Source: Natronorubrum thiooxidans (GTDB lineage: Archaea; Halobacteriota; Halobacteria; Halobacteriales; Natrialbaceae). Taken from it: DNA of 64,000 nt. Shown here one piece after another: positions 1 to 64,000 of the stretch. Within the stretch, counting starts at the first letter, position 1, and each line of letters opens with the position of its first letter. The stretch spans positions 124,001 to 188,000 of the forward strand of contig NZ_FTNR01000005.1 of NCBI RefSeq assembly GCF_900156475.1, in the 5' to 3' direction. A program made the translations under genes and the position numbers. The notes under the pieces were generated by a model. The model saw only the letters and a list, made by a program, of their open reading frames with translations, made no database searches and was not told where the DNA came from.

Positions 1-555
1 GAGTACGACCCCGACGAGGCCCAGTCGCTGCTCGAGGAACACGCGCCAGACGACTTCGAGCCGACGATCATCACGCCGGCGGGAATTCGCGCGCAGCTGG
101 CCGAACGGATCGCCACCCGATTGGACGAGATTGGCTACGGGGCCGACGTGCAGACGCTCGACTTCGCGACGCTGGTCGATACGTACACGAGCGGGAACGA
201 GGACGACTACCAGATGTACATGCTGGGCTGGACCGGCGGTCCTGACCCCGACTTCTACCTCTACCCGCTCTTTCACGAGAGCCAGGCGGGCGTCAATCAG
301 GGTCACTACTACGAGGGGAGCGACGGCTTCCACGACGACATCGCCGAGGGCCGCAACTCGGCCGACCAGGACGCGCGCTACGATCTGTACGAGCCCGTCA
401 TCCGAGAAATCGTCGAGGAACTGCCCGTGTTGCCCGCGTTTACCCAAGACAACACGATGGCTGCCCGCGACTACGTCCAGGGTCTGCAGGCCCATCCGGA
501 AGTGACGAGAAACCCGACTCTCGTCGCGGAGTATACGAACGTCTCCATGGAGTAA
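1..555 (+). CDS. Oligopeptide ABC transporter, substrate-binding protein (C-terminal part)
   Basis: The gene enters from the left edge; 184 codons are visible in frame 1 and end in TAA at 553-555. The segment with MLGWTGGPDPD (about residues 75-85 of the visible part) and the following YPLFHES is typical of the C-terminal lobe of family 5 extracellular solute-binding proteins (SBP_bac_5: dipeptide, oligopeptide or nickel binders). The protein should act outside the membrane as a lipid-anchored receptor that delivers ligand to the permeases encoded just downstream. The N-terminus with its signal and lipobox lies outside the window, so the ligand cannot be judged. The next gene begins 114 bases later. 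Confidence 0.85.
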   Translation, partial: EYDPDEAQSLLEEHAPDDFEPTIITPAGIRAQLAERIATRLDEIGYGADVQTLDFATLVDTYTSGNEDDYQMYMLGWTGGPDPDFYLYPLFHESQAGVNQGHYYEGSDGFHDDIAEGRNSADQDARYDLYEPVIREIVEELPVLPAFTQDNTMAARDYVQGLQAHPEVTRNPTLVAEYTNVSME

Positions 556-669
556 ACCGTTGACAGTGGCGCCACGCCGGTGGAAACGGCCGACCGTGGT
601 TTCCACCGACTCGCCGGCAATGGAGCCATCTCGAGACGAGCACGACGAAATGCAAACGCGAACTGCGCA

Positions 670-1671
670 ATGAAACTACTCAAATACACGATCTACAGGC
701 TCTTGCAGGCGATACCCGTCCTGATCGGGATCTCCGTTATTACGTTCCTGCTCGCGAACCTGGGGCCGGGCGATCCGGTCAGCCTCATGCTCCAGGGGCA
801 GGAACACAGCGAGGAGTTGGTGCGATCGATCGAACAACGATACGGACTCGACAGACCGTTACACGAGCGCTACCTGACCTATATGGCCGGCCTGCTCGAG
901 GGAGACCTCGGTCAGAGCATCCACTACCAGCGGCCGGTCGCCGATCTGATACTGGATCGAATTGGACCGACGCTCCTGTTGGTCCTGTCGGCGTACGCGT
1001 TCGCGCTGGCGACGGCGATTCCGCTCGGCATCGTCGCCGCCAACCGTCGGAACGAGCCGACTGACCACGCCTCGCGAATCGCCGCCCTCGTCGGCGTCAG
1101 CACCCCGTCGTTCTGGATCGGGATCGTCCTGATCCTGATCTTCGCCGTCAAACTCGGCTGGTTACCCTCGAGCGGGCTCATCTATCCGTGGCGACCGCCC
1201 AGTTCCTACCCGGGCATTAGCGGCCACCTCGAGCTATACTACGAATCGATCCGGCACTTGCTTTTGCCGATGATCGCGCTGGGGACGTTGCAGATGGCGA
1301 CGATCATGCGCGTCGAGCGCACGCAGATGATCGAGTCACTGCAAGGCGAGTACGTCAAGCTCGCACGCGCCTACGGCGTCCCAGAGCGGACGATCCTTCG
1401 TAAACACGCGTTTCAGGTCGCACAGCTTCCGATTATCACCATTGTCGGGCTCAACCTGTCGACGGCGCTTGGCGGCGCGGTGCTGGTCGAGACGGTGTTC
1501 AACATCAACGGGATGGGACAGCTGTTCGTCGAGGCGATTCAGCAAAACGACTACCAGCTCGTGATGGGCGTCACAATGTTGCTCGGCGTGTTGTTCGTGG
1601 TCGGCGTCATCATCACGGACATCTCGTATGCGTACGTCGATCCGCGCGTCACCTACGGTGAGAGGGAGTAA
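670..1671 (+). CDS. dppB: Peptide ABC transporter permease, DppB type
   Basis: A 333-residue inner-membrane permease. The N-terminal segment MKLLKYTIYRLLQAIPVL followed by a long periplasm-type loop and GPGDPV is the classic start of DppB/OppB proteins. It has about six membrane helices, and the cytoplasmic EAA loop (LARAYGVPERTILRKH, about residue 230) contacts the ATPases. The frame is open further upstream, but the ATG at 670 is chosen because translation from it begins exactly at the conserved first helix; the 30 upstream codons encode a basic, non-conserved stretch. The binding-protein gene lies upstream and the DppC gene starts two bases after the stop, so this is one operon. Confidence 0.93.
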   Translation: MKLLKYTIYRLLQAIPVLIGISVITFLLANLGPGDPVSLMLQGQEHSEELVRSIEQRYGLDRPLHERYLTYMAGLLEGDLGQSIHYQRPVADLILDRIGPTLLLVLSAYAFALATAIPLGIVAANRRNEPTDHASRIAALVGVSTPSFWIGIVLILIFAVKLGWLPSSGLIYPWRPPSSYPGISGHLELYYESIRHLLLPMIALGTLQMATIMRVERTQMIESLQGEYVKLARAYGVPERTILRKHAFQVAQLPIITIVGLNLSTALGGAVLVETVFNINGMGQLFVEAIQQNDYQLVMGVTMLLGVLFVVGVIITDISYAYVDPRVTYGERE

Positions 1672-1673
1672 TC

Positions 1674-2705
1674 ATGGCAGTTGGTGAATCACAACTCGAG
1701 AGCGGCACGGACACGGTGGCCGACGAGGACGATGTCGAAGCCCGCGTCGGCTGGCGATACACCGTCGCGCGGATCAAACAGGATACGACGGCCCGATGGG
1801 GGCTGTATATCGTGGCAGCCGTGCTGAGCATCGCGGTGTACGCCGTCGTGGACAGCAACCTGTCGCTGCTCACGTTCGGACTCTTGTCGGATTTCACGTT
1901 CGCGCGGCTGTTGCCGATCTTCGATCACCCCACGTACATCCCGCCACCGGGCGAGGGAACACAGCACATGCCGCCGTACTTCCCGCTTGCCGAACAATCG
2001 TGGAATCCGTTACCGGCTGGTGGCACGCTCGAGCATCCGCTCGGAACCGACCACACTGGCCGGGACTACTTCACGCGGATCGTCTACGGCACGCAGGTGT
2101 CGGTGTTCGTCGGCCTCGTCTCGACGTTCATCGGCCTCGCCGGCGGGACGGTAATCGGTGCCGTCGCCGGTTACTACGGCGGCCGCGTCGACGACGTGCT
2201 GATGCGGCTGGTCGAGACGGTCTACGCGATTCCGCCACTGATCCTCATCATCGTTTTCACCGTCTTCATCGGCGGGGCGAACATCTGGTACGCCGTGATC
2301 GGCGTGGGGGTCGCGTTCATCCCCGTCTTCGCCCGCATCATCCGGAGCCGGGTACTGAGCGTCCGCGAGATGGACTATATCGAAGCCGCACGGGCGGCCG
2401 GTGTCAGGGATCGCAACATCATCATGCGCCATGTCGTTCCCAACAGCTTCGCGCCGGTGTTGGTGTACGCGACGCTGCAGATCGGCGTGACAATCCTCAT
2501 CGTAGCCGGACTCTCCTTCCTCGGCTACGGCGCACAGCCGCCGACTCCGGACTGGGGCCAGATGCTCAACATCTCCCACGGCTACATGCACTCGAACGTC
2601 TGGCTCTCGATCTGGCCGGGATTGGCGATCATGATCACCATTATGGGTTTCAACCTGTTCGGCGACGGCCTGCAGGACGCCCTCGACCCCCGAATTGACG
2701 ACTAA
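1674..2705 (+). CDS. dppC: Peptide ABC transporter permease, DppC type
   Basis: A 343-residue second permease of the same importer. It has a hydrophilic N-terminal tail of about 40 residues, one membrane helix, an extracellular loop ending in HPLGTDHTGRDYF (the conserved DppC motif before the transport domain), then five more helices. The EAA loop YIEAARAAGVRDRNIIMRH lies near residue 230. The ATG is two bases after the dppB stop and the ATPase gene follows after two bases, indicating tight translational coupling. It should pair with the DppB-like protein to form the pore. Recognition of the family is secure; the transported solute is not. Confidence 0.93.
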   Translation: MAVGESQLESGTDTVADEDDVEARVGWRYTVARIKQDTTARWGLYIVAAVLSIAVYAVVDSNLSLLTFGLLSDFTFARLLPIFDHPTYIPPPGEGTQHMPPYFPLAEQSWNPLPAGGTLEHPLGTDHTGRDYFTRIVYGTQVSVFVGLVSTFIGLAGGTVIGAVAGYYGGRVDDVLMRLVETVYAIPPLILIIVFTVFIGGANIWYAVIGVGVAFIPVFARIIRSRVLSVREMDYIEAARAAGVRDRNIIMRHVVPNSFAPVLVYATLQIGVTILIVAGLSFLGYGAQPPTPDWGQMLNISHGYMHSNVWLSIWPGLAIMITIMGFNLFGDGLQDALDPRIDD

Positions 2706-2707
2706 CA

Positions 2708-3874
2708 ATGAGTTCAGAACCACTCCTTCGCGTCGAGAATCTCAAGACACAGTTCTTCACGGAAGCCGGCACCGTCCGCGCCGTCGACGGCATCTCCTTC
2801 GAGGTCTACGAGGGCGAGATCGTCGGCCTCGTCGGCGAAAGCGGCGCTGGCAAATCAGTTGCCTCGATGAGCCTACTGCGACTCGTCGAGCGTCCCGGCG
2901 AGATCGTCGCCGGCGAGGTTACCTACAAAGGTGAGACGCTCTTCGGTCTCGAGGACGGCCCCAACGGCGACCTGCGAAAACGGGACGAGATGCTCTCCAA
3001 CGAGGAGATTCGGACCCGAATCCGGGGCAACGAGATTGCCGTCATCTTCCAGGACCCGATGGAGTCACTCAACCCCGTGTTCACCGTCGGCGGCCAACTG
3101 CGGGAGTTCATCGAACTCAACCGCGGACTGTCGGAGGACGAGGCTCGCCGGGAGGCGATCGACATGCTTCGAGAGGTGGGTATTCCCGATCCCGAGCAGC
3201 GCTACGAGGAGTACCCCCACCAATTCTCGGGCGGGATGCGCCAGCGCGTGCTCATCGCGATGGCGCTGGCCTGTGAACCCAGCCTCATCATCGCCGACGA
3301 GCCGACGACGGCGCTCGACGTCACCGTCGAGGGACAGATTCTCGATCTGGTCGACGACCTCCAGAAAAAGTACGGAACGAGTTTTATCTGGGTCACCCAC
3401 GATCTGGGTGTCGTCGCCGAAATCTGTGACCGCGTGAACGTGATGTATCTCGGTGAGATCGTCGAACAGGCACCGGTCGACGAACTGTTCTACGACACCA
3501 AACACCCCTACACGCAGGCCCTACTCGAGTCGATGCCCAGACCCGACCGAACCGTCGCGGACCTCGAGCCGATCGAGGGCGTAATGCCGGAGGCGATCAA
3601 CCCGCCCTCCGGCTGTCGGTTTCACCCGCGCTGTCCCGACGCGCGGGCAGTGTGCAAACGGGTCCATCCCGAGCCGAAAGTGGTCGCCGACGCCGACGGC
3701 GAGCCCCACCGGGCGGCCTGCGTAAAACACGACGTCTTCGACGTGGGCTACGACGAGAGTCCGCCGCTCGAGGGCGCAGTGGACGGCGAGGGAAGCCGAC
3801 GAACCGACGAACCGCAGTCGGAACTCGCGGCGAATCCCGCGGGCGACGAGCCCGGAGGTGATGGCGGTGAGTAG
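2708..3874 (+). CDS. dppD: Peptide ABC transporter ATPase, DppD type
   Basis: A 388-residue ATPase. Walker A GESGAGKS is at residues 43-50, the signature FSGGMRQR follows, then Walker [12 protein letters not shown] and the switch histidine in WVTHD. The C-terminal oligopeptide-transporter domain carries [10 protein letters not shown] plus two later cysteines (AVCKR, AACVK). In E. coli DppD the equivalent four cysteines bind an FeS cluster, so the same is likely here. A hydrophilic, low-complexity tail of about 50 residues follows. The gene starts two bases after dppC and its end overlaps the next ATPase gene, so the two ATPases are probably made in step. Confidence 0.93.
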
Positions 3875-5201
3875 CGACTTGCGCACGAGCGAGGCGCGCG
3901 ACGCTGACCGGGACGGGCCGTTGCTCGAACTCGAGGGCGTCTCGAAGTACTTCGGGCAGGGCTCCGGCCTCTTCGGGGGCCTGCAGTTCGATCCGGACAC
4001 GTTCCCGCCGATCAGCGTCGATCGCGAGCGAGTGAAGGCAGTCGACGACGTCTCCCTCGAGATCCAGCCCGGCGAGACGCTCGGGCTAGTCGGTGAGTCC
4101 GGCTGTGGCAAGTCGACGCTCGGCCGAACGATCCTGCGCCTGCTCGAGCCGACAGATGGCGATATCTACTTCCGGGGAGAGAATCTCGCGGATCTCAGCG
4201 GCGAGAAACTCCGACAGAAGCGCTCGGAGATCCAGATGATCTTCCAGGACCCACAATCGTCGCTGGACCCCCGCATGAAAGTCGGCCAGATCATCGAGGA
4301 GCCGATGCGCGCCCACGGGATGGGAGACGACGAGGGCCGAGAGGCGCGAGCGAAGGAACTCCTCGAGAAGGTCGGGCTCGATCCGCGCCACTACAACCGC
4401 TATCCCCACGCCTTCTCCGGCGGGCAGCGCCAGCGGATCAACCTCGCGCGGGCGCTGTCGGTCGACCCCGATTTCGTCGTCTGTGACGAGCCGGTCTCCG
4501 CACTCGACGTCTCGATTCAGGCGCAGGTACTGAACACGATGGAGCGGCTCCAAGATGAGTTCGGCCTCACCTATCTCTTCATCGCCCATGATCTCTCCGT
4601 GATCCGCCACATCTCCGACCGCGTTGCGGTGATGTATCTCGGCCACATCGTCGAAGTCGCCGAGAAAGAGGAACTGTTCGAAAACCCCCAGCACCCGTAT
4701 ACGAAGGCATTACTCGAGTCCATTCCCGTGCCCGACCCACGGGAGTCTGGCGCTCGTGGCGTCCTCGAGGGCGAGGTTCCAAGCCCGCAGAATCCGCCGT
4801 CGGGCTGTCGGTTCCGGACCCGGTGTCCACAGCTGATCGCCCCCGAGGCGTACGAACTCACAGAGGAAGAGTGGGCACACACCCGGGCATTCATGCGTGC
4901 GGTCAAACGGCGGACGTTCGAGCCAATAGCAGCCGCCGAGATGCGCCGGGAGTTCTTCGACGACGACCTCCCGCGTGGGGACGCAGGCGAAATCGTCAGG
5001 GACGCGATCGACGCGATCGCCACGGACACCGAACGCGGTGGCGAGTCGGCCGACGAGCGCGACGGCTGGGCGGAGGCGACCGACCACCTGCTCGAGCCGT
5101 TCGCCGAACAGAGTATCTGTGCGCGTGAACGGCCCGCCTACGACCTCGAGCCGGCGTACGGATCGGGCGAACACTTCGCGGCGTGTCATCGCCACCGGTG
5201 A
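3861..5201 (+). CDS. dppF: Peptide ABC transporter ATPase, DppF type, with extended C-terminus
   Basis: The second ATPase, about 446 residues. It has Walker A GESGCGKS, signature FSGGQRQRI, Walker [12 protein letters not shown] and a conserved IAHD switch. The start overlaps the end of dppD. ATG 3861 abuts a strong Shine-Dalgarno-like GGAGGTG (3854-3860), which is too close, so GTG 3867 with normal spacing is a real alternative. The C-terminal cysteine domain is unusual: [10 protein letters not shown] is followed by an insertion of about 90 acidic residues before the last cysteines (SICARE, AACHRH). The four-cysteine set is therefore kept but split. This is the last gene of the transporter operon. 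Confidence 0.92.
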
Positions 5202-5242
5202 TAGCTCGGCACCGACTCGAGAAAGCTATCTGATTTCGTACG

Positions 5243-5270
5243 TTTGTGAATAGTCCGCTAGTCTCACAAA
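5243..5270 (+). terminator. Possible hairpin downstream of the peptide transporter operon
   Basis: Seven-base arms TTTGTGA (5243-5249) and TCACAAA (5264-5270) form a perfect inverted repeat 42 bases after the dppF stop, followed by a short A run. Its position suits a transcript 3' end, although haloarchaeal terminators are mostly U-tracts and this could equally be an operator. Confidence 0.3.
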
Positions 5271-5418
5271 AATGGTTCCGCTAATCGACTGTATCTCGCG
5301 TTGATACCGTCTGAAGCGTTCGTTTACGATGTCGAACCTATTTCGATGCTCGCCGTCTGAACAACACGATCTTTCATTTCGAAAATACTTATGTGCCCCC
5401 CTTTCTATTTACTCATGT

Positions 5419-5577
5419 ATGAGTAAGATCCTGGCAGCCGTCACGGCAGGCACGCAGCGAATCGCAAAGGCACGACGAACAGTCGCCCACTCCCCGCAGT
5501 TCGGCGATGACCAATCGACGGACGAAGACGGCCGGCCGGTGACCCGCATTTCACCGGGTGGCTTCCTCACCGGGTGA
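5419..5577 (+). CDS. Small hypothetical protein (52 aa)
   Basis: Not a recognised family. The product begins MSKILAAVTAGTQRIAKA, an amphipathic N-terminal helix, and has a polar C-terminus ending in GGFLTG. Support for a real gene comes from context. An AT-rich TATA-like tract (AAAATACTTA, about 5384-5393) lies about 27 bases ahead, as expected for a leaderless haloarchaeal transcript. A perfect 11-base hairpin (5561-5583) covers the stop codon. It is the only plausible gene in the 444 bases between dppF and the next gene. An out-of-frame ATG sits four bases upstream (5415). Confidence 0.45.
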   Translation: MSKILAAVTAGTQRIAKARRTVAHSPQFGDDQSTDEDGRPVTRISPGGFLTG

Positions 5578-5583
5578 GGAAGC
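5561..5583 (+). terminator. Perfect hairpin covering a stop codon
   Basis: GCTTCCTCACC (5561-5571) and GGTGAGGAAGC (5573-5583) are exact reverse complements separated by a single G. The TGA of the 52-codon gene lies inside the right arm. The internal 10-mer TCACCGGGTG also occurs as a direct repeat at 5551-5560 and 5567-5576. Confidence 0.5.
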
Positions 5584-5645
5584 GATTCATGACCACCGCT
5601 TGCGCTCGTTTTCTCTGCAGTTGATCGAATCCGACCAGGTCGACC

Positions 5646-6152
5646 TCACTCGAGGACCGACGACGGGTGTTTGAGGTAGACGTCCTGCTCGGTCACGCGC
5701 TGGTAGAGTTCGTACAGCGTCTCGACCGCCGTCTCGTCCGGAGTGAACCGGATGTGGGGCGCGGAGTGATAGCCGCGACAGCTGATCAGGAAGAAGTACA
5801 GCGTTCGATGGTGGGCCGGCGTCGCGTCGACGACACCCAGCGGTCGGCCGCCGAGGTCGTCCGAGAAGTCGTTGAGCAGCGCCGCGATATCGTCTTGTAG
5901 CTGTTCGTCCGGGCGATACTGTGGAATCCCGAACGTCTGTTGCATGTACGTCGTCGCCGCCTCGAGAAACGGATTCGAGTCCAGGCCAGTCGGATCGACG
6001 GTCTGGAACGTCTCGTATAACTCGAGGACTGTCGAGAGTTCGTCGCGCGTGACGGCGATCGGTAATACGGGCTCCCCGCGGGGCAGCGAGTAGTCGGGAA
6101 ACGCATGCGAGCCCGGATCGGGAAGCTGGGTGAACACTTGCTCGAGCGACAT
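5646..6152 (-). CDS. Conserved haloarchaeal hypothetical protein
   Basis: A 168-residue soluble acidic protein starting MSLEQVFTQLPDPGSHAF. The ATG at 6152 is preferred over a GTG four codons upstream because it gives a normal N-terminus. The body is helical, with a glycine-rich centre (DDLGGRPLGVVDATPAHH) and aromatic/His residues in FFLISCRGYHSAPHIRF. It has no signal peptide or membrane helix. I do not recognise the family and see no catalytic motif that would allow a function. Its neighbours are unrelated. Confidence 0.65.
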   Translation of the reverse strand: MSLEQVFTQLPDPGSHAFPDYSLPRGEPVLPIAVTRDELSTVLELYETFQTVDPTGLDSNPFLEAATTYMQQTFGIPQYRPDEQLQDDIAALLNDFSDDLGGRPLGVVDATPAHHRTLYFFLISCRGYHSAPHIRFTPDETAVETLYELYQRVTEQDVYLKHPSSVLE

Positions 6153-6305
6153 ACGTGGTACCACGACACACGTAGTTAAACGGTTACTGGTGGCAGGTAA
6201 ACGACAGGTCCAGCGTACGGCGTTTCAGACGGGCCGCTGTCCCGACGTCCCGGTGGACCCGCGATCATCGTCAGTTGCACTGGCAGTGACGGGTGACCGT
6301 CCATC

Positions 6306-6836
6306 TCAGTCGGCGTCGCGTTCGATCCGGATCGTCGTCGAATCGCTCGGCCGAGACCGGTCGTCACCGGTCGCGACGAACGCCCGCAGTTCGTACTCGC
6401 CAGGATCGGGCAGGATCGATTCGCGTCTCGTCCCCTCGCCTGCACGCTCGAGGCGACCGTTCCAGGTGACCGAGACCTGTTTTCGCTCGCCGCCAGTGAA
6501 CCGAAACGCCGAGGGACGAGCGCGGGTGAAACGGCGTTCGTCGCTGGCCTCGAGGATGCCGTCGACCGTCCACCCCCAGCGGCGCTGTCTGGGTGTCGGA
6601 ACCGCGACGGGAACGGGAAGCCGGTTGGCGAACTCGACGGTGAGTTCGACGGGGTCGTCGCGCGCGTAGACGTCTCGATCAGTCTCGAGCGAGACGGTAA
6701 CGGCACGCCGGGCGAGTGCCGTCGGCACGAGCGCCGACAGAAACGTCGCGACCGTATATCGTGAGTCGTCCGTTCCGACGCCGAACTCGTCGTCCGTGTT
6801 GGTCCCGGTGTCGCGTGGTGGCTGTGGGCCGACCAT
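6306..6836 (-). CDS. Hypothetical beta-sandwich protein (BsuPI-like)
   Basis: A 176-residue protein. After a polar N-terminus, residues about 45-170 alternate strands: VTVSLETDRDVYARDDPVEL, then VEFANRLPVPVAV, a WGW segment, VSVTWNGRLE and a final PGEYELRAFVATGD. The order 'drDvY..gdpVel.v...N..' followed by 'W.g...pGeYel.a' resembles intracellular proteinase inhibitor (BsuPI) or CARDB-like Ig folds. That assignment is pattern recognition only. No Tat motif or lipobox is visible, so it may be cytoplasmic. It is a single gene with no operon partner. Confidence 0.6.
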   Translation of the reverse strand: MVGPQPPRDTGTNTDDEFGVGTDDSRYTVATFLSALVPTALARRAVTVSLETDRDVYARDDPVELTVEFANRLPVPVAVPTPRQRRWGWTVDGILEASDERRFTRARPSAFRFTGGERKQVSVTWNGRLERAGEGTRRESILPDPGEYELRAFVATGDDRSRPSDSTTIRIERDAD

Positions 6837-6978
6837 CGAGTGATACGTTACCGCTCACCGACAAAAACAGTGTGACTCCGTGGACCTGAGAGCTGGTAAC
6901 AAAATGATGTCCAAAAACCGTACAGTCGCTCCAGTGAACAGGCACAGCAGACCGTATCGATCCCGATCTCACCCACAC

Positions 6979-7116
6979 TTATCGCCATGCTGGCAGCGTC
7001 GGCGCGTCGTCCGCCTGCATCGAAAGCCAGGCTCCGTCGGCCGAGATGTCGGCGATAACGTATTCCGAACCCGAATCGCTCGAGTCGATCGAACCGACGA
7101 CGGTGTCGGACGTCAT
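6979..7116 (-). CDS. Small haloarchaeal protein, DUF7556-like (45 aa)
   Basis: A short ORF, ATG at 7116 to TAA at 6979. The product starts MTSDTVVGSID, continues EYVIADISADGAWLSM and ends in DAPTLPAWR. The arrangement 'EYVIADIs.DgaWlsm...eAp.LpaWR' matches a small family common in haloarchaea (annotated DUF7556 as I recall); its function is unknown. It is transcribed divergently from the CBS gene. A TATA-like TTTATATAC (minus strand, 7158-7166) and two overlapping inverted repeats lie between it and the start. Confidence 0.7.
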   Translation of the reverse strand: MTSDTVVGSIDSSDSGSEYVIADISADGAWLSMQADDAPTLPAWR

Positions 7117-7152
7117 GGTGTGAGATCGTGTCACCATGTATGAGAGTGACAC
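7114..7152. promoter_or_regulatory. Overlapping inverted repeats in a divergent promoter region
   Basis: GTGTCAC (7128-7134) pairs with GTGACAC (7146-7152), and CATGGTG (7114-7120) pairs with CACCATG (7132-7138). The sites lie between the minus-strand TATA box (7158-7166) and the start of the 45-residue gene. This looks like an operator for a dimeric repressor, or a structured 5' leader. Confidence 0.4.
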
Positions 7153-7238
7153 CCACTCGTATATAAATTCGTCGGAGTAGACTGTCCATTGAAACGACTA
7201 ATTAGCAGGTGGCTTTCGTGGGCGCACGAAACATTGGG

Positions 7239-7247
7239 TTTATACTC
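7239..7247 (+). promoter_or_regulatory. TATA box for the CBS-domain gene
   Basis: TTTATACTC is centred about 27 bases before ATG 7270, the classic spacing for a leaderless haloarchaeal transcript. This supports ATG 7270 as the start. Confidence 0.55.
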
Positions 7248-7269
7248 ATTTTGGCCGTACCGTGTGGAT

Positions 7270-8121
7270 ATGAACGTAGCCGACGCGATGACGCCACGCG
7301 AGGACGTGGTCACCGTCGAACTGCCCGGCACTCGATCGGACGTCCTCGAGTACCTCCAAGAGCAGTCGTTTTCTTCGGTCCCAGTCGTCAAACCGACGGA
7401 TAACGGCCCGGAGTACCGTGGATTGGTTTCACGAGACGCCCTGATCGAACAGCCCGACGAGGACCAGCTCGTCATGTTGATGAACGATGTGCCGACGACG
7501 ACGGTCGAGACGTCGCTCGAGGACGTCGCGCGGACGATGGTCGAAGAGGGTGCCCGCCGCGTGCCAGTCGTCGACGGCGAGTTCGAGGGGATCATCACGG
7601 TGACCGACGTGGTCCACGCCATCGCGACGGGCGATCAGGCAACCGAGGGCGTCGTCGAGGGCTACGCGAGCGAGAACGTGAACACGACCTACGAAGGCGC
7701 ACCGCTGCCGGTCGCCGAGCGAGAACTCTTCTACGCGAACGTGCCCTACACCGTTGCGCTGTCCGACGACGGGCGGATGAGCGGTGTTCTCACCGAGGTC
7801 GACATCATCGACGTCGCCCGTATCGTCGAGGGCGAGGAGTCGACGGGCGACAACTTCCCGGATCAGGATTCGGAGTGGTCCTGGGAGGGCATCAAAGCCG
7901 TCGGCAGCCGCTATCTCCCGACGCGGGACATCGAGCTTCCGACCGGTCCCGTCAGCGAGTTCATGACCGACGACGTGGTGACGGTCTCGGCGCAGACGAC
8001 CGTTCAGGAGGCCGCACAGCGGATGATCAGCAACGACATCGAACAGATTCCGGTGCTCACGGGCGAACAGCTCGTCGGCATCGTCCGCGACATCGATCTA
8101 CTGGAGGCGTTGTATGAGTAA
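7270..8121 (+). CDS. Four-CBS-domain protein
   Basis: A 283-residue soluble protein. It has four CBS motifs in two Bateman modules: MNVADAMTPREDVVTVEL at the N-terminus, MNDVPTTTVETSLEDVARTM near residue 75, a divergent third unit around residues 135-180, and SEFMTDDVVTVSAQTTVQEA near residue 235, ending with GIVRDIDLLEAL. CBS pairs bind adenine nucleotides or S-adenosyl compounds and act as sensors; the partner here is unknown. Its last eight bases overlap the start of glyS, so the two genes are co-transcribed. This pairing hints that the CBS protein senses nucleotide or charging state, which is inference only. Confidence 0.85.
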   Translation: MNVADAMTPREDVVTVELPGTRSDVLEYLQEQSFSSVPVVKPTDNGPEYRGLVSRDALIEQPDEDQLVMLMNDVPTTTVETSLEDVARTMVEEGARRVPVVDGEFEGIITVTDVVHAIATGDQATEGVVEGYASENVNTTYEGAPLPVAERELFYANVPYTVALSDDGRMSGVLTEVDIIDVARIVEGEESTGDNFPDQDSEWSWEGIKAVGSRYLPTRDIELPTGPVSEFMTDDVVTVSAQTTVQEAAQRMISNDIEQIPVLTGEQLVGIVRDIDLLEALYE

Positions 8122-9904
8122 GAACCAACAGGCGGAGACGGACGCAGACGATCCGACAACCGACCACACGAGCGAAAAACTGGTCGAGCTAGCCAAGCGC
8201 CGCGGCTACTTTTTCCAGTCGTCGGGCTCCTACGGCAGTGTCGGCGGCTTCTACACCTTCGGCCCGCAGGGAGCGGCGCTGAAAGGCAACGTCGAGGACG
8301 CCTGGCGCGATCGCTTTGCACTCGCCGAAGGCAACATGGAGATCGACGCGCCGACGATCATGCCCGAACCCGTCTTCGAAGCCTCGGGCCATCTCGATGG
8401 CTTCGACGACATGCTGATCGAGTGTCCCGAGTGTGGGACGAGCAGCCGTGCAGACCACCTCGTCGAGGACAACACGATGTACGAGGACGCCGAGAGCCTC
8501 GAGATCCCTGAAGTCGAGGAGGTCATCGCCGAGTACGAACTCGTCTGTCCTGAGTGCGGTGCTGGCCTCGCTGACGTCGCCGTCGAGGACTTCAACCTCA
8601 TGTTCGCGACCAATATCGGCCCCGGAGACTCCCAACCGGGCTACTTACGGCCCGAGACGGCACAGGGCATCTTCGTCGAGTTCCCGCGGCTCAAGGAGTA
8701 CGCCCGCAACCAGCTTCCGTTCGGCGTCACCCAGATCGGCCGGGCCTACCGCAACGAGATCAGCCCGCGACGCTCGATCATCCGTACCCGCGAGTTCACC
8801 CAGGCCGAACTCGAGTACTTCATCGACCCAGAGGAGGACGAACCCGACCTCTCGGCGGTCGAAGACGTCGAAGTCACGCTCTACCCGGCAACCGAGCAGA
8901 ACGACGAGGATGGCGACGAGATCCAGACGACGATCGGTGACGCCGTCGCCGACGACGTGATCGCCAGTCCGTGGGTCGCTTACTTCCTCGGCGTCGCCAA
9001 GCCGTGGTACGAGGCCGTCGGCGTCGATATGGACCGCTTCCGCTTCCGCCAGCACCTCTCGGGCGAGCGCGCCCACTACGCGAGCGACTGCTGGGACGCC
9101 GAAAGCGAAATCGACGGCAACTGGATCGAGATGGCCGGCTTCGCCTACCGCGGCGACTATGACCTCTCGAAACACAGCGAACACTCCGGCGACCGCTTTA
9201 CGGTCTTCAAGCAGTACGACGAGCCGAAGACGGTCGAGCGCGCCACCGTCGACCCCGACATGAGCTACCTCGGTCCCGAGTTCGGCGGCGACGCAGGGGC
9301 TGTCGTGGAGGAACTCGAGGCGCTTGCAGCCCGCGACCGCACTGCCTTCGAGGGCGACACGGTCGAATTCGAACTCGAGGGCGAGACTCACGAGATCCCC
9401 GTCGAGAAGACCGGCTTCGCGGTCGAAGCGCAAACCGAATCCGGCGAGCACATCATCCCCCACGTCGTCGAACCCTCCTTCGGTGTCGACCGGCTCGTCT
9501 ACACCGTTCTCCACCACGCCTACCGAGAGGACGAGGTCGACGGCGAAGAGCGAACGTTCCTCGAACTCGAGCCCGAAGTCGCCCCGACGTTCGTCGGCGT
9601 CTTCCCGCTGCAAAGCGACGCGGAACTCGAGGCCCATGCCGGCGAGATCGTCGACGACCTGCGCGAGGCCGGCCTCTCGGTCACCTACGACGACTCGGGC
9701 AACATCGGGCGGCGCTACCGCCGGCAGGACGAGGTCGGCACGCCGTTCTGTGTGACGGTCGACTACGAGACCGTCGAGGCCGACGAGACGACCGTCACGA
9801 TCCGCGAGCGAGACACGACCGACCAGAAGCGCCTCCCCGTCGACGAGCTGGCGGAGACGCTGTCGGCGATCCGCGAAGGCGACCTCGAGTTCGAGGAACT
9901 GTAG
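8114..9904 (+). CDS. glyS: Glycyl-tRNA synthetase (dimeric, archaeal type)
   Basis: A 596-residue class II synthetase that charges tRNA-Gly. Motif 1 lies in the N-terminal region with GSYGSVGGFYTFGPQGA, typical of alpha-2 GlyRS. A zinc-ribbon-like insertion has two CPECG pairs (about residues 105 and 145). RPETAQGIFVEF precedes motif 2 (IGRAYRNEISPRRSIIRTRE). Motif 3 is in the EPSFGVDRLVY region, followed by the C-terminal anticodon-binding domain (APTFVGVFPLQ, then YDDSGNIGRRYRRQDEVG). Length is normal for archaea. The ATG overlaps the upstream CBS gene by eight bases. Confidence 0.97.
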   Translation: MSKNQQAETDADDPTTDHTSEKLVELAKRRGYFFQSSGSYGSVGGFYTFGPQGAALKGNVEDAWRDRFALAEGNMEIDAPTIMPEPVFEASGHLDGFDDMLIECPECGTSSRADHLVEDNTMYEDAESLEIPEVEEVIAEYELVCPECGAGLADVAVEDFNLMFATNIGPGDSQPGYLRPETAQGIFVEFPRLKEYARNQLPFGVTQIGRAYRNEISPRRSIIRTREFTQAELEYFIDPEEDEPDLSAVEDVEVTLYPATEQNDEDGDEIQTTIGDAVADDVIASPWVAYFLGVAKPWYEAVGVDMDRFRFRQHLSGERAHYASDCWDAESEIDGNWIEMAGFAYRGDYDLSKHSEHSGDRFTVFKQYDEPKTVERATVDPDMSYLGPEFGGDAGAVVEELEALAARDRTAFEGDTVEFELEGETHEIPVEKTGFAVEAQTESGEHIIPHVVEPSFGVDRLVYTVLHHAYREDEVDGEERTFLELEPEVAPTFVGVFPLQSDAELEAHAGEIVDDLREAGLSVTYDDSGNIGRRYRRQDEVGTPFCVTVDYETVEADETTVTIRERDTTDQKRLPVDELAETLSAIREGDLEFEEL

Positions 9905-9930
9905 CGTCTCGAGGACCGTTTTCGGGGAGA

Positions 9931-9940
9931 CTGTTTTATG
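9931..9940 (+). promoter_or_regulatory. TATA box for the formamidase-like gene
   Basis: CTGTTTTATG lies 26-35 bases ahead of ATG 9966, in the short gap after glyS, with spacing for a leaderless transcript. Confidence 0.45.
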
Positions 9941-9965
9941 CTGGCGGCGCGTTTGCTGCGTTCGA

Positions 9966-10961
9966 ATGTCGAGCGACAACGACACGGTTGATCACCGGGT
10001 ACGTGCCGACGACAGCGCGGTTCACAGCGTGTGGGACAACGGCCTCGAGCCGGCGTGTACGGTCGAACCGGGCGACGTCGTCCGCTTCGAGTGTCGAGAC
10101 GCGACGAACGGCCAACTCGGCCCCGACGCGACGGTTGCGGATCTCGCCACGCTGGACGTCGGCCCCGTCCACCCGCTGACCGGCCCGGTCGCGATCGAGG
10201 GTGCACAGCCGGGTGACGTCCTCCAGATCGATATCCTCGAGATCGACCACGACGGCTGGGGGTACACGCTGGTGCTCCCGGGGGAGATGGAACTCGGACT
10301 CCTGGCCGAGGAGTTCCCGGAGCCGGCACTGCACGTCTGGGACCTCGCAGACGACGTCGGCGAATTCGTCGACGGGATCGAGGTGCCTCTCGATCCGTTC
10401 CCTGGCGTGATCGGTGTTGCACCAGCCGAGGACGGTACACACAGCACGTTCCCGCCGCGGTCGGTCGGCGGAAATCTGGACGTCAAACAGCTCACGGCAG
10501 GGTCGACGCTATATCTCCCCGTCGCGATTGAGGGGGCCCTGTTCAGCATCGGCGACGGCCACGCCGCACAGGGCGATGGCGAGGTCTGTGGCACCGGCAT
10601 CGAGGCCCCGATGACCGTCACGTGCCGGTTCGACCTTCGGTCGGACCTGTCGCTCGAGAGCCCGCAGTTCGAAACGACGGGGCCGTTCACTTCGACCGGT
10701 CGTGACGAACCGATGTACGGGACGACGGGGATCGCGGACGACCTCATGGACGCGACTCGCATAGCTATCCGGCACATGATCGACCACCTGCACGACGAGC
10801 GCGGCCTCACCCGAACCGAGGCCTACATGCTGTGTGCTGTGGCCGTCGACCTGAAGCTCAATGAGGTGGTCAACGCGCCGAACTGGGCCGTGTCCGCGTA
10901 CCTTCCGGAGAGCATCTTCCCGGCGGCGAATCGTCGGTCGACGACGGCGAACTGTGACTGA
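9966..10961 (+). CDS. Acetamidase/formamidase family hydrolase
   Basis: A 331-residue protein of the FmdA/AmdA family, which hydrolyses short amides such as formamide or acetamide to the acid and ammonia. Family marks are PGDVVRFEC near the N-terminus, FPPRSVGGNLDVKQL, then LYLPVAIEGALFSIGDGHAAQGDGEVCG with the metal-site His/Asp/Glu set, and NAPNWAVSAYLPESIF at the C-terminus. The length is slightly above the usual 300-320. The stop overlaps the GTG start of a decayed copper-protein copy. It could supply nitrogen from amides; the precise substrate is open. Confidence 0.9.
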   Translation: MSSDNDTVDHRVRADDSAVHSVWDNGLEPACTVEPGDVVRFECRDATNGQLGPDATVADLATLDVGPVHPLTGPVAIEGAQPGDVLQIDILEIDHDGWGYTLVLPGEMELGLLAEEFPEPALHVWDLADDVGEFVDGIEVPLDPFPGVIGVAPAEDGTHSTFPPRSVGGNLDVKQLTAGSTLYLPVAIEGALFSIGDGHAAQGDGEVCGTGIEAPMTVTCRFDLRSDLSLESPQFETTGPFTSTGRDEPMYGTTGIADDLMDATRIAIRHMIDHLHDERGLTRTEAYMLCAVAVDLKLNEVVNAPNWAVSAYLPESIFPAANRRSTTANCD

Positions 10962-11214
10962 CACGAATCGGAGTACTCGTCGAACAGTCGTCCTCTCTGC
11001 CGAGACAGCCGGCTAGGAAGGCGAATCGCCAGACAGCATCGCGGGTACCTCGAACCCAACGCTCGTCCTCATAGAAGCCGAAAACGACACCATCGGCTGG
11101 AACGAGGGCGACGGCGCGAACCACAACCTCGAGTTCACGGCCAGTTCCGAGACGACGACCGACATCTGTGAACCTCACAGCACCACGATGGTCGGCGACC
11201 TGCAGGTCGAATAA
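10954..11214 (+). pseudogene. Decayed copy of a Tat-exported blue-copper-like protein (copy 1)
   Basis: The reading frame can be followed from GTG 10954 (overlapping the formamidase stop) to TAA 11212-11214. It keeps the twin-arginine start (TNRSTRRTVV) and the end CEPHSTTMVGDLQVE. Compared with copies 2 and 3 it has lost the hydrophobic signal core and acidic linker, has an in-frame TAG at 11014-11016 where copy 3 has a tryptophan codon (TGG), and has lost about 25 codons before the copper site; that deletion ends are both at CTCGAGTTCACGGCC-like sequence. It cannot encode a working exported protein. Confidence 0.85.
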
Positions 11215-11218
11215 CGCG

Positions 11219-11237
11219 TTTCTGTAGGTGTTTTTTG
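11219..11237 (+). terminator. T-rich 3' element after copper-protein copy 1
   Basis: TTTCTGTAGGTGTTTTTTG follows the stop by four bases. The same element follows copies 2 and 3, so the repeat unit includes its terminator. A U-tract is the usual haloarchaeal termination signal. Confidence 0.6.
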
Positions 11238-11403
11238 AGCCGCGGTTCCAGTACCGTACAGGTACGGGCCCGTGTAGTGGCCGCTCACCGTCCACGTGCC
11301 GACCGTTCGAACACTGCAGTGTGGCGTTCACACGACGCCACGACGGTTACGCCTCCGTCGGCGCTCGAGGCTGCGCCGCCGAAATATTCCTCGACAATAA
11401 TGT

Positions 11404-11415
11404 CCTATTTTTATA
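11404..11415 (+). promoter_or_regulatory. TATA box for copper-protein copy 2
   Basis: An AT-rich TATTTTTATAAC lies 25-36 bases ahead of ATG 11440 in an otherwise unremarkable 225-base gap that shows no gene. Confidence 0.5.
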
Positions 11416-11439
11416 ACAACGAGGGTCAAGATTGTATAT

Positions 11440-12099
11440 ATGAATGACACGAATCGAGTGAGGCGTCGAGCGGTGCTTCAGGTCGCCGGCGGAGCAGCGA
11501 TCGCGTCGATCGTCGCAGGCTGTCTCGACCGGAGCCGCGTCGATTCCGAGTCATCACTCGGCGCTGGTGGCGATGCGAACGGAACAACTGACGAGACTGA
11601 CGGCACGGAAAACGAGACGGCCTCGAGCGACACGACCGACGAATCCGACGCAGCGGACGCCGACGCGGACGCGTCGGCCGACGACGAGGAGACAGCGTCC
11701 GAGTCTGACCTCGAGGATGACATGCCATCGGACGACGACCACGAGGAGACGGAGTCGGTGGGACCGATCGCAATCGACCCGGGAACGCGCATCGTCCTCT
11801 ACGGCGGGACGGCCGCGTGGGAAGGCCTCGAGCCAGCGCCGATCGAGGGTGTCGAGAACCCGACGCTCGTGCTCAAGGACGGCGAGACCTACGAGATCGG
11901 CTGGCAAGAAGGCGACGGCATGGTGCACAACCTCGAGCTCCGAAACGCGGACGGAACCGTCGTCGACGATCTCGCGACGGAGCTGGCTTCTGAGGGTGGC
12001 GACGAACAGTTCCTCGAGTTCACGGCGAGTCCCGAGCTGGCACAGTACGTCTGTGCTCCCCACGAAGTGACCATGGTCGGCGACCTGCAGGTCGAATAA
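11440..12099 (+). CDS. Tat-exported lipoprotein with plastocyanin/halocyanin-like copper site (copy 2, intact)
   Basis: 219 residues. The twin-arginine signal NRVRRRAVLQVAGGAA leads to the lipobox IVAGC (Cys28), so it should be exported folded and lipid-anchored. An extremely acidic Thr/Ser/Asp/Glu linker covers about residues 30-105. The C-terminal domain has PGTRIVLYGGTAAWEG, a buried VHNLEL histidine and a final CAPHEVTM cluster. The His, Cys-x2-His-x3-Met pattern matches type 1 copper ligands, with one residue less between His and Met than in plastocyanin. It probably carries electrons at the outer membrane face. It is the only intact member of three tandem copies. Confidence 0.8.
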   Translation: MNDTNRVRRRAVLQVAGGAAIASIVAGCLDRSRVDSESSLGAGGDANGTTDETDGTENETASSDTTDESDAADADADASADDEETASESDLEDDMPSDDDHEETESVGPIAIDPGTRIVLYGGTAAWEGLEPAPIEGVENPTLVLKDGETYEIGWQEGDGMVHNLELRNADGTVVDDLATELASEGGDEQFLEFTASPELAQYVCAPHEVTMVGDLQVE

Positions 12100-12102
12100 C
12101 GC

Positions 12103-12121
12103 GTTTCTGTAGGCGTTTTTC
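12103..12121 (+). terminator. T-rich 3' element after copper-protein copy 2
   Basis: TTTCTGTAGGCGTTTTTCG begins four bases after the stop and is nearly identical to the elements after copies 1 and 3. Confidence 0.55.
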
Positions 12122-12302
12122 GCGGTGACAGCCGCTCGACACTGATCAGTCGCAGACGTAAGCAACACCTACAAATCATAATTTCGCTAATATCACACAG
12201 TCCAGTGGTGGGCATCGGTGCCACAGATTGATCGAGCAACAAACTGAATCTCCCGCTGGCAGTCGATACTATGTCGAGATAGCTGTTTGAACAGTAGAAC
12301 AT

Positions 12303-12313
12303 GAAATATTATT
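12303..12313 (+). promoter_or_regulatory. TATA-like element for copper-protein copy 3
   Basis: GAAATATTATT is centred about 29 bases ahead of ATG 12337. The 12100-12336 gap holds nothing else recognisable. Confidence 0.4.
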
Positions 12314-12336
12314 AATGACAGATAAAACATACAACT

Positions 12337-12899
12337 ATGACCGACACGAATCGGATTACTCGTCGAACAGTGGTACAGGTCGCCGGTGGAACAGTCGCTG
12401 CGTCGATTCTCGCAGGCTGTACGAAAGTGATGTCGACGACGGCACAGCGCCAAACGATGAGGACGAAGACAGTACAGAAGACGAGACAATATCGAGCGAT
12501 GGGGACGATACTGAATCTGACGAGGACGTGTCGACAGATGATGACCACGAGACGACGGACCCGATCGATGCGATCAAGCCGGGAACGCGAATCGTCCTCT
12601 ATGCCGAGACGGCCGGCTGGGAAGGCGAATCGCCAGACAGCATCATGGGTACCTCGAACCCAACGCTCGTCCTCATAGATGGCAAAAATTACACGATCGG
12701 CTGGAACGAGGGCGACGGCGCGATGCACAACCTCGAGATCCGCGACGCAGAAGGGAACGTTGGCTATGGCCTCAAGACGGATTTGAGCTCCGAGGGTGGC
12801 GACGACCAGTTCCTCGAGTTCACGGCCAACGCAGCGATGGATCACTACGTCTGTCAGCCCCACAGCACCACGATGGTCGGCGACATTCAGATCAAATAA
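12337..12899 (+). pseudogene. Frameshifted Tat lipoprotein with copper-like domain (copy 3)
   Basis: The start encodes a good Tat lipobox signal (TNRITRRTVVQVAGG, ILAGC with Cys at 12418-12420) in one frame. Directly after that cysteine the acidic linker and copper domain continue in the next frame, ending CQPHSTTMVGDIQIK and TAA at 12897-12899. The shift corresponds to loss of one base (or gain of two) in about 12418-12432. Everything else, including the copper-ligand residues HNLEI, Cys, His, Met and the promoter, is intact. Either this is a recent knock-out, a sequencing error, or a slippage site. Confidence 0.75.
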
Positions 12900-12902
12900 C
12901 CG

Positions 12903-12922
12903 GTTTCTGTAGGTGGTTTTTG
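12903..12922 (+). terminator. T-rich 3' element after copper-protein copy 3
   Basis: TTTCTGTAGGTGGTTTTTGA, the third copy of the repeated terminator-like element, starts four bases past the stop. Confidence 0.55.
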
Positions 12923-13049
12923 AGCGGCGGCATCTCGACACCCGTCGGTCACGGGCTCGGATAGCCAGTTGGGACGGTGTTGCGTGCTCGGCGAGTGAAG
13001 GCGTACGCGACGCTATGCAACGCGGTGAACACAGCGCAAAAGGTCGTTG

Positions 13050-13340
13050 CTATTGGATATGGCCTTCGCGACGGAGCTGGTCGGCTTCACTTTTTTCATA
13101 CCGCCAGGTGATGTCGGCCTTCTCGTCTTGCCAGTCCCACGGTTCGACGAGGACGACGTCGTCTTCACGGATCCAGATTCGCTTTTGCATCTTGCCGGGA
13201 ATACGTGCAGTGCGCTCTGTCCCGTCTGCACAGCGTACTTTTACGCGGTTCGCTCCGAGCATGTTGGTGACGGTCGCGAAAACCTCATCATCCTCAGGCA
13301 TCCGGAGGTTCTTCCGACCGCCCTCGCCGTCGTCACTCAT
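13050..13340 (-). CDS. eif1A: Translation initiation factor aIF-1A
   Basis: A 96-residue OB-fold protein, the archaeal counterpart of eIF1A, which occupies the ribosomal A site during start selection. It contains [38 protein letters not shown] and [17 protein letters not shown], all highly conserved. The length is normal. A minus-strand TATA-like GGATTAAAC (about 13364-13372) lies about 28 bases before the ATG at 13340, indicating a leaderless message. The next gene is transcribed divergently from the same 123-base gap. Confidence 0.96.
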
Positions 13341-13463
13341 GGCCTGTAGTTCACATTCGAGCGGTTTAATCCTTTATCGATTCAGTGGCTGATCCGGAGC
13401 CACCGTCGGCCCTCGAAACCGGAAAACCACGCCGTTTATTTCCTTTGGCTGGCCAGCCTTCGT

Positions 13464-13643
13464 ATGCTGAAAAACCTCGGCCCGCAGGGAATCGCCGGCC
13501 TCCTGATCGTTCTCGCTGGAGTTGCGCTTATCGCCTATCAAAACCTGCTGATCGCCGCCGGCATGGCCCTCGTCCTCGCCGGCCTCGGCATCCTCGTCAA
13601 GGCGCTGATCTCGGGCATGCTCCAGAGCTTCGGGATGTTTTAA
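13464..13643 (+). CDS. Small two-helix membrane protein (59 aa)
   Basis: 59 residues, starting MLKNLGPQGIAGLLIVLAGV. Two hydrophobic helices (about 9-28 and 29-49) are separated by a short NLL turn, and the C-terminus is ISGMLQSFGMF. I recognise this as a common small haloarchaeal membrane family (a DUF, possibly DUF7470) of unknown function. A TATA-like GTTTATTT (13434-13441) lies about 27 bases ahead of the ATG. It is divergent from the aIF-1A gene. Confidence 0.7.
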   Translation: MLKNLGPQGIAGLLIVLAGVALIAYQNLLIAAGMALVLAGLGILVKALISGMLQSFGMF

Positions 13644-13679
13644 CGGCGAGTTCGCTCTCACAACCGCTCGAGTCCGGGC

Positions 13680-15653
13680 CTATCTCACGGTATCGCCCGC
13701 TCGATGCTCACTGATGAGTTGGTCGACCATCGCCGCCTTCTGGTCGCGCTGGCGCTCCATCGCGCGGTCGTGCCAGTCGTCGATGACCGCCTCGACGTCG
13801 TCCTCGCGGGCGACCGCGAGTTCGTCGACTTCCTGCATCGCGACGTCGTCGGCCGGGCCAACCGGAATCTCATTGTCGAAGAGGATCTCGTCGGCGACCT
13901 CCGAGAGCCCGCCCTGTTTCAGGACGACCCGTGGCTCGAACGTGGCGAGCAGTTCGGCCGTCGAACGGCCCGCCCCGCTTGCATCCCGCAGGAAGACGAT
14001 GTCGCCAGCGGCGATGCCGTACTGTTCGTTGGCCTCGCGAAGCGCTCCCTTCGTGAACTTCTCGACGACCTTGACCGGCACCAGCCCCTCTTTCTCCGCC
14101 GACACGTCGCTGAAGTTCGAGTGATCGAGCTTCCAGAGTGCTTTCATCCGGTCGACTTTCCGCTCGAGGTCGTCGACCGTCTCGCGGGCCGCGTCGCGTT
14201 CGCGCTCGAGGCGATTCGCCTTCCGTTCGAGGCGACTCACCTCACGGTCCTTCCGAACTTGGGTTCGTTCCTCGCGACGCGCGAGGGTGAGTTTCGACTC
14301 GAGTTCCTCGATGCGCTCGTCGCGGTCCTCGAGCCGTCCTTCAAGCGTTCCGACGTGTGACTGGAGCCGCTCGACCTGTCGCTCGAGGTCTTTGATCCGT
14401 TGTTCTTCGGGCGTCAGTTCCCGGGGTTCGTGCTCGGTGGACTCCGTCGTGCTCTCCTCGTCGTCGTCCAGATCCCGAAGGACAGCCTCGACGCTTTCCT
14501 CGTCGGCGACGACACGCGCCGTCACCTCGCCGCGGTCGAGCCCCGGCGGGAGCTTGGTGGCGATGCGCTCGAACTGGTCTTCGTGGGCGTCGAAGGCATA
14601 CAGCGCCGCGGCCATCGCATCGCGCTGGTGGTCGTCGTCGTAGGGATCGTCGCGCGTACGGTGTTGTTTCTCGTCGATCGGGAGATCGCTCTTGGGTATC
14701 CAACCCGCGGCGTCGAAGCTCCGGCGGAACTTCTCGACCGTCTCGGGCATCGGCGTCACGTCCGCCGCGACGATGATCGGGCGGCCACGCTCGACGATCC
14801 ACTCGATGACGTCGGCGGTATCGCTGGTCCGCGAACTCCAGACGTCTAACACCTCTCCCTCGAGAGAGACGATCGCTGCCGCTGTCGTCGTGCCGGGATC
14901 GATGCCGACGATGACGTGATCCCGGCGTTTGGCAAGCGGGCGGAACTCGATCCCATCCCGACGCTCGCGTTCGATCTCGACGCGGACGTCACCCGAGCGA
15001 TTTCTCGAGACCGGAATGTCGCTGGGGCGGGCCGAGACGGTGAAGACGGCGTTCGCGTAGCCGCCGTAGGCCTCCCGGATCTCCCGGTCGTACTCGAGGT
15101 TTTCGGCCTCGAGTTCGGACTCGACTTCTCGCGATCGTTTCCTGACGGAGCCGTGGATGCGGCGCGTATAGCGATCCTCGCTCCAGCCGCCGCTGCCAGT
15201 CGACCGGCCCCGTGAGACCTTGACTTCGGTCGTATCGGTAAACGCCGAGACCTCGTGGCCGACGTTGTGGGCGGCCAGCCGGGCGGCGGCCTCGGCCTCC
15301 TGCATCGGCTCTTTGCCGTAGGGAATCCCGTGGCGTTTCGCGACTCGAGAGAGCGGTTCGGGCTGTTCGGCCCCTGTTACCTGGACGAGCATCGTCTCGG
15401 CGGGCAGCGAGCCCAGAAAGTGAATCAGCTGGTCCTTGTCGGCTGCCAGCTCGTACATGTTGTCCGTCGCGATGATCGCCGGCTCCTCGTCGTCGATCAG
15501 CCGCCGGAGTTTGCGGTGGGTCACGACGTCTCGCGTGAGGTCGTCGCCGTCGTAGACCACGAGGGCGTACGACGGGGCATCGCCCCGCACGTCACCGCTT
15601 TGAATATCGACCCCGAAGACGACTGCATCGAGGGCACTCGTTCGCGTACTCAC
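13680..15653 (-). CDS. DUF460 (COG2433) RNase H-like protein with coiled coil
   Basis: A 657-residue protein typical of archaea. An N-terminal nuclease-fold region (VFGVDIQSGDVRG) is followed by a linker, then a RuvC/YqgF-like domain with VGIDPGTTTAAAIV near residue 250 and the acidic end DDDHQRDAMAAALYAF near residue 345. A long coiled coil runs over about 410-520 (repeated RLE/ERD heptads), and a C-terminal globular domain contains RDASGAGRSTAELL. The acidic residues of a nuclease are present, so a role on branched or RNA-containing nucleic acid is plausible but undemonstrated. The start is the last ATG/GTG before the gap at 15654. Confidence 0.88.
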   Translation of the reverse strand: MSTRTSALDAVVFGVDIQSGDVRGDAPSYALVVYDGDDLTRDVVTHRKLRRLIDDEEPAIIATDNMYELAADKDQLIHFLGSLPAETMLVQVTGAEQPEPLSRVAKRHGIPYGKEPMQEAEAAARLAAHNVGHEVSAFTDTTEVKVSRGRSTGSGGWSEDRYTRRIHGSVRKRSREVESELEAENLEYDREIREAYGGYANAVFTVSARPSDIPVSRNRSGDVRVEIERERRDGIEFRPLAKRRDHVIVGIDPGTTTAAAIVSLEGEVLDVWSSRTSDTADVIEWIVERGRPIIVAADVTPMPETVEKFRRSFDAAGWIPKSDLPIDEKQHRTRDDPYDDDHQRDAMAAALYAFDAHEDQFERIATKLPPGLDRGEVTARVVADEESVEAVLRDLDDDEESTTESTEHEPRELTPEEQRIKDLERQVERLQSHVGTLEGRLEDRDERIEELESKLTLARREERTQVRKDREVSRLERKANRLERERDAARETVDDLERKVDRMKALWKLDHSNFSDVSAEKEGLVPVKVVEKFTKGALREANEQYGIAAGDIVFLRDASGAGRSTAELLATFEPRVVLKQGGLSEVADEILFDNEIPVGPADDVAMQEVDELAVAREDDVEAVIDDWHDRAMERQRDQKAAMVDQLISEHRAGDTVR

Positions 15654-15840
15654 GGGCGGCCCTAGGGGCGAGTCAGGTATAAATCCGACGCGGGTTCACG
15701 CCGACTCTCAGTAGCTACTCGATTCGCAATTGGATGTGAAACGGAAACGGTCGATTCGAAAACTACAGATTCTCATTGCTTATCGGAACGGGTCACACCA
15801 AAGAACTAAGAGATAGATCAAATCACATTTTCAACTGCCA

Positions 15841-15999
15841 ATGACAGACGATGAAACCATGATAACAGACTCTCTGGGACTGCTCGTATTTTTCCTGTCA
15901 TCGCTCGTCGCCATTTTTATTGGCCCGCTCGAAGCAGTTCTGGCAATCGGGTTATACTGGCTGTTTGAATCCGAGTCCGAGAATACAGCAACAGAGTGA
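15841..15999 (+). CDS. Small single-helix membrane protein (52 aa)
   Basis: ATG 15841 to TGA 15999. The product starts MTDDETMITDSLGLLVFFL, has one or two membrane segments between residues 11 and 42 (LLVFFLSSLVAIFI, then AVLAIGLYWLF), and ends with an acidic tail. It lies in an AT-rich 686-base gap with unusually low GC for this chromosome. No family recognised. The hydrophobic-then-acidic design is coherent, and no other frame is open here. Confidence 0.5.
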   Translation: MTDDETMITDSLGLLVFFLSSLVAIFIGPLEAVLAIGLYWLFESESENTATE

Positions 16000-16208
16000 A
16001 CGGAACTGTACTATACAGCCGTGTCAACTCTGGCTTCAATATTATCATCATCAAATAGAGGCATACCCTGTCTCACATCACCGCTACCGCATATCTGCTC
16101 AGCATTGTCTCGTGAACAATTCATAGCCAGTCCCCACGTGGTTTCTCACGGACAGTCCAAAACTCCAATACAAATAAGCATGAGTAGTATAATATGTATT
16201 ACATACTG

Positions 16209-16337
16209 ATGTCCGAACAAGCTCTTTCAGGGGCACTCGAGGCGGGGAGAGAACTGTGTTCGACGGCAGCGCGGTCTAAGCTGATCACGATGCACGGAGC
16301 GTCCACGCGTGGGGCGGTCAACAGTGGTGGGGCATAA
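16209..16337 (+). CDS. Possible small ORF upstream of the transducer gene (42 aa)
   Basis: ATG 16209 to TAA 16337, with the stop two bases before the transducer ATG at 16340. The product starts [20 protein letters not shown]. An AT-rich symmetrical tract (AGTATAATATGTATTACATACT, split as AGTAT...ATACT, about 16187-16208) sits directly upstream and could hold the promoter. The tight spacing suggests a short leader cistron coupled to the transducer, but no family is recognised and it could be chance. Confidence 0.3.
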
Positions 16338-16339
16338 TC

Positions 16340-17857
16340 ATGGACGTGTCAGTACTCGTCTCGTTGCTGATCGTCTCGGGCTCGGTCGTCATGTTCAGTT
16401 CGATTCTCTATACGAGAACGCTGCTTCAGCAACTTACAGAGACCACGTATCGACGACGGTGGCGAGGATTGTTCGCACTGATGGCGCTTTTTTTGGCTGG
16501 ATACGTCGCTGCGATTTGGATCTCAGTTACTGGGTACGAGGTGCTGTTTCAGATCCTTACCGGGCTCGTGTTCCTGTTCGGTGCGATGTTCGTGTTTCTC
16601 GTGGTCAACACTGGGTTACTGACGGTCAACGACCTCCAGGAGAAAAGCGAGTCACTTCAGACGAAGATAGAAGACACAGAGGAGGCACGACGCGAGGCTG
16701 TTCGCCTGCGCGAAGAAACGGATCGGCTCAATGCCCATCTCGAGGAGCAAGCCGACGAGTACGCCGACGTGATGCAAGCGTGTGCGGCCGGTGATCTGAC
16801 TCGTCGGATGGATCCCGAATGTGAAAACGACGCAATGAGCGAGATCGCAACCGAATTCAACGAGATGGTCGCAACGATCGAGTCGACCGTCGAGTATCTC
16901 AAACGGTTCTCGGACGACGTTGCCGTCGCCTCCGAACAAGCGACGGCCAACTCCGAGGAGGTTCGGTCGGCGTCGGAGCAAGTCACGGAATCCATTGAAG
17001 CGATCGCGAGCGGCACAGAGCGACAACACGAACGGCTGCAGTCAGTCGACCACGAGATCGGCGGCCTCTCGAGTACGATCGAAGAGATCGCATCGTCGTC
17101 GAATCAGGTAGCAGATATTGCAGAACGAACCGTCCAGACTAGCGACGACGGGCACGAAGCCGCCCAGTCGACGATCGACGGAATGAACGAGATCGAAGCT
17201 GAATCCGAGCAGGCACTCGAGGAAATCGAACTGCTGCAGTCCGAAATCGATCAGATCGACGAGTTAGTCGAGGTCATCACGGCGGTCGCAGAGCAGACGA
17301 ACATGCTGGCGCTCAACGCGAATATTGAGGTTGCCAGATCGGCCGATGCTGGCGGTGATGGGTTTGGTGCGGTCGCAACCGAGGTCAAAGAGCTCGCCGC
17401 GGAGACCAAAGATGCGGCCGAGGACATCGAACTGCTCATCGACGAAATCAAAGGCCAGACCGACCGAACGGCCGAACGGGTTCGGGAAACTCGCGAGACA
17501 GTTGGCGACCACTGCGAGTCGGTCGAGAACGTCGCAGACTCACTCGAGGAAATCGCAATGTACGCCCGGACCACGAACGACGGCGTTCAGGACATCTCCG
17601 CGGCGACCCAACAGCAGGCTGCCTCGACCCAGCAGGTCGTCGCGATGGTCGACGAGGCGACCGTGATTTCGGAGACGACTACCACTGAGGCAGAGACCGT
17701 CGCTACAGCCGCCAAAGAGCAGACTGGCGCGCTCTCTGAAATGTCACAGACTGTTAGCGATCTCGCCCAGCAGGCGTCACTGCTCTCCGAGGAACTCGAG
17801 ACGTTCACGACTGATACCAGTGTGACCACGACACCGAACGCACCGCACTCGACCTAA
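16340..17857 (+). CDS. Methyl-accepting chemotaxis-like transducer
   Basis: A 505-residue haloarchaeal transducer. The N-terminus has three membrane helices (about 4-24, 43-66 and 70-92) with almost no extracellular domain, then a coiled coil, a HAMP-like segment ([19 protein letters not shown], about 135-155) and a long four-helix signalling domain. The CheA-binding hairpin [20 protein letters not shown]-type sequence appears as [18 protein letters not shown] near residue 315, followed by VKELAAETK. With no external sensor it probably responds to membrane state, light through a partner, or a cytoplasmic cue. No rhodopsin or CheW gene is adjacent. Confidence 0.9.
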
Positions 17858-17898
17858 TTGGTCGTTCAGTGGGATTCAAACACCGCTCGAGCGCCGAC

Positions 17899-19011
17899 TT
17901 AGAGGTCAGCGACGTCTTCGATGGCGTCGGTCAGCTCTTTGATCGATTCGAGGTCGTGTTCGCCCATGTGGCCGATACGGAACGTCTGCTCGCCGAGTTG
18001 GGAGCCGTAGCCGTTCGAAAAGGCCATATCGTACTCCTCGTTGATGGTCTCGATGGTTTCGGCGACGTCGATCCCCTGTGTGTTCTCAATACAGGCCACG
18101 GTCTGAGACTCGTAGCCCTCCTCGGGGAACATGGCGAAGTGTTCGTCGGCCCACTCGCGGACGTATTCGGCCATCTCGCGGTGGCGCTCGCTCCGCGCCT
18201 CGTGGCCCTCCTCGAGCATGTACTTCATCTGTTTGCGGTAGGCGAGCATGATCGGGATGGCGGGCGTGGAATGAGTCTGGCCTTTCCGCTCGTAGTAGTC
18301 GATCGTCCGCTGGAAGCCGCCGTACCACGAGGCGGAGTCTTTCTCGAGTTCGCGCTCGTAGGCGTCGTCGCTAACGACACAGATCGCCAGTCCCGGCGGC
18401 ATCGCGAAGGCTTTCTGTGAGGAGGCGAAGATGACGTCGATGTTGTGCTCGTCGATGTCGACGTAGTCGCCGCCAAGCGAGGAGACGGCGTCGACGACGA
18501 AGTAGGTGTCCGGATACTCGGCGACGACGTCACCGATCTCCTCGATTGGGTTGCGGACGCCGGTCGAACTCTCGTTCATCACGGTCGCGACCACGTCGTA
18601 GTCGGTGTCGCTCTCCTCGAGTTCAGCGCGGATGTCCTCGGGCTTGATGGCCTCTCCCCACTCGTACTCGAGGCGGTCGACGTTTTTGCCCAGTCGCTCG
18701 GCGACGTTGGCGTGGCGCTCGCTGAAGCTGCCACAGGTCGGGACGAGGATGTTCTCGTCAACGAGGTTGAGCGTCGACGCCTCCCAGAACTCCGTCCCCG
18801 AACCCGTGAGGATGACGACCTCGTTGTCGGTGCCGAGGAACTCCTTCGTGTCCTCGACGATGGTCGTATAGAGGTCGGTCATCTGGTCCATGCGGTGGCC
18901 GAACATCGGCTCGCACATCGCCTCGATGACGTCCTCGCGCACTTCGGTCGGACCCGGAATATACAGCGTCTTGTCGGGATAATCGGCTTTGTATTCGCGT
19001 TTTTCGGTCAC
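17899..19011 (-). CDS. Class V aminotransferase (alanine/serine-glyoxylate type)
   Basis: A 370-residue PLP enzyme. The GTG start at 19011 gives MTEKREYKADYPDKTLYIPGPTEV, the usual haloarchaeal beginning; the open frame upstream to 19110 looks non-coding. Family marks are ILTGSGTEFWEAS, VVDAVSSLGGDYVDID with the PLP-binding Asp, and SSQKAFAMPPG with the Schiff-base lysine. It transfers an amino group between alanine or serine and glyoxylate or pyruvate. It converges with the transducer gene. The 11-mer TGATACGGTCT lies just upstream of its start (see findings). Confidence 0.88.
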   Translation of the reverse strand: MTEKREYKADYPDKTLYIPGPTEVREDVIEAMCEPMFGHRMDQMTDLYTTIVEDTKEFLGTDNEVVILTGSGTEFWEASTLNLVDENILVPTCGSFSERHANVAERLGKNVDRLEYEWGEAIKPEDIRAELEESDTDYDVVATVMNESSTGVRNPIEEIGDVVAEYPDTYFVVDAVSSLGGDYVDIDEHNIDVIFASSQKAFAMPPGLAICVVSDDAYERELEKDSASWYGGFQRTIDYYERKGQTHSTPAIPIMLAYRKQMKYMLEEGHEARSERHREMAEYVREWADEHFAMFPEEGYESQTVACIENTQGIDVAETIETINEEYDMAFSNGYGSQLGEQTFRIGHMGEHDLESIKELTDAIEDVADL

Positions 19012-19146
19012 AGAAACCACCTGATACGGTCTACTGAGTCGTGGGGTGGTATGGTACTTTTGATACCGCACTGAGAAGGCAATGACTGTTATCGTGTCCC
19101 AGAATAGCATGGGCCGGTATGTCGGGCTGACGGACAGCAGACCGTC

Positions 19147-20073
19147 TCAATCGTCTGGATACGGAATCTCGAGTGTCTGGCCGTCGTCGGGAACGAGCAC
19201 CTCGCCGTCGAAGATCGCCTCAGCTTGTTCGCGATGATCGTCGGCATAGCCCGCATACCGCGAGGAGAGATGCATCAGAGCAAGTCGCTCCGCGCCGGCT
19301 CTGTTGGCGATTTCGGCGGCCTGTCGAGCCGTCGAGTGGGCGGTTGTCGCAGCTCGATCGGCGCGGTCGTCGGCGAACGTGGCGTCGTGGATCAACAGGT
19401 CGGGCTCGTCGGTGACCTCGATCGTCGCCGTCGTCGGTCGTGTATCCCCAGTGTAGACGATCGAGCGGCCGGTGCGGGGCTCGCCGACGACCTGTTCAGG
19501 TTCGACGACGGTCCCGTCCTCGAGTTCGACAGACTCGCCCGCATGGAGTGTCGAGAACTTTGGTCCCACGGGAACGCCGAGTTCCTCGGCGTGGTCGCGG
19601 TCGAACCGGCCCTTGCGGTCGTCCTCGACGAGTGCGTAGCCAACCGAGCGGGTGTCGTGGTCGGTCCCGAAGACACGGACCTCGTACTCGTCGGCCCGGT
19701 AGGCGATGTCGCCATCGCCCACTTCGTTGATCCGCACCGGAAACGAGGGGCGATTGCCGAGGGCATTGACCAGGCCCTTTATTTGACGGCGTGTGCCGTG
19801 TGGCGTGTGGATCGCCAGCGGGTCCTCGCGGTCATTAAACGCCATCGTCTGGAGGAGTCCGGGGATTCCGAGCACGTGGTCGCCATGGAGGTGCGTAATG
19901 AACAGGTGTGAGATCGAGAAGCCGGTCCCAAAGCGCATCATCTGGCGCTGTGTTCCCTCACCGGCATCGAACAACAACTCGTCACCCGCTCGAGCGACGA
20001 AGAGACTGCTCGGGTTTCGCTTGGTCGTCGGAATCGCCCCAGCCGTCCCGAGAAACGTCACGCACAATGGCAT
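19147..20073 (-). CDS. rnz: Ribonuclease Z
   Basis: A 308-residue metallo-beta-lactamase nuclease that removes the 3' trailer of tRNA precursors. It has VTFLGTAGAIPT at the N-terminus, the zinc motif HLHGDHVLG (about 62-70), the exosite region, VYTGDTRPT, and the distal metal-site HDATFADD and LMHLSSRY. The short-form length is normal for archaea. It is a single gene with the start at the conserved MPLCVTFLG. Confidence 0.96.
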   Translation of the reverse strand: MPLCVTFLGTAGAIPTTKRNPSSLFVARAGDELLFDAGEGTQRQMMRFGTGFSISHLFITHLHGDHVLGIPGLLQTMAFNDREDPLAIHTPHGTRRQIKGLVNALGNRPSFPVRINEVGDGDIAYRADEYEVRVFGTDHDTRSVGYALVEDDRKGRFDRDHAEELGVPVGPKFSTLHAGESVELEDGTVVEPEQVVGEPRTGRSIVYTGDTRPTTATIEVTDEPDLLIHDATFADDRADRAATTAHSTARQAAEIANRAGAERLALMHLSSRYAGYADDHREQAEAIFDGEVLVPDDGQTLEIPYPDD

Positions 20074-20150
20074 CGCTCCATGCTCGGTGTGCCGTGACTA
20101 AACGCCCTTCGGATGGCCGGCGGCGGCGGTGACTGTCGCTTCGAGGCCGG

Positions 20151-20360
20151 TCAGTCGGTACTGATACCCAGTGCCGAGTAGAGTCCGCACGTGCTGGTGA
20201 GGCCGGTTGCGAGCAACACAAGCGAGACCACACCCAGTATGGGTGCTAACACCATCGTCGTGGAGATGACGCCGCCCAGAATCGCCAGCGACACGAGGCC
20301 GAGGATCGCGCCGAGCGCGATTCGCACGAGTTGGTCCGTTTTGCCGACGTTATGTTCCAT
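20151..20360 (-). CDS. DUF2892 (YgaP-like) small membrane protein
   Basis: 69 residues starting MEHNVGKTDQLVRIALG. Two membrane helices follow (about 17-35 and 38-56), and the end TGLTSTCGLYSALGIST matches the 'TGl...CplY..lGi' signature of DUF2892 proteins related to the membrane part of the rhodanese YgaP. The in-frame upstream extension to 20429 is not conserved in style, so ATG 20360 is chosen. Function unknown; it is perhaps tied to sulfur handling through the conserved Cys, which is inference. Confidence 0.8.
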   Translation of the reverse strand: MEHNVGKTDQLVRIALGAILGLVSLAILGGVISTTMVLAPILGVVSLVLLATGLTSTCGLYSALGISTD

Positions 20361-20567
20361 AGTTGAATAGTGTTCGTCTGGAGCCAAGAGTATTGTGGTT
20401 GTATGGGCTAATACCACAAAATCAATCAATCCGTCGTCGTGGAACTATTCGTGCCAGTGACTGTCACTGCCCGACTGGCAGTCAACAGTCTGCCGTCGGT
20501 CCGGTCCCTGCGAATGGACGGCGCGTTTACGTCCCTCGAGCCCTTACACGAGGACGATTCCACCCCA

Positions 20568-21689
20568 ATGAGTTCGAGAGTGACCTTCGGCACGGTCAAA
20601 CGAGTCGGCGCGATTCTGATCGCGATCGTGGTCGTGCTCGCTGCGGGGATCGTCGTCGGTCAGGCCCCCGCCATCTTCGGCGTCGGTGAGGATCCGACGG
20701 CGTCAATCACCTTCGAAGACCAGCAAGGAGACGGCGAATCGGTCGTCATCGACGAGGTCACCCTCTCGGACGGCGGCTTCATCGTCATCACCGACGGCAG
20801 TGAGGACCCACTCGTCGTCTCCGACTACCTCGGATCGGGAACGCAGGAGAACGTCACGATCGAGCGCGACGACGATGGTGACGAACTCGTTGGCCGACTG
20901 ACCGCGACAGTCCATCAGGATACCACTGACGACGAAACCTACGCGTACCAGGAGAGCGACGGCGCAGAAGACCATCCGTACCTCGAGGCCGGCTTTCCGG
21001 TCACGGACACCGCGACGGTAACCACGACCGAAGACGACGGGGCGCTCTCGGACTCCTTCCGCGTCGAGCGTATCAGCGCACCCGAGTCGGCGACCACGAA
21101 CGAGACGATCGATGTCGTCGCCGAGATATCCAACCCGACCGAACTCGAGGCTCAACAGACCGTCACGTTCCGTCTCGACGGGACCGTCCTCGAGCAACAG
21201 ACACTGGTCCTCGAGGGTGGCGAAACCAGAGAAGTGACCTTCGAAATCGACACGAGCGGGACCCCGCCCGGCGAACGGATCCTCGGCGTCTACACTGACG
21301 GTGACGGTGCACTCCAACCAATCGACCTCGAATTCCACACCGATCCCGGCGTGGCGGTCGTCAATGCGAGCGACGAGAACGTCACGGTTGACGTCGCGAC
21401 ACCCCAAGCCGGGTTCGTCGCAATCGAGGACAGCGATGGAACCATGATCGCAACGAGCGACGAGGTCGACGCCGGCACTGACGCCGAGGTCAGTGTCGAG
21501 TTCGACGAGGACGTGTCGGTCGACGACGAAGAGGAACTCACCGCCGTCGTCTACGAGGGCGAGCCGACCGACCTCGAGGGCGCAACGGTGCTCGAACACG
21601 AGGGCGAGCCCGTCGAAACGACGTTCACGCTCGCGGCCGTAAGTGACGAGAGCGACGGCGACGACACCGATTCCGACGGCGAGGAGTGA
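20568..21689 (+). CDS. Exported DUF7282/CARDB-type surface protein
   Basis: About 373 residues from ATG 20568, where translation gives MSSRVTFGTVKRVGAILIAI, a basic start plus one membrane helix (about 11-34). The upstream frame to 20439 does not resemble a protein. Two DUF7282-like beta domains (ITFEDQQGDGESVVIDEV at about 48, and VVNASDENVTVDV near 262) flank a CARDB-like adhesion/Ig module (TNETIDVVAEISNPTELEAQ). A DESDGDDTDSDGEE acidic tail ends it. It is probably a cell-surface protein with a membrane anchor. The stop codon is the first base triplet of a TGATACGGTCT repeat. Confidence 0.72.
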   Translation: MSSRVTFGTVKRVGAILIAIVVVLAAGIVVGQAPAIFGVGEDPTASITFEDQQGDGESVVIDEVTLSDGGFIVITDGSEDPLVVSDYLGSGTQENVTIERDDDGDELVGRLTATVHQDTTDDETYAYQESDGAEDHPYLEAGFPVTDTATVTTTEDDGALSDSFRVERISAPESATTNETIDVVAEISNPTELEAQQTVTFRLDGTVLEQQTLVLEGGETREVTFEIDTSGTPPGERILGVYTDGDGALQPIDLEFHTDPGVAVVNASDENVTVDVATPQAGFVAIEDSDGTMIATSDEVDAGTDAEVSVEFDEDVSVDDEEELTAVVYEGEPTDLEGATVLEHEGEPVETTFTLAAVSDESDGDDTDSDGEE

Positions 21690-21769
21690 TACGGTCTGCT
21701 GTAACGATGTATCGCCGATCACCAGAGACGGGTCGATGATCGGCGGTCAGTGACGACAGCAGTCCGTAT
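21689..21769. repeat. Imperfect inverted-repeat element
   Basis: Outer arms ATACGGTCTGCTGT (21689-21702) and ACAGCAGTCCGTAT (21756-21769) match at 13 of 14 positions; inner arms CGCCGATC (21713-21720) and GATCGGCG (21738-21745) match perfectly. The element fills the gap between the surface protein and the RFC paralog. Its left end, TGATACGGTCT, recurs elsewhere in the window. Confidence 0.55.
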
Positions 21770-21829
21770 GAGCCGGCGGCCGACGACTAACCGACCGATT
21801 CTTACCCACCCCAGCCCTACCGACTGGCG

Positions 21830-22834
21830 ATGGACGCGCCGCTGTGGACCGACACCCACGCCCCCGAGCTGGCCGAGTTGCCACAGGACGACGCTCGTGA
21901 GTATCTCGAGCGAGCCGTCGATGAGCCGATCAACCTCCTCCTGCAGGGTCCACCCGGGAGCGGGAAGACGGCGGCGGCGCGCGCACTCGCACGTGAGGCA
22001 CACGCCGATCCGGACAACGATCTGATCGAGATCAACGTCGCCGACTTCTTCGGCCGCACGAAAACGGAGATCAAAAACGATCCCCGCTTCGCCCAGTTTC
22101 TCGTCGGTCGCTCGTCGATGTCCAAACGAGACATGATCAACCGTGTCCTCAAGGAATCCGCGAGCTATGCCTCGGTCTCCGGCGAGTACAAGACGATCCT
22201 GCTCGATAACGCCGAGGACGTTCGCGAGGACTTCCAGCAGGCGTTGCGCCGGATCATGGAACAACACCACCGGACGACGCAGTTTATTATCGCCACCCGC
22301 CAACCCACCAAACTCATCCCACCGATCCGCTCGCGATGTTTCCCCGTCTCCCTGCCTGCCCCCTCGAGTGAAGAGGTTGTCACCGTCTTAGAGCGCATCG
22401 TCGAACGGGAGGGCGTCGCATACGACGCCGACGGCCTCGAGTTCGTCGCGGGCTATGCGGGGGGCAACCTCCGGCAGGCGGTGCTGGCCGCCCAGACGAC
22501 CGTCGAAACCGAGGGCGAGTTGACGATGCAGGCGGCCTACGAGACGATCGGCGAGGTCGGCCTCGAGGACGAGATCGAAGCAATGCTCGACGATGCCGAA
22601 GCGGGCGCGTTTACGGACGCCAGAAAGGCCCTAGACGACCTGCTCGTCGACGAAGGCCTCGATGGTGAGGAGGTACTCGATTCGATCCTCGAAGTGGCTC
22701 GCAAGCGCTATCAGGGTGAGAAACTGGCGCGGATGCACCGGCTGGCCGCGAATATCGAGTTCGAGATGCACGAGGGCTCGAGCGACCGGATTCACGTCTC
22801 ACATCTGTTGGCGGAACTGGGCCGGGACGCCTGA
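21830..22834 (+). CDS. rfcC: Replication factor C small subunit 2
   Basis: A 334-residue AAA+ clamp-loader subunit, paralog of the intein-bearing subunit at 38819. Walker A GPPGSGKTAAA is at about 42-52, and the arginine-finger SRC motif is in IRSRCFPV. The Walker B equivalent reads LLDNAED rather than the usual LDEAD, so the catalytic glutamate is shifted or absent. This would fit a subunit that binds ATP and serves as a structural partner. It should assemble with RfcA and the large subunit to load PCNA. The haloarchaeal name RfcC is from memory. Confidence 0.85.
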   Translation: MDAPLWTDTHAPELAELPQDDAREYLERAVDEPINLLLQGPPGSGKTAAARALAREAHADPDNDLIEINVADFFGRTKTEIKNDPRFAQFLVGRSSMSKRDMINRVLKESASYASVSGEYKTILLDNAEDVREDFQQALRRIMEQHHRTTQFIIATRQPTKLIPPIRSRCFPVSLPAPSSEEVVTVLERIVEREGVAYDADGLEFVAGYAGGNLRQAVLAAQTTVETEGELTMQAAYETIGEVGLEDEIEAMLDDAEAGAFTDARKALDDLLVDEGLDGEEVLDSILEVARKRYQGEKLARMHRLAANIEFEMHEGSSDRIHVSHLLAELGRDA

Positions 22835-22918
22835 GAGGCGACCGCTCGGTAACGGCTCACTCGCGGAGTTGCGACTCGAGTAGGTGTTTTCTTCATGCCA
22901 TGCTGTGAAGATGGGGAT

Positions 22919-23365
22919 ATGCCCACTGTCCTCGAGACACATATCCAGAACCGATTCCGCGTCCAGCCGAACCACGCGAACAACAACGACACGCTCCACG
23001 GCGGCAACCTGATGAAGTGGCTCGACGAGGTCGGCGCGATGTCTGCGATGCGCTTTGCCGGGGAAACGTGTGTCACCGCTCGCGTGAACGAACTCGACTT
23101 CGAGCGTCCCATCGGGATCGGCGACACGGCCTTGGTCGAGGCGTTCGTCTACGATGCAGGTCGAACGAGCGTCCACGTCGGCCTTCGGGCCTGGCGTGAG
23201 GAGCCACGAAGCGGCGAGACCGAGCGGACGACCGAGTCGTCGTTTACGTTCGTCGCGATCGACGAGGACGGCTCCGCGGTTCCGGTTCCGGACCTGACCG
23301 TCGAGTCCGAACGAGGACAGGAGCTGCAAGCACGGATGCTCGAGGTCGAAGACGGCGTAGAATAG
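22919..23365 (+). CDS. Hotdog-fold acyl-CoA thioesterase
   Basis: A 148-residue protein of the YciA/BACH acyl-CoA thioester hydrolase group. It has NNNDTLHGGNLMKWLDEVGAM with the Asn, Gly-Gly and Asp of the hotdog active site at about 22-40, then ARVNELDFERPIGIGD. It hydrolyses acyl-CoA to free acid and CoA. ATG 22919 is preferred; the frame opens eight codons earlier (22895), where the residues look unrelated to the family. It stands alone and converges with the CorC-like gene. Confidence 0.86.
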   Translation: MPTVLETHIQNRFRVQPNHANNNDTLHGGNLMKWLDEVGAMSAMRFAGETCVTARVNELDFERPIGIGDTALVEAFVYDAGRTSVHVGLRAWREEPRSGETERTTESSFTFVAIDEDGSAVPVPDLTVESERGQELQARMLEVEDGVE

Positions 23366-23371
23366 GCGCGG

Positions 23372-24793
23372 TCAGTCTCGAGTCACCGACTCCTCGTCGG
23401 CCTCGACGCTCTCGACGTCAGCCTCAGCGTTCTCGTCGTCGACCGCTGGCTCGAGTGGTTCCTCGAGTTTTCGCAGTCGTGCCTTCATGATCCGGGTGTT
23501 TTCGACGGTCTCGACGGTGATCCGGACGCCGTCGTAGGTGATCTCCTCGCCTTCCTCGACGAGGCGGCCGGCCCGATTGAAGATGAAGCCGGCGATGGTC
23601 TCGAACTCCTGGCCCTCGGGCAGGTCGATCTCAAGCGCCTCGTTGACGTCCTCGATGTTGACCTCGCCGCGGACGATGACGGTCCGCTCGTCGAGTTGTT
23701 CGACCGGTTCTTCCTCGCCGGTTTTCAAGATCTCGCCGACGATCTCCTCGATCATGTCCTCGACGGTCACCAGCCCCTCGGTCGTGCCGAACTCGTCGAT
23801 GACGATCGCCATATGCATCCGGTTTTCACGCATCTCGGTCAGCAGTTCGTCGACGTTCTTCGATTCGGGAACGTGGAGCGTCGGCTGGATGAGGTCCTCG
23901 AGTCGGAGGTCGTCAGCCTCGGCTTCGCCGTAGTTAAGGTCGCGCACGAGGTCGCGGATGTGGACGACTCCCTGGACGTTGTCGAGGCTGCCCTCGTAGA
24001 CGGGCACCCGGGCGTGGCCACTCTGGATACAGGTCTCGATCGCCTCGTCGATGTCTGCGTCTTTGGGGACCGCGGTCATGTCGAGTCGGGGAGTCATCAC
24101 CTCCTTGACGATGGTGTTGTTGAACCGGAAGATGCGTGTGAGCATCTCGTGTTCTTCCTCTTCCAAGACGCCCTCGCGCTCGCCAGACTCGATCATCTCC
24201 TGGATCTCATCACGGGTGACGTACGGAGATTCAATCGCGCCCGTCGAGCCGATCAGTCTGTTGATCTGTCGAGTGAGATAATCAAAGAGAATGATGAGCG
24301 GATAGAGCAGGTACTCCGTGGCCTTCAGCGGTTTCGAGATCCGAATCGCCCACGACTCGGTGTTCTCGACCGCGTAGGACTTCGGAACGCTCTCACCGAA
24401 CAGTAAGACGAGTGCCGTGATCCCGAACGTCGCCAGCACCACGCCGACCAATCCGCCGAAATAAATCGACAGGATCGCCGTCGCAATCGAGGACATCGCG
24501 ATGTTGACGATGTTGTTGCCGACCAGAATCGTCACGAGCAGTCGATGGGGATCGTCTTTGAGGGATTTCACCAGCTCGGCCCCCGTCACACCGTCTTCGA
24601 TCATTCCCTCGAGGCGGTGTTTTGGGAGGTTAAACATCGCGATCTCCGAGGAAGAGAAGAATCCAGAGAGTCCGATAAGGACCACTACTGCAAGGGCACC
24701 GAGAACCGTCACTGTCGACTGATCGAACTCGAGGCCCACGACTGGAACCTCGTAGACGGCAACCACGACCTCGAGTAGCGGAGATAACGCCAT
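23372..24793 (-). CDS. CNNM/CorC-HlyC family membrane protein
   Basis: 473 residues. A DUF21/CNNM transmembrane domain (about 1-200, four helices, GLSGFFSSSEIAMFNL being the family signature) is followed by a CBS pair (TPRLDMTAVPKDADIDEAI, then LHVPESKNVDELLTEM) and a C-terminal CorC_HlyC domain (FETIAGFIFNRAGRLVEEGE). Members export or regulate Mg2+/divalent ions, or resist cobalt. The start MALSPLLEVVVAVYEVP is the first Met before the first helix. No operon partners. Confidence 0.9.
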   Translation of the reverse strand: MALSPLLEVVVAVYEVPVVGLEFDQSTVTVLGALAVVVLIGLSGFFSSSEIAMFNLPKHRLEGMIEDGVTGAELVKSLKDDPHRLLVTILVGNNIVNIAMSSIATAILSIYFGGLVGVVLATFGITALVLLFGESVPKSYAVENTESWAIRISKPLKATEYLLYPLIILFDYLTRQINRLIGSTGAIESPYVTRDEIQEMIESGEREGVLEEEEHEMLTRIFRFNNTIVKEVMTPRLDMTAVPKDADIDEAIETCIQSGHARVPVYEGSLDNVQGVVHIRDLVRDLNYGEAEADDLRLEDLIQPTLHVPESKNVDELLTEMRENRMHMAIVIDEFGTTEGLVTVEDMIEEIVGEILKTGEEEPVEQLDERTVIVRGEVNIEDVNEALEIDLPEGQEFETIAGFIFNRAGRLVEEGEEITYDGVRITVETVENTRIMKARLRKLEEPLEPAVDDENAEADVESVEADEESVTRD

Positions 24794-24894
24794 TGATATC
24801 GTGCCTTGTAGCCGAATCGGTTAACAGTTTACCATTATCGCTCGAACTCGCCGGCGACGACACGCTTACCCGCCCGTTTGCCCAACGAACGGGT

Positions 24895-25224
24895 ATGGGA
24901 GCATCCACCAGCGCAGACACCGACGCGCCAATCACGTTCTACCGGTTGCAGGCCTGTCCATACTGTGAACGCGTTACCCGACTGCTCGAGGCGTACGACC
25001 TCGAGTACACCTCGCGGTTCGTCGAACCGCTTCACTCGCGCCGAGACGTCGTCAAGCGCGTCGCGGGTGTCCGAACTGTCCCCGTCATCGTCGACGAGAC
25101 GACGGGCGTCACGATGGCCGAGAGTGCAAACATCGTCGGCTACCTCGAGGCGACCTACGGTCACACAACCGACACTGACACTGCCGAGGAGACCGCCGTC
25201 GCGGACGCCGGAGGTGCGGAGTAA
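24895..25224 (+). CDS. Glutaredoxin/GST-N-like thiol protein
   Basis: 109 residues. A thioredoxin fold with the active motif CPYC in LQACPYCERVTRLLEAYDL (about 20-38), the cis-proline VRTVPVIVD and MAESANIVGYLEATYG, as in GST N-domains and glutaredoxins. ATG 24895 is preferred because the open frame upstream is unlike the family. The stop and the next start overlap (TAATG), so it is translationally coupled to the peroxiredoxin-like gene, and the pair forms a redox cassette. Haloarchaea use gamma-glutamylcysteine rather than glutathione, so that is the likely thiol partner. Confidence 0.85.
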   Translation: MGASTSADTDAPITFYRLQACPYCERVTRLLEAYDLEYTSRFVEPLHSRRDVVKRVAGVRTVPVIVDETTGVTMAESANIVGYLEATYGHTTDTDTAEETAVADAGGAE

Positions 25225-25733
25225 TGCCTGATTTCGAGGTCGTCGACCTCGGTCCCGCTGACCATCCGACAGTCGGAGACGAGGCACCGGACTTCACCCG
25301 CCCGCTGGTCACCGACGAGTTCTGGCAGGATCGAACTCTCTCCGAACTCGCTGCCGACGGCCGGACGATCCTCGTATTCACCCCGATGATCGGCTCGTTC
25401 GTCGGCAAGTACGTCTGGGACGAACTCGCCGGGCGTGGCTGGGCCGATTATGACGAACGTGTCGTCGGCATCACTGCCTCGACGCCGTACGGCATCTCGC
25501 GGTTCCTCGACGAGAACGACTCGCCGTTCACACTCTTTGCTGATCCCGGAAACGAGGTCGCCGACGCCTACGGCATCGCTCACGCCCTCGACGGGATGAC
25601 CGGGATTACCGAGCCCCGCGTGGCATTCTTTGCGATCGACGACGACTGCACCGTCGAGGCCGCGTGGGTGGCGACCGAGTGGCCCGAGTTTCCGGACTAC
25701 GACGCCCTCGAGGAGCGTCTCGACCTCGTGTAG
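25224..25733 (+). CDS. Peroxiredoxin-like protein without the peroxidatic cysteine
   Basis: A 169-residue thioredoxin-fold protein. The N-terminal VGDEAPDFTRPLVTDEFW, the strand TILVFTPMIGSFVGKYVWDEL and the later DPGNEVADAYGI match the AhpC/TSA-Redoxin family. At the place where the peroxidatic Cys should be (about residues 59-62, the VCT of other members) the sequence is FVGK. The only cysteine lies much later, in DDDCTVEAAW. It is coupled to the CPYC protein immediately upstream. It may be a non-peroxidase scaffold or partner. Confidence 0.82.
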   Translation: MPDFEVVDLGPADHPTVGDEAPDFTRPLVTDEFWQDRTLSELAADGRTILVFTPMIGSFVGKYVWDELAGRGWADYDERVVGITASTPYGISRFLDENDSPFTLFADPGNEVADAYGIAHALDGMTGITEPRVAFFAIDDDCTVEAAWVATEWPEFPDYDALEERLDLV

Positions 25734-25789
25734 CTTCCGTTCAAGCGGTCACGATACGCTTTTGTCGATGACCGGCCGATTTGTACCAA

Positions 25790-26374
25790 ATGAACGACCT
25801 CGAGCGTGCAGCAGCCGCGATCAACGACGGTGAGCTCGTCGTCTACCCCACGGAGACGGTCTACGGACTCGGTGCGGACGCTCTCGACCCTGCGGCAGTC
25901 GCCGCGGTCTTCGACGCGAAAGGGCGGGACCGATCAAAGCCGATCTCGCTTGCCGTCCCGTCGGTTCCCTCGGCACTGAGATACGTTCGGGCGAGCGACC
26001 GCGAGCGCCAGTTCATGGCTCGGTTCCTCCCCGGTCCCGTGACGGTGCTCTGTCGCCGCCGGGAGTCCGTTCCAGAGATACTCACGGCCGGCCGCGACCG
26101 AGTCGGCGTCCGGATTCCGGATCACGACCTCGCGCTGGCGCTCTGTGAACGGGCCGGCACCCCGATCACCGCGACGAGTGCGAACGTCAGCGGGCACGGG
26201 AGCGTCCGGAAACTCGAGGCCCTCGATCCGGCGATCCGTGACGCGGCCGCCGTGGAACTCGACACGGGCGAGACGCCCGGCACCGAAAGCACCGTCGTCG
26301 ATCTCTCGACAGCGACGATCCACCGCCGCGGGGCGATGGCCGACGAGATCGAAGCGTGGCTTGAGCGCCGATAA
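25790..26374 (+). CDS. Threonylcarbamoyl-AMP synthase, YrdC/Sua5 family
   Basis: A 194-residue YrdC-domain enzyme that makes threonylcarbamoyl-AMP from Thr, bicarbonate and ATP, the first step of t6A37 tRNA modification. The family signature is LVVYPTETVYGLGADA (about 19-34), then KGRDRSKPISL, RFLPGPVTVL, VGVRIPDHDLALAL and ITATSANVSGHGS. It lacks the C-terminal Sua5 domain, so it is the short form. A TTG three codons upstream (25781) is less likely than ATG 25790. Confidence 0.93.
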   Translation: MNDLERAAAAINDGELVVYPTETVYGLGADALDPAAVAAVFDAKGRDRSKPISLAVPSVPSALRYVRASDRERQFMARFLPGPVTVLCRRRESVPEILTAGRDRVGVRIPDHDLALALCERAGTPITATSANVSGHGSVRKLEALDPAIRDAAAVELDTGETPGTESTVVDLSTATIHRRGAMADEIEAWLERR

Positions 26375-26379
26375 CCGAC

Positions 26380-27066
26380 CTACCCGAACCCGAGCAACGA
26401 TCGCAACGTTCGCGTTCGAACCCCACACTCTGTGGCGAACTCACAGGACTCACACTTTGAGCGATTGCTGGTTCGGGCCGGTGGCCCGTCGAGTTCCCGG
26501 ACCGTCCGCAGCGCTCGCCGATACCGTGCTCTCCGGCGTGTCGTCAGGTCGACCGACCGAACGACACCGTAGGCGGGGTACTCGAGCCAGGCACGCTCGA
26601 CTGGTTGCTGGTGTTCCCAGGCGATCGCTTTCGCGGCCGCGACAGCGTGGACTGACTGGGGCTCCCAGACGCCCTGTTCGGGTGGCTTCCCAGCCGAAAT
26701 CAGGACTGGCTCGAGGGGCTCTGCGAGGACCTTGTGGACGATGCCACGACAGCGGCGACCAGTTGCGAGAACGTGCCGGTCTCGGGGATTACAGAGTCGC
26801 TCCCAGTGGCCGCCGTCTGCGAGGCGATCGCGAGTCGTCTCGAGTCGATCGCGATACCGGACGGCTGCGACGGCAATCGGTTCGGATTCGAGTGCACTCG
26901 TCGATGCCTCGAGTAACGCCTCGTAGCGCGTTGCGAGCGCACGGATGGCTTCGACCGCCGGTGGCGGCTCGCGGTCTCCATCGTCGTTGGTCTGCTGGTA
27001 GTAACACTTCCGCGGACAGTACGCCGCCGCCCGCAGATCGCTGAACGGAATCGGGGCTCGAGACAC
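26380..27066 (-). CDS. Cas4/Dna2-like FeS protein, nuclease motif degenerate
   Basis: 228 residues. The four cysteines of the Cas4-type FeS site are present: CPRKCYY at about residue 17 and CESCEFATEC near the C-terminus. The RecB nuclease core between them is poor: where the metal Asp is expected the sequence is GIVHKVL, and where the D/E-x-K motif should be it is LISAGKPP. No CRISPR array or other cas genes are nearby. Stand-alone Cas4-like proteins are common in haloarchaea. It may bind DNA without cutting, or serve an unknown FeS role. Confidence 0.72.
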   Translation of the reverse strand: MSRAPIPFSDLRAAAYCPRKCYYQQTNDDGDREPPPAVEAIRALATRYEALLEASTSALESEPIAVAAVRYRDRLETTRDRLADGGHWERLCNPRDRHVLATGRRCRGIVHKVLAEPLEPVLISAGKPPEQGVWEPQSVHAVAAAKAIAWEHQQPVERAWLEYPAYGVVRSVDLTTRRRARYRRALRTVRELDGPPARTSNRSKCESCEFATECGVRTRTLRSLLGFG

Positions 27067-27189
27067 GGGCCGTCTGGCCGCCCGATCATATAAAAAGCCT
27101 CGCCGAATCGGTGGCGTCGGTCACACCCATGCCCTGCCAGTGTTCCGTGTCAGCGGTCGAGTCGGGCACGCCGTCGCGCTTGAGTCGTT

Positions 27190-27786
27190 CTAGAAGTCGA
27201 CTTTCGTCTCCATTCCTTCGGTCGCGTCCTCGAGGCCGTCCTCGCGGACGTCGGTCGCCATTCGCCCGGAGAGGTCTGCATCCGCGAGGATGCTGTCGAA
27301 CTCGTCGCGGTAGCGGTCGTTCGCCGCTCGCGACTCGTCTTCGGCCGCGGCGACGCGGCGGTAGCGTCGAATTTTGGCTTCACTGGCGTTGTACTCCGCG
27401 GCGAGCGTGGCGTCGTCTTCCTCGCGGTCGCGGATCGCCGCGAGGTCGACTTCGTCGGCGTCCGACTCGTCGACGAGGTGCAACGCCAGCCGCGCCTCGA
27501 ACACGTCGGCGGCGTCGACGTCGGCGTCGAGGTCGTCGGCGATGTCTGCGTCGGAATCGCCGTCGTAGAACGCTTTCGCAACCGTAATGAGGGCGTCGTC
27601 GGACAGCGCCGTCTCGAACTCGTAGCGGTCGCGCATCTGGGCGACCACGTTCTCGAGGCGCTCCGTAGTCGTTCGTTCGTCGCGCTCGAGCGAGCCACGG
27701 GTGTTCTCCTGCGATTCGGTGACGGTTTTTTCGCCGTCGGTGACGTCGGTGAAGAGGTCGCGGAGTTCCTCAGTTTTTTCGTTCAT
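27190..27786 (-). CDS. Conditioned-medium-induced protein 4 family (CMI4-like)
   Basis: A 198-residue, highly acidic and mostly helical protein starting MNEKTEELRDLFTDVTDG. It has a region rich in Asp/Ala helices (DALITVAKAFYDGDSDADIADDL) reminiscent of a helix-turn-helix, and the C-terminus ends in GMETKVDF. I recognise it as the haloarchaeal family named for induction by spent medium; the biochemical role is unknown. A minus-strand TATA (CTTAAATA, 27811-27818) lies 25-32 bases before the ATG, so the message is probably leaderless. Confidence 0.75.
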   Translation of the reverse strand: MNEKTEELRDLFTDVTDGEKTVTESQENTRGSLERDERTTTERLENVVAQMRDRYEFETALSDDALITVAKAFYDGDSDADIADDLDADVDAADVFEARLALHLVDESDADEVDLAAIRDREEDDATLAAEYNASEAKIRRYRRVAAAEDESRAANDRYRDEFDSILADADLSGRMATDVREDGLEDATEGMETKVDF

Positions 27787-27928
27787 GGGTGGACACTCCC
27801 GACGGGCGGCTATTTAAGGCTGTTGCCAGATAGCGTGGGGTCCGAAAAAATAGCCATTGACAACAATTATAAACTAGAAATGAGATAGAAATTTCCGCAA
27901 GAAGGCGTAGCGGTTGGCAACTTCATGG

Positions 27929-27949
27929 TGTGACAAGAATTAAGTCACA
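27929..27949. promoter_or_regulatory. Symmetric operator-like site over the TATA box of the FeS oxidoreductase
   Basis: TGTGAC (27929-27934) and GTCACA (27944-27949) are perfect inverted repeats with a nine-base spacer, AAGAATTAA, that also looks like the TATA box, centred about 28 bases ahead of ATG 27969. A repressor bound here would block TBP. The rest of the 27787-27968 gap shows no gene. Confidence 0.45.
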
Positions 27950-27968
27950 TCCCTCCCCGTCATTGTAC

Positions 27969-30167
27969 ATGAACGTCATAGCACAGTCGGAGGTGGGGAG
28001 AGAGACCTACCTGGGGATCGGAAGCATCGGGTATGCGATGTTCTATCTCCTCGTGGCGATTACCCTCGCCGTCTTCGCCTACGGTGTCTACCGACGGTTC
28101 AGTCGGTACGCCGAGGGCGACGACGATCCGTTCGCTCGGCTCGATGCGTTACCGAACCGAATCGTCAGCGCAGCCAAGATCGTCCTCTCGAACGAGAAAC
28201 AGTTCAACAGGGACCTCTACGGCGGTCTGATGCACTCGTTTATCCTCTGGGGCTTCCTGACGCTGCTGATCGCGACGACGATCATCGCCGTCGAACAGTA
28301 CGGCACGGAACTGTTCTTCGGCTTCGTCTTCTGGGAGGGCGACTTCTATCTCGCCTACCAGTTCATGGTCGACGCGATGGGGCTGTTGTTCGTCGTCGGG
28401 ATCGGCATGGCACTCTATCGGCGCTACTGGGTTCGAAATAACCGTCTCTGGGGCCGTCACACCTCCAGCGAGGACGATATCTTCATCTGGACGCTGTTCG
28501 GCCTCGGCGTCGGTGGCTTCCTCCTCGAGGGCTTCCGGATCTACATTACAGGGATGCCCGAACACGAGGTCGTCAGCTTCGTCGGCTACGGGCTGGCACT
28601 GCTCTTTGGCGCGGTCGGACTGCCGACGACCGAGGCAGCACTGAGTGCGAACTACGCGGCGATGGATCATCTCGCGTTCAACGCCGAGACGCTCCACTGG
28701 CTGACCTGGTGGTCGCACTCGCTGCTCGCACTGTTCTTTATCGCGTGGATACCCTACGCCAAGCCGTTCCACATGCTCTCCTCGTTCGCCAACGTCGTCA
28801 CGCGTGACGAGAAGGCCGGCGCTCGACTGCCAAACGTCCCGGCAGATCTGGACGCGACCAACGCGGAGTCCATCGACGACTTCACCTGGAAAGAGCTGCT
28901 CGATCAGGACGCCTGTACCAAGTGTGGTCGCTGTTCGTCGGTCTGTCCCGCGAAGGCCTCCGACCGACCGCTTGACCCACGGGACGTCATCCTCGACCTG
29001 AAAAAATACCGCGAAGAACTCGACGCCGGCGGCGAGGAGCAGCCGATCATCGCCGACGGCGGCACGAGCGTCATCAACACGGAGACGATGGAGTCCTGTA
29101 TGGCCTGTATGGCCTGTATGGACGCCTGTCCCGTCGAGATCGAACACCTGCAGTCGTTTACCCGACTCAACCGTCAGGCGACCGATCAGGGAGATATCTC
29201 GAGTTCGATGCAGGACGTCTTCCAGAACGTCATGCAAAACGGCAACACGTTCGGCGACAGTCCCCGCAACCGTGGCGACTGGACGGAGGACCTCGAGTTC
29301 GACGTCGCCGACGCCCGCGAGGAGGAAGTCGACTACCTCTGGTATGTTGGCGACTTCCCGAGCTACGACGAGCGCAACAAGCAGGTTGCCCGCTCGCTGG
29401 CGACGATCCTCAAGGAAGCCGACGTCAGCTTCGGCATCCTCTTCGACGATGAAAAGTACGACGGCAACGACATCCGCCGCGTCGGCGAGGAGTTCCTCTA
29501 CGTCGAACTTGCCGGCCACCACGTCGAAACGTGGGAGGACTGTGAGTTCGACACGATCGTCTGCACCGACCCCCACTCCTACAACACGTTCAAAAACGAG
29601 TATCCGGAGGTCGACTTCGAGGAGTTCGCCGACGACCCGATGATGCCCTTCGACTACGAGGAGTTCTGGAACGACGACGGCGAGATCGACGTCTACCACT
29701 GGACCCAGGCGGTCGAAGAACTCGTCGCCGAGGGCAACCTCGAGCTCACCGGCACCGAACTCGACTACACGGTCACCTACCACGATCCATGTCATCTCGG
29801 CCGGTACAACGACGAGTACGAGGCCCCGCGTGAGCTGATCAAGGCGACGGGCTGTACGCTCGATGAGATGCCACGCAACCGCGCCAACGCCTTCTGCTGT
29901 GGTGGCGGTGGCGGTGGCCTCTGGATGGACTTCGAAGAAGAACCAAAACCGAGCGAGGAACGCATCCGGGAGGCACTCGAGGACACCGACGCCGGCCCCG
30001 ATATCGACAAGTTCGTCGTCGCCTGTCCGATGTGCATGACGATGTACGAGGACGGCCGCAAAACAGGCGGCTACGAGGACGAAATCGAGATCGTCGACGT
30101 CGCCGAACTCATCGTCGAAGCGATCGGCAAGGCCGAGGAAGCGAACGTCGAAGTCGCAGCCGACTGA
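27969..30167 (+). CDS. Membrane FeS oxidoreductase, EtfD/EMO-like (HdrD-related)
   Basis: 732 residues. An N-terminal NarI-like membrane domain (about six helices, residues 10-265) with conserved histidines for heme b is followed by two [4Fe-4S] motifs, CTKCGRCSSVCP (about 318) and CMACMACMDACP (about 380). Two CCG-type domains follow; the second is clear (CHLGRY, then CCGGGGGGLWMD near 640), the first has lost its motif. This architecture is known from bacterial electron-transfer-flavoprotein:menaquinone oxidoreductases used in fatty acid oxidation. It therefore may pass electrons from acyl-CoA dehydrogenases to menaquinone. ATG 27969 fits the promoter. Confidence 0.83.
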   Translation: MNVIAQSEVGRETYLGIGSIGYAMFYLLVAITLAVFAYGVYRRFSRYAEGDDDPFARLDALPNRIVSAAKIVLSNEKQFNRDLYGGLMHSFILWGFLTLLIATTIIAVEQYGTELFFGFVFWEGDFYLAYQFMVDAMGLLFVVGIGMALYRRYWVRNNRLWGRHTSSEDDIFIWTLFGLGVGGFLLEGFRIYITGMPEHEVVSFVGYGLALLFGAVGLPTTEAALSANYAAMDHLAFNAETLHWLTWWSHSLLALFFIAWIPYAKPFHMLSSFANVVTRDEKAGARLPNVPADLDATNAESIDDFTWKELLDQDACTKCGRCSSVCPAKASDRPLDPRDVILDLKKYREELDAGGEEQPIIADGGTSVINTETMESCMACMACMDACPVEIEHLQSFTRLNRQATDQGDISSSMQDVFQNVMQNGNTFGDSPRNRGDWTEDLEFDVADAREEEVDYLWYVGDFPSYDERNKQVARSLATILKEADVSFGILFDDEKYDGNDIRRVGEEFLYVELAGHHVETWEDCEFDTIVCTDPHSYNTFKNEYPEVDFEEFADDPMMPFDYEEFWNDDGEIDVYHWTQAVEELVAEGNLELTGTELDYTVTYHDPCHLGRYNDEYEAPRELIKATGCTLDEMPRNRANAFCCGGGGGGLWMDFEEEPKPSEERIREALEDTDAGPDIDKFVVACPMCMTMYEDGRKTGGYEDEIEIVDVAELIVEAIGKAEEANVEVAAD

Positions 30168-30288
30168 TACGGTCTGACTCGGTTTTCACCGCCGCTGTCG
30201 CTCGTTTTGTCGCCTCGTTTCGAGAGCACCACATCGAGCGTCGACGTCACAGAACCGCCGACGGCTGCGACCCAGAAAAAAGCGCCCG

Positions 30289-31023
30289 CTAGTCAGACGA
30301 ACCAACGGACGGGGACTGCACGTCCGACTCGGCGGCTGCATCGGCTGTGTTCACTTCGCGAACGAACTTGAGGAAGTTTTCGAAGACGAGTTTCGCCTCA
30401 CAGGCCTGCTGGTAGTTGTCCTGGGTAATCTCGGCGAGGACGGAGTCGCGGCGCTCGTCGGAGAGTTCTTTTCGGTGGACGAGTTCACGGGCCGTCTTCG
30501 GGTCGTACTCGGGGTGGAACTGGACGCCGAAAACCCGGTCCTTGCGGAAGCCATGATTCGAGTACTGGTTCGTGGCGAGCGGTTCCGCGCCGGCCGGAAG
30601 CTGTGAGACTTCGTCGGAGTGGCTGGTAAAGGCGGTGAACGACTCGTCGATGCCGTCGAACAGCTGCGACTCGCCGAAATGTTCGATCTCGCTGTACCCG
30701 ACCTCGTAGGCACCCATATCCTCGACGGTGCCGCCGAGAACGTCCGCAAGCAGCTGGTGGCCCCAACAGACGCCGAGGAAGGGGATATCTCGATCGATCG
30801 CATCGCTGACCCACGCTTTCGTGGCTCGAATCCATTCTTCGTCCCAGTACACAGAGGATCGAGAGCCCGTGACGACGGCCCCATCGTACTCGAAGCCGTG
30901 TGGCACCTCGCCCTCGGTCGCGTCGAACTCCGCGAGCGAGGCGTCGAGCTCGCGCCGGAAGTTTCGCGTCGTGTTCTGGTCCTGATGGGCCGCGTTCAGG
31001 ACGGCAAGCCGGAGCTGATTCAT
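30289..31023 (-). CDS. Class I glutamine amidotransferase-like protein (GMP synthase-like)
   Basis: A 244-residue GATase class I domain. It has the nucleophile elbow GVCWGHQLLADVLGG with the catalytic Cys near residue 98, VVTGSRSSVYW, and FGVQFHPEYDP carrying the catalytic His-Glu pair. It hydrolyses glutamine and channels ammonia, or acts as a peptidase. It stands alone, without the synthetase domain of GuaA. The ATG at 31023 begins MNQLRLAVLNAAHQ; the upstream codons look non-coding. An acidic serine-rich tail ends it. Confidence 0.85.
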   Translation of the reverse strand: MNQLRLAVLNAAHQDQNTTRNFRRELDASLAEFDATEGEVPHGFEYDGAVVTGSRSSVYWDEEWIRATKAWVSDAIDRDIPFLGVCWGHQLLADVLGGTVEDMGAYEVGYSEIEHFGESQLFDGIDESFTAFTSHSDEVSQLPAGAEPLATNQYSNHGFRKDRVFGVQFHPEYDPKTARELVHRKELSDERRDSVLAEITQDNYQQACEAKLVFENFLKFVREVNTADAAAESDVQSPSVGSSD

Positions 31024-31130
31024 TACGTTGTAGTGGTTACTCCGGATGAATAGGCTTTCCGCCCCGCGCAGCCGTCGCCTCGATCGTGGACGGGGCGACG
31101 GAGCCGGTCTCGAGGGCGACACCGACCGAC

Positions 31131-32399
31131 TCACGATGGGTAGTAGCGCCCGTCGCCGTCGCGTCGGAACCGCTCGCCGGTGTGAAACCAGCCGTCGTCG
31201 AACCGCCTGCAGTTGTCGTGTCCCGTCTCATCCGAGCGCTGACCGGTCGTGGGCTCGTCCCACTCGTCGTCAGCAGCGCCGGCAGTATTCACGTAGCCGT
31301 CGGCGACGACGGGGCCCGACAGCTCGAGTCGGCCCTCGGCCTCGCCCTCGAGGACGGTGCCGTCGTCGTCGACCAGCCGTGCGCGGCAGTCGAGAACCGG
31401 GCGGCCGACGCCCCCAGAGTCGGCGGCCGTCGAAAACGACTGACTGAGCGCGGTCGGACACTCGAGCCAGCCGCGAGCGCGGGCGAGCGACATCGAGCAG
31501 TCGCGGTATCGGTCGCGAACGTCGGCTGAGAGCGATCCCTCGACGACGGCGCGCTCGAGCGATCCGGCAGCGTCATCAAACCGCGACTCGGCTGCGAGGT
31601 CAGTGAGCGCCGTCGTGCGGCCCGCGAGGAACGTCGCCCGCTCCGCCTCGATGGCGGTCAGCGTGTCGCCGGGGTCGAACGCCCGGTCGAGGAGGAGCGT
31701 GCCGCCGACGTACAACAGCGCCAGCGCGACACGAACGAATCCGTCGGGGGCCGACAGCGGCCCCACGAGCGGCACGACGTCATCGCCCGACAGCCCCCAC
31801 GTGACGGCCGTCGAGATGCAGTTCCACTCGAGCGTTCGTGCCGAGTAGCCGACGACTGGACGGCCGCCATCGCCGTGGAAGAGCACCTGCGGGCCGTCTG
31901 CCTCGTCTCGAGTCACCGTGTCGTGACTGGCGACGTCGGCTTCCGAGTTGCAGTCGGCGGCCTCGAGTTCCGAGAGCGTCGCCGAGCGGTCGAACGGGAT
32001 CGACCGGACGAGGTCGCGCTGGGCCGCCTCGAAGACGACGAGATCGGGGTCGATGACCTCAAAGGGACGCGTAACGGTCGCCGGCGTCAGCCAGTGAGAG
32101 ATCGGCGCGAACGTCACGCCGAGGCGACGACAGGCAAAGAAGAGCGCGAGCGAGACGACCCGGTTTCGTGTCACGAGACAAAGGACGTCGCTGGCCTCGA
32201 GGCCGAGCGCCGAAAGCTGTTCGGCGGCACGGGTCGCGAGCGCCGACAGCTCGGCGTAGGAGACTCGATCCTCGTGGACCTCGTGGATCGTCTCCGCGGG
32301 CGCGTACAGCCGCTCTTCGGAACTGTCGACAACCGCCGTTCGGTCCGAAAATCGTTCGGCCCGGCGAGCCAGCGAAAGGGTCACAAAGCTGACTTCCAC
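31131..32399 (-). CDS. Truncated, degenerate AMP-binding (acyl-CoA synthetase-like) protein
   Basis: 422 residues, against about 500-560 for the family. The N-terminal domain is recognisable (SYAELSALATRAAEQLSALG, then LALFFACRRLGVTFAPIS). The P-loop motif YTSGTTGxPKG is replaced by LFHGDGGRPVVG near residue 185. GWFHTGERFRRDGDG has Glu where the ATP-ribose Asp should be. The protein stops at GRYYPS, exactly where the C-terminal lid domain with its catalytic lysine should begin. It is therefore unlikely to adenylate an acid. It could be a regulatory or ligand-binding remnant, or a decaying gene. Confidence 0.7.
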   Translation of the reverse strand: MEVSFVTLSLARRAERFSDRTAVVDSSEERLYAPAETIHEVHEDRVSYAELSALATRAAEQLSALGLEASDVLCLVTRNRVVSLALFFACRRLGVTFAPISHWLTPATVTRPFEVIDPDLVVFEAAQRDLVRSIPFDRSATLSELEAADCNSEADVASHDTVTRDEADGPQVLFHGDGGRPVVGYSARTLEWNCISTAVTWGLSGDDVVPLVGPLSAPDGFVRVALALLYVGGTLLLDRAFDPGDTLTAIEAERATFLAGRTTALTDLAAESRFDDAAGSLERAVVEGSLSADVRDRYRDCSMSLARARGWLECPTALSQSFSTAADSGGVGRPVLDCRARLVDDDGTVLEGEAEGRLELSGPVVADGYVNTAGAADDEWDEPTTGQRSDETGHDNCRRFDDGWFHTGERFRRDGDGRYYPS

Positions 32400-32560
32400 T
32401 CGGGATTACGTAGTAGGGGAGGGGTCACTCGCAAGCACCACCGGATTGCTCAATCGGAACGGGACACGTACCGAATCCGGCCGCCTCGAGTTGACGTCAA
32501 AACGGCGCGGGAGCGGTTCAGTTTCGGAACGCTTGAGACCCCCTGTTTGAAATACCAGTC

Positions 32561-33718
32561 GTGGCCCGCGCTCGACTCTTCGCATCTCTCTGTGGACTCG
32601 TTTTCCTCGTCAACCTCGCCAGAATCATCTTCGCCCCACTTTTGGACGTCTTCATCGGCGAGTTCGCGATCGGTGAGGGGACTGCTGGCCTCATCGTGAC
32701 CCTCGCCTGGATCGGGAGCGCCTCGCTGCGGCTTCCGACCGGCTGGGTGCTCACGAAAGTCCCGCGCCATCAGGTCGTGCTCGGCTCCGGCGTGATCCTC
32801 GCCGGCTCATCCGCGTTCGCTGCGACCGCGACGACCATCCCACACCTCATGGCCGGGGCGTTTTTTATGGGCATCGCCTCCGGGGTCTACTTCGTCTCGG
32901 CGAACCCGCTGTTGAGCGAACTGTACCCCTCCCGCGTCGGGCACGTGATGGGGATCCACGGCGCAGCCAACCAGATCGCCGCGGTGATCGCCGCCCCGTT
33001 CGTCGTGCTCACGCTGCTCGTCGACTGGCGACTCTCGCTGTGGGCGATCGCCGTCGGGGCGGCGGTGGTGACGGTCTACACGTGGGTCGCTGCGCGAGGG
33101 ACCGAGATGCCAGCGGCGGGTGCAGACGACCGCGATTTCGTCGCCGGCGCGCTGTCGGAGTGGCGGCTCATCGTGACCGCGCTGGTACTCGTCGGCGCGG
33201 CGTCGTTCGTCTGGCAGGGGCTGTTCAACTTCTATGAGCTGTACATGCAATCGAAAGGGCTCTCCGACCGAATGGCGGGGACGATGCTCACGATCGTCTT
33301 TGCCGCCGGCGTCCCCGCGTTCTACTTCGGCGGCGATCTGGCCGATCGACTCCCGCACGTTCCGTACCTGCTCGGCATTGTCGGGACGTTCTCCGCGAGC
33401 ATGTTCGCGTTGACGGTGGTCGACGGCCTGCTTCCGTTACTCGCTCTCACCGGCGTCATCGGATTCGTCATCCACACCCTGTTTCCCGCGACGGATACGT
33501 ACCTGCTCGACACGCTCCCGGACTCGACTCGAGGCAGTGCCTACGCCGTCTTTAGCTCGAGTTGGATGCTCATGCAGGCGCTCGGCTCGTGGGTCGTCGG
33601 ACTGCTCATCGAGTCCGGACTGACGTACAATGCGGTGTTCGGTGGTGCTGCTGCCCTCCTCGGCGCGTCGGTCGTCGTCCTCGTCGTCCTCGAGCGAACG
33701 AACCGGCTTCCGAGCTGA
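32561..33718 (+). CDS. MFS transporter
   Basis: A 385-residue major facilitator protein with about 12 membrane helices, starting at GTG 32561 (MARARLFASLCGLVFLV). The inter-helix loop 2-3 is LPTGWVLTKVPRHQ, a variant of the family motif; FFMGIASGVYFVSANPLLSELYP and FHTLFPATDTYLLDTLP-like segments (VIHTLFPATDTYLLD) resemble nitrate/nitrite or sugar-phosphate MFS carriers. The substrate cannot be called. It is divergent from the AMP-binding gene and convergent with the hydrolase. Confidence 0.85.
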   Translation: MARARLFASLCGLVFLVNLARIIFAPLLDVFIGEFAIGEGTAGLIVTLAWIGSASLRLPTGWVLTKVPRHQVVLGSGVILAGSSAFAATATTIPHLMAGAFFMGIASGVYFVSANPLLSELYPSRVGHVMGIHGAANQIAAVIAAPFVVLTLLVDWRLSLWAIAVGAAVVTVYTWVAARGTEMPAAGADDRDFVAGALSEWRLIVTALVLVGAASFVWQGLFNFYELYMQSKGLSDRMAGTMLTIVFAAGVPAFYFGGDLADRLPHVPYLLGIVGTFSASMFALTVVDGLLPLLALTGVIGFVIHTLFPATDTYLLDTLPDSTRGSAYAVFSSSWMLMQALGSWVVGLLIESGLTYNAVFGGAAALLGASVVVLVVLERTNRLPS

Positions 33719-33729
33719 CCGATCGAGGA

Positions 33730-34503
33730 CTACTCGTCGTTCGCGAGCCACCCCGCGAGTCGGTCGTTGACCGTCCGCGAGCGCTCGATAAAGCAGAGGT
33801 GGCCCGCGCCCTCGAGTTCGGTGTACTCCCCTCTCGGGAGTCCTCGAGCCAGATCCTGCCCGGCCGAAGAAGCGACCAGTTCGTCCTCGCTGCCGTGAAT
33901 GACCCGCGTCGGCTGGGTCACCTCGACCAGCCAGTCGCTGGCGTCGAAGTCCTCGAGCGCGGCGACTTGTGCCGCCCAGCCCGCGCGGTCGGCATCGCCA
34001 TCGGCACGCCAGTCGACGATGCCATCGAGCACGTCAGGTTGTGCCTCGAGAAAGTCCGCTGGGAGCCCGGCCGCAAGCGACTCCCGAAGCGCCTCGCGAT
34101 CTGCCGGCGGCGCGAACAACGGCTCGAGGTCGTAGGCGTCGCCGCTGGCGGCGGTTCCAAAGAGCGTCAGCGTCTCGACGCGGCTCGAGTCTCGAGCGGC
34201 ACGAAGCGCGATCGCCCCACCGAGGCCACAGCCGACGAGGTGCGCTTTTCGGATCTCACAGTCGGCCAGCACCGCCTCGAGGTCAGCGACGAGCGCCTCG
34301 AGTGCGTAGGGCCCGGGCGGCGCGTCGGAGTGGCCGGTTCCGCGCAGATCCCAGACGACGACCTCGGCAGGGCCGGCGAGGGCGGCGTGTTGCCAGCCCC
34401 ACGACCAGCCGCCGAGGCCGGCGTCAGAAACGAAGACGACGGGATCGCCGTCGCCCTCACGATCGTAGTACAGCGAGACGGAGCCGTTGGTAGCGGTAGG
34501 CAT
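33730..34503 (-). CDS. Alpha/beta hydrolase fold protein, nucleophile position Gly
   Basis: A 257-residue alpha/beta hydrolase. The oxyanion-region VVVWDLRGTGHSDAP, strand beta5 and elbow, and the C-terminal HGSEDELVA plus GAGHLCFIE with the catalytic His are all in place. The elbow reads GCGLGG (residues 91-96) instead of GHSLGG, so the catalytic serine is a glycine; a cysteine sits one residue earlier. Either Cys92 has taken over, or the protein is not a hydrolase. It is a single gene between the MFS gene and alaS. Confidence 0.8.
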   Translation of the reverse strand: MPTATNGSVSLYYDREGDGDPVVFVSDAGLGGWSWGWQHAALAGPAEVVVWDLRGTGHSDAPPGPYALEALVADLEAVLADCEIRKAHLVGCGLGGAIALRAARDSSRVETLTLFGTAASGDAYDLEPLFAPPADREALRESLAAGLPADFLEAQPDVLDGIVDWRADGDADRAGWAAQVAALEDFDASDWLVEVTQPTRVIHGSEDELVASSAGQDLARGLPRGEYTELEGAGHLCFIERSRTVNDRLAGWLANDE

Positions 34504-34563
34504 AGCTCCGACGACGGCCCGAAGAAAAACGGTGGTTTCGGTTTTCGGACGACTCGAGGCCGA

Positions 34564-37335
34564 TCAGGCGTCCTGGACCTGCCGAAGGACGTCCGGCGCG
34601 TCCTCGAGCGCCGCATCCAGATCGGCGACGTTCGGGCCGCCACCCTGGGCGAAGTCCGGTGGGCCGCCGCCGCCGCCGCCAACGCGGCTGGCGAGTTCAC
34701 CGACGACCTCACCGGCGTTGACACCCGAATCGTCGGGCACGGCGACGACGAACTGGGCACCGCTCTCACCGCTGCCGAGGACGGCGATCTTCCCCTCCTC
34801 GACGAGCGCGTTTGCGGTCGCGCGTAGTTCGCCCATGTCGGCGTCGATGCGGTCAATGACGGCCGTCGTCTCACCGATGTCGACTTCTTCGCCGCCGCCA
34901 CCGCCGCCGGCTCGAGCAGCAGCGAGCTGTTCTTTCAGGTCTTCGATCTCCTTGCCACGGCCCTTCCACTCCTCGAAGAATCGTTCGGCCGTTTCGGGGA
35001 CGTCCGCTGGCGAGACGTCGAGAACGTCCGCGGCCTCATACAGCGCATCCTCTTTTCGCTGGGTGGACTGGATCGCAGCATCGCCAGCGGCGAAGGTGAT
35101 CCGCTCGACACCGTCCTGGACGCGCTCGGTGTTCAGCACTTTGATCGCGCCGATGTCGCCGGTGCGGGCGACGTGCGTGCCACCGCAGGCCTGGACGTCG
35201 TCGTCGACGTGAATTAGCCGGATCTGTTCACCCGGCGGGATCCCGCCCTGATAGAGGTCGAAGCCGTGTTCGGCCTCGGCATCGTGGCGGTCGGGCCACT
35301 CCTGGGTCACGGCGGTGTTGTCCATCACGATATCGTTGGCGAGCGACTCGATCCGTTTGACGTCCTCGCGGCTGATGCGAGCGTAGTGGCGCATGTCGAT
35401 CCGCGAGCTCTCGATACCCTTCTGGGCACCGGCCTGTCGGATGTGCTCGCCGAGTACCTGCCGGGCCGCGTGGATGACGATGTGTGTCGCCGTGTGATGG
35501 CGCATCAGCTGGCGACGACGGGTGCCGTCAACCTGTCCCTTGACGAACTCGCCTTTGCCGGGGCTTTCGTCCGTTCGATGGAGAATCACGCCGTCTTCGA
35601 TCTGGACGTCTTCGACCTCGACAGTCGTGTCGTCGGTCGAGAGCGTCCCCTGATCTGCGGGCTGGCCACCGCCTTCAGGATAGAACATCGTCTGGTCTAA
35701 GACGACGTCGTAGCTCTCCTCTCGCTCGAAGACGTCGAGGACGACAGCTTCGAACTGGGTTCGCTGTTGGTCGTCGTAGTACAGTTTCTCCGTCTCGGGG
35801 AGATCCTCGAAGCGCTCGTCTTCGTCTTCGTCTTCGTCGGCCGCCTCCGGCGTCTCGTGGCGCTTTGCGACGAGGCTGTAGAAGTCGTCGGGCACGTCGA
35901 CGGCGGCTCCCGCGTCCGCGGCGATCTCTTCGACCATATCCGGCTGGAGCCCGTGTGAGTCGTAGAGTTCGATCAGCTCTTCGACCGGAATGGGCTCGCC
36001 CTTCTCGGCGTACTCCTCGGCCATCGCTTCGACCCGGCGACCGCCGCGCTCGAGCGTCTCGCGATACTTCTCGACCTCGGTGCGGACGATGTCACGGATC
36101 GTGTCGCGGTTCTTGTAGTCGAGCCGTTTAGCCTGCATATCGACGAGTTCGTCGAGCGGCGCGTCGACGCCGACGGTGTCACAGAGCCGTTTAGTTCGGC
36201 GAAGTACCATCCGGGTGAGATAGCCCGTGCCGACGTTCGAGGGGACGATCCCGTCGCCGAGCATATAGGCAAGGGTCCGACAGTGGTCTGCGATCGCATA
36301 AATGTCCTCGAGGGGTTCCATCAGCGCCTCGAGTTCGCCGGCATCCACATCGAGTTCGGCGGCAATCTCACCACGGGCGGTCTCCATGTCTTCGGCCTCG
36401 TCGATGTCCATGTGACCCGCCAGCTTGGCGGTGCGGTGGATCAGCTGTTCTTCGTCGTCGGTGTGCTCGAGCTCCGCGTTGTCTTTGAGGAACTCGATCA
36501 TATCGGGGTAGACCGCCTCGTAGACCGTCGGTGTGCCCTGGGAGACCCACGTCCAGCGCTCGAGGCCGTAGCCTGTGTCGACGATGTAGGTATCCATCGG
36601 GCTGTAGCGGTTCCCGTCTTTCATTTCGTACTCGCCGTCGGGATCCTGCTCCATCGACATGAAGACGAGCGTCGCGAGTTCGACGCCACGGAAGATGACC
36701 TCCATCGCGGGGCCGGCGTTGCCGCCGCCGACCCACGGATCTTCGATGTAGATAATCTCGTCGAGATCGACACCCAACGAGTCGAAAAAGCCGTCACAGA
36801 GTTCAACGGTCTCGTCTTTCCAGTAGACCTCACCCTTGTAGGCGTACTCGTCGGGGGCATCTTCGCGCGTGTTGAACGCGTGGTGGGCCATCATCTCGAA
36901 GGCCATCGTGTGCCGACCCGTCTTGCCCACGTTGTCGATGTCCTGCATCCGGATACAGGGCTGGCTGATCGTCAGCGGGTTCGCCGGTGGCGGCGTCTCC
37001 CCGCTCGTCACGAGCGGCTGGAAGTCGTAGATCGACGCCTGGGTCAACAGGACGTCATCACGCCAGCGGTTCGCCGCGACGGGGTAGGGCTCGATCCGTT
37101 CGTGGCCGTGGTCCTCGAAGTACGAGAGAAACGCCTCGCGCATCTCCTCGAGGCTGTACTCGTCGTCGAAGCCGGCGTTCTCGATGAAGCCGTACTCTTC
37201 ACACGGGGGCTCACCGCAGGTTTCTCGCCCGTGATCGCGGGTCCAGAAATGCGCACCACAGCTCGGACACTCCTTGCGCTCGAATCCTTCCTCCTCGAAG
37301 TACTCGAGGCGGTATTCGTCCGCCAGTTCGCTCAT
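34564..37335 (-). CDS. alaS: Alanyl-tRNA synthetase
   Basis: A 923-residue archaeal AlaRS. The N-terminal zinc-binding module has CPSCGAHFW and CGEPPC (about 18-45). The class II aminoacylation core includes [12 protein letters not shown] and GYGLERW. The editing domain has [18 protein letters not shown] and [11 protein letters not shown]. The glycine-rich C-Ala domain ends with [19 protein letters not shown], as in archaeal and bacterial enzymes. Start ATG 37335 gives [18 protein letters not shown], conserved in haloarchaea; a TATA-like GTTTTAGGC (minus strand) lies about 30 bases ahead. It charges tRNA-Ala and deacylates Ser/Gly errors. Confidence 0.97.
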
Positions 37336-37499
37336 TACAGGTGTGTTCGCGAGCCAGCGCCTAAAACAGTTCCGCAACGTTTATTTCGAAACTATTGCAT
37401 GGTCTGCGCCGGACAGCTGCTCGAGTCGCGAGCCGATCGAAACCGAATCGCCCGAGAAATCATCGTATTGACAGTCGATAGTATATCCATTCGAAGTAG

Positions 37500-37508
37500 C
37501 TTTATCAA
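37500..37508 (+). promoter_or_regulatory. TATA-like box ahead of the pseudo-kinase gene
   Basis: CTTTATCAA lies about 45 bases before ATG 37550. Transcription would start about 37530 with a short leader. Confidence 0.35.
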
Positions 37509-37549
37509 GGTAGAGAGTTCGTTCCAAAACGAGTTCGTCACTCACCACC

Positions 37550-38791
37550 ATGCCCGGCCCATCGCGACCGCAACCCCAACCCCAACAGGTGCTCTATCTC
37601 GCTGGCAGCGATGCGACGGCCCGCGAGGGTGCAACCGCACTCGAGGCCGTCCCGTCGGATCAGGACCGAGCGGTCTATCCGTTGTCGACGGCGTCAGCCG
37701 GAACGCCTGGCACATGGGTGACGGACGTCGACTGTGTCGTCTTCGCCGAGACGCCGACGACGACGGCGGGGGCCAGCCTGCTCGAGGTGAGCGAGGCCTG
37801 CGAGTCGACGCCGCTGGTCCTCTTTACCGACGCCTCGTACACGCCGACAGCAGCCCACGCCACCGACGGGGTCGACGGCTACGTCCGCCAGGGGACCGAG
37901 AACGCCGTCGCCCACCTCGCAGACGAGATCGAGTGGGTCTGTCGGGACGCTGGAGACGATACGAACGCCACCGACGCGTCCCGACCTCGAACCGCCTTCG
38001 AGTGCCTCCCCGAGCCAGCGCTGCGGTACGAACGCGTCGACGGTCACGCGGTCGTTCGCGCGGTCACCGACGACTTCGTCGACACGTTCGATATCGACCG
38101 CGAGGCGATCATCGACAGCCCCCTCGACGTTACGGAAGCGACCCGAGACACACGAGCGTTGGCCACCACACGAACCCGACTCGAGACAATCGCAGACGTG
38201 CTCGACGATGACGTCGCGACCGCACTGAACGTCGCCAGCGGCTATCTCGAGGCCGCCGAAGAGATCGGACATCCGGATCACTTCGCAGCGGTCGACGAGG
38301 CACAGGGACACCTCCGAGAACGCATCGACGAACTCGCCTCGATCGCACGCCGAGACGAGAGCGTCGGCGAGACGGAACCTGTCGCGATACATGACATCGC
38401 CCGACGAGCCTGGGCCGCCATCGTGACCGACGACGCCCGACTCGTCACCCCAGACGGAACCGATCGCATCCTCGAGGCGGACAAAACGCGGCTCCAAAAG
38501 CTATTTGAAGGGGTCTTTCGGACGCTCCTCGAGGACGAGCCGGCAGCGACCAGCGCCGTTATCGTCGGTGCAACCGACGACGGGTTCTTCGTCGGCAATG
38601 ACACGGACGGCGACAGCGGCCTCTCGAGGCCGCCACTCTCCGAGCCCTTGGCTGTGACAGACGAAGCTGGTGTCGAAAGAGGGTCGGCCAGACGTATCGC
38701 CGACGCCCACGGCTGGACAGTCGCCAGTACCAGCGACGACGAACACACGGTGTTCGTGTGCTCTGGCGTCGACGACGCCGAAATCGGATAA
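37550..38791 (+). CDS. Degenerate sensor histidine kinase-like protein (pseudo-kinase)
   Basis: 413 residues in the order receiver-like domain (about 13-130), linker, HisKA-like helix pair (about 205-270) and HATPase-like domain (about 275-405), as in haloarchaeal hybrid kinases. The key residues are gone: the receiver Asp position is Ala66 (DCVVFAE), its lysine is Gln114 (YVRQG), the phospho-histidine position is Asp220 (VLDDDVATALNVASGYL against the usual VLRHDLRND...), and the ATPase N-box Asn is Thr (LFEGVFRTLLED). It should be unable to autophosphorylate and may work as an inhibitory or scaffold partner. No response regulator is nearby. Confidence 0.72.
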   Translation: MPGPSRPQPQPQQVLYLAGSDATAREGATALEAVPSDQDRAVYPLSTASAGTPGTWVTDVDCVVFAETPTTTAGASLLEVSEACESTPLVLFTDASYTPTAAHATDGVDGYVRQGTENAVAHLADEIEWVCRDAGDDTNATDASRPRTAFECLPEPALRYERVDGHAVVRAVTDDFVDTFDIDREAIIDSPLDVTEATRDTRALATTRTRLETIADVLDDDVATALNVASGYLEAAEEIGHPDHFAAVDEAQGHLRERIDELASIARRDESVGETEPVAIHDIARRAWAAIVTDDARLVTPDGTDRILEADKTRLQKLFEGVFRTLLEDEPAATSAVIVGATDDGFFVGNDTDGDSGLSRPPLSEPLAVTDEAGVERGSARRIADAHGWTVASTSDDEHTVFVCSGVDDAEIG

Positions 38792-38818
38792 CAGAACGCG
38801 CCGGTCGACGGTCCGGGA

Positions 38819-41800
38819 CTACTCGTTTTCGAGTGCCAGCGACGCCAACATCGCCTCGAGTTGCAGGCGTTCGTTCGCGCCCTCTGTGATCCGGTAATCG
38901 ACTTCGCCAAGCCGCTCGAGCAGCCGCACGGTCGCCTGTTCAGGAATGTCGAACTCCCAGGCCGAGCGGTGGAGCTGGTCGATAACGTCGCCGCCGGCGA
39001 GGCCGCGTTCCATCAGAAGATCCTCTAAGGCGGCGCGAGCGGCGGTGAAATCGCCGTCGATGGCGTGTTCGACCATCGCCTCGACTTCCTCGGGACGGGC
39101 CGTCGAGGTGATCGCGAAAACGGTTTCCTCGTCGACGACCTCGCCCATGACGGCAGCCGCCTGCAGCCCGTTGATCGCCTTTCGCATGTCGCCATCGCCC
39201 GCAAAGACCAGCGCATCGACGCCGTCGTCGGTCACGTCGATCCCTTCGATCGCAGCGATTTCCCGAATCTGGGCCTCGAGGGCGTCCGCCGAGAGTTCGG
39301 TAAACCGGAACACCGCACAGCGTGACTGAATCGGGTCGATGATCTGACTCGAGTAGTTACACGAGAGAATAAAGCGCGTGTTGTTGGAGAACTGCTCCAT
39401 CGTCCGGCGCAGTGCGGACTGGGCGTCGCTGGTCAGTGCGTCAGCCTCGTCGAGAAAGATGATACGGTGGTCGTAGCCACCGAAACTCGAGCGCGCGAAG
39501 TCCTTGATCCGGTCGCGAACGACGTCGATCCCCCGCTGGTCGGAGGCGTTTAACTCGAGGAAGTTCTCGCGCCAGTCGTCCTCGTAGACTTCGCGGGCGA
39601 TGGCTTGCGCAGCGGTCGTATTGTGCATGACCGTCGGCACGTCGCCGGCGACGTAGTTTCGCGTTCCGGGAACCGTGAGATCGTACACGCGTCGCTCGTC
39701 TTGTACCCGCTCGACGGCCGTCACGCGGTCGAAGTAGAGCGTCCCGCGAGCGAGTCGATCTAAGTCGACCAATTGCTCGACGACTGCCATCGAACACATC
39801 TCGTCTGCCACGTCGAGGAGCCGACCGGCGACAGTCTCGAACCGTGGCAGCGACGCGAGATCGTGATCGTCGTTCTCGACGAGCTGGCGAACGTCCCTGC
39901 CGAGCAGTTCCGTTCCCTCGGCGATCCGGTTGTCCGAGACACCGAGTGCGTCGATCGCGTCTCGGAGCGATTGCTGTACCGCGGCGGTGTCCGGTGTTTC
40001 GACGCGCGACTCGAGGGTAACGAGCAACTCGCCCGCACGGCTTGCGGTCGGGGACCGTCGGCCGTCGGCGTACTCGAGCAACCGATCTGTCCGAATTCCC
40101 GTCGTGGATTCGACTTCGTTTCGCGCTTCGAGCGGTTCGAGCGCGTCTCGGCGATCGATCCACTCCGTCGGAACGGCACTCACGGACCGGATGTCGGATC
40201 GAACCCGCTCGATCTCTCGTTTAACCTGCTGTGCCGCCTCGAGCTGGTCGGACGCGGCCTCGAGAACGCGGTCGATGTCCTCGAGTTCGGATTCGCGGCT
40301 GGGGGTGTCGGGATGCAGCGTTTCGGTCACCAGCGGCTCTTTTGGCAACGCAAGCGTCTGGCACAGGTCATCGATGGCAGCCTGTGCGGGCATCGTGTCG
40401 TGGTTCGGATTTCCGGCCCCCCCAGTCGCATCGGCGAGCCGTCCGCGTTTGTAATCGATACTGAATCCAACGGCGTCTTCGAATCGCGAGAGCGCTGAGA
40501 CACCCGAAATATACAGTGCGTGATACTGCTGTATCGGCCCGGAGCCGTTCGTTGCCGTCTTCTCGAGCCGCTTCCGTCTCGTCGGAACACCGAACGAGGC
40601 GAGCAGGTACGAACAGAGCGTAATCAGTGATTCGTCTTTCTGCGTCAGTTCGATCGTTCCCTGCTCCGCGACGTACGCTTCGGAATCGAAGACGGCCCGT
40701 AAGAACGCTGCTCGAACGTCGTCCGGAGCGTGAACGAGAGTCGAACCGATGGCTGATTCCGACGAGTCGCCAAAGACATCGAAACAGGACTCGAGGAAGT
40801 GATGCAGCGACTTCGTCCGCAGTTCGACGTAGGGGACGTCTTGTTGCACACCACGGGTCGTCTCGACGTCGAACAGTTCCCGTGCGATGCGCTCGAATGC
40901 CTTACAGAGCGCATTGTCAGTGTTGTAAAACTTGATGCGGCCGTTCTCGATTCGGGCTTCGCTAATCGCGAGGCCGACGAAGCGTGCGAGGTCCGGCGTG
41001 AGGTCCCACGGCGGCGTAATCGGACTGGATCGATTGTTGTACGAGGTGACATACTGCACGGATTCGACGTGGTCCCGAAGCTCCGACTCCGCGACGTCCA
41101 GCGATCGGAAATAGGCCAACGAGCAGGTCGTCGACGGCTTCTCGAGATCGGTCGAGATTCCCCGTTCGTAGTCCCGTGCCGTTTTCCGAGAGATGTCGTA
41201 CTCGGCGGTGATTTCGTCGAGCGAATATCCCCGTCGAAGACAGCCGATCACCGTTTTCTTCTGTCCGACGTAGTTCTCTTCGGCCGGAATATCGTATCGC
41301 TCGGCGAATGATTCCGAAACGGTGACGAACGTTCTGTCGCCGTCCATTGACGCGAACCAATCGAGCGACGTGGACGAACCGGCGTCTGCGAGCGGCGTTT
41401 CCAACGGGCGAACGAGACGTTCGTCGCCGGACAGGGTTCCAGCTTCTCGCCACTCGAGGCCTGATTCGTCGGCCACGAGGAGTTTGTGTTCCGACGTGAC
41501 CGTGAACTCGTTTCCGTCTCGCGTCTCGACCGAGACGAGGTCGGTCGCCTCCTTCGAGAAGACGTGCGACGGGGCGGCGTATTCGAACGAACCGTCGGTG
41601 TTGTAGGTCAGAATCTCGAGGTCGTCGTCCGGTGTCCCGAATCCGTTGACATCGCCGACCACGGTCGAGATCGGAGCGACGCCGTCGTTCGTCAGTACGG
41701 GCGTCTCTCCAGTGACGCATTTCCCGGTTCCGGCCGGCCCTGCAAACATGAGGTGCGGCAGGTCGTCCTGCTCGACGTAGCGCTTGAGTCGCGGGACGAT

Positions 41801-41908
41801 GTTCTCGTGGCCCTTGATCTCGTCGAGCCGTTCCGGCCGATACTTCTCGATCCAGACTTCGGTCTTGCCGGGAGTCGGCTCCGCCGCCTCGGCGTCGGCC
41901 TCGCTCAT
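38819..41908 (-). CDS. rfcA: Replication factor C small subunit with intein in Walker A
   Basis: One continuous 1029-codon frame. Residues 1-63 are the RFC N-terminus ending in the Walker A start GPAGTGK; a 700-residue intein follows; the RFC sequence resumes with [16 protein letters not shown]. The mature subunit is about 329 residues with Walker [12 protein letters not shown] and the SRC motif IQSRCAVF, normal for the family. It loads the PCNA clamp on DNA during replication. Splicing is required because the intein splits the ATP-binding loop. Start ATG 41908 ([20 protein letters not shown]) fits a minus-strand TATA GTTTTATCTG (41931-41940). Confidence 0.95.
39620..41719 (-). mobile_element. 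Intein with LAGLIDADG homing-endonuclease domain in rfcA
   Basis: 2100 bases, 700 residues. The N-terminal splice junction is Cys ([13 protein letters not shown], codon 41717-41719); block B is [12 protein letters not shown]; the C-terminal junction is the HN pair at the end of [14 protein letters not shown] (Asn codon 39620-39622), followed by extein Thr. Inside are an HTH-like segment ([20 protein letters not shown]) and two dodecapeptide motifs of a DOD endonuclease, [11 protein letters not shown] and [10 protein letters not shown], both keeping an acidic residue. The insertion point in the P-loop of RFC is a known intein hotspot. Confidence 0.93.
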
Positions 41909-42062
41909 ACCGCTCGAAAGGGATGGCTGGCAGATAAAACGACCGAACGGCACCGCCGGCCTCGAGACAGGTATGCGAGGAGCGATCGCCGATTACGGAT
42001 TCGAATCAGACGGTGACGATCACGAGCCTGGGACCGTTTTCCTCGCTGGAACCACTGTCGTA

Positions 42063-42073
42063 CGTTTTTATCA
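42063..42073 (+). promoter_or_regulatory. TATA box for the bactofilin-like gene
   Basis: CGTTTTTATCATC lies about 27 bases ahead of ATG 42095, consistent with a leaderless start. Confidence 0.5.
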
Positions 42074-42094
42074 TCAGCGGTCCAATGATAGTGT

Positions 42095-43171
42095 ATGAAC
42101 AGGAAGCAGGTCTCGCGGGCACTGGTCGTCGCCGTGATCGCACTCGTCCTCGTCGGGACGATCCCAGCCACGGTCGCCGCCCAGTCGAACAGCCAAACGG
42201 GTGGCACGGTCGTCGTCGAAGAGGACGAGACCGTCGACGAACTCGAGGCGTTCGGCGGGACGGTCGTCGTCGAAGGCACCGTCACCGGTGACGTCAACGC
42301 GGTCGCCGGGGAGGTACGGATCAATGGCGACGTCGGCGGTAACGTCGAGGCCGCCGCGGGAAGCGTGACGATCGCCGGCACGGTCGACGGCGATGTCGAA
42401 GCCGCCACCGGCAGTTTCACGCTCACCGAGGACGGGACCGTCGGCGGCGACGTCGCAGTCGGTGCCGGAAGCGCCGTTATCGACGGCACGATCGAGGGGA
42501 GCGCCGAAATCGGTGCCGAAACGATCACGCTCGGCGACGACGCCGCGATCGCGGGCGACCTGCGCTACGGCGGCAGCCTCGAGGGAAACACTGACGCCGT
42601 CGCCGGCGAGATCGAGCAGGACTCCTCGATCGGTGTCGACCTCACGCCGACGATCCAGCCGATCGCTTCGTGGCTGTTCTCGGCGTACGTCCTCGTCCTG
42701 AACCTGGTGTTTGGGGCCGCGTTGCTCGCTCTGTTCCCCCGATTTTCCGACCGTGTCGCGGGTCGAGTTGCACGCACACCCGTGCGATCCGGGCTGGTCG
42801 GGCTCGGCGTCCTTATCGGGATCCCAATCTTGCTGATCGCGCTGGCGATCACGGTGGTTGGCATTCCGTTCTCGTTCGTCGGCGCGTTCGGCTTTGCCCT
42901 CATGGTCTGGATCGGGATCATATACGGTCGCTACGCCGTCGCCGCGTGGCTGCTCTCGGTCGTCGGCGTCGGCAACCGCTGGCTCGCGCTCGTCGTCGGG
43001 CTGGTCGGCGGCGCAGCCCTTGCACAGCTCCCATACGTCGGTAGCCTGCTTAATCTGCTCATCTTCCTGCTCGGGCTTGGTGCGCTCACCTATGGGCTGT
43101 ACAGCCATCGGAAGACGGCTCGAGACGAACCACGAAGCGAGGTCGGCTCCGACGGGCCGACGACCGACTGA
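42095..43171 (+). CDS. Exported bactofilin-like beta-helix protein with membrane anchor
   Basis: 358 residues. A signal peptide (RALVVAVIALVLVGTIPATVAAQS) precedes a beta-helix of repeated short strands, about residues 38-180 (GGTVVVEGTVTGDVNAVAG, GEVRINGDVGGNVEAAAG and so on), in the manner of polymer-forming bactofilins. The C-terminal half has about four to five membrane helices (220-340). The fusion of an exported polymer-forming domain to a membrane domain is common in haloarchaea; it is possibly part of the envelope. The cytoplasmic tail is acidic and Arg-rich. Confidence 0.82.
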   Translation: MNRKQVSRALVVAVIALVLVGTIPATVAAQSNSQTGGTVVVEEDETVDELEAFGGTVVVEGTVTGDVNAVAGEVRINGDVGGNVEAAAGSVTIAGTVDGDVEAATGSFTLTEDGTVGGDVAVGAGSAVIDGTIEGSAEIGAETITLGDDAAIAGDLRYGGSLEGNTDAVAGEIEQDSSIGVDLTPTIQPIASWLFSAYVLVLNLVFGAALLALFPRFSDRVAGRVARTPVRSGLVGLGVLIGIPILLIALAITVVGIPFSFVGAFGFALMVWIGIIYGRYAVAAWLLSVVGVGNRWLALVVGLVGGAALAQLPYVGSLLNLLIFLLGLGALTYGLYSHRKTARDEPRSEVGSDGPTTD

Positions 43172-43323
43172 GACGGGTCGCTGTCCCTGTATCCGGGCGC
43201 GACCGCACGCAGGGTCACGATCGTGCCGGCACTGACGGACACAGTCCGGCTGCAACACGCGCCGACGTCGTCGGTGACGGATGCGAGCGACGCGCTCAAG
43301 TCCGTGCCCTCGCAACGACGACC

Positions 43324-43563
43324 ATGCACGTCACCGTCGACGTTAAAGGCGAGACCACCCACGAGATCGATCTCGAGGCGGTCCCCACGGCGACTACGGC
43401 CCCCGGCGACTCGAGGCCGACCTACGCGGACCTGCTTCGCGAGATCGACCTCAGCCCACACGAGGTGAGCGTCCTCGTCGACGGCCGTCCCGTTCCCGAG
43501 GATCAGCCGGTCGAAAGCGACCACCTGACGGTGTTACGACTGATCAAGGGCGGGGAGCAGTGA
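43324..43563 (+). CDS. samp2: SAMP2-like ubiquitin-like modifier with residues after the diglycine
   Basis: 79 residues of beta-grasp fold. The second half, DLSPHEVSVLVDGRPVPED and LTVLRLIKGG, is almost the same as Haloferax SAMP2, which modifies proteins on lysine and supplies sulfur for tRNA thiolation. Here the GG is followed by GluGln before the stop, so the free diglycine carboxylate needed by the E1-like UbaA is not exposed. The centre (PTATTAPGDSRP) is also longer than in SAMP2. The gene is followed 61 bases later by an acetyltransferase gene. Confidence 0.82.
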   Translation: MHVTVDVKGETTHEIDLEAVPTATTAPGDSRPTYADLLREIDLSPHEVSVLVDGRPVPEDQPVESDHLTVLRLIKGGEQ

Positions 43564-43624
43564 CGCCATGTGCCGACCCACAACCGAGGAACGGTGGCCC
43601 ACCGTCGGCCAACGACCCTGAGGA

Positions 43625-44038
43625 ATGAAGGGCCACGTCCGCACTGCAACTGCCGACGACGGCCTCGAGGTCCGGCGCATCCTCGACGCTGCCATGCTCG
43701 AGCCGGGCAACGTCGAAGGACGGATCGATGAAGGAAACGTCCTCGTCGCCGGCGACCGACGCGGCGGGAGAAACGCCGATGCCGAACGTATCCTCGGGAC
43801 GATCGTCCTCGAGCCCCTCGCGGACGACCCCGGCGCACACGTCTCGGCGATCGGCGTCCGACGTCGCCATCGCGCCCGTGGCATCGGTCGCGCGCTGATC
43901 GAACGCGCCACAGATCGCGAGGGGCGACTGACAGCGCAGTTCGACGCGGGCGTCCGCCCGTTCTACGAGGCGCTCGGGTTTTCGATCGAGCCGATCGACG
44001 ACCGGCGGTATCGAGGCGTCATCTCGACGCTCGAGTGA
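43625..44038 (+). CDS. GNAT-family N-acetyltransferase
   Basis: A 137-residue GNAT domain. The acetyl-CoA pyrophosphate loop is RRRHRARGIGRALIERA (about 81-97), preceded by a beta4 strand VSAIGV and followed by FYEALGFSIEPID, the usual C-terminal strand pair. The substrate is unknown. It is in the same orientation as the SAMP2-like gene; the short gap makes co-transcription possible. Confidence 0.85.
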   Translation: MKGHVRTATADDGLEVRRILDAAMLEPGNVEGRIDEGNVLVAGDRRGGRNADAERILGTIVLEPLADDPGAHVSAIGVRRRHRARGIGRALIERATDREGRLTAQFDAGVRPFYEALGFSIEPIDDRRYRGVISTLE

Positions 44039-44072
44039 GCCCGAACGGCAATGCAGGCGTGTTCCAGCGGAA

Positions 44073-44080
44073 ATTTATAC
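44073..44080 (+). promoter_or_regulatory. TATA box for the 44106 gene
   Basis: ATTTATAC lies about 30 bases ahead of ATG 44106, typical leaderless spacing. Confidence 0.5.
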
Positions 44081-44105
44081 GGAAGAACGTGGTACGTCGC
44101 GTCGC

Positions 44106-44465
44106 ATGCCACTCGGACAGCTACTCCGCGGAGATTCGTCGAAGAACTCGAAACTCTATCTCGCGATCGGCGGCCTCTCGCTCGTCAAGGCGATTGCGAT
44201 CCGCAAAGACAGAGAGCGGTTCCGTCGGGAACTGCTCGACGCCGGGCTGTTCATCGGCGTCGGACTCGCGTTACGACAGTACAGCCAGCTCAAAGCGGAG
44301 AAACAGGCAGAGCTCGAACAACAGATGCCCGACTGGGCAGTCAACATCGCGACCTCCGAACCGGCAAAACAGCGGGTTCGAACCATGGCCCAGCAGCGTC
44401 TACGCAGCCAGCCCGAACCGGAGCCAACGCTTCGAGAGCGCGCTCGCGCGATGCTCTCGATGTAG
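44106..44465 (+). CDS. Conserved haloarchaeal hypothetical protein
   Basis: 119 residues, basic for a haloarchaeal protein. The N-terminus has LYLAIGGLSLVKAIAIRKD and LLDAGLFIGVGLALRQYS, which look like two short amphipathic or membrane-associated segments; the C-terminal half is a charged helix (LKAEKQAELEQQMPDW, then RVRTMAQQRLRS). No catalytic motif and no recognised family. It has its own TATA box. Its neighbour tryptophanase is convergent. Confidence 0.6.
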   Translation: MPLGQLLRGDSSKNSKLYLAIGGLSLVKAIAIRKDRERFRRELLDAGLFIGVGLALRQYSQLKAEKQAELEQQMPDWAVNIATSEPAKQRVRTMAQQRLRSQPEPEPTLRERARAMLSM

Positions 44466-44496
44466 GCCGGTCTGGAGTGTGCCGACCGAGCGCCGC

Positions 44497-45843
44497 TCAG
44501 GACGACAGCGGCTCGAGTTCGGCTGTAAAGTGACGTAACTCGGGAACAGCGGAGTCGGAGACGATCTCGAGACCGGGGATCGATTCGGACTCCTCGAGGA
44601 CGGCCGCAGCGGTCTCGACGACGTGCTCGAGATGCTCCGTGTGGTAGGTGCGACGCGGAATTGCAAGCCGAACCAGCTCCGGTCGGTCGGTATCGGGGAA
44701 CGCGAAGCTCCCGAGTTCGACCCCACGAACACCGCCCTCCCGGTAGAGTGCACAGACCATCGCCTGCCCCGGAAACGCCTCGGGCGGGAGATGAGAGAAG
44801 GTCGTCCCCGCGTCGAGGTAGACGGCGTGACCGCCGGCCGGAGTGTAGATCGGCACGCCGGCGTCCTCGAGCATCGTAGCGAGACGACGGACCTGCTCGA
44901 GGCGATCCGTGAGGTAGGCCTCTTCGACGGCCTCCCTGAGCCCGACAGCCATCGCGGCGACGTCACGGCCGGCCATCCCGCCGTAGGTGGGGAACCCTTC
45001 GTAGAGGATCGCACGCTGCTTGCAGCGCTCGAAGAGCGCCTCGTCGTCGGTCGCGACGAACCCACCGGCGTTGACCAGCCCGTCTTTTTTACCGCTCATC
45101 ACGAGCGCGTCGGCGTAGCCGAGTTGCTCGAGGGCAATGTCGGCGACCTCGGCATCGGCAAACTCAGCTTCGCGCCGGGCGACGAACGCGGCGTTTTCGG
45201 CGAACCGACAGGCGTCGATGACGAACGTCGCGTCGATTTCGTCCGCGAACGCTGCGAGGTCGCGTGTGTTCTCGACGCTGACTGGCTGGCCCGCCGCCGA
45301 GTTGTTCGTAATCGTCTGGACCACGAGCGGGACGCGCTCAGCGCCGACGTCGTCGACGACCGCCCGGGCAGCCTCGAGCGAGAAATTTCCCTTGAACGGC
45401 TCGTCGGCTGTCGGGTCGTGGGCTGACGCGACCGGACAGTCGACCGGCTCAGCACCCTGGTTGGCGACGTGGGCGCGGGTCGTATCGAAGTGGGTGTTGT
45501 TGAGCACGACGTCGCCGTCCGACACCACTGCGCCGTAAAGGACGTTTTCGGCCCCACGGCCCTGATGGGTCGGCACGACGTTGGAAACCCCCATTACCTC
45601 CTCGACGGCTGCCTCGAGGTCGTCGAAGCTCCGCGAGCCGGCGTACGACTCGTCGCCGCGGACGAGTGCTGCCCACTGCGCGTCGCTCATCGCCCCAGTC
45701 CCGCTGTCGGTCAAGAGATCGATAAAGACCGCCTCGGCGGCGAGATTGAAGACGTTGTAGCCAGCGTCCTCGAGCGCCTGTTCGCGTCGCTCTCTGGAGG
45801 GGAGGTTGATCTGTTCGACGACCTTCGATTTGTAGGCGACCAT
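44497..45843 (-). CDS. tnaA: Tryptophanase (tryptophan indole-lyase)
   Basis: A 448-residue beta-eliminating PLP lyase. It has FIDLLTDSGTGAMSDAQWAAL near residue 42, THQGRGAENVLY (about 92), TITNNSAAGQPVS (about 178), the PLP aspartate in FVIDACRFAENAAF, and the Schiff-base lysine in MSGKKDGLVN. It makes indole, pyruvate and ammonia from tryptophan (or phenol from tyrosine in the close relative tyrosine phenol-lyase; the two cannot be cleanly separated by eye). Length is near the 470 of E. coli. No Trp transporter or leader is adjacent. Confidence 0.88.
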   Translation of the reverse strand: MVAYKSKVVEQINLPSRERREQALEDAGYNVFNLAAEAVFIDLLTDSGTGAMSDAQWAALVRGDESYAGSRSFDDLEAAVEEVMGVSNVVPTHQGRGAENVLYGAVVSDGDVVLNNTHFDTTRAHVANQGAEPVDCPVASAHDPTADEPFKGNFSLEAARAVVDDVGAERVPLVVQTITNNSAAGQPVSVENTRDLAAFADEIDATFVIDACRFAENAAFVARREAEFADAEVADIALEQLGYADALVMSGKKDGLVNAGGFVATDDEALFERCKQRAILYEGFPTYGGMAGRDVAAMAVGLREAVEEAYLTDRLEQVRRLATMLEDAGVPIYTPAGGHAVYLDAGTTFSHLPPEAFPGQAMVCALYREGGVRGVELGSFAFPDTDRPELVRLAIPRRTYHTEHLEHVVETAAAVLEESESIPGLEIVSDSAVPELRHFTAELEPLSS

Positions 45844-45971
45844 ACGTGCTCGAGGTCGCCGAGCGTGTTCAGTCTAGCTGGAAGGTCGTGTCCGCTGGTG
45901 TCTCGAGGCGTCCGCTCTCGGACGGATCGGGGCATCGATGGGCGAAAGCGGTATCGGAGCGGTCGGCAGAC

Positions 45972-46532
45972 CTACCGGCCATCGACGTCGGCGCTGTTGA
46001 ATCGCTCGTTGGCGACCCGCGTCGGCGTCGGCTCGGGTCCGACGAGGTTCAGGTCGGCGGTGGCGTCGGTATCGGGATCGGTCTGTGCCGACCGGTCCGG
46101 GTCAGCGTCGGTCGCCGCGGCCGTGGCCGTGGTCGTGAGCGCCCGGAGGTCGGCCGCCGTCTCGTCGATCACGTCGCCATCGTCTCGAACCGTCACAGCC
46201 GAATCGCCGACGAACTCGAACTCGAGGTCCGCAGCAGCCTGTGTAGTCGATTCGTCGGTGTCGTCGGTCGGATTCACCTCGGTGTCATCGCCCGGACTCG
46301 GGTCGCCACCGTCGGCCGCTGCAACTGGCTGTGGCTCCGGATCAACGTCCTGCAGGTCGGCGAACAGGTCGGCCGCCGTCGTGTCGTCGGCATCGACGCG
46401 GTCGTCGCGGGTCGGCTCGTGGGCACCGCCGGCTGCGGCGAGGTCGTGGGGCGAATCGACGTCGAACGCGGCCAGAACCGCGTCAGGGTCGGGGTCGATC
46501 TCGGGGAATGGTTCCGTGGGCTCCGTGCTCAT
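45972..46532 (-). CDS. Acidic haloarchaeal protein of unknown function
   Basis: 186 residues, extremely rich in Asp, Ala and Thr. The start is MSTEPTEPFPEIDPDPDAVL, the centre is low-complexity and probably disordered, and only short islands look folded (VLAAFDVDSPHDLAAAGG, LEFEFVGDSAVTVRDDG). It has no signal peptide. The same family can be seen near aspartate kinase in other haloarchaea from memory, but no role is known. It could be part of a regulatory complex. Confidence 0.55.
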   Translation of the reverse strand: MSTEPTEPFPEIDPDPDAVLAAFDVDSPHDLAAAGGAHEPTRDDRVDADDTTAADLFADLQDVDPEPQPVAAADGGDPSPGDDTEVNPTDDTDESTTQAAADLEFEFVGDSAVTVRDDGDVIDETAADLRALTTTATAAATDADPDRSAQTDPDTDATADLNLVGPEPTPTRVANERFNSADVDGR

Positions 46533-46696
46533 GGCCTCGAGTGCATCGCTCCCGCCCTTCGTTACGACCCCGCTACCGAACGTTCACGAATGGATACCAG
46601 TTTCTACGCGACGCTTTCGATCCGCAGACGGCGCGCTGTCGGACGGGTCGGCACGCTCGAGAGGTGGCCGAAGCCGAGACCACCGACGGGCGGTGG

Positions 46697-47875
46697 TTAG
46701 AAGAGGTCCTGAGTCAGCTCGAGGGTCTCCTCGCGGTCGTCCCACTCGACGAACAGCGCGACGCTGGTCGCGCTCGTGATGATATCCTGAAGGTGGATTC
46801 GGGCGTCGGCGATCGGGTTGACGATCTCGCTGATGATCCCGGGCTGGTTGGGGAGTTCGCCGCCGGTGACGCGGATGACGGCGATCGGTGAGTCGACGGT
46901 GACACTCGAGAGTTCGTCACGGGCGATAACCTCGCGGTGGAGGATGTTCTCGGCGCGTTCGGCCTCATCCTCGTCGATGTAGAACGTGACCGTGTCCATC
47001 CCGCTGGCGACGGCGTCGATGTTGATTTCGTTTTCCGAGAGCGACTCCGAGAGGTGATGGAAGACGCCGGGCTGGTTGCGGATCGCGCGACCGGCAACCG
47101 TCATGCAGGCAAGGGGCTTCTCACGCAGGTCGACGAGGTTCTTGAACTCGCCTTCGATGCTCGTCCCGCCCGACAGCAGGTCGCCGTGCTGGTAGTGGAC
47201 GACGCGGACGTCGAGGTCACCCTCCTTATACGACAGCGCGGAGGGCGCAACGACTTCGGCCCCACGGAAGGAGAGGTTCCGCAGCTCGTCGACGGAGATC
47301 TCGCCGACGTTGCGAGCGCCTTCGACGACGTTCGGGTCGCCGGTCATGACGCCTTCAACGTCAGTGACGATGACGACCTCGTCGGCGTCCATGTACTTGC
47401 CCATCATGACCGCCGTGGTGTCGGAGCCACCACGGCCCAGCGTCGTAATCGAGCCGTCCGGCCCTTCCGCGAGGAAGCCGGTGAGTACCGGCACCGTGTT
47501 CTCGAGGTCGTCTGCAACCTCGAGGGCGCGTTTCTGGGTCTCCTCGACGTCGACCTCGCCGAACTCGTCGGTGACGACGGGCCACTGGTCTTTGCCGGGT
47601 TCGAGGAAGATCGAGTCGATACCACGAGCCGACAGGGCGGCTTTGAGCATCCGGACGGACGTTCGCTCACCCATACTGACGATCTGGGCGCGGTCAGCGT
47701 CGCCGGTCTCGAAGGTGATCTCGTCGAGAAGATCGTCCGTGGTCGACCCCATCGCGCTGGCGACGACGGCGATCTCGTGGCCGCCCTCGACGGCGGCAGC
47801 GATCGAATCCGCGGCGCGGTTGATTCGGTCCCCGCTGCCGAGACTCGTCCCGCCGAACTTGGCTACAACGCGCAT
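46697..47875 (-). CDS. Aspartate kinase
   Basis: 392 residues. KFGGTSLGSGDRI at the N-terminus is the amino acid kinase signature. The kinase domain includes TLGRGGSDTTAVMMGKYM and EVVIVTDVEGVMTGDP, and two ACT domains form the C-terminus (GMDTVTFYIDED, then GGELPNQPGIISEIV). It phosphorylates aspartate as the first step to Thr, Met and Lys and is probably feedback-regulated through the ACT pair. The start at 47875 (MRVVAKFGGTSLG) is unambiguous. Confidence 0.94.
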   Translation of the reverse strand: MRVVAKFGGTSLGSGDRINRAADSIAAAVEGGHEIAVVASAMGSTTDDLLDEITFETGDADRAQIVSMGERTSVRMLKAALSARGIDSIFLEPGKDQWPVVTDEFGEVDVEETQKRALEVADDLENTVPVLTGFLAEGPDGSITTLGRGGSDTTAVMMGKYMDADEVVIVTDVEGVMTGDPNVVEGARNVGEISVDELRNLSFRGAEVVAPSALSYKEGDLDVRVVHYQHGDLLSGGTSIEGEFKNLVDLREKPLACMTVAGRAIRNQPGVFHHLSESLSENEINIDAVASGMDTVTFYIDEDEAERAENILHREVIARDELSSVTVDSPIAVIRVTGGELPNQPGIISEIVNPIADARIHLQDIITSATSVALFVEWDDREETLELTQDLF

Positions 47876-48021
47876 ACTGACACCTCGTCTGTCGCTCGCA
47901 TGACGATAACTTCGCTCATATGCCACACCGTTACCAGAGCGAGCAGATAACTGTGTCCCATCGCGTCGATACCCACTCCGCGGGCGGGATTTATGTTCGT
48001 GCATAGCATTACCACACGACA

Positions 48022-48459
48022 ATGAACGTACGGGACGCTCTCGAAGCAGACGCAGACGCGCTCGCGTCGATCGCCGACTCCCCGACCGACGTGATGCGGA
48101 ATCTGGTCCACGATCGGACGGTGCGCGTCGCCGAGGACGGCACGCACGATCCGAACGCGGACGTCGCCGGCTCACAGTACAACGGCTCAGATCCCGAGGA
48201 TCTGCTGGGGTTCATCAGCTTCGACGCCAGAGCGAATACCGTTCACGTGACCCAACTCGACGGGACCGAGGAGGCGTGTGAACGGCTGCTCGCCGAGCCG
48301 GTCCGGTTTGCCGAACGCGAATCGATGGCCGTCGAGGTGTTGGTCTCTCCGGAGACGGAGTCCATCGAGGACGCCGCCGAATCGCTCGGCTTCGAGCGGC
48401 ATGGCCGTGGCCCACGGTTCGAGGGCTCGCCGACGGTCCGGTTTCGACTCGAGCCCTGA
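48022..48459 (+). CDS. GNAT-like protein
   Basis: 145 residues starting MNVRDALEADADALASIADSP. The fold order (LLGFISFDARANTVHVTQLDGTEEACERLLAEPVRFAERE) and the C-terminal SLGFERHGRGPRF strand suggest the acetyltransferase fold, but the acetyl-CoA loop R-x-x-G-x-G/A is not evident, so catalysis is doubtful. It is divergent from aspartate kinase. The stop lies on a TGATACGG sequence, a partial copy of the recurrent motif. Confidence 0.6.
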   Translation: MNVRDALEADADALASIADSPTDVMRNLVHDRTVRVAEDGTHDPNADVAGSQYNGSDPEDLLGFISFDARANTVHVTQLDGTEEACERLLAEPVRFAERESMAVEVLVSPETESIEDAAESLGFERHGRGPRFEGSPTVRFRLEP

Positions 48460-48558
48460 TACGGACGCCTGTCGTCGTGCCGGCGCGACTGCGAGCTCCA
48501 GCGATCGCGCCGGGAACGAGGGACGACAGACCGACCGATGGTCGCCGTCGTGCAAAAA

Positions 48559-48567
48559 CATTATAGT
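48559..48567 (+). promoter_or_regulatory. Candidate promoter for the UbiD/regulator region
   Basis: CATTATAGT in an AT-rich patch could be the TATA box. ATG 48649 would then have a leader of about 55 bases, unusual for haloarchaea. Confidence 0.3.
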
Positions 48568-48648
48568 CCACGCATCGAGTGTTGGTACACCGGCACGTAC
48601 GAGTCGTGGACACACAGTCAACTACGAACGATTTCCGTACTCGAGGGT

Positions 48649-49131
48649 ATGTCAAATACGTACATCACTGCCGAAAAACACCTCCCGAACGCTGATGGAA
48701 CGGAAACGGTGCTTCAGGTGCGGGACGCCGAGACGAAACAGATATTCCACGCGCGAGCGCGCGTATCGAAAGATTCGACACAGCTCGAGCAGCCGGAGCC
48801 GCTCTCGGTCGTCAAAGGCCCCCACGAAACCACGACCGAACAGTGGTATATCGAGTTCGTCAACGAAACGAGAGACATCGAGGACCGGCTCGAGGAACTG
48901 CTCGAGGACCAACAGGAGCGATCGAACGTCATCAACACGAGATCGAGCGATCTGAACGTCCTGCTTCGGTGTCTCGTCGACGCCGGGGAGTACGACTCGA
49001 CAGCAGATGCGGCCCGAGAGCTGCTGTATTCCGGCCTCGCCGACGAGCATCCGTCGGTGCTCGAGACCTACGGCGAAGTCAAACGCGAACACGAGACTGA
49101 CCCACTTCAGGAGGCACTCGAGGGCCACTGA
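48649..49131 (+). CDS. Hypothetical protein, coiled coil plus possible RHH-like C-terminus
   Basis: 160 residues from ATG 48649 (MSNTYITAEKHLPNAD). Residues 1-65 form beta strands, 70-105 a coiled coil (DRLEELLEDQQERSNVI), and 110-145 a strand-helix-helix pattern, LNVLLRCLVDAGEYDSTADAARELLYSGL. That pattern is like the 'GeYdS.aeAiRelL..GL' of ribbon-helix-helix repressors. The stop is directly followed by the UbiD ATG with no gap. I propose a transcriptional regulator of the operon, which is inference. Confidence 0.6.
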   Translation: MSNTYITAEKHLPNADGTETVLQVRDAETKQIFHARARVSKDSTQLEQPEPLSVVKGPHETTTEQWYIEFVNETRDIEDRLEELLEDQQERSNVINTRSSDLNVLLRCLVDAGEYDSTADAARELLYSGLADEHPSVLETYGEVKREHETDPLQEALEGH

Positions 49132-50640
49132 ATGGCTGCTGAGTCGTTTCGGGCGTTTCTCGACGTCCTCGCGGAGGCGGACGCGATCACGCGGATCACT
49201 GACGAGGTGTCCTGGGATCTCGAGGCGAGTGCGATCACGATGCTGGCAAACGAGACGGACGACAAGATTCCGGTCTTCGAGTCGGTCCAATCTCGGTGTC
49301 GTGAGACTGCTGCGCGGCTCGTCGGCGATCCCTACCGCGGCCCCCAGCACCGACCCTGGGAGTGGTTCGGTCGGGCGTTCGACCTCCCGGTCGACTCCGG
49401 CCCAGCCTACTACGAGGGGATGATCGATCGACTCTCCGAGCCGGTCGAACCGCAGGTCGTCTCCGATGTCGAGGCCCCCTGCAAGGAAGTCGTCCGGACG
49501 GGAGCGGATGCGAGCTTGCTCGAGTTTCCCTGGCCGTACATTCATCAGGGCGACGGCGGCCGATACGCGACACTCGCGACGGTCGTCGCGCCCGACCCCG
49601 ACAGCGAGTGGGGAAGCTGGTCGCGCCACCGGGCAATGATCCACGACGACTCACAGGCGAGTCTGCTCTTTTTGGCAGGCGAGCAGGTGCCGAACCGCTA
49701 CTACTTCGAGTACGAACGCAACGATGAGCCGATGCCCGTCGCGCTGACGATCGGTGCCGGACCGGCCATCGAGTCCACCGCCGAGGTGTGGATCCCCGTG
49801 GGGCGAAGCGAGGTCTCGTTCGCTGGTGGGCTCCAGCAGTCGCCGGTCGAACTCGTCGACTGCGAGACGAACGATCTCGCCGTCCCCGCATCGGCCGAAA
49901 TCGTCATCGAGGGGCGTGTGATGCCGGAGGAACGTCTCGACGAGGGCCCCTTCGGCGACTACTTCGGCTATATGAACGGTCCCCGGCGCTCGATGCCCGT
50001 ACTCGAGGTCGACGCCATTACCCACCGCAAACAGCCGTACATCCCCTTCTGTGTCGAAGGCAGCGGTGTCGGCTACGGGGAGAACTCCACGAGTACGTTC
50101 GCCCTCGCGGCAGGTGGGCCGGACGCCACGCTGGGGTTGCGGGTTGCCGGCTTCGACGTCGAGTTGGCCGTTCCGTGGCCGTTTACTTCCCGGACGGTCT
50201 GGGTCATCGCGACCGAGCGGCCGTACCCCGGCTCGCTACACGAACTCGCAAACTTCATTTTTACGACCTGGGGCATGCTGCACATCGATTTCTTCGTCTT
50301 CGTCGACAGCGACGTCAACCCGCTTTCGCCCCGTGCAGTGATCGAGGCGATCGCTCTCCACGCCGATCCCGCTACGGACTTTCATCAGTTCGGTGTCGAG
50401 CGCATGCCGAAAGTGCCGCTCAACATCTACCAGACGCCCGACGAAAAGGGGAGTGCAAGCGTCGGAACGTCGAAGACCAAGACGGCGAAGGCGTACATCG
50501 ATGCCCGTGCCGACGGCGACCGACTGCCCCAGTCGATCGGCGACCGAGCTTCCCGCGAGCAGGCCCGCGACCTGCTCGCACAAGCGGGCGTTCCAGAATC
50601 GGCGTTCGAACCTCCTCACACGATCGAGCCAGACCAATGA
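49132..50640 (+). CDS. UbiD-family decarboxylase
   Basis: A 502-residue prenylated-FMN enzyme of the UbiD/Fdc family, which decarboxylates (reversibly) aromatic or alpha,beta-unsaturated acids. The N-terminal domain has SFRAFLDVLAEADAI. The core carries SWSRHRAMIHDD, IPVGRSEVSFAGGLQ and the conserved EIVIEGRVMPEERLDEGPFGDYFGY segment holding the acidic residues of the active site. The C-terminal end includes HIDFFVFVDSDVNP and RMPKVPLNIYQTPDEKGS. Start ATG 49132 touches the upstream stop. No UbiX-like prenyltransferase is in the window. Confidence 0.9.
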   Translation: MAAESFRAFLDVLAEADAITRITDEVSWDLEASAITMLANETDDKIPVFESVQSRCRETAARLVGDPYRGPQHRPWEWFGRAFDLPVDSGPAYYEGMIDRLSEPVEPQVVSDVEAPCKEVVRTGADASLLEFPWPYIHQGDGGRYATLATVVAPDPDSEWGSWSRHRAMIHDDSQASLLFLAGEQVPNRYYFEYERNDEPMPVALTIGAGPAIESTAEVWIPVGRSEVSFAGGLQQSPVELVDCETNDLAVPASAEIVIEGRVMPEERLDEGPFGDYFGYMNGPRRSMPVLEVDAITHRKQPYIPFCVEGSGVGYGENSTSTFALAAGGPDATLGLRVAGFDVELAVPWPFTSRTVWVIATERPYPGSLHELANFIFTTWGMLHIDFFVFVDSDVNPLSPRAVIEAIALHADPATDFHQFGVERMPKVPLNIYQTPDEKGSASVGTSKTKTAKAYIDARADGDRLPQSIGDRASREQARDLLAQAGVPESAFEPPHTIEPDQ

Positions 50641-52028
50641 CGGCGTTTCGAACCCACCTCGAGTTCCTGCGAAAGACCGACGACTGCTGTTCGCTCGAGC
50701 GCCCTGATTCGCCGTCGCCACAGGTACTCGCCAGCGAGGCACTCCGGGCTGCTGGACCAGCAGTGCGGTTGACAGCGGCCGACGACCGCGTCAACCTCGT
50801 CAGCGGGGTCTACGGCGGGACCGACCAACTGAGTCGCCAGGAGCGATACCCCTGGACTCGCCTCGGAATCGGCCTTGGCGTCGACCGAGACCCCGAGTAC
50901 GTCGATGTCCTCGAAACGATTGCCGAACTCGGCGAGCGGGTCGACGAACGCGACGTCACGTACGTCGAACGCGCGGCGACCGCCACCGGTCGAACGGTGC
51001 GGGAACTCGGCTTTCCGACGCCGCCAGGTGAGACCTGGCCCCACGTCACGCTCGGACTCCTCTCGGTCGGGACCGACGAGGGCACGTACTGGACGCCGAT
51101 TCATGGGACAGTTATCGACAAGAACACGGTTCGCGCTCGCGTGCCCAACACGATAACCGAGCGGTTCGCGCGCGGTGAGACCGTGACTATCGCGCTCGGC
51201 GTTCCGTCCGAAGCGCTCGCAGCGACGCATCTCTTGACCGTCACTGACCGGCTCTCGACGCCGATCGAGGACCGACGCGTCGGCTCGACAGTGCCAGTGA
51301 TCCCGACCGCCGGCGGGGTCGTCCCGAGTTCCGCGGAGGTCGTCCTCGAGGCCAACATGGCCGATAAACAGCCCGATACTCGCTCGGAAAAGCGGGCGTT
51401 CTGGGAGCACCTCATCGAGGGAACGACGCTGACACTCGAGGTGGACAGCGCGTTCGCCCGTGACGATGCCGTCGTTCCGTTTACGCCACTTGGCGTCCCG
51501 CTGGCTGACGACCTGCAACTCGCTGGACTCACGCTGGCAGCACAGCTCTACGATCGGGTCAACAGCTACTGGGGCGTCTCGCCCGTCGAGTGGCTCTTGC
51601 TCCCGGCGGTGGGCCGACTCGGGATTTGTGTCGTCTCGACAGAAGTCCTGTACGCCGGCTTCGAGTGGCAGCTGTCGAACTTCCTGTTTTCCTTTTCAGA
51701 CTGTTTCGATACGGTCGTCCTCGTCGACGAGGACGTCAGCCCCCAGAACCTGGGGCGAGTGCTCGGCGACATCTGGGTGAAAGCCCACCCGGCTCGAGAC
51801 TGGCTGTTTAGCGAACCCGACGCCCCGGTCGCCCGGCTGCCGACGTACAGCCGGGACGACACCGGGTCTCGCCTCTACGTCGACGCGACGTGGGATCCCC
51901 GGTGGGACGAGGCGTATATTGCGCCGCGAGTCTCGATTACCGAGTCGTACCCGCCCACACTTCGGGCAGCCATTCAGGGCTCGTGGGCCGAGTTCGGGTT
52001 CGACGGCGACCTCGACGACGTGCTGTAG
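50637..52028 (+). CDS. Divergent UbiD paralog without the catalytic segment
   Basis: 463 residues. The ATG at 50637 overlaps the stop of the first UbiD gene (ATGA), so the two products are made together. Homology is visible at both ends (TAFRTHLEFLRKTDD, then SSAEVVLEANMADKQPD and NSYWGVSPVEWLLL). Where the active partner has IEGRVMPEERLDEGPFGDYFGY, this one reads LEANMADKQPDTRSEKRAFW, so the acidic active-site residues and the GPFG loop are lost. Heteromeric UbiD enzymes are known (phenylphosphate carboxylase alpha and beta), which suggests a structural or substrate-binding partner. Confidence 0.83.
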   Translation: MTAFRTHLEFLRKTDDCCSLERPDSPSPQVLASEALRAAGPAVRLTAADDRVNLVSGVYGGTDQLSRQERYPWTRLGIGLGVDRDPEYVDVLETIAELGERVDERDVTYVERAATATGRTVRELGFPTPPGETWPHVTLGLLSVGTDEGTYWTPIHGTVIDKNTVRARVPNTITERFARGETVTIALGVPSEALAATHLLTVTDRLSTPIEDRRVGSTVPVIPTAGGVVPSSAEVVLEANMADKQPDTRSEKRAFWEHLIEGTTLTLEVDSAFARDDAVVPFTPLGVPLADDLQLAGLTLAAQLYDRVNSYWGVSPVEWLLLPAVGRLGICVVSTEVLYAGFEWQLSNFLFSFSDCFDTVVLVDEDVSPQNLGRVLGDIWVKAHPARDWLFSEPDAPVARLPTYSRDDTGSRLYVDATWDPRWDEAYIAPRVSITESYPPTLRAAIQGSWAEFGFDGDLDDVL

Positions 52029-52153
52029 CGAGTGGATCGACTCGAAAGGTGTTTTCGAAACTGTTTACGCAAGCAGGCGGCGGGTTTCGGACCGCAATAG
52101 ACGGAAGCGTTCATTTCTATTTCGCTCACTGATGTTGAAAATATCCGATGCAG

Positions 52154-52161
52154 TTATTACT
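52154..52161 (+). promoter_or_regulatory. TATA-like box ahead of the acyl-CoA synthetase gene
   Basis: TTATTACT is centred about 28 bases before ATG 52185. The 156-base gap 52029-52184 is AT-rich and may be the promoter of the downstream catabolic operon, separate from the UbiD pair. Confidence 0.45.
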
Positions 52162-52184
52162 GAGAGTGGGGCCAGAAGCGGTGT

Positions 52185-53867
52185 ATGCCATCGAGCCACA
52201 ATCTTCCGGAGTACGAGCAGGTTCGCGAGGAGTTTAGCTGGGACGAACTCTACGACGCAGCCGACTGGAACGCACCGGACAGCCTGAACATCGCCCACGA
52301 AGTCTGTGATCGCCACGCCGAGAACAAAGAAAAGGTCGCGCTGTATCAGGTGAGCGAGGACGGCGAGCTGACGACGATGACGTTCTGGGAGTTGGCCAAC
52401 CAGACGAGTCAGTTCGCGAACGTCCTCGAGGACCTCGGCATCGAGCAGGGCGACCGGGTCTTTTCCTACATGCCACGGATCCCCGAACACTACGTTGCGC
52501 TGATCGGGACGCTCAAACGCGGGGCTGTCTTCGGCGGCATCAACGAACGGTTCGGCCCCGACGGCATCTCCTATCGGTTGGACGACTGTGACGCGAAGGC
52601 GATCGTCACCACGGCCGACAACCGGGACACCGTTGCAGACGCGCTCGAGGACGCCCCGTCGGTCGAACACGTCATCGTCGTCAGCGACGACGGGACGGGC
52701 CTTCGACGCGGGGACGCCAGCTACCACAGCGAGATGGAAACGGCGAGTCGCGAGTACGAGCCAGCCCAGACGGGCGGCGAGGACGACGCCCTGCTCTACT
52801 ACACCAGCGGGACGACCGGGCTGGCGAAAGGCGTCCGCCACAAACACCGGTGGGTCACCGGCGTCGCCGCCACCCAGAAGTACGCTGTCGACCTCCAGGA
52901 GGGCGACTGCTACTGGTCGACGGGCGACCTGGGGTGGCTGACCGGCCCGATCAACACGCTCGGGGCCTGGTTCTGGGGCACCGCCCTGTTCACCTACGAG
53001 GGCGAGTTCGATCCCGAAACGTGGGCCGACCTGCTCGATGAGTTCCCCATCACGGTCCTGTTCTCGGTTCCCACGGCCTACCGGATGCTGCGCGAACACG
53101 AGGAGGTCCTTGAGGACGTCTCGCTCGACCTGCGCCACGCCTTGTCGATCGGCGAACCGCTCTCGGCGGGCGTCGTCGAGTGGGGTGAAGAGACCCTCGG
53201 CGTGACCATCCACGACACCTACGGCCAGACCGAGACGGGCAACATGATCATCAACAACTACCCGACGATGGAGGTTCGGCCGGGGTCGATGGGCAAGCCG
53301 CTGCCCGGGATCGAGGCCGATATCGTCGATCCGGAGACGGGCGAAGTGCTCGAGCCCGGCGAGACGGGCGAGATCGCCCAGCGTGGGGACTACCCCTGCT
53401 TCTTCGCCGAGTACTGGCAGAAACCCGAAAAGACCGCCGACTGTTTCGTCGACGGCCCCGATGGCGAGTGGTATCTCTCGGGCGATCTCGCACACAAAGA
53501 CGAGGACGGCTACCTCTGGTTCGAGGGCCGGGCTGACGACGTCATCCTCTCGTCGGGCTACCGAATCGGTCCATTCGAGGTCGAAAGCTCACTCGGCGAG
53601 CACGAGGCTGTCGCCGAGGCCGCCGTCGTGCCCAAACCCCACCGCGAACGGGGCAACATCGTGAAAGCCTATATCGTGCCGAGCGAGGGGACGACGACCT
53701 CCGAGGAGCTCAAAGAGGAGGTCAAAGCCCACGTGCGAGACGAACTCTCCGCACACGAGTACCCCCGCGAGATCGAGTTCCGCGAGGAACTGCCCAAGAC
53801 GGTCACCGGGAAGATCCGCCGGACGGAGCTCCAAGACGAGGTCGAGGAGGAAGCCGAAGCGGCCTGA
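52185..53867 (+). CDS. Acyl-CoA synthetase (AMP-forming)
   Basis: A 560-residue adenylating enzyme of the acetyl/medium-chain acyl-CoA synthetase group. All core motifs are in place: YYTSGTTGLAKGV (about 205), YGQTETGNMI (about 345), the ATP-ribose Asp in YLSGDLAHKDEDGYLWFEGRAD, hinge GYRIGPFEVE, and the catalytic lysine in PKTVTGKIRRTEL at the C-terminus. It makes an acyl-CoA from a carboxylate, ATP and CoA. The substrate is unknown; the next genes suggest a medium-chain or branched acid. The ATG is supported by the TATA box. Confidence 0.93.
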   Translation: MPSSHNLPEYEQVREEFSWDELYDAADWNAPDSLNIAHEVCDRHAENKEKVALYQVSEDGELTTMTFWELANQTSQFANVLEDLGIEQGDRVFSYMPRIPEHYVALIGTLKRGAVFGGINERFGPDGISYRLDDCDAKAIVTTADNRDTVADALEDAPSVEHVIVVSDDGTGLRRGDASYHSEMETASREYEPAQTGGEDDALLYYTSGTTGLAKGVRHKHRWVTGVAATQKYAVDLQEGDCYWSTGDLGWLTGPINTLGAWFWGTALFTYEGEFDPETWADLLDEFPITVLFSVPTAYRMLREHEEVLEDVSLDLRHALSIGEPLSAGVVEWGEETLGVTIHDTYGQTETGNMIINNYPTMEVRPGSMGKPLPGIEADIVDPETGEVLEPGETGEIAQRGDYPCFFAEYWQKPEKTADCFVDGPDGEWYLSGDLAHKDEDGYLWFEGRADDVILSSGYRIGPFEVESSLGEHEAVAEAAVVPKPHRERGNIVKAYIVPSEGTTTSEELKEEVKAHVRDELSAHEYPREIEFREELPKTVTGKIRRTELQDEVEEEAEAA

Positions 53868-53955
53868 GAAGGTCCGAGCGCCTCGAGTACAGCGATCGAA
53901 CGACGCGATAGCAGCACCCGGGATGTCCCGGACGCGAGACGATACGAATCCACCG

Positions 53956-55173
53956 ATGAACTTTGAAGACACACACGAACGGTCGATGATCCGCCAGACA
54001 GCGGCGGAGATCGCCGAGCAGTATGGACCGGAACACTGGCGCGAGAAGGAAGAAAACGGCGAGTTCTCCACGGAATTTTGGAACGAACTCGGCGACGCCG
54101 GCTTCCACGGCCTCCTCGTCCCCGAGGAGTACGACGGCGCTGGCATGGGAATGCAAGAGATGGGGCTGGCCATGGAAACGCTCTGTGCCGAGGGTTGTGG
54201 CATGGCCGGCACGTGGTATCTCGTGTTGACCGCCGGGATGGCCGCCGTCGGCATCCGCGAGAACGGCACCGAGGAGCAGAAAGAACTCTACCTGCCCGAC
54301 ATCGCAACCGGCGCGCGTAACTTCTCGATCGGGATCACCGAACCCGAGGCGGGGACAAACACGCTCAACGTCGCCACTCGAGCCGAGAAAGACTCCGCCG
54401 AGCAAAGCTCGGCTGATCCCGCGGAAGCCACCGCTTCCGCGGATGGCGACGAGTACGTCCTCAACGGCAAGAAGGCGTGGATCACGTTCGCAGATCGGGC
54501 CGACAACATGATCCTCGTCACGCGGACGACACCCCGCGAGGAGGTCGACCGCGGCACCGACGGGATCAGCTTGTTCGTCGTCGATATGGACGATCCGAAC
54601 ATCGACGTCTCGCCGATCTCCAAACACGCGATGAACTACTCGAAGTCGTGTGAGGTCTTCTTCGAGGACGTCCGCGTGCCCGAGGAGAACCTGCTCGGCG
54701 AGGAAGACGACGGCTGGTGGGTGCTGGTCGACATGCTCAACCCAGAGCGAATCGGCTTTGCGGCCGCCGGCACCGGAATCGGCAAACTCGCCTCGAACGC
54801 AGCGATCCAGTACGCCAACGACCGCGAGATTTTCGGCGCACCGATCGGCACCCATCAGGCCGTCTCGTTCCCGATCACGGAAGCCTACGCCAAAATGGAG
54901 ACAGCCGCGCTCATGCGCGAGAAGGCCGCCTGGCTCTATGATCAGGGCGAAGACTGTGGCTACGAGACCAACGTCGCGAAGGCGACGGCCGTGGACGCCG
55001 GCATCGAGGCAGTCAAACACTCGATGCAGGCCTTTGGCGGCTGGGGATACGCCACGGAGTACGACGTCGAACGCTGGTGGCGCGAGATTAACCTCACGCG
55101 ACTCGCACCCGTCTCCCAGCAGATGGCGTACAACCACATCGGCCAACAGCTCGGCTTCCCCAAATCCTACTGA
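53956..55173 (+). CDS. Acyl-CoA dehydrogenase with an inserted low-complexity loop
   Basis: 405 residues. The N-terminal helical domain starts [22 protein letters not shown]; the FAD domain has [14 protein letters not shown] and [15 protein letters not shown] 16-residue Ser/Ala/Glu insert lies in between (about residues 147-162). The C-terminal end [18 protein letters not shown] is conserved, but the usual 'EGT' general-base segment is replaced by [13 protein letters not shown]. It oxidises an acyl-CoA to the 2-enoyl-CoA and gives electrons to ETF. Start ATG 53956 is preferred over 53923, whose residues look random. Confidence 0.9.
54397..54442. repeat. Two tandem perfect palindromes inside the acyl-CoA dehydrogenase gene
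   Basis: Hairpin 1: GCCGAGC (54397-54403), AAA loop, GCTCGGC (54407-54413). Hairpin 2: CCGCGGAAGC (54419-54428), CACC loop, GCTTCCGCGG (54433-54442). Together they encode the insert in the dehydrogenase and preserve the frame. They look like a small palindromic element inserted in a coding gene. Confidence 0.65.
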
Positions 55174-55175
55174 GC

Positions 55176-56963
55176 ATGTTCGAAAAACTACTGGTCGCGA
55201 ACCGCGGCGAAATCGCCGTTCGCGTCATGAGCGCCTGTGAGGAACTCGGCATTGAGACGGTCGCCGTCTACAGCGACGCCGACCGCGACGCCGGCCACGT
55301 CGACTACGCCGACGAAGCGTACAACGTCGGCCCCGCGCCGGCAAGCGAGTCGTATCTCGACGGCGAGACGATTATCGAGGTCGCCAACCGGGCGGGAGCC
55401 GACGCGATCCACCCCGGCTACGGCTTTCTTGCGGAGAACGCAGCGTTCGCAAGCCAAGTCGAGGAGGCCGAGGGAATCAGCTGGGTCGGTCCCTCGAGCG
55501 ACGCCATGACGGCCTTAGGCGAGAAGACCAACGCTCGCCGGATCATGCAAGCCGCCGACGTCCCGGTCGTGCCTGGGACGACCGAACCCGTCGAGTCGGC
55601 CGCCGAGGTGCGCGAGCTGGGCGCGGAGTTTGGCTACCCGATCGCCATCAAAGCCGAAGGCGGCGGTGGCGGCCGCGGCATGAAGATCGTCCGCGGCGAC
55701 GACGAGGTCGAGGACGCCTTCGAGAGCGCCAAACGCGAAGGCGAAGCCTACTTCGACAACGACTCGGTGTACGTCGAGAAGTTCCTCGAGGCTCCAAAAC
55801 ACGTCGAGGTACAGATTCTCGCAGACGAACACGGCACAGTGTTGCATCTCGGTGAACGAGACTGTTCGCTCCAGCGTCGCCACCAGAAGGTCATCGAAGA
55901 AGCGCCGAGTCCGGCGCTCGACTCGAGACTTCGTGAGGCGATCGGCAACGCGGCCCGGCGGGGCGTCCGCGAGGCCGACTACACGAACGCAGGCACAGTG
56001 GAGTTCCTCGTTGAAGATGGGGAGTTCTACTTTATGGAGGTCAACACCCGGATTCAGGTCGAACACACCGTCAGCGAGGAGGTGACGGGGATCGACATCG
56101 TCCGCGAACAGCTCCGTATCGCGGCCGGCGAGGAACTTCCCTACACGCAAGACGACATCGAGATCGAGGGCCACGCGATGGAGTTCCGGATCAACGCCGA
56201 GAACCCCGCGAACGGGTTCGCGCCGACGCCCGGCACGCTTTCGACCTACGACCCGCCGGGCGGCCTCGGCGTCCGGATCGACGACGCAATCACGAAAGGC
56301 GACGTGATCGCCGGCGACTACGACTCGATGATCGCGAAGCTGATCGTCCGCGCGCCGACGCGAGTGCGCTGTCTCGAGCGCTCCCGACGAGCGCTCGCCC
56401 ACTTCGACGTCGGCGTCGAGACGACGATCCCGTTCCACCGGCTGATGCTCGACGACGAGACGTTCCGCACGGGTGCACACACGACGAACTACCTCGACGA
56501 GACGGTCAGCGACGACGACCTCGCGGCCGCCGTCGAACGCTGGAGCACGGCCGTCGACGACGACGGTGCGACCGGCAGCGGCTCGACGAACGATCTCGTC
56601 GTCGAGGTCGAGGGCCAGCGGTTCGATGTCGCCGTCACTGGAGACGTTCCGCGGGCAGCCAGCGGGAACGGCGGGGCCGACGCGGGCGGCTCCGCGACTG
56701 GATCGACGGCCTCGAGCACCGGCAGCACTGGTAGCGGGCAAGTCACCGCGAGCGACGCGGTTACGGCCGAGATGCAGGGCACTGTGCTCTCCGTGAACGT
56801 CAGCCCGGGCGACCAGGTCGCCCAGGGCGAGGTCGTCTGCGTCCTCGAGGCGATGAAGATGGAAAACGACGTGGTGGCACCGGCCGCCGGCAGCGTTGCG
56901 GACGTTGCCGTGGCGGACGGTGACACAGTTGATATGGGCGACCCACTGGTCGTCTTGGAGTAA
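55176..56963 (+). CDS. accC: Acyl-CoA carboxylase, biotin carboxylase-BCCP fusion
   Basis: 595 residues. The biotin carboxylase domain (1-450) has the ATP loop [14 protein letters not shown] (about 158), [20 protein letters not shown] (about 230) and the [10 protein letters not shown] metal/bicarbonate site (about 287). A linker rich in Gly/Ser/Thr (about 510-540) leads to the biotinyl domain with EAMKMEN (about 567), the lysine of which is biotinylated. It carboxylates biotin with bicarbonate and ATP. The gene starts two bases after the dehydrogenase stop and is followed two bases later by the carboxyltransferase gene. Confidence 0.95.
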
Positions 56964-56965
56964 CG

Positions 56966-58759
56966 ATGGAACTGAGAATCAACACGACGGCAACCGAGCA
57001 GGAAGCAAAGGCGATCGCGAAGGCACTCGCCTCGCATTTCGGCGAGGACGTCGAACTGTACGCCCAAGGGGGCGACGACCTCCTCGCGAGTGTCTCGCCA
57101 GACGTGAGCGCGGGCGACGCGACGACCGAACCGGCGACCAGCGAAACGGCAACCGTCGACGGCGGTAACGCAGAGCCGCTTGGCCCGACCGCTCGAGAGG
57201 AGACGCTGCAAGCCGAGATCGACGACATCCTCGAGGGCGGCCCCGAGAAGTACCGCGAGCGACTCTCCGACCAGGGGAAGCTGTTCGTCCGCGACCGGCT
57301 CGACCTCTGGTTTGGCGAAGACGGCCTGTCGTTCGAAGACGGCAAGTTCGCCAACTTCGACGCGTGGCATCCGAGCGGCCAGGACAGCGACCCCGATTCG
57401 GACGATCGACTGCCCGCGGACGGGCTCATCACCGGCGCTGCCGAGTTCGAGGGTCGAGATCTGCATTTCATGGCCAACGACTTCACCGTCAAAGCGGGGT
57501 CGATGGCCGAGAAAGGCGTCGAGAAGTTCCTCCGGATGCAACAGCGCGCACTGAAAACCGGCCGACCAGTGCTGTACCTGATGGACTCCTCGGGCGGCCG
57601 GATCGACCAGCAAAGCGGCTTCTTCGCGAACCGCGAGGGGATCGGGAAGTACTACTACAACCACTCGATGCTCTCGGGCCGTGTCCCACAGATCTGCGTG
57701 CTCTACGGCCCCTGTATCGCCGGGGCCGCCTACACGCCGATGTTCGCCGACTTCACGATCATGGTTCGGGACGTCTCGGCGATGGCGATCGCCTCCCCGC
57801 GGATGGTCAAGATGGTCACCGGCGAGGAGATCGACCTCCAGGACCTCGGCGGTCCGGACGTCCACGCCAGGCATTCGGGCAGTGCGGACCTGATCGCCGA
57901 AGACGAGGAACATGCCCGCGAACTCGTCGCGAAACTCATCGGCTACCTGCCGGACAACGCAGACGAGAAACCGCCGCGGACGGAAGGGACGGCTCCCGCA
58001 CGGGCACCCGAGGGGATCGATTCCGTCGTCCCACAGGAGCCAAACCGTGGCTACGATATGAACGACGTCATCGAGCGCGTCGTCGACGCCGGCTCGACAC
58101 TCGAGGTCCGCCCGGAGTACGGCCCGGAGATCATCACGTCGTTTGCCCGCATCGACGGCCGACCGATCGGGATCGTCGCCAACCAGCCAAACCACCGCGC
58201 TGGTGCGATCTTCCCCGACGCTGCCGAGAAGGCCGCGGAGTTCATCTGGACCTGCGACGCCTATGACATCCCGCTGTTGTACCTGTGTGACACGCCCGGC
58301 TTCATGGCCGGCTCGCAGGTCGAGAAAGACGGCATCTTAGAGCAAGGCAAGAAGATGATCTACGCGACGTCCTCGGCAACGGTGCCCAAACAGTCCGTCG
58401 TTGTCCGCAAGGCCTACGGCGCGGGGATCTACGCCATGTCGGGGCCGGCCTACGATCCCGAAAGCGTGATCGGCCTGCCGAGCGGCGAGATCGCCATCAT
58501 GGGCCCTGAAGCGGCGATCAACGCCGTCTACGCGAACAAGCTGGCCGCGATCGACGACCCGGACGAACGCGCACGGAAAGAACAGGAGCTGCGCGAGGAG
58601 TACCGCGAGGATATCAACGTCCACCGGATGGCCAGCGAGGTCGTCATCGACGAGATCGTGCCGCCGAGTTCGCTTCGAGAGGAACTCGAGGCCCGCTTTG
58701 CGTTCTACGAGACCGTCGAGAAGGACCTGCCAGACAAGAAACACGGGACGATCCTCTGA
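56966..58759 (+). CDS. Acyl-CoA carboxyltransferase subunit with N-terminal AccE/PccX-like extension
   Basis: 597 residues, about 60-80 longer than typical PccB. Residues 1-34, MELRINTTATEQEAKAI..., have the 'L-R-I ... T-x-E-E-x-A-A-I-x-A-x-L' layout of the small epsilon/PccX subunits that stabilise acyl-CoA carboxylases. A Thr/Ser-rich linker (about 40-75) leads to the CT core: FMANDFTVKAGSMAEKGVEK, LYLMDSSGGRIDQQ, LYGPCIAGAAYTPM and a C-terminal half with GAIFPDAAEKAAEFIW and KKMIYATSSATVP. It accepts carboxyl from biotin onto an acyl- or enoyl-CoA. Operon with accC. Confidence 0.92.
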   Translation: MELRINTTATEQEAKAIAKALASHFGEDVELYAQGGDDLLASVSPDVSAGDATTEPATSETATVDGGNAEPLGPTAREETLQAEIDDILEGGPEKYRERLSDQGKLFVRDRLDLWFGEDGLSFEDGKFANFDAWHPSGQDSDPDSDDRLPADGLITGAAEFEGRDLHFMANDFTVKAGSMAEKGVEKFLRMQQRALKTGRPVLYLMDSSGGRIDQQSGFFANREGIGKYYYNHSMLSGRVPQICVLYGPCIAGAAYTPMFADFTIMVRDVSAMAIASPRMVKMVTGEEIDLQDLGGPDVHARHSGSADLIAEDEEHARELVAKLIGYLPDNADEKPPRTEGTAPARAPEGIDSVVPQEPNRGYDMNDVIERVVDAGSTLEVRPEYGPEIITSFARIDGRPIGIVANQPNHRAGAIFPDAAEKAAEFIWTCDAYDIPLLYLCDTPGFMAGSQVEKDGILEQGKKMIYATSSATVPKQSVVVRKAYGAGIYAMSGPAYDPESVIGLPSGEIAIMGPEAAINAVYANKLAAIDDPDERARKEQELREEYREDINVHRMASEVVIDEIVPPSSLREELEARFAFYETVEKDLPDKKHGTIL

Positions 58760-58797
58760 ACACCCGCTAAACGAGCCACCACAGCAATCACACATTC

Positions 58798-59265
58798 ATG
58801 ACTGGACTGTACTACGAGGAGTTCGACGTCGGCGAGACGATCGACCACGAGCGCCGACGGACGATCAGCGAGAGCGACAATCAACGGTTCTGTGACATGA
58901 CGATGAACCAGCAGCCGCTCCATCTTGACGCGGCGTTTGCGTCCGGGACGGGGTTCGGTGAGCGACTGGTCAACGGCCTCTACACGATGTCGCTCGCAGT
59001 CGGGCTCTCAATCCCCGAGACGACCGACGGCACCATCGTCGCCAACCTCTCCTACGACAACGTCGAGCATCCGGAGCCGGTCGTTCATGGCGACACGATC
59101 CGCGCACAGTCGACGGTGACGGAGAAACGAGAGACCAGCGACGGCGAACGAGGCATCGTCACCATGCACGTCGAGGTGTTCAAAGTCAACGACCCGGAGG
59201 AGCCGCTGGTCTGTGAGTTCGACCGGACCGTTCTCTCGCTAAAACGGAGCCACGACGATGCGTAA
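58798..59265 (+). CDS. MaoC-like dehydratase (hotdog fold)
   Basis: 155 residues. YYEEFDVGETIDHERRRTISESDNQRFCDMTMNQQPLHLDAAFASGTGFGERLVNGLYTMSL carries the hydratase-2 type pattern, with Asp in 'F..mt.D..plH.D' replaced by Asn (MTMNQQPLHLD) and the conserved His present. It hydrates 2-enoyl-CoAs or dehydrates 3-hydroxyacyl-CoAs. The family is also seen as mesaconyl-CoA hydratase. It sits after the carboxylase genes, where the pathway logic wants a hydratase. Confidence 0.86.
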   Translation: MTGLYYEEFDVGETIDHERRRTISESDNQRFCDMTMNQQPLHLDAAFASGTGFGERLVNGLYTMSLAVGLSIPETTDGTIVANLSYDNVEHPEPVVHGDTIRAQSTVTEKRETSDGERGIVTMHVEVFKVNDPEEPLVCEFDRTVLSLKRSHDDA

Positions 59266-59529
59266 TCGACTGACACCGTCAGTCGGGCGGCAATGTGCGG
59301 ACAGTACCGGGCGTTCCGTCGCCGTGACGACGGGAGAAGGTGAGACGCGTGCCACAGCAAACGAGATGCCGGCGACTCGAGCGTCGAAACCACCACCGTG
59401 CCGGAAGCGAGGATGGGGCGGTTGAACAGCGGACTCGAGGGGTGGCGGTCACCCGATCGGGAGGTACCAACGAGACACAGGCTGAAAAATGAACGAGAAT
59501 CACAACACATGGACGGGGAAACCGAACGC

Positions 59530-60855
59530 ATGAACGACTCACGACTATCGCGACGAACCTATCTCAAGGGGGCAGCCGCAGTGGCGGGAACCGGAGCAAC
59601 CGCGGGCTGTGCGCTCCTCAACGAGGATCTCGGGCAAGACAGTATCGAGGGGATTCCGGACGAACCGTTCCGGATCGTGCAGTTGCTGTTCGAATCCGGG
59701 CCGGCCGCGTTCTACGGCGAGCAAGCGAAAAACGCGACCGATATGCTCGTCGACCAGATCAACGCGGAGGGTGGCCTGCTCGGCGAGCGCGAGATCGAGA
59801 TCGTCGACAGACTCGACGAGGGCGCAGGCCTGGACTCGCTCATCAGCGAAGTCCAGGCGATCGCTCAAGAGGGCGAGGTCGACATGCTCTTTAGCATCAT
59901 CTCGAGTGCACACTCGCTCGGGGTCGCACCGGCGGCAAACGACCAACAGATGCCGTTTCTGGTGACGATGCCGGGAACGTACCAGCTGTTCGAAGAGAAC
60001 CCGGAGATGGACTACGTCGTCCGAACGGCCGGCTCGAACGCCGCCGGCGCGATCGGGGCCGTCCGAATGGTCGAACAGATGGACAACGTCGAGACGGTGG
60101 TTACGATCGACCCCGACTACGCCTGGGGCCACGACCACCAGGAGATGTTCACGACGGCTCTCGAGAACGTGAGACCGGATATCGACGTCGTCGAGTCGCG
60201 CTACCCCGATCTGGGTGAAACGGACTACAGCGCCCACGTGAGCGCGATCGCCGGCGAGGAGCCGGATCTGCTGTTCTCGAGTCTGTGGGGCGGCGACACC
60301 GCGACGTTCGTCTCGCAGGGTGTCGACGGCGGCTTGTTCGAGCAGGTCGGGGAAGCGCTGCTCGTCGGCGACACCGGCGCGCCGTTGCTTCGTGAACTCG
60401 GCGGAGATATGCCAGAAAATGTCTGGCTTGGTGGGCGGGCCGGCTACCAGCCCACCTACCGCTACGAGGGGGACGAGGCCCACCAAGAGTTCGTCGATGA
60501 CTACTACGAGCGCTACGACCAGCTTCCGGGCTGGGGTGCCTATCACGACTGGGCCGGCCTGAAGACGCTCCAGGAGGGTGTCGAACGTGCCGTCTCGATC
60601 ATCGGCGACTGGCCGACCGGTGAACAGCTCATGGCGGCGATGAACGATATCTCGGTCGAGATGCCACACGGCCAACACACAATGCGGGGCCCACAGGCGG
60701 CCGCCCCTGCCGTTTTCGGACGGCCGACGGACGATCACGACTTCCCCGTCGATCACATGCTGACATCCGACTTCGAGTTCATCTCCGCGACGGAAGTGAA
60801 CCCGCCCACTGGTGTTGCAACGATGGAGTGGGTCGACGACATCGAGCCGGTATAA
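59530..60855 (+). CDS. livK: Branched-chain-type ABC transporter, substrate-binding lipoprotein
   Basis: About 441 residues from ATG 59530 (MNDSRLSRRTYLKGAAAVAG). It has a Tat motif SRRTYLKG and a lipobox TAGC, so it is exported folded and lipid-anchored; ATG 59509, seven codons upstream, is an alternative. The Leu/Ile/Val-binding fold (Peripla_BP_6) shows FRIVQLLFESGPAA, GLLGERE and TIDPDYAWGHDHQEMF. It binds the compound imported by the following permeases. The gap 59266-59529 holds no other gene, and the promoter is not clear. Confidence 0.9.
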   Translation: MNDSRLSRRTYLKGAAAVAGTGATAGCALLNEDLGQDSIEGIPDEPFRIVQLLFESGPAAFYGEQAKNATDMLVDQINAEGGLLGEREIEIVDRLDEGAGLDSLISEVQAIAQEGEVDMLFSIISSAHSLGVAPAANDQQMPFLVTMPGTYQLFEENPEMDYVVRTAGSNAAGAIGAVRMVEQMDNVETVVTIDPDYAWGHDHQEMFTTALENVRPDIDVVESRYPDLGETDYSAHVSAIAGEEPDLLFSSLWGGDTATFVSQGVDGGLFEQVGEALLVGDTGAPLLRELGGDMPENVWLGGRAGYQPTYRYEGDEAHQEFVDDYYERYDQLPGWGAYHDWAGLKTLQEGVERAVSIIGDWPTGEQLMAAMNDISVEMPHGQHTMRGPQAAAPAVFGRPTDDHDFPVDHMLTSDFEFISATEVNPPTGVATMEWVDDIEPV

Positions 60856-60868
60856 TGGAGGACGAATA

Positions 60869-61795
60869 ATGATACCAGAAACACTCCTGGGACAGCCGTT
60901 CGTGCTGGGACATACGTTCAACGGGCTGTATTTCGCAGCCCTGCTGTTTTTCGCCTCGGTCGGGCTGACGCTCGTGTTCGGCATTCTCAATCTGCTGAAC
61001 ATGGCCCACGCCGCGTTCTACGGGCTGGGTGCGTACGTCGCCGTTTGGACGCTGAACAACATCGGCGATATCACGACGTCGGTAGCGGCGTTGCTAGTGG
61101 TACTCGTCCTCGTGATCCCACTCGTGGTGTTCGTGTTAGCGGCGGCGCTCGACAAATCGGTGTTTGCGCCCCTCTATGATATCGAACCGGTGTATCAGCT
61201 GCTGGCCACGTTCGGTGTCATCCTCATGCTCGACGACATCATCAAGTACATCTGGGGCGGGACGCCGATCAGCGTCGCCGCCGCGACCAACCCGTCCAGA
61301 CAGTTGGGGACGGTCGACGTCCTCGGGGCTTCGATCTCGATGTACCGATCGTTCGTCATCCTGATCGCCGTCTGCTGTGCCGTCGGGCTCTACTTGATGT
61401 TCGTCAAGACGAAGATCGGCAAGATCTCACAGGCGATGTCCGAGGACTACGAGATGGTCCAGATGCTCGGGATCAACGTCACCCGGGTTCGCGTGTTGAT
61501 CTTTAGCCTCTCGATTGCGATCGCCGCCCTCGGCGGCGCCCTGTTCGTGCCGTTTGCCGTGGCCACACCGGCCGTGACACTCGAGTACGTGTTGCTTTCG
61601 TTCGCCGTGATCGTCATCGGCGGGCTCGGAAGCCTCAAGGGGGTCATCGTGGCGTCGCTGATCATCGGGATGGTTCGAAGCTTCGGCATCGCATACGTTC
61701 CGGCGATCGAACTGGCGATCGTCTTCGCACTCATGGTGGTCGTCATCATCGTCAAGCCCGAGGGCCTGTTCGGTGATCAGGGGGTGGTCGAATGA
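60869..61795 (+). CDS. livH: Branched-chain-type ABC permease LivH
   Basis: 308 residues with about eight membrane helices. The start MIPETLLGQPFVLGHTFNGL leads to the LivH signature GLTLVFGILNLLNMAHAAFYGLGAY, later AMSEDYEMVQMLGINVTRVR (permease coupling loop) and a C-terminal GGLGSLKGVIVASLIIGMV. ATG 60869 is used; 13 bases separate it from the binding-protein stop. It overlaps livM at ATGA. Confidence 0.93.
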   Translation: MIPETLLGQPFVLGHTFNGLYFAALLFFASVGLTLVFGILNLLNMAHAAFYGLGAYVAVWTLNNIGDITTSVAALLVVLVLVIPLVVFVLAAALDKSVFAPLYDIEPVYQLLATFGVILMLDDIIKYIWGGTPISVAAATNPSRQLGTVDVLGASISMYRSFVILIAVCCAVGLYLMFVKTKIGKISQAMSEDYEMVQMLGINVTRVRVLIFSLSIAIAALGGALFVPFAVATPAVTLEYVLLSFAVIVIGGLGSLKGVIVASLIIGMVRSFGIAYVPAIELAIVFALMVVVIIVKPEGLFGDQGVVE

Positions 61796-62820
61796 GCACC
61801 CGCTTGCCGACGTTCGGGAACGTCGAACTGACGGAGACGCTGCAAGACTGGCGGCTCCTCTCGGGTATCGTCCTGTTCGTCGTGCTCGCTCTGTACCCGG
61901 GGATAACGCTCAACGCCTACCACACGCGGCTACTGACGTGGATCATGTGTTTCGCCATCGCCGCGATGGGATTCAACATCGTCCTCGGCTACACGGGGCT
62001 GTTGTCGTTCGGTCACGCGGCGTTTTTCGGTACCGGCATGTATACCGTCGTGCTCGTGATGGGGCAGGCCGGGATCAACGATCTCGTGGTATTGCTCCTG
62101 CTTGCGATGATCATGTCCGGGATCGTCGGTGCCATCATTGGCGCGTTGTCCGTCAAGACCCACGAGATCTACTTCGCGCTGTTGACACTGGCACTGGCAC
62201 AGCTGCTGTACATCCTTGCCGTTCGAGACATCGGCGGACTCACTCGCGGGACCGACGGGATCGGTGTCTCCCGGCCCGATTTCTTCGGCATTCCAGTGAG
62301 CGAACTGTCGGCACAGATCTACCTGCTCGGGTTCTACTACCACGTCGTGTTGGTGGCCCTGGCCGCGACGATCGTCCTGCTCTGGTTCGTCCTCCGATCA
62401 CCGTTCGGACTCACGCTGAAGATGATCCGTGAGAACGAGACGCGAGCGGAGATGACCGGCGTCCCGGTGTTGCGATACCGCGTCTACTCGATGATCCTGT
62501 CGGCGATGATCGTCGGCCTCGGCGGCGCGCTGTACGCCGTCCTGATCGGCCACATTACCCCGGAGTATCTCGACTGGACGATGTCGGGTGAGATCGTCTT
62601 CATGGCGTTGCTCGGTGGCATTGGAACCTTCTTCGGCCCGGTCATCGGTGCCGGTGGCTTCATCATGCTGCAGGAGTTGGCGCTGTCGTACACCGAGTAC
62701 TGGCACTTTACGATGGGGCTCGTGCTGTTCGTCGTCGTCCTGACGCTACGTGAAAACGGCATCTGGGGCGGCGCAAAGACGCTCGTCGAGATGATCACCG
62801 ATCGGCGGGGTGAACAATGA
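61792..62820 (+). CDS. livM: Branched-chain-type ABC permease LivM
   Basis: 342 residues with about nine to ten helices. YTGLLSFGHAAFFGTGMY is the LivM signature, FGLTLKMIRENETRAEMTGV is the coupling loop, and GGIGTFFGPVIGAGGF follows. The start overlaps the livH stop (ATGA), and the stop overlaps the livG start, so translation is coupled. A hydrophilic N-terminus of about 20 residues precedes the first helix. Confidence 0.93.
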   Translation: MSTRLPTFGNVELTETLQDWRLLSGIVLFVVLALYPGITLNAYHTRLLTWIMCFAIAAMGFNIVLGYTGLLSFGHAAFFGTGMYTVVLVMGQAGINDLVVLLLLAMIMSGIVGAIIGALSVKTHEIYFALLTLALAQLLYILAVRDIGGLTRGTDGIGVSRPDFFGIPVSELSAQIYLLGFYYHVVLVALAATIVLLWFVLRSPFGLTLKMIRENETRAEMTGVPVLRYRVYSMILSAMIVGLGGALYAVLIGHITPEYLDWTMSGEIVFMALLGGIGTFFGPVIGAGGFIMLQELALSYTEYWHFTMGLVLFVVVLTLRENGIWGGAKTLVEMITDRRGEQ

Positions 62821-63575
62821 GTACAGAACCAATCCTCAAAACCGAAAACGTTCGCAAAGATTTCGGAAGTATCGTCGCCGTCGATGGCGTCAGCGTCGAG
62901 TTCTACGACGACGAAATCGTCGGCATCATCGGTCCCAACGGGGCCGGCAAGACCACGTTCACGAACCTCATCTCGGGTGCGTTGCCGTTGACCGATGGGA
63001 CCATCGTCTTCGACGGCGAGGACATCTCGAGCCTGCAAAAGTACAAGCGGGTCCGTCGGGGACTCGTCCGCTCGTTTCAGATCCCACAGATCTACGACGA
63101 GATGACGGTGTTCGAGAACATGCAGGCGAGCGTTCTCTCGCGAAAACAGGAGAACAATCGCCTGTTCATGCCAACCAACCGGGACAGCGCCTCCGTCAGC
63201 GAGACGGAGCGACTCCTCGAGTTGTTCAACCTCGAGGCCCACGCGGACGACCACACCGAACACCTCCCACACGGCGTCCGAAAGGTCCTCGACGTGGCGA
63301 TGTCGTTCGCACTCGAGCCGGAGATCATGATCCTCGACGAGCCGACCAGCGGCGTCGGCTCGCGCGAGAAAAACGCCGTCATGGAGACGATCACCGAGGC
63401 TGCGGTCGAACAGCACATCGGCCTGATATTCATCGAACACGACATGGAACTCATTCGCGACTACTCCGACCGGATTATCGCCCTCCACGAAGGGCGCGTG
63501 CTCGCCGACGACGATGTGGCGGCCGTGATGGAATCAGAGGAAGTCAACCAGTTCATCCTCGAGGGAGGTGTCTGA
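62817..63575 (+). CDS. livG: Branched-chain-type ABC ATPase LivG
   Basis: 252 residues. Walker A GPNGAGKTT (about 42), Q-loop RSFQIPQIYDEMTVFEN, Walker B IMILDEPTSGV and switch histidine FIEHDME. The usual LSGGQQR signature is altered: LPHGVRKVLDVAMSF occupies its place. Such non-canonical signatures occur in LivG subunits. It pairs with LivF in a heteromeric ATPase. Overlaps livM by four bases. Confidence 0.92.
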   Translation: MSTEPILKTENVRKDFGSIVAVDGVSVEFYDDEIVGIIGPNGAGKTTFTNLISGALPLTDGTIVFDGEDISSLQKYKRVRRGLVRSFQIPQIYDEMTVFENMQASVLSRKQENNRLFMPTNRDSASVSETERLLELFNLEAHADDHTEHLPHGVRKVLDVAMSFALEPEIMILDEPTSGVGSREKNAVMETITEAAVEQHIGLIFIEHDMELIRDYSDRIIALHEGRVLADDDVAAVMESEEVNQFILEGGV

Positions 63576-63576
63576 G

Positions 63577-64000
63577 ATGAGCCAAGAGCCACTGCTCGAG
63601 ATCGACGACATCACCGTGACGATCGACAAGGCGAGGGTCCTCGAGGCGGTCTCGATCCGGATCGAACCGGGCGAGTCCGTTGCCCTGATCGGCCGCAACG
63701 GAGCCGGCAAGACGACGACGTTCCGGACGGTGATGGGCCAGACCGCGATTCAGAACGGCTCGATTCGTGTGCGTGGGACCGACCTCACGGATCAGCCCTC
63801 ACGGACGCGGATCCAACACGGAATCGGGTTCGCGCCGGAAGACCGACGGTTGTTCACGACCCTCACTGTCGAGGACAACATCCGGATGTCGACGTGGGGA
63901 AGCGATGACGTCAGCGACGACGAGTTCCGAGAGCGTCGCGACCGGATCCTCGACATTTTCCCAGAGATGGAGGAGTTCCTCGATCGGCCCGCCGGCCAGC
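63577..64000 (+). CDS. livF: Branched-chain-type ABC ATPase LivF (partial)
   Basis: The gene begins at ATG 63577, one base after the livG stop, and runs off the right edge after 141 codons. MSQEPLLEIDDITVTID precedes Walker A GRNGAGKTTT (about 43) and the LivF-type Q-loop region IGFAPEDRRLFTTLTVEDNI. Walker B and switch residues lie outside the window. Confidence 0.9.
   Translation, partial: MSQEPLLEIDDITVTIDKARVLEAVSIRIEPGESVALIGRNGAGKTTTFRTVMGQTAIQNGSIRVRGTDLTDQPSRTRIQHGIGFAPEDRRLFTTLTVEDNIRMSTWGSDDVSDDEFRERRDRILDIFPEMEEFLDRPAGQ

Follow-up and report, generated by a model that had tools for sequence, protein, structure and literature searches.

Palindromic sequences that code for protein have so far counted as a peculiarity of bacteria living inside cells, and a single methanogen has represented the archaea. 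The Rickettsia palindromic elements (RPE) are 105-146 bp long and form in-frame parts of numerous Rickettsia genes (Ogata 2000, 2002; PMC2229807, PMC10969869, PMC2996958), and Wolbachia likewise has protein-coding palindromic repeats (PMC2229807, PMC10969869, PMC2996958). Among archaea, repeats with coding potential are reported from Methanocaldococcus jannaschii (Suyama 2005, as cited in PMC2229807 and PMC2996958). From these citations it is the one precedent we could trace, which agrees with the initial annotation's remark that such units are hardly described in archaea. In open-access full text we found no earlier description of coding palindromes in haloarchaea. According to the available text of PMC3119063, Haloquadratum walsbyi carries PATEs, which are transposase-free, have near-terminal palindromes related to IS605-type transposons, make no target duplication, and have a terminal-only form of 52 bp. 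The same text describes SMR-A elements of ~110 bp with terminal inverted repeats, which insert into IS605-type palindromes.

The window, i.e., the whole stretch of 64,000 nucleotides from Natronorubrum thiooxidans that was analyzed, includes an acyl-CoA dehydrogenase (ACAD) gene with a short in-frame insert (Table 1). The initial annotation had reported a 7-base and a 10-base perfect hairpin side by side here, and both were recovered at exactly those positions, in frame in the ACAD open reading frame (ORF). The Ser/Ala/Glu-rich loop that it described is also present, with 17 residues and not about 16. Very probably, the insert represents one copy of a mobile palindromic element of haloarchaea that is protein-coding, short, non-autonomous, and made of two adjacent hairpins. 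We label this double-hairpin element, 48-57 bp in total, HPE-1.

Table 1. Coordinates of the ACAD gene, its insert, and associated features in the window.
Feature	Coordinates	Strand	Basis or remark
Acyl-CoA dehydrogenase (ACAD) gene	53956..55173	+	Pfam PF02771, PF02770, PF00441 (N, M, C domains)
In-frame insert, 51 bp, 17 aa, residues S147-D163	54394..54444	+	Clean 51-bp gap relative to N. sulfidifaciens
Hairpin 1, 7-bp arms, AAA loop, GCCGAGC-AAA-GCTCGGC	54397..54413	+	Sequence; covariation
Hairpin 2, 10-bp arms, CACC loop, CCGCGGAAGC-CACC-GCTTCCGCGG	54419..54442	+	Sequence; covariation
GAC codon at left insert end	54391..54393	+	Pairs with GAT 54442-54444 as GAY...GAY direct repeat
Match to the element's covariance model R1, 78 bits	54391..54444	+	Window copy is among the model's 23

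The ACAD start at 53956 corresponds to the MNFED of homologues, and the ORF is open from an ATG at 53923. The gene stands in a row of ORFs (52185-58759) that are acyl-CoA synthetase-like, ACAD, biotin carboxylase-like, and carboxyltransferase-like, an apparent fatty-acid gene cluster; these ORFs were named from sequence, with a Pfam scan for ACAD alone. Hairpins by themselves were rejected as proof of an element, since a 10-bp hairpin arises by chance about once or twice per 64 kb in GC-rich DNA, and the window has two, compared with 0-4 in dinucleotide shuffles. Adjacent pairs with arms of at least 7 bp are rare (~3.3 expected in 545 kb of orthologue loci under a Markov model), and folding of the 54-nt RNA gives -34.6 kcal/mol with a z-score of -7.0.

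The insert is placed between AEKD and GDEYVLNG of the ACAD. In an AlphaFold2 model built from 38 sequences (mean pLDDT 81.2), insert residues 148-163 have pLDDT <50, with strands at 141-145 and 166-177 on either side; in this model, the kind of structural check that the initial annotation had proposed, the insert is an unstructured turn between two strands. This loop position fits the ACAD fold, and the three best aligned PDB relatives contain no comparable insert. The effect on the enzyme is most likely near-neutral. The suggestion that the element had been domesticated was not upheld, as there is no indication that the insert helps the enzyme.

Comparison with orthologues, carried out in detail at empty sites for ACAD alone, shows a recent and clean insertion. 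Among the 45 family genomes with an orthologue (E <= 1e-150), 42 have a 1164-bp ACAD without the segment and three have the 1215-bp form. This bears out the claim that family members run on without an insert, and the alignment suggested earlier finds the segment missing from most orthologous dehydrogenases. The ACAD of Natronorubrum sulfidifaciens (98% protein identity) lacks the insert, and its single gap is exactly 51 bp. At the DNA level, the two genes are ~96% identical along ACAD, and the blocks bordering the gap agree at 57/60 and 38/39 positions. Because the gap is exact and similarity is even on both flanks, the window ACAD carries a clean insertion and is not a replaced gene. Orthologues with an insert were found in Natrinema altunense, in genome G125 of the same genus group, in Halorientalis marina, which has a second ACAD copy without it, and in two Halobacteriales MAGs. 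For the N. altunense copy, the closest relative without an insert shares 99% protein identity and is missing 51 bp. In N. altunense, hairpin 1 has the arms GCCGAGG/CCTCGGC where the window has GCCGAGC/GCTCGGC, which is a compensated change. On an ACAD tree of 148 sequences, we counted at least 16 changes of HPE-1 state, a rough count from a single quick FastTree with loop columns excluded and labels assigned by regular expression.

HPE-1 is also present at many other haloarchaeal loci. The same insert occurs at the same turn in ACAD paralogues of ~45% identity (66-residue query), which belong to several ACAD subfamilies, and a 20-base pattern search found the element in an acyl-CoA synthetase (L190, RTGDLAERD[SAEETSADPREATSASRD]EDGYIW). 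Starting from the ACAD copies, we built covariance model R1 from 23 copies, in which 97.2% of cells are paired and seven pairs are changed on both sides; the covariation score is 0.318 vs. 0.128 when shuffled. At E <= 0.01, R1 matches 163 of 392 genomes of the order, some of the weaker ones, near 30 bits, being probably due to chance and a few coming from miscalled loci; matches in relatives span 48-63 bp. In a phylum sample (n = 295), 13 have matches at E <= 0.001, 11 of them inside the order and the two others weak, and HPE-1 is likely confined to haloarchaea.

In other haloarchaea, about twenty genes unrelated to each other contain near-identical hairpin pairs in frame. Hosts supported by Pfam are AMP-binding, Topoisom_bac (topoisomerase I), abhydrolase, PolX, LeuRS, SDR, FAD enzyme, CN_hydrolase, amine oxidase, PurA (adenylosuccinate synthetase), ArgG (argininosuccinate synthase), TrpE (anthranilate synthase), DapD, GGT (gamma-glutamyltranspeptidase), Pus10, M29 peptidase, radical SAM, SRP54/FtsY, TANGO2, wyosine enzyme, and iPGM. 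These copies with compensated arms in unrelated genes agree with the earlier proposal of a dispersed element. The expectation of further copies in the host's own genome did not hold for the exact arms, which gave a single site there; the other R1 matches in that genome are weak, and no recent HPE-1 burst is seen in it.

All 41 loci with both flanks coding, as called by a codon-usage scorer, have the element in sense and in one reading frame (D-x-A-E), with none antisense; the encoded peptide is acidic and consists of Ser/Ala/Glu/Asp for the most part. Read in another frame or orientation, the element would encode a basic or hydrophobic peptide or run into a stop, and such insertions are probably purged. 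A further 28 loci scored as non-coding on both flanks, with lower model scores and some miscalled genes among them, and 21 were mixed; these two classes include hydrolases with unusual codon use (L232, L262). Some HPE-1 copies appear to be intergenic.

A second hairpin family, which we label HPE-2, enters the same ACAD turn. At loci L202 and L203 the turn contains SEARRASARSDAAAEN, derived from a different hairpin. The pattern AGCGAGGCGC-NNN-GCGCCTCGG, searched with up to two mismatches in 125 family genomes, gave 843 matches vs. 63 for the reversed control, with six in the window's own genome. Of 23 HPE-2 loci fetched, 17 were callable with both sides coding, and in each of these the element is in sense and in frame. 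The ACADs of L203 (HPE-2) and L223 (HPE-1) are 89% identical and carry different elements at the same turn, which suggests separate insertion and is hard to explain otherwise. Another ACAD gene (L200, G006:C3) apparently has an insert of each family, in tandem, at the same turn. Topoisomerase I was tried as a clean empty-site test and dropped because linker length differs among relatives; its DLxK...FEAQY linker (L302, L303, and other loci) is of very variable length across haloarchaea and hosts both hairpin families.

Instead of a mobile element, gene conversion or homologous recombination over short tracts might have spread the loop among ACAD genes, which we regard as unlikely. The strongest R1 matches are mostly ACADs, at one position and with conserved flanking codons (AERD/GDEY), and the haloarchaeon Haloferax volcanii is, according to the available text of PMC11276520, polyploid with efficient gene conversion. 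This ACAD-heavy pattern could partly reflect short-tract recombination between ACADs. Against recombination as the whole account, copies are found in unrelated genes, a different hairpin family occupies the same place in orthologues, and the window flanks keep their ~96% identity with the congener that lacks the insert as far as the insertion point, where any tract would have to stop.

The inserted peptides consist of ~68% S/A/E/D with 2.6% hydrophobic residues, as would suit protein-level convergence on acidic Ser/Ala-rich loops at a turn, with the hairpins as a by-product. However, copies in unrelated genes keep the palindromes at the DNA level, with changes in one arm paired by changes in the other, and there are probable intergenic copies. 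Selection on the peptide needs neither the paired changes nor the intergenic copies, and we judge convergence very improbable. We give equally little credence to an origin of the palindromes on the spot, through template switching at local microhomology. In the window ACAD target, GCCGAG, which is part of hairpin 1, lies just upstream of the insert, but it is absent from other targets, and unrelated genes show the same arrangement of two hairpins. That the loop is ancestral in ACADs and was lost in most orthologues is scarcely credible, for although every sampled member of some distant subfamilies has it, filled orthologues sit amid empty ones at 98-99% identity, with exact boundaries and in more than one genus.

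Our preferred reading is a mobile element, and by analogy HPE-1 is best seen as acting like the Rickettsia palindromic elements, yet shorter and double. As in Rickettsia and Wolbachia, palindromes are in frame in many unrelated housekeeping genes, fall into more than one family, and encode unstructured segments; palindromic repeats in those bacteria also occur intergenically. HPE-1 shares with RPE-like elements in general a self-complementary repeat with many copies at unrelated sites, in frame in conserved genes that have orthologues without the insert. It is set apart by description from RPE proper (105-146 bp), being haloarchaeal, 51 bp long in the window, and composed of two separate adjacent hairpins. 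We file it as a variant of protein-coding palindromic elements and not as an RPE. The M. jannaschii repeats, as characterized in the papers that cite them, are also archaeal palindromes inside protein genes and are likened to HPE-1 by description; their host is a methanogen, unlike the haloarchaeal hosts here.

Miniature inverted-repeat transposable elements (MITEs) have a target duplication and terminal inverted repeats shared with a transposon. At the ends of HPE-1 we saw GAY...GAY, at most 3 bp. Going by the available account in PMC3119063, the 52-bp PATE form has a layout similar to HPE-1, but PATE palindromes resemble IS605 ends and HPE-1 hairpins, compared with those upstream of 30 Y1 transposases, do not. 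The SMR-A elements are longer than HPE-1 and have terminal inverted repeats, and in contrast to HPE-1, no in-frame coding copies of PATEs or SMRs are described in that account.

HPE-1 would insert into haloarchaeal DNA with little or no target duplication and would survive in genes when in frame and at a protein-surface turn. No clear target duplication was found among the copies, the GAY...GAY at the ends being not always identical; this direct repeat is possibly a target duplication of 2-3 bp or else an element end. We saw no outer inverted repeat in the element and identified no parent transposon. No transposase is encoded in the element, from which we infer that its copies are mobilized in trans; the enzyme may be a hairpin-recognizing transposase of the single-strand type (Y1, IS200/IS605-type) or a similar one. 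Such trans mobilization by a hairpin-recognizing transposase is our leading guess, and a tentative one. The hairpins that precede 30 Y1 transposases of haloarchaea differ from those of the element; three of these loci show other double hairpins, one inside an IS end. At L369 (G212:C2), the left-end palindrome of an IS605-type element contains a double hairpin of 57 bp that differs in sequence from HPE-1 and is located ~150-210 bases upstream of a Y1 transposase; the close copy L389 is empty at this place and has matching flanks. The filled and empty sites indicate that double-hairpin units do insert in haloarchaea, and insertion into an IS605-type palindrome is a trait that L369 has in common with SMR-A as described in PMC3119063.

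HPE-1 would equip proteins with a short, flexible loop, and HPE elements would account for the Ser/Ala/Glu-rich inserts that recur in enzymes of haloarchaea and could be misread as salt adaptation. More speculatively, several still-moving double-hairpin families may have placed hundreds of acidic loops in housekeeping proteins, with insertion itself favoring sites such as the ACAD turn, which two unrelated hairpin families have entered; we think this possible though doubtful. An order-wide set in free-living archaea, some of them genetically tractable, would make movement, neutrality, and the contribution to new protein loops directly testable. In a phosphoglycerate mutase gene (L199, ~1630-1740), several differing short palindromes adjoin in frame: GAGACGCC...GGCGTCTC, CCGGAGTC...GACTCCGG, GCCGAGC...GCTCGGC, and CCATCTCGC...GCGAGATGG.
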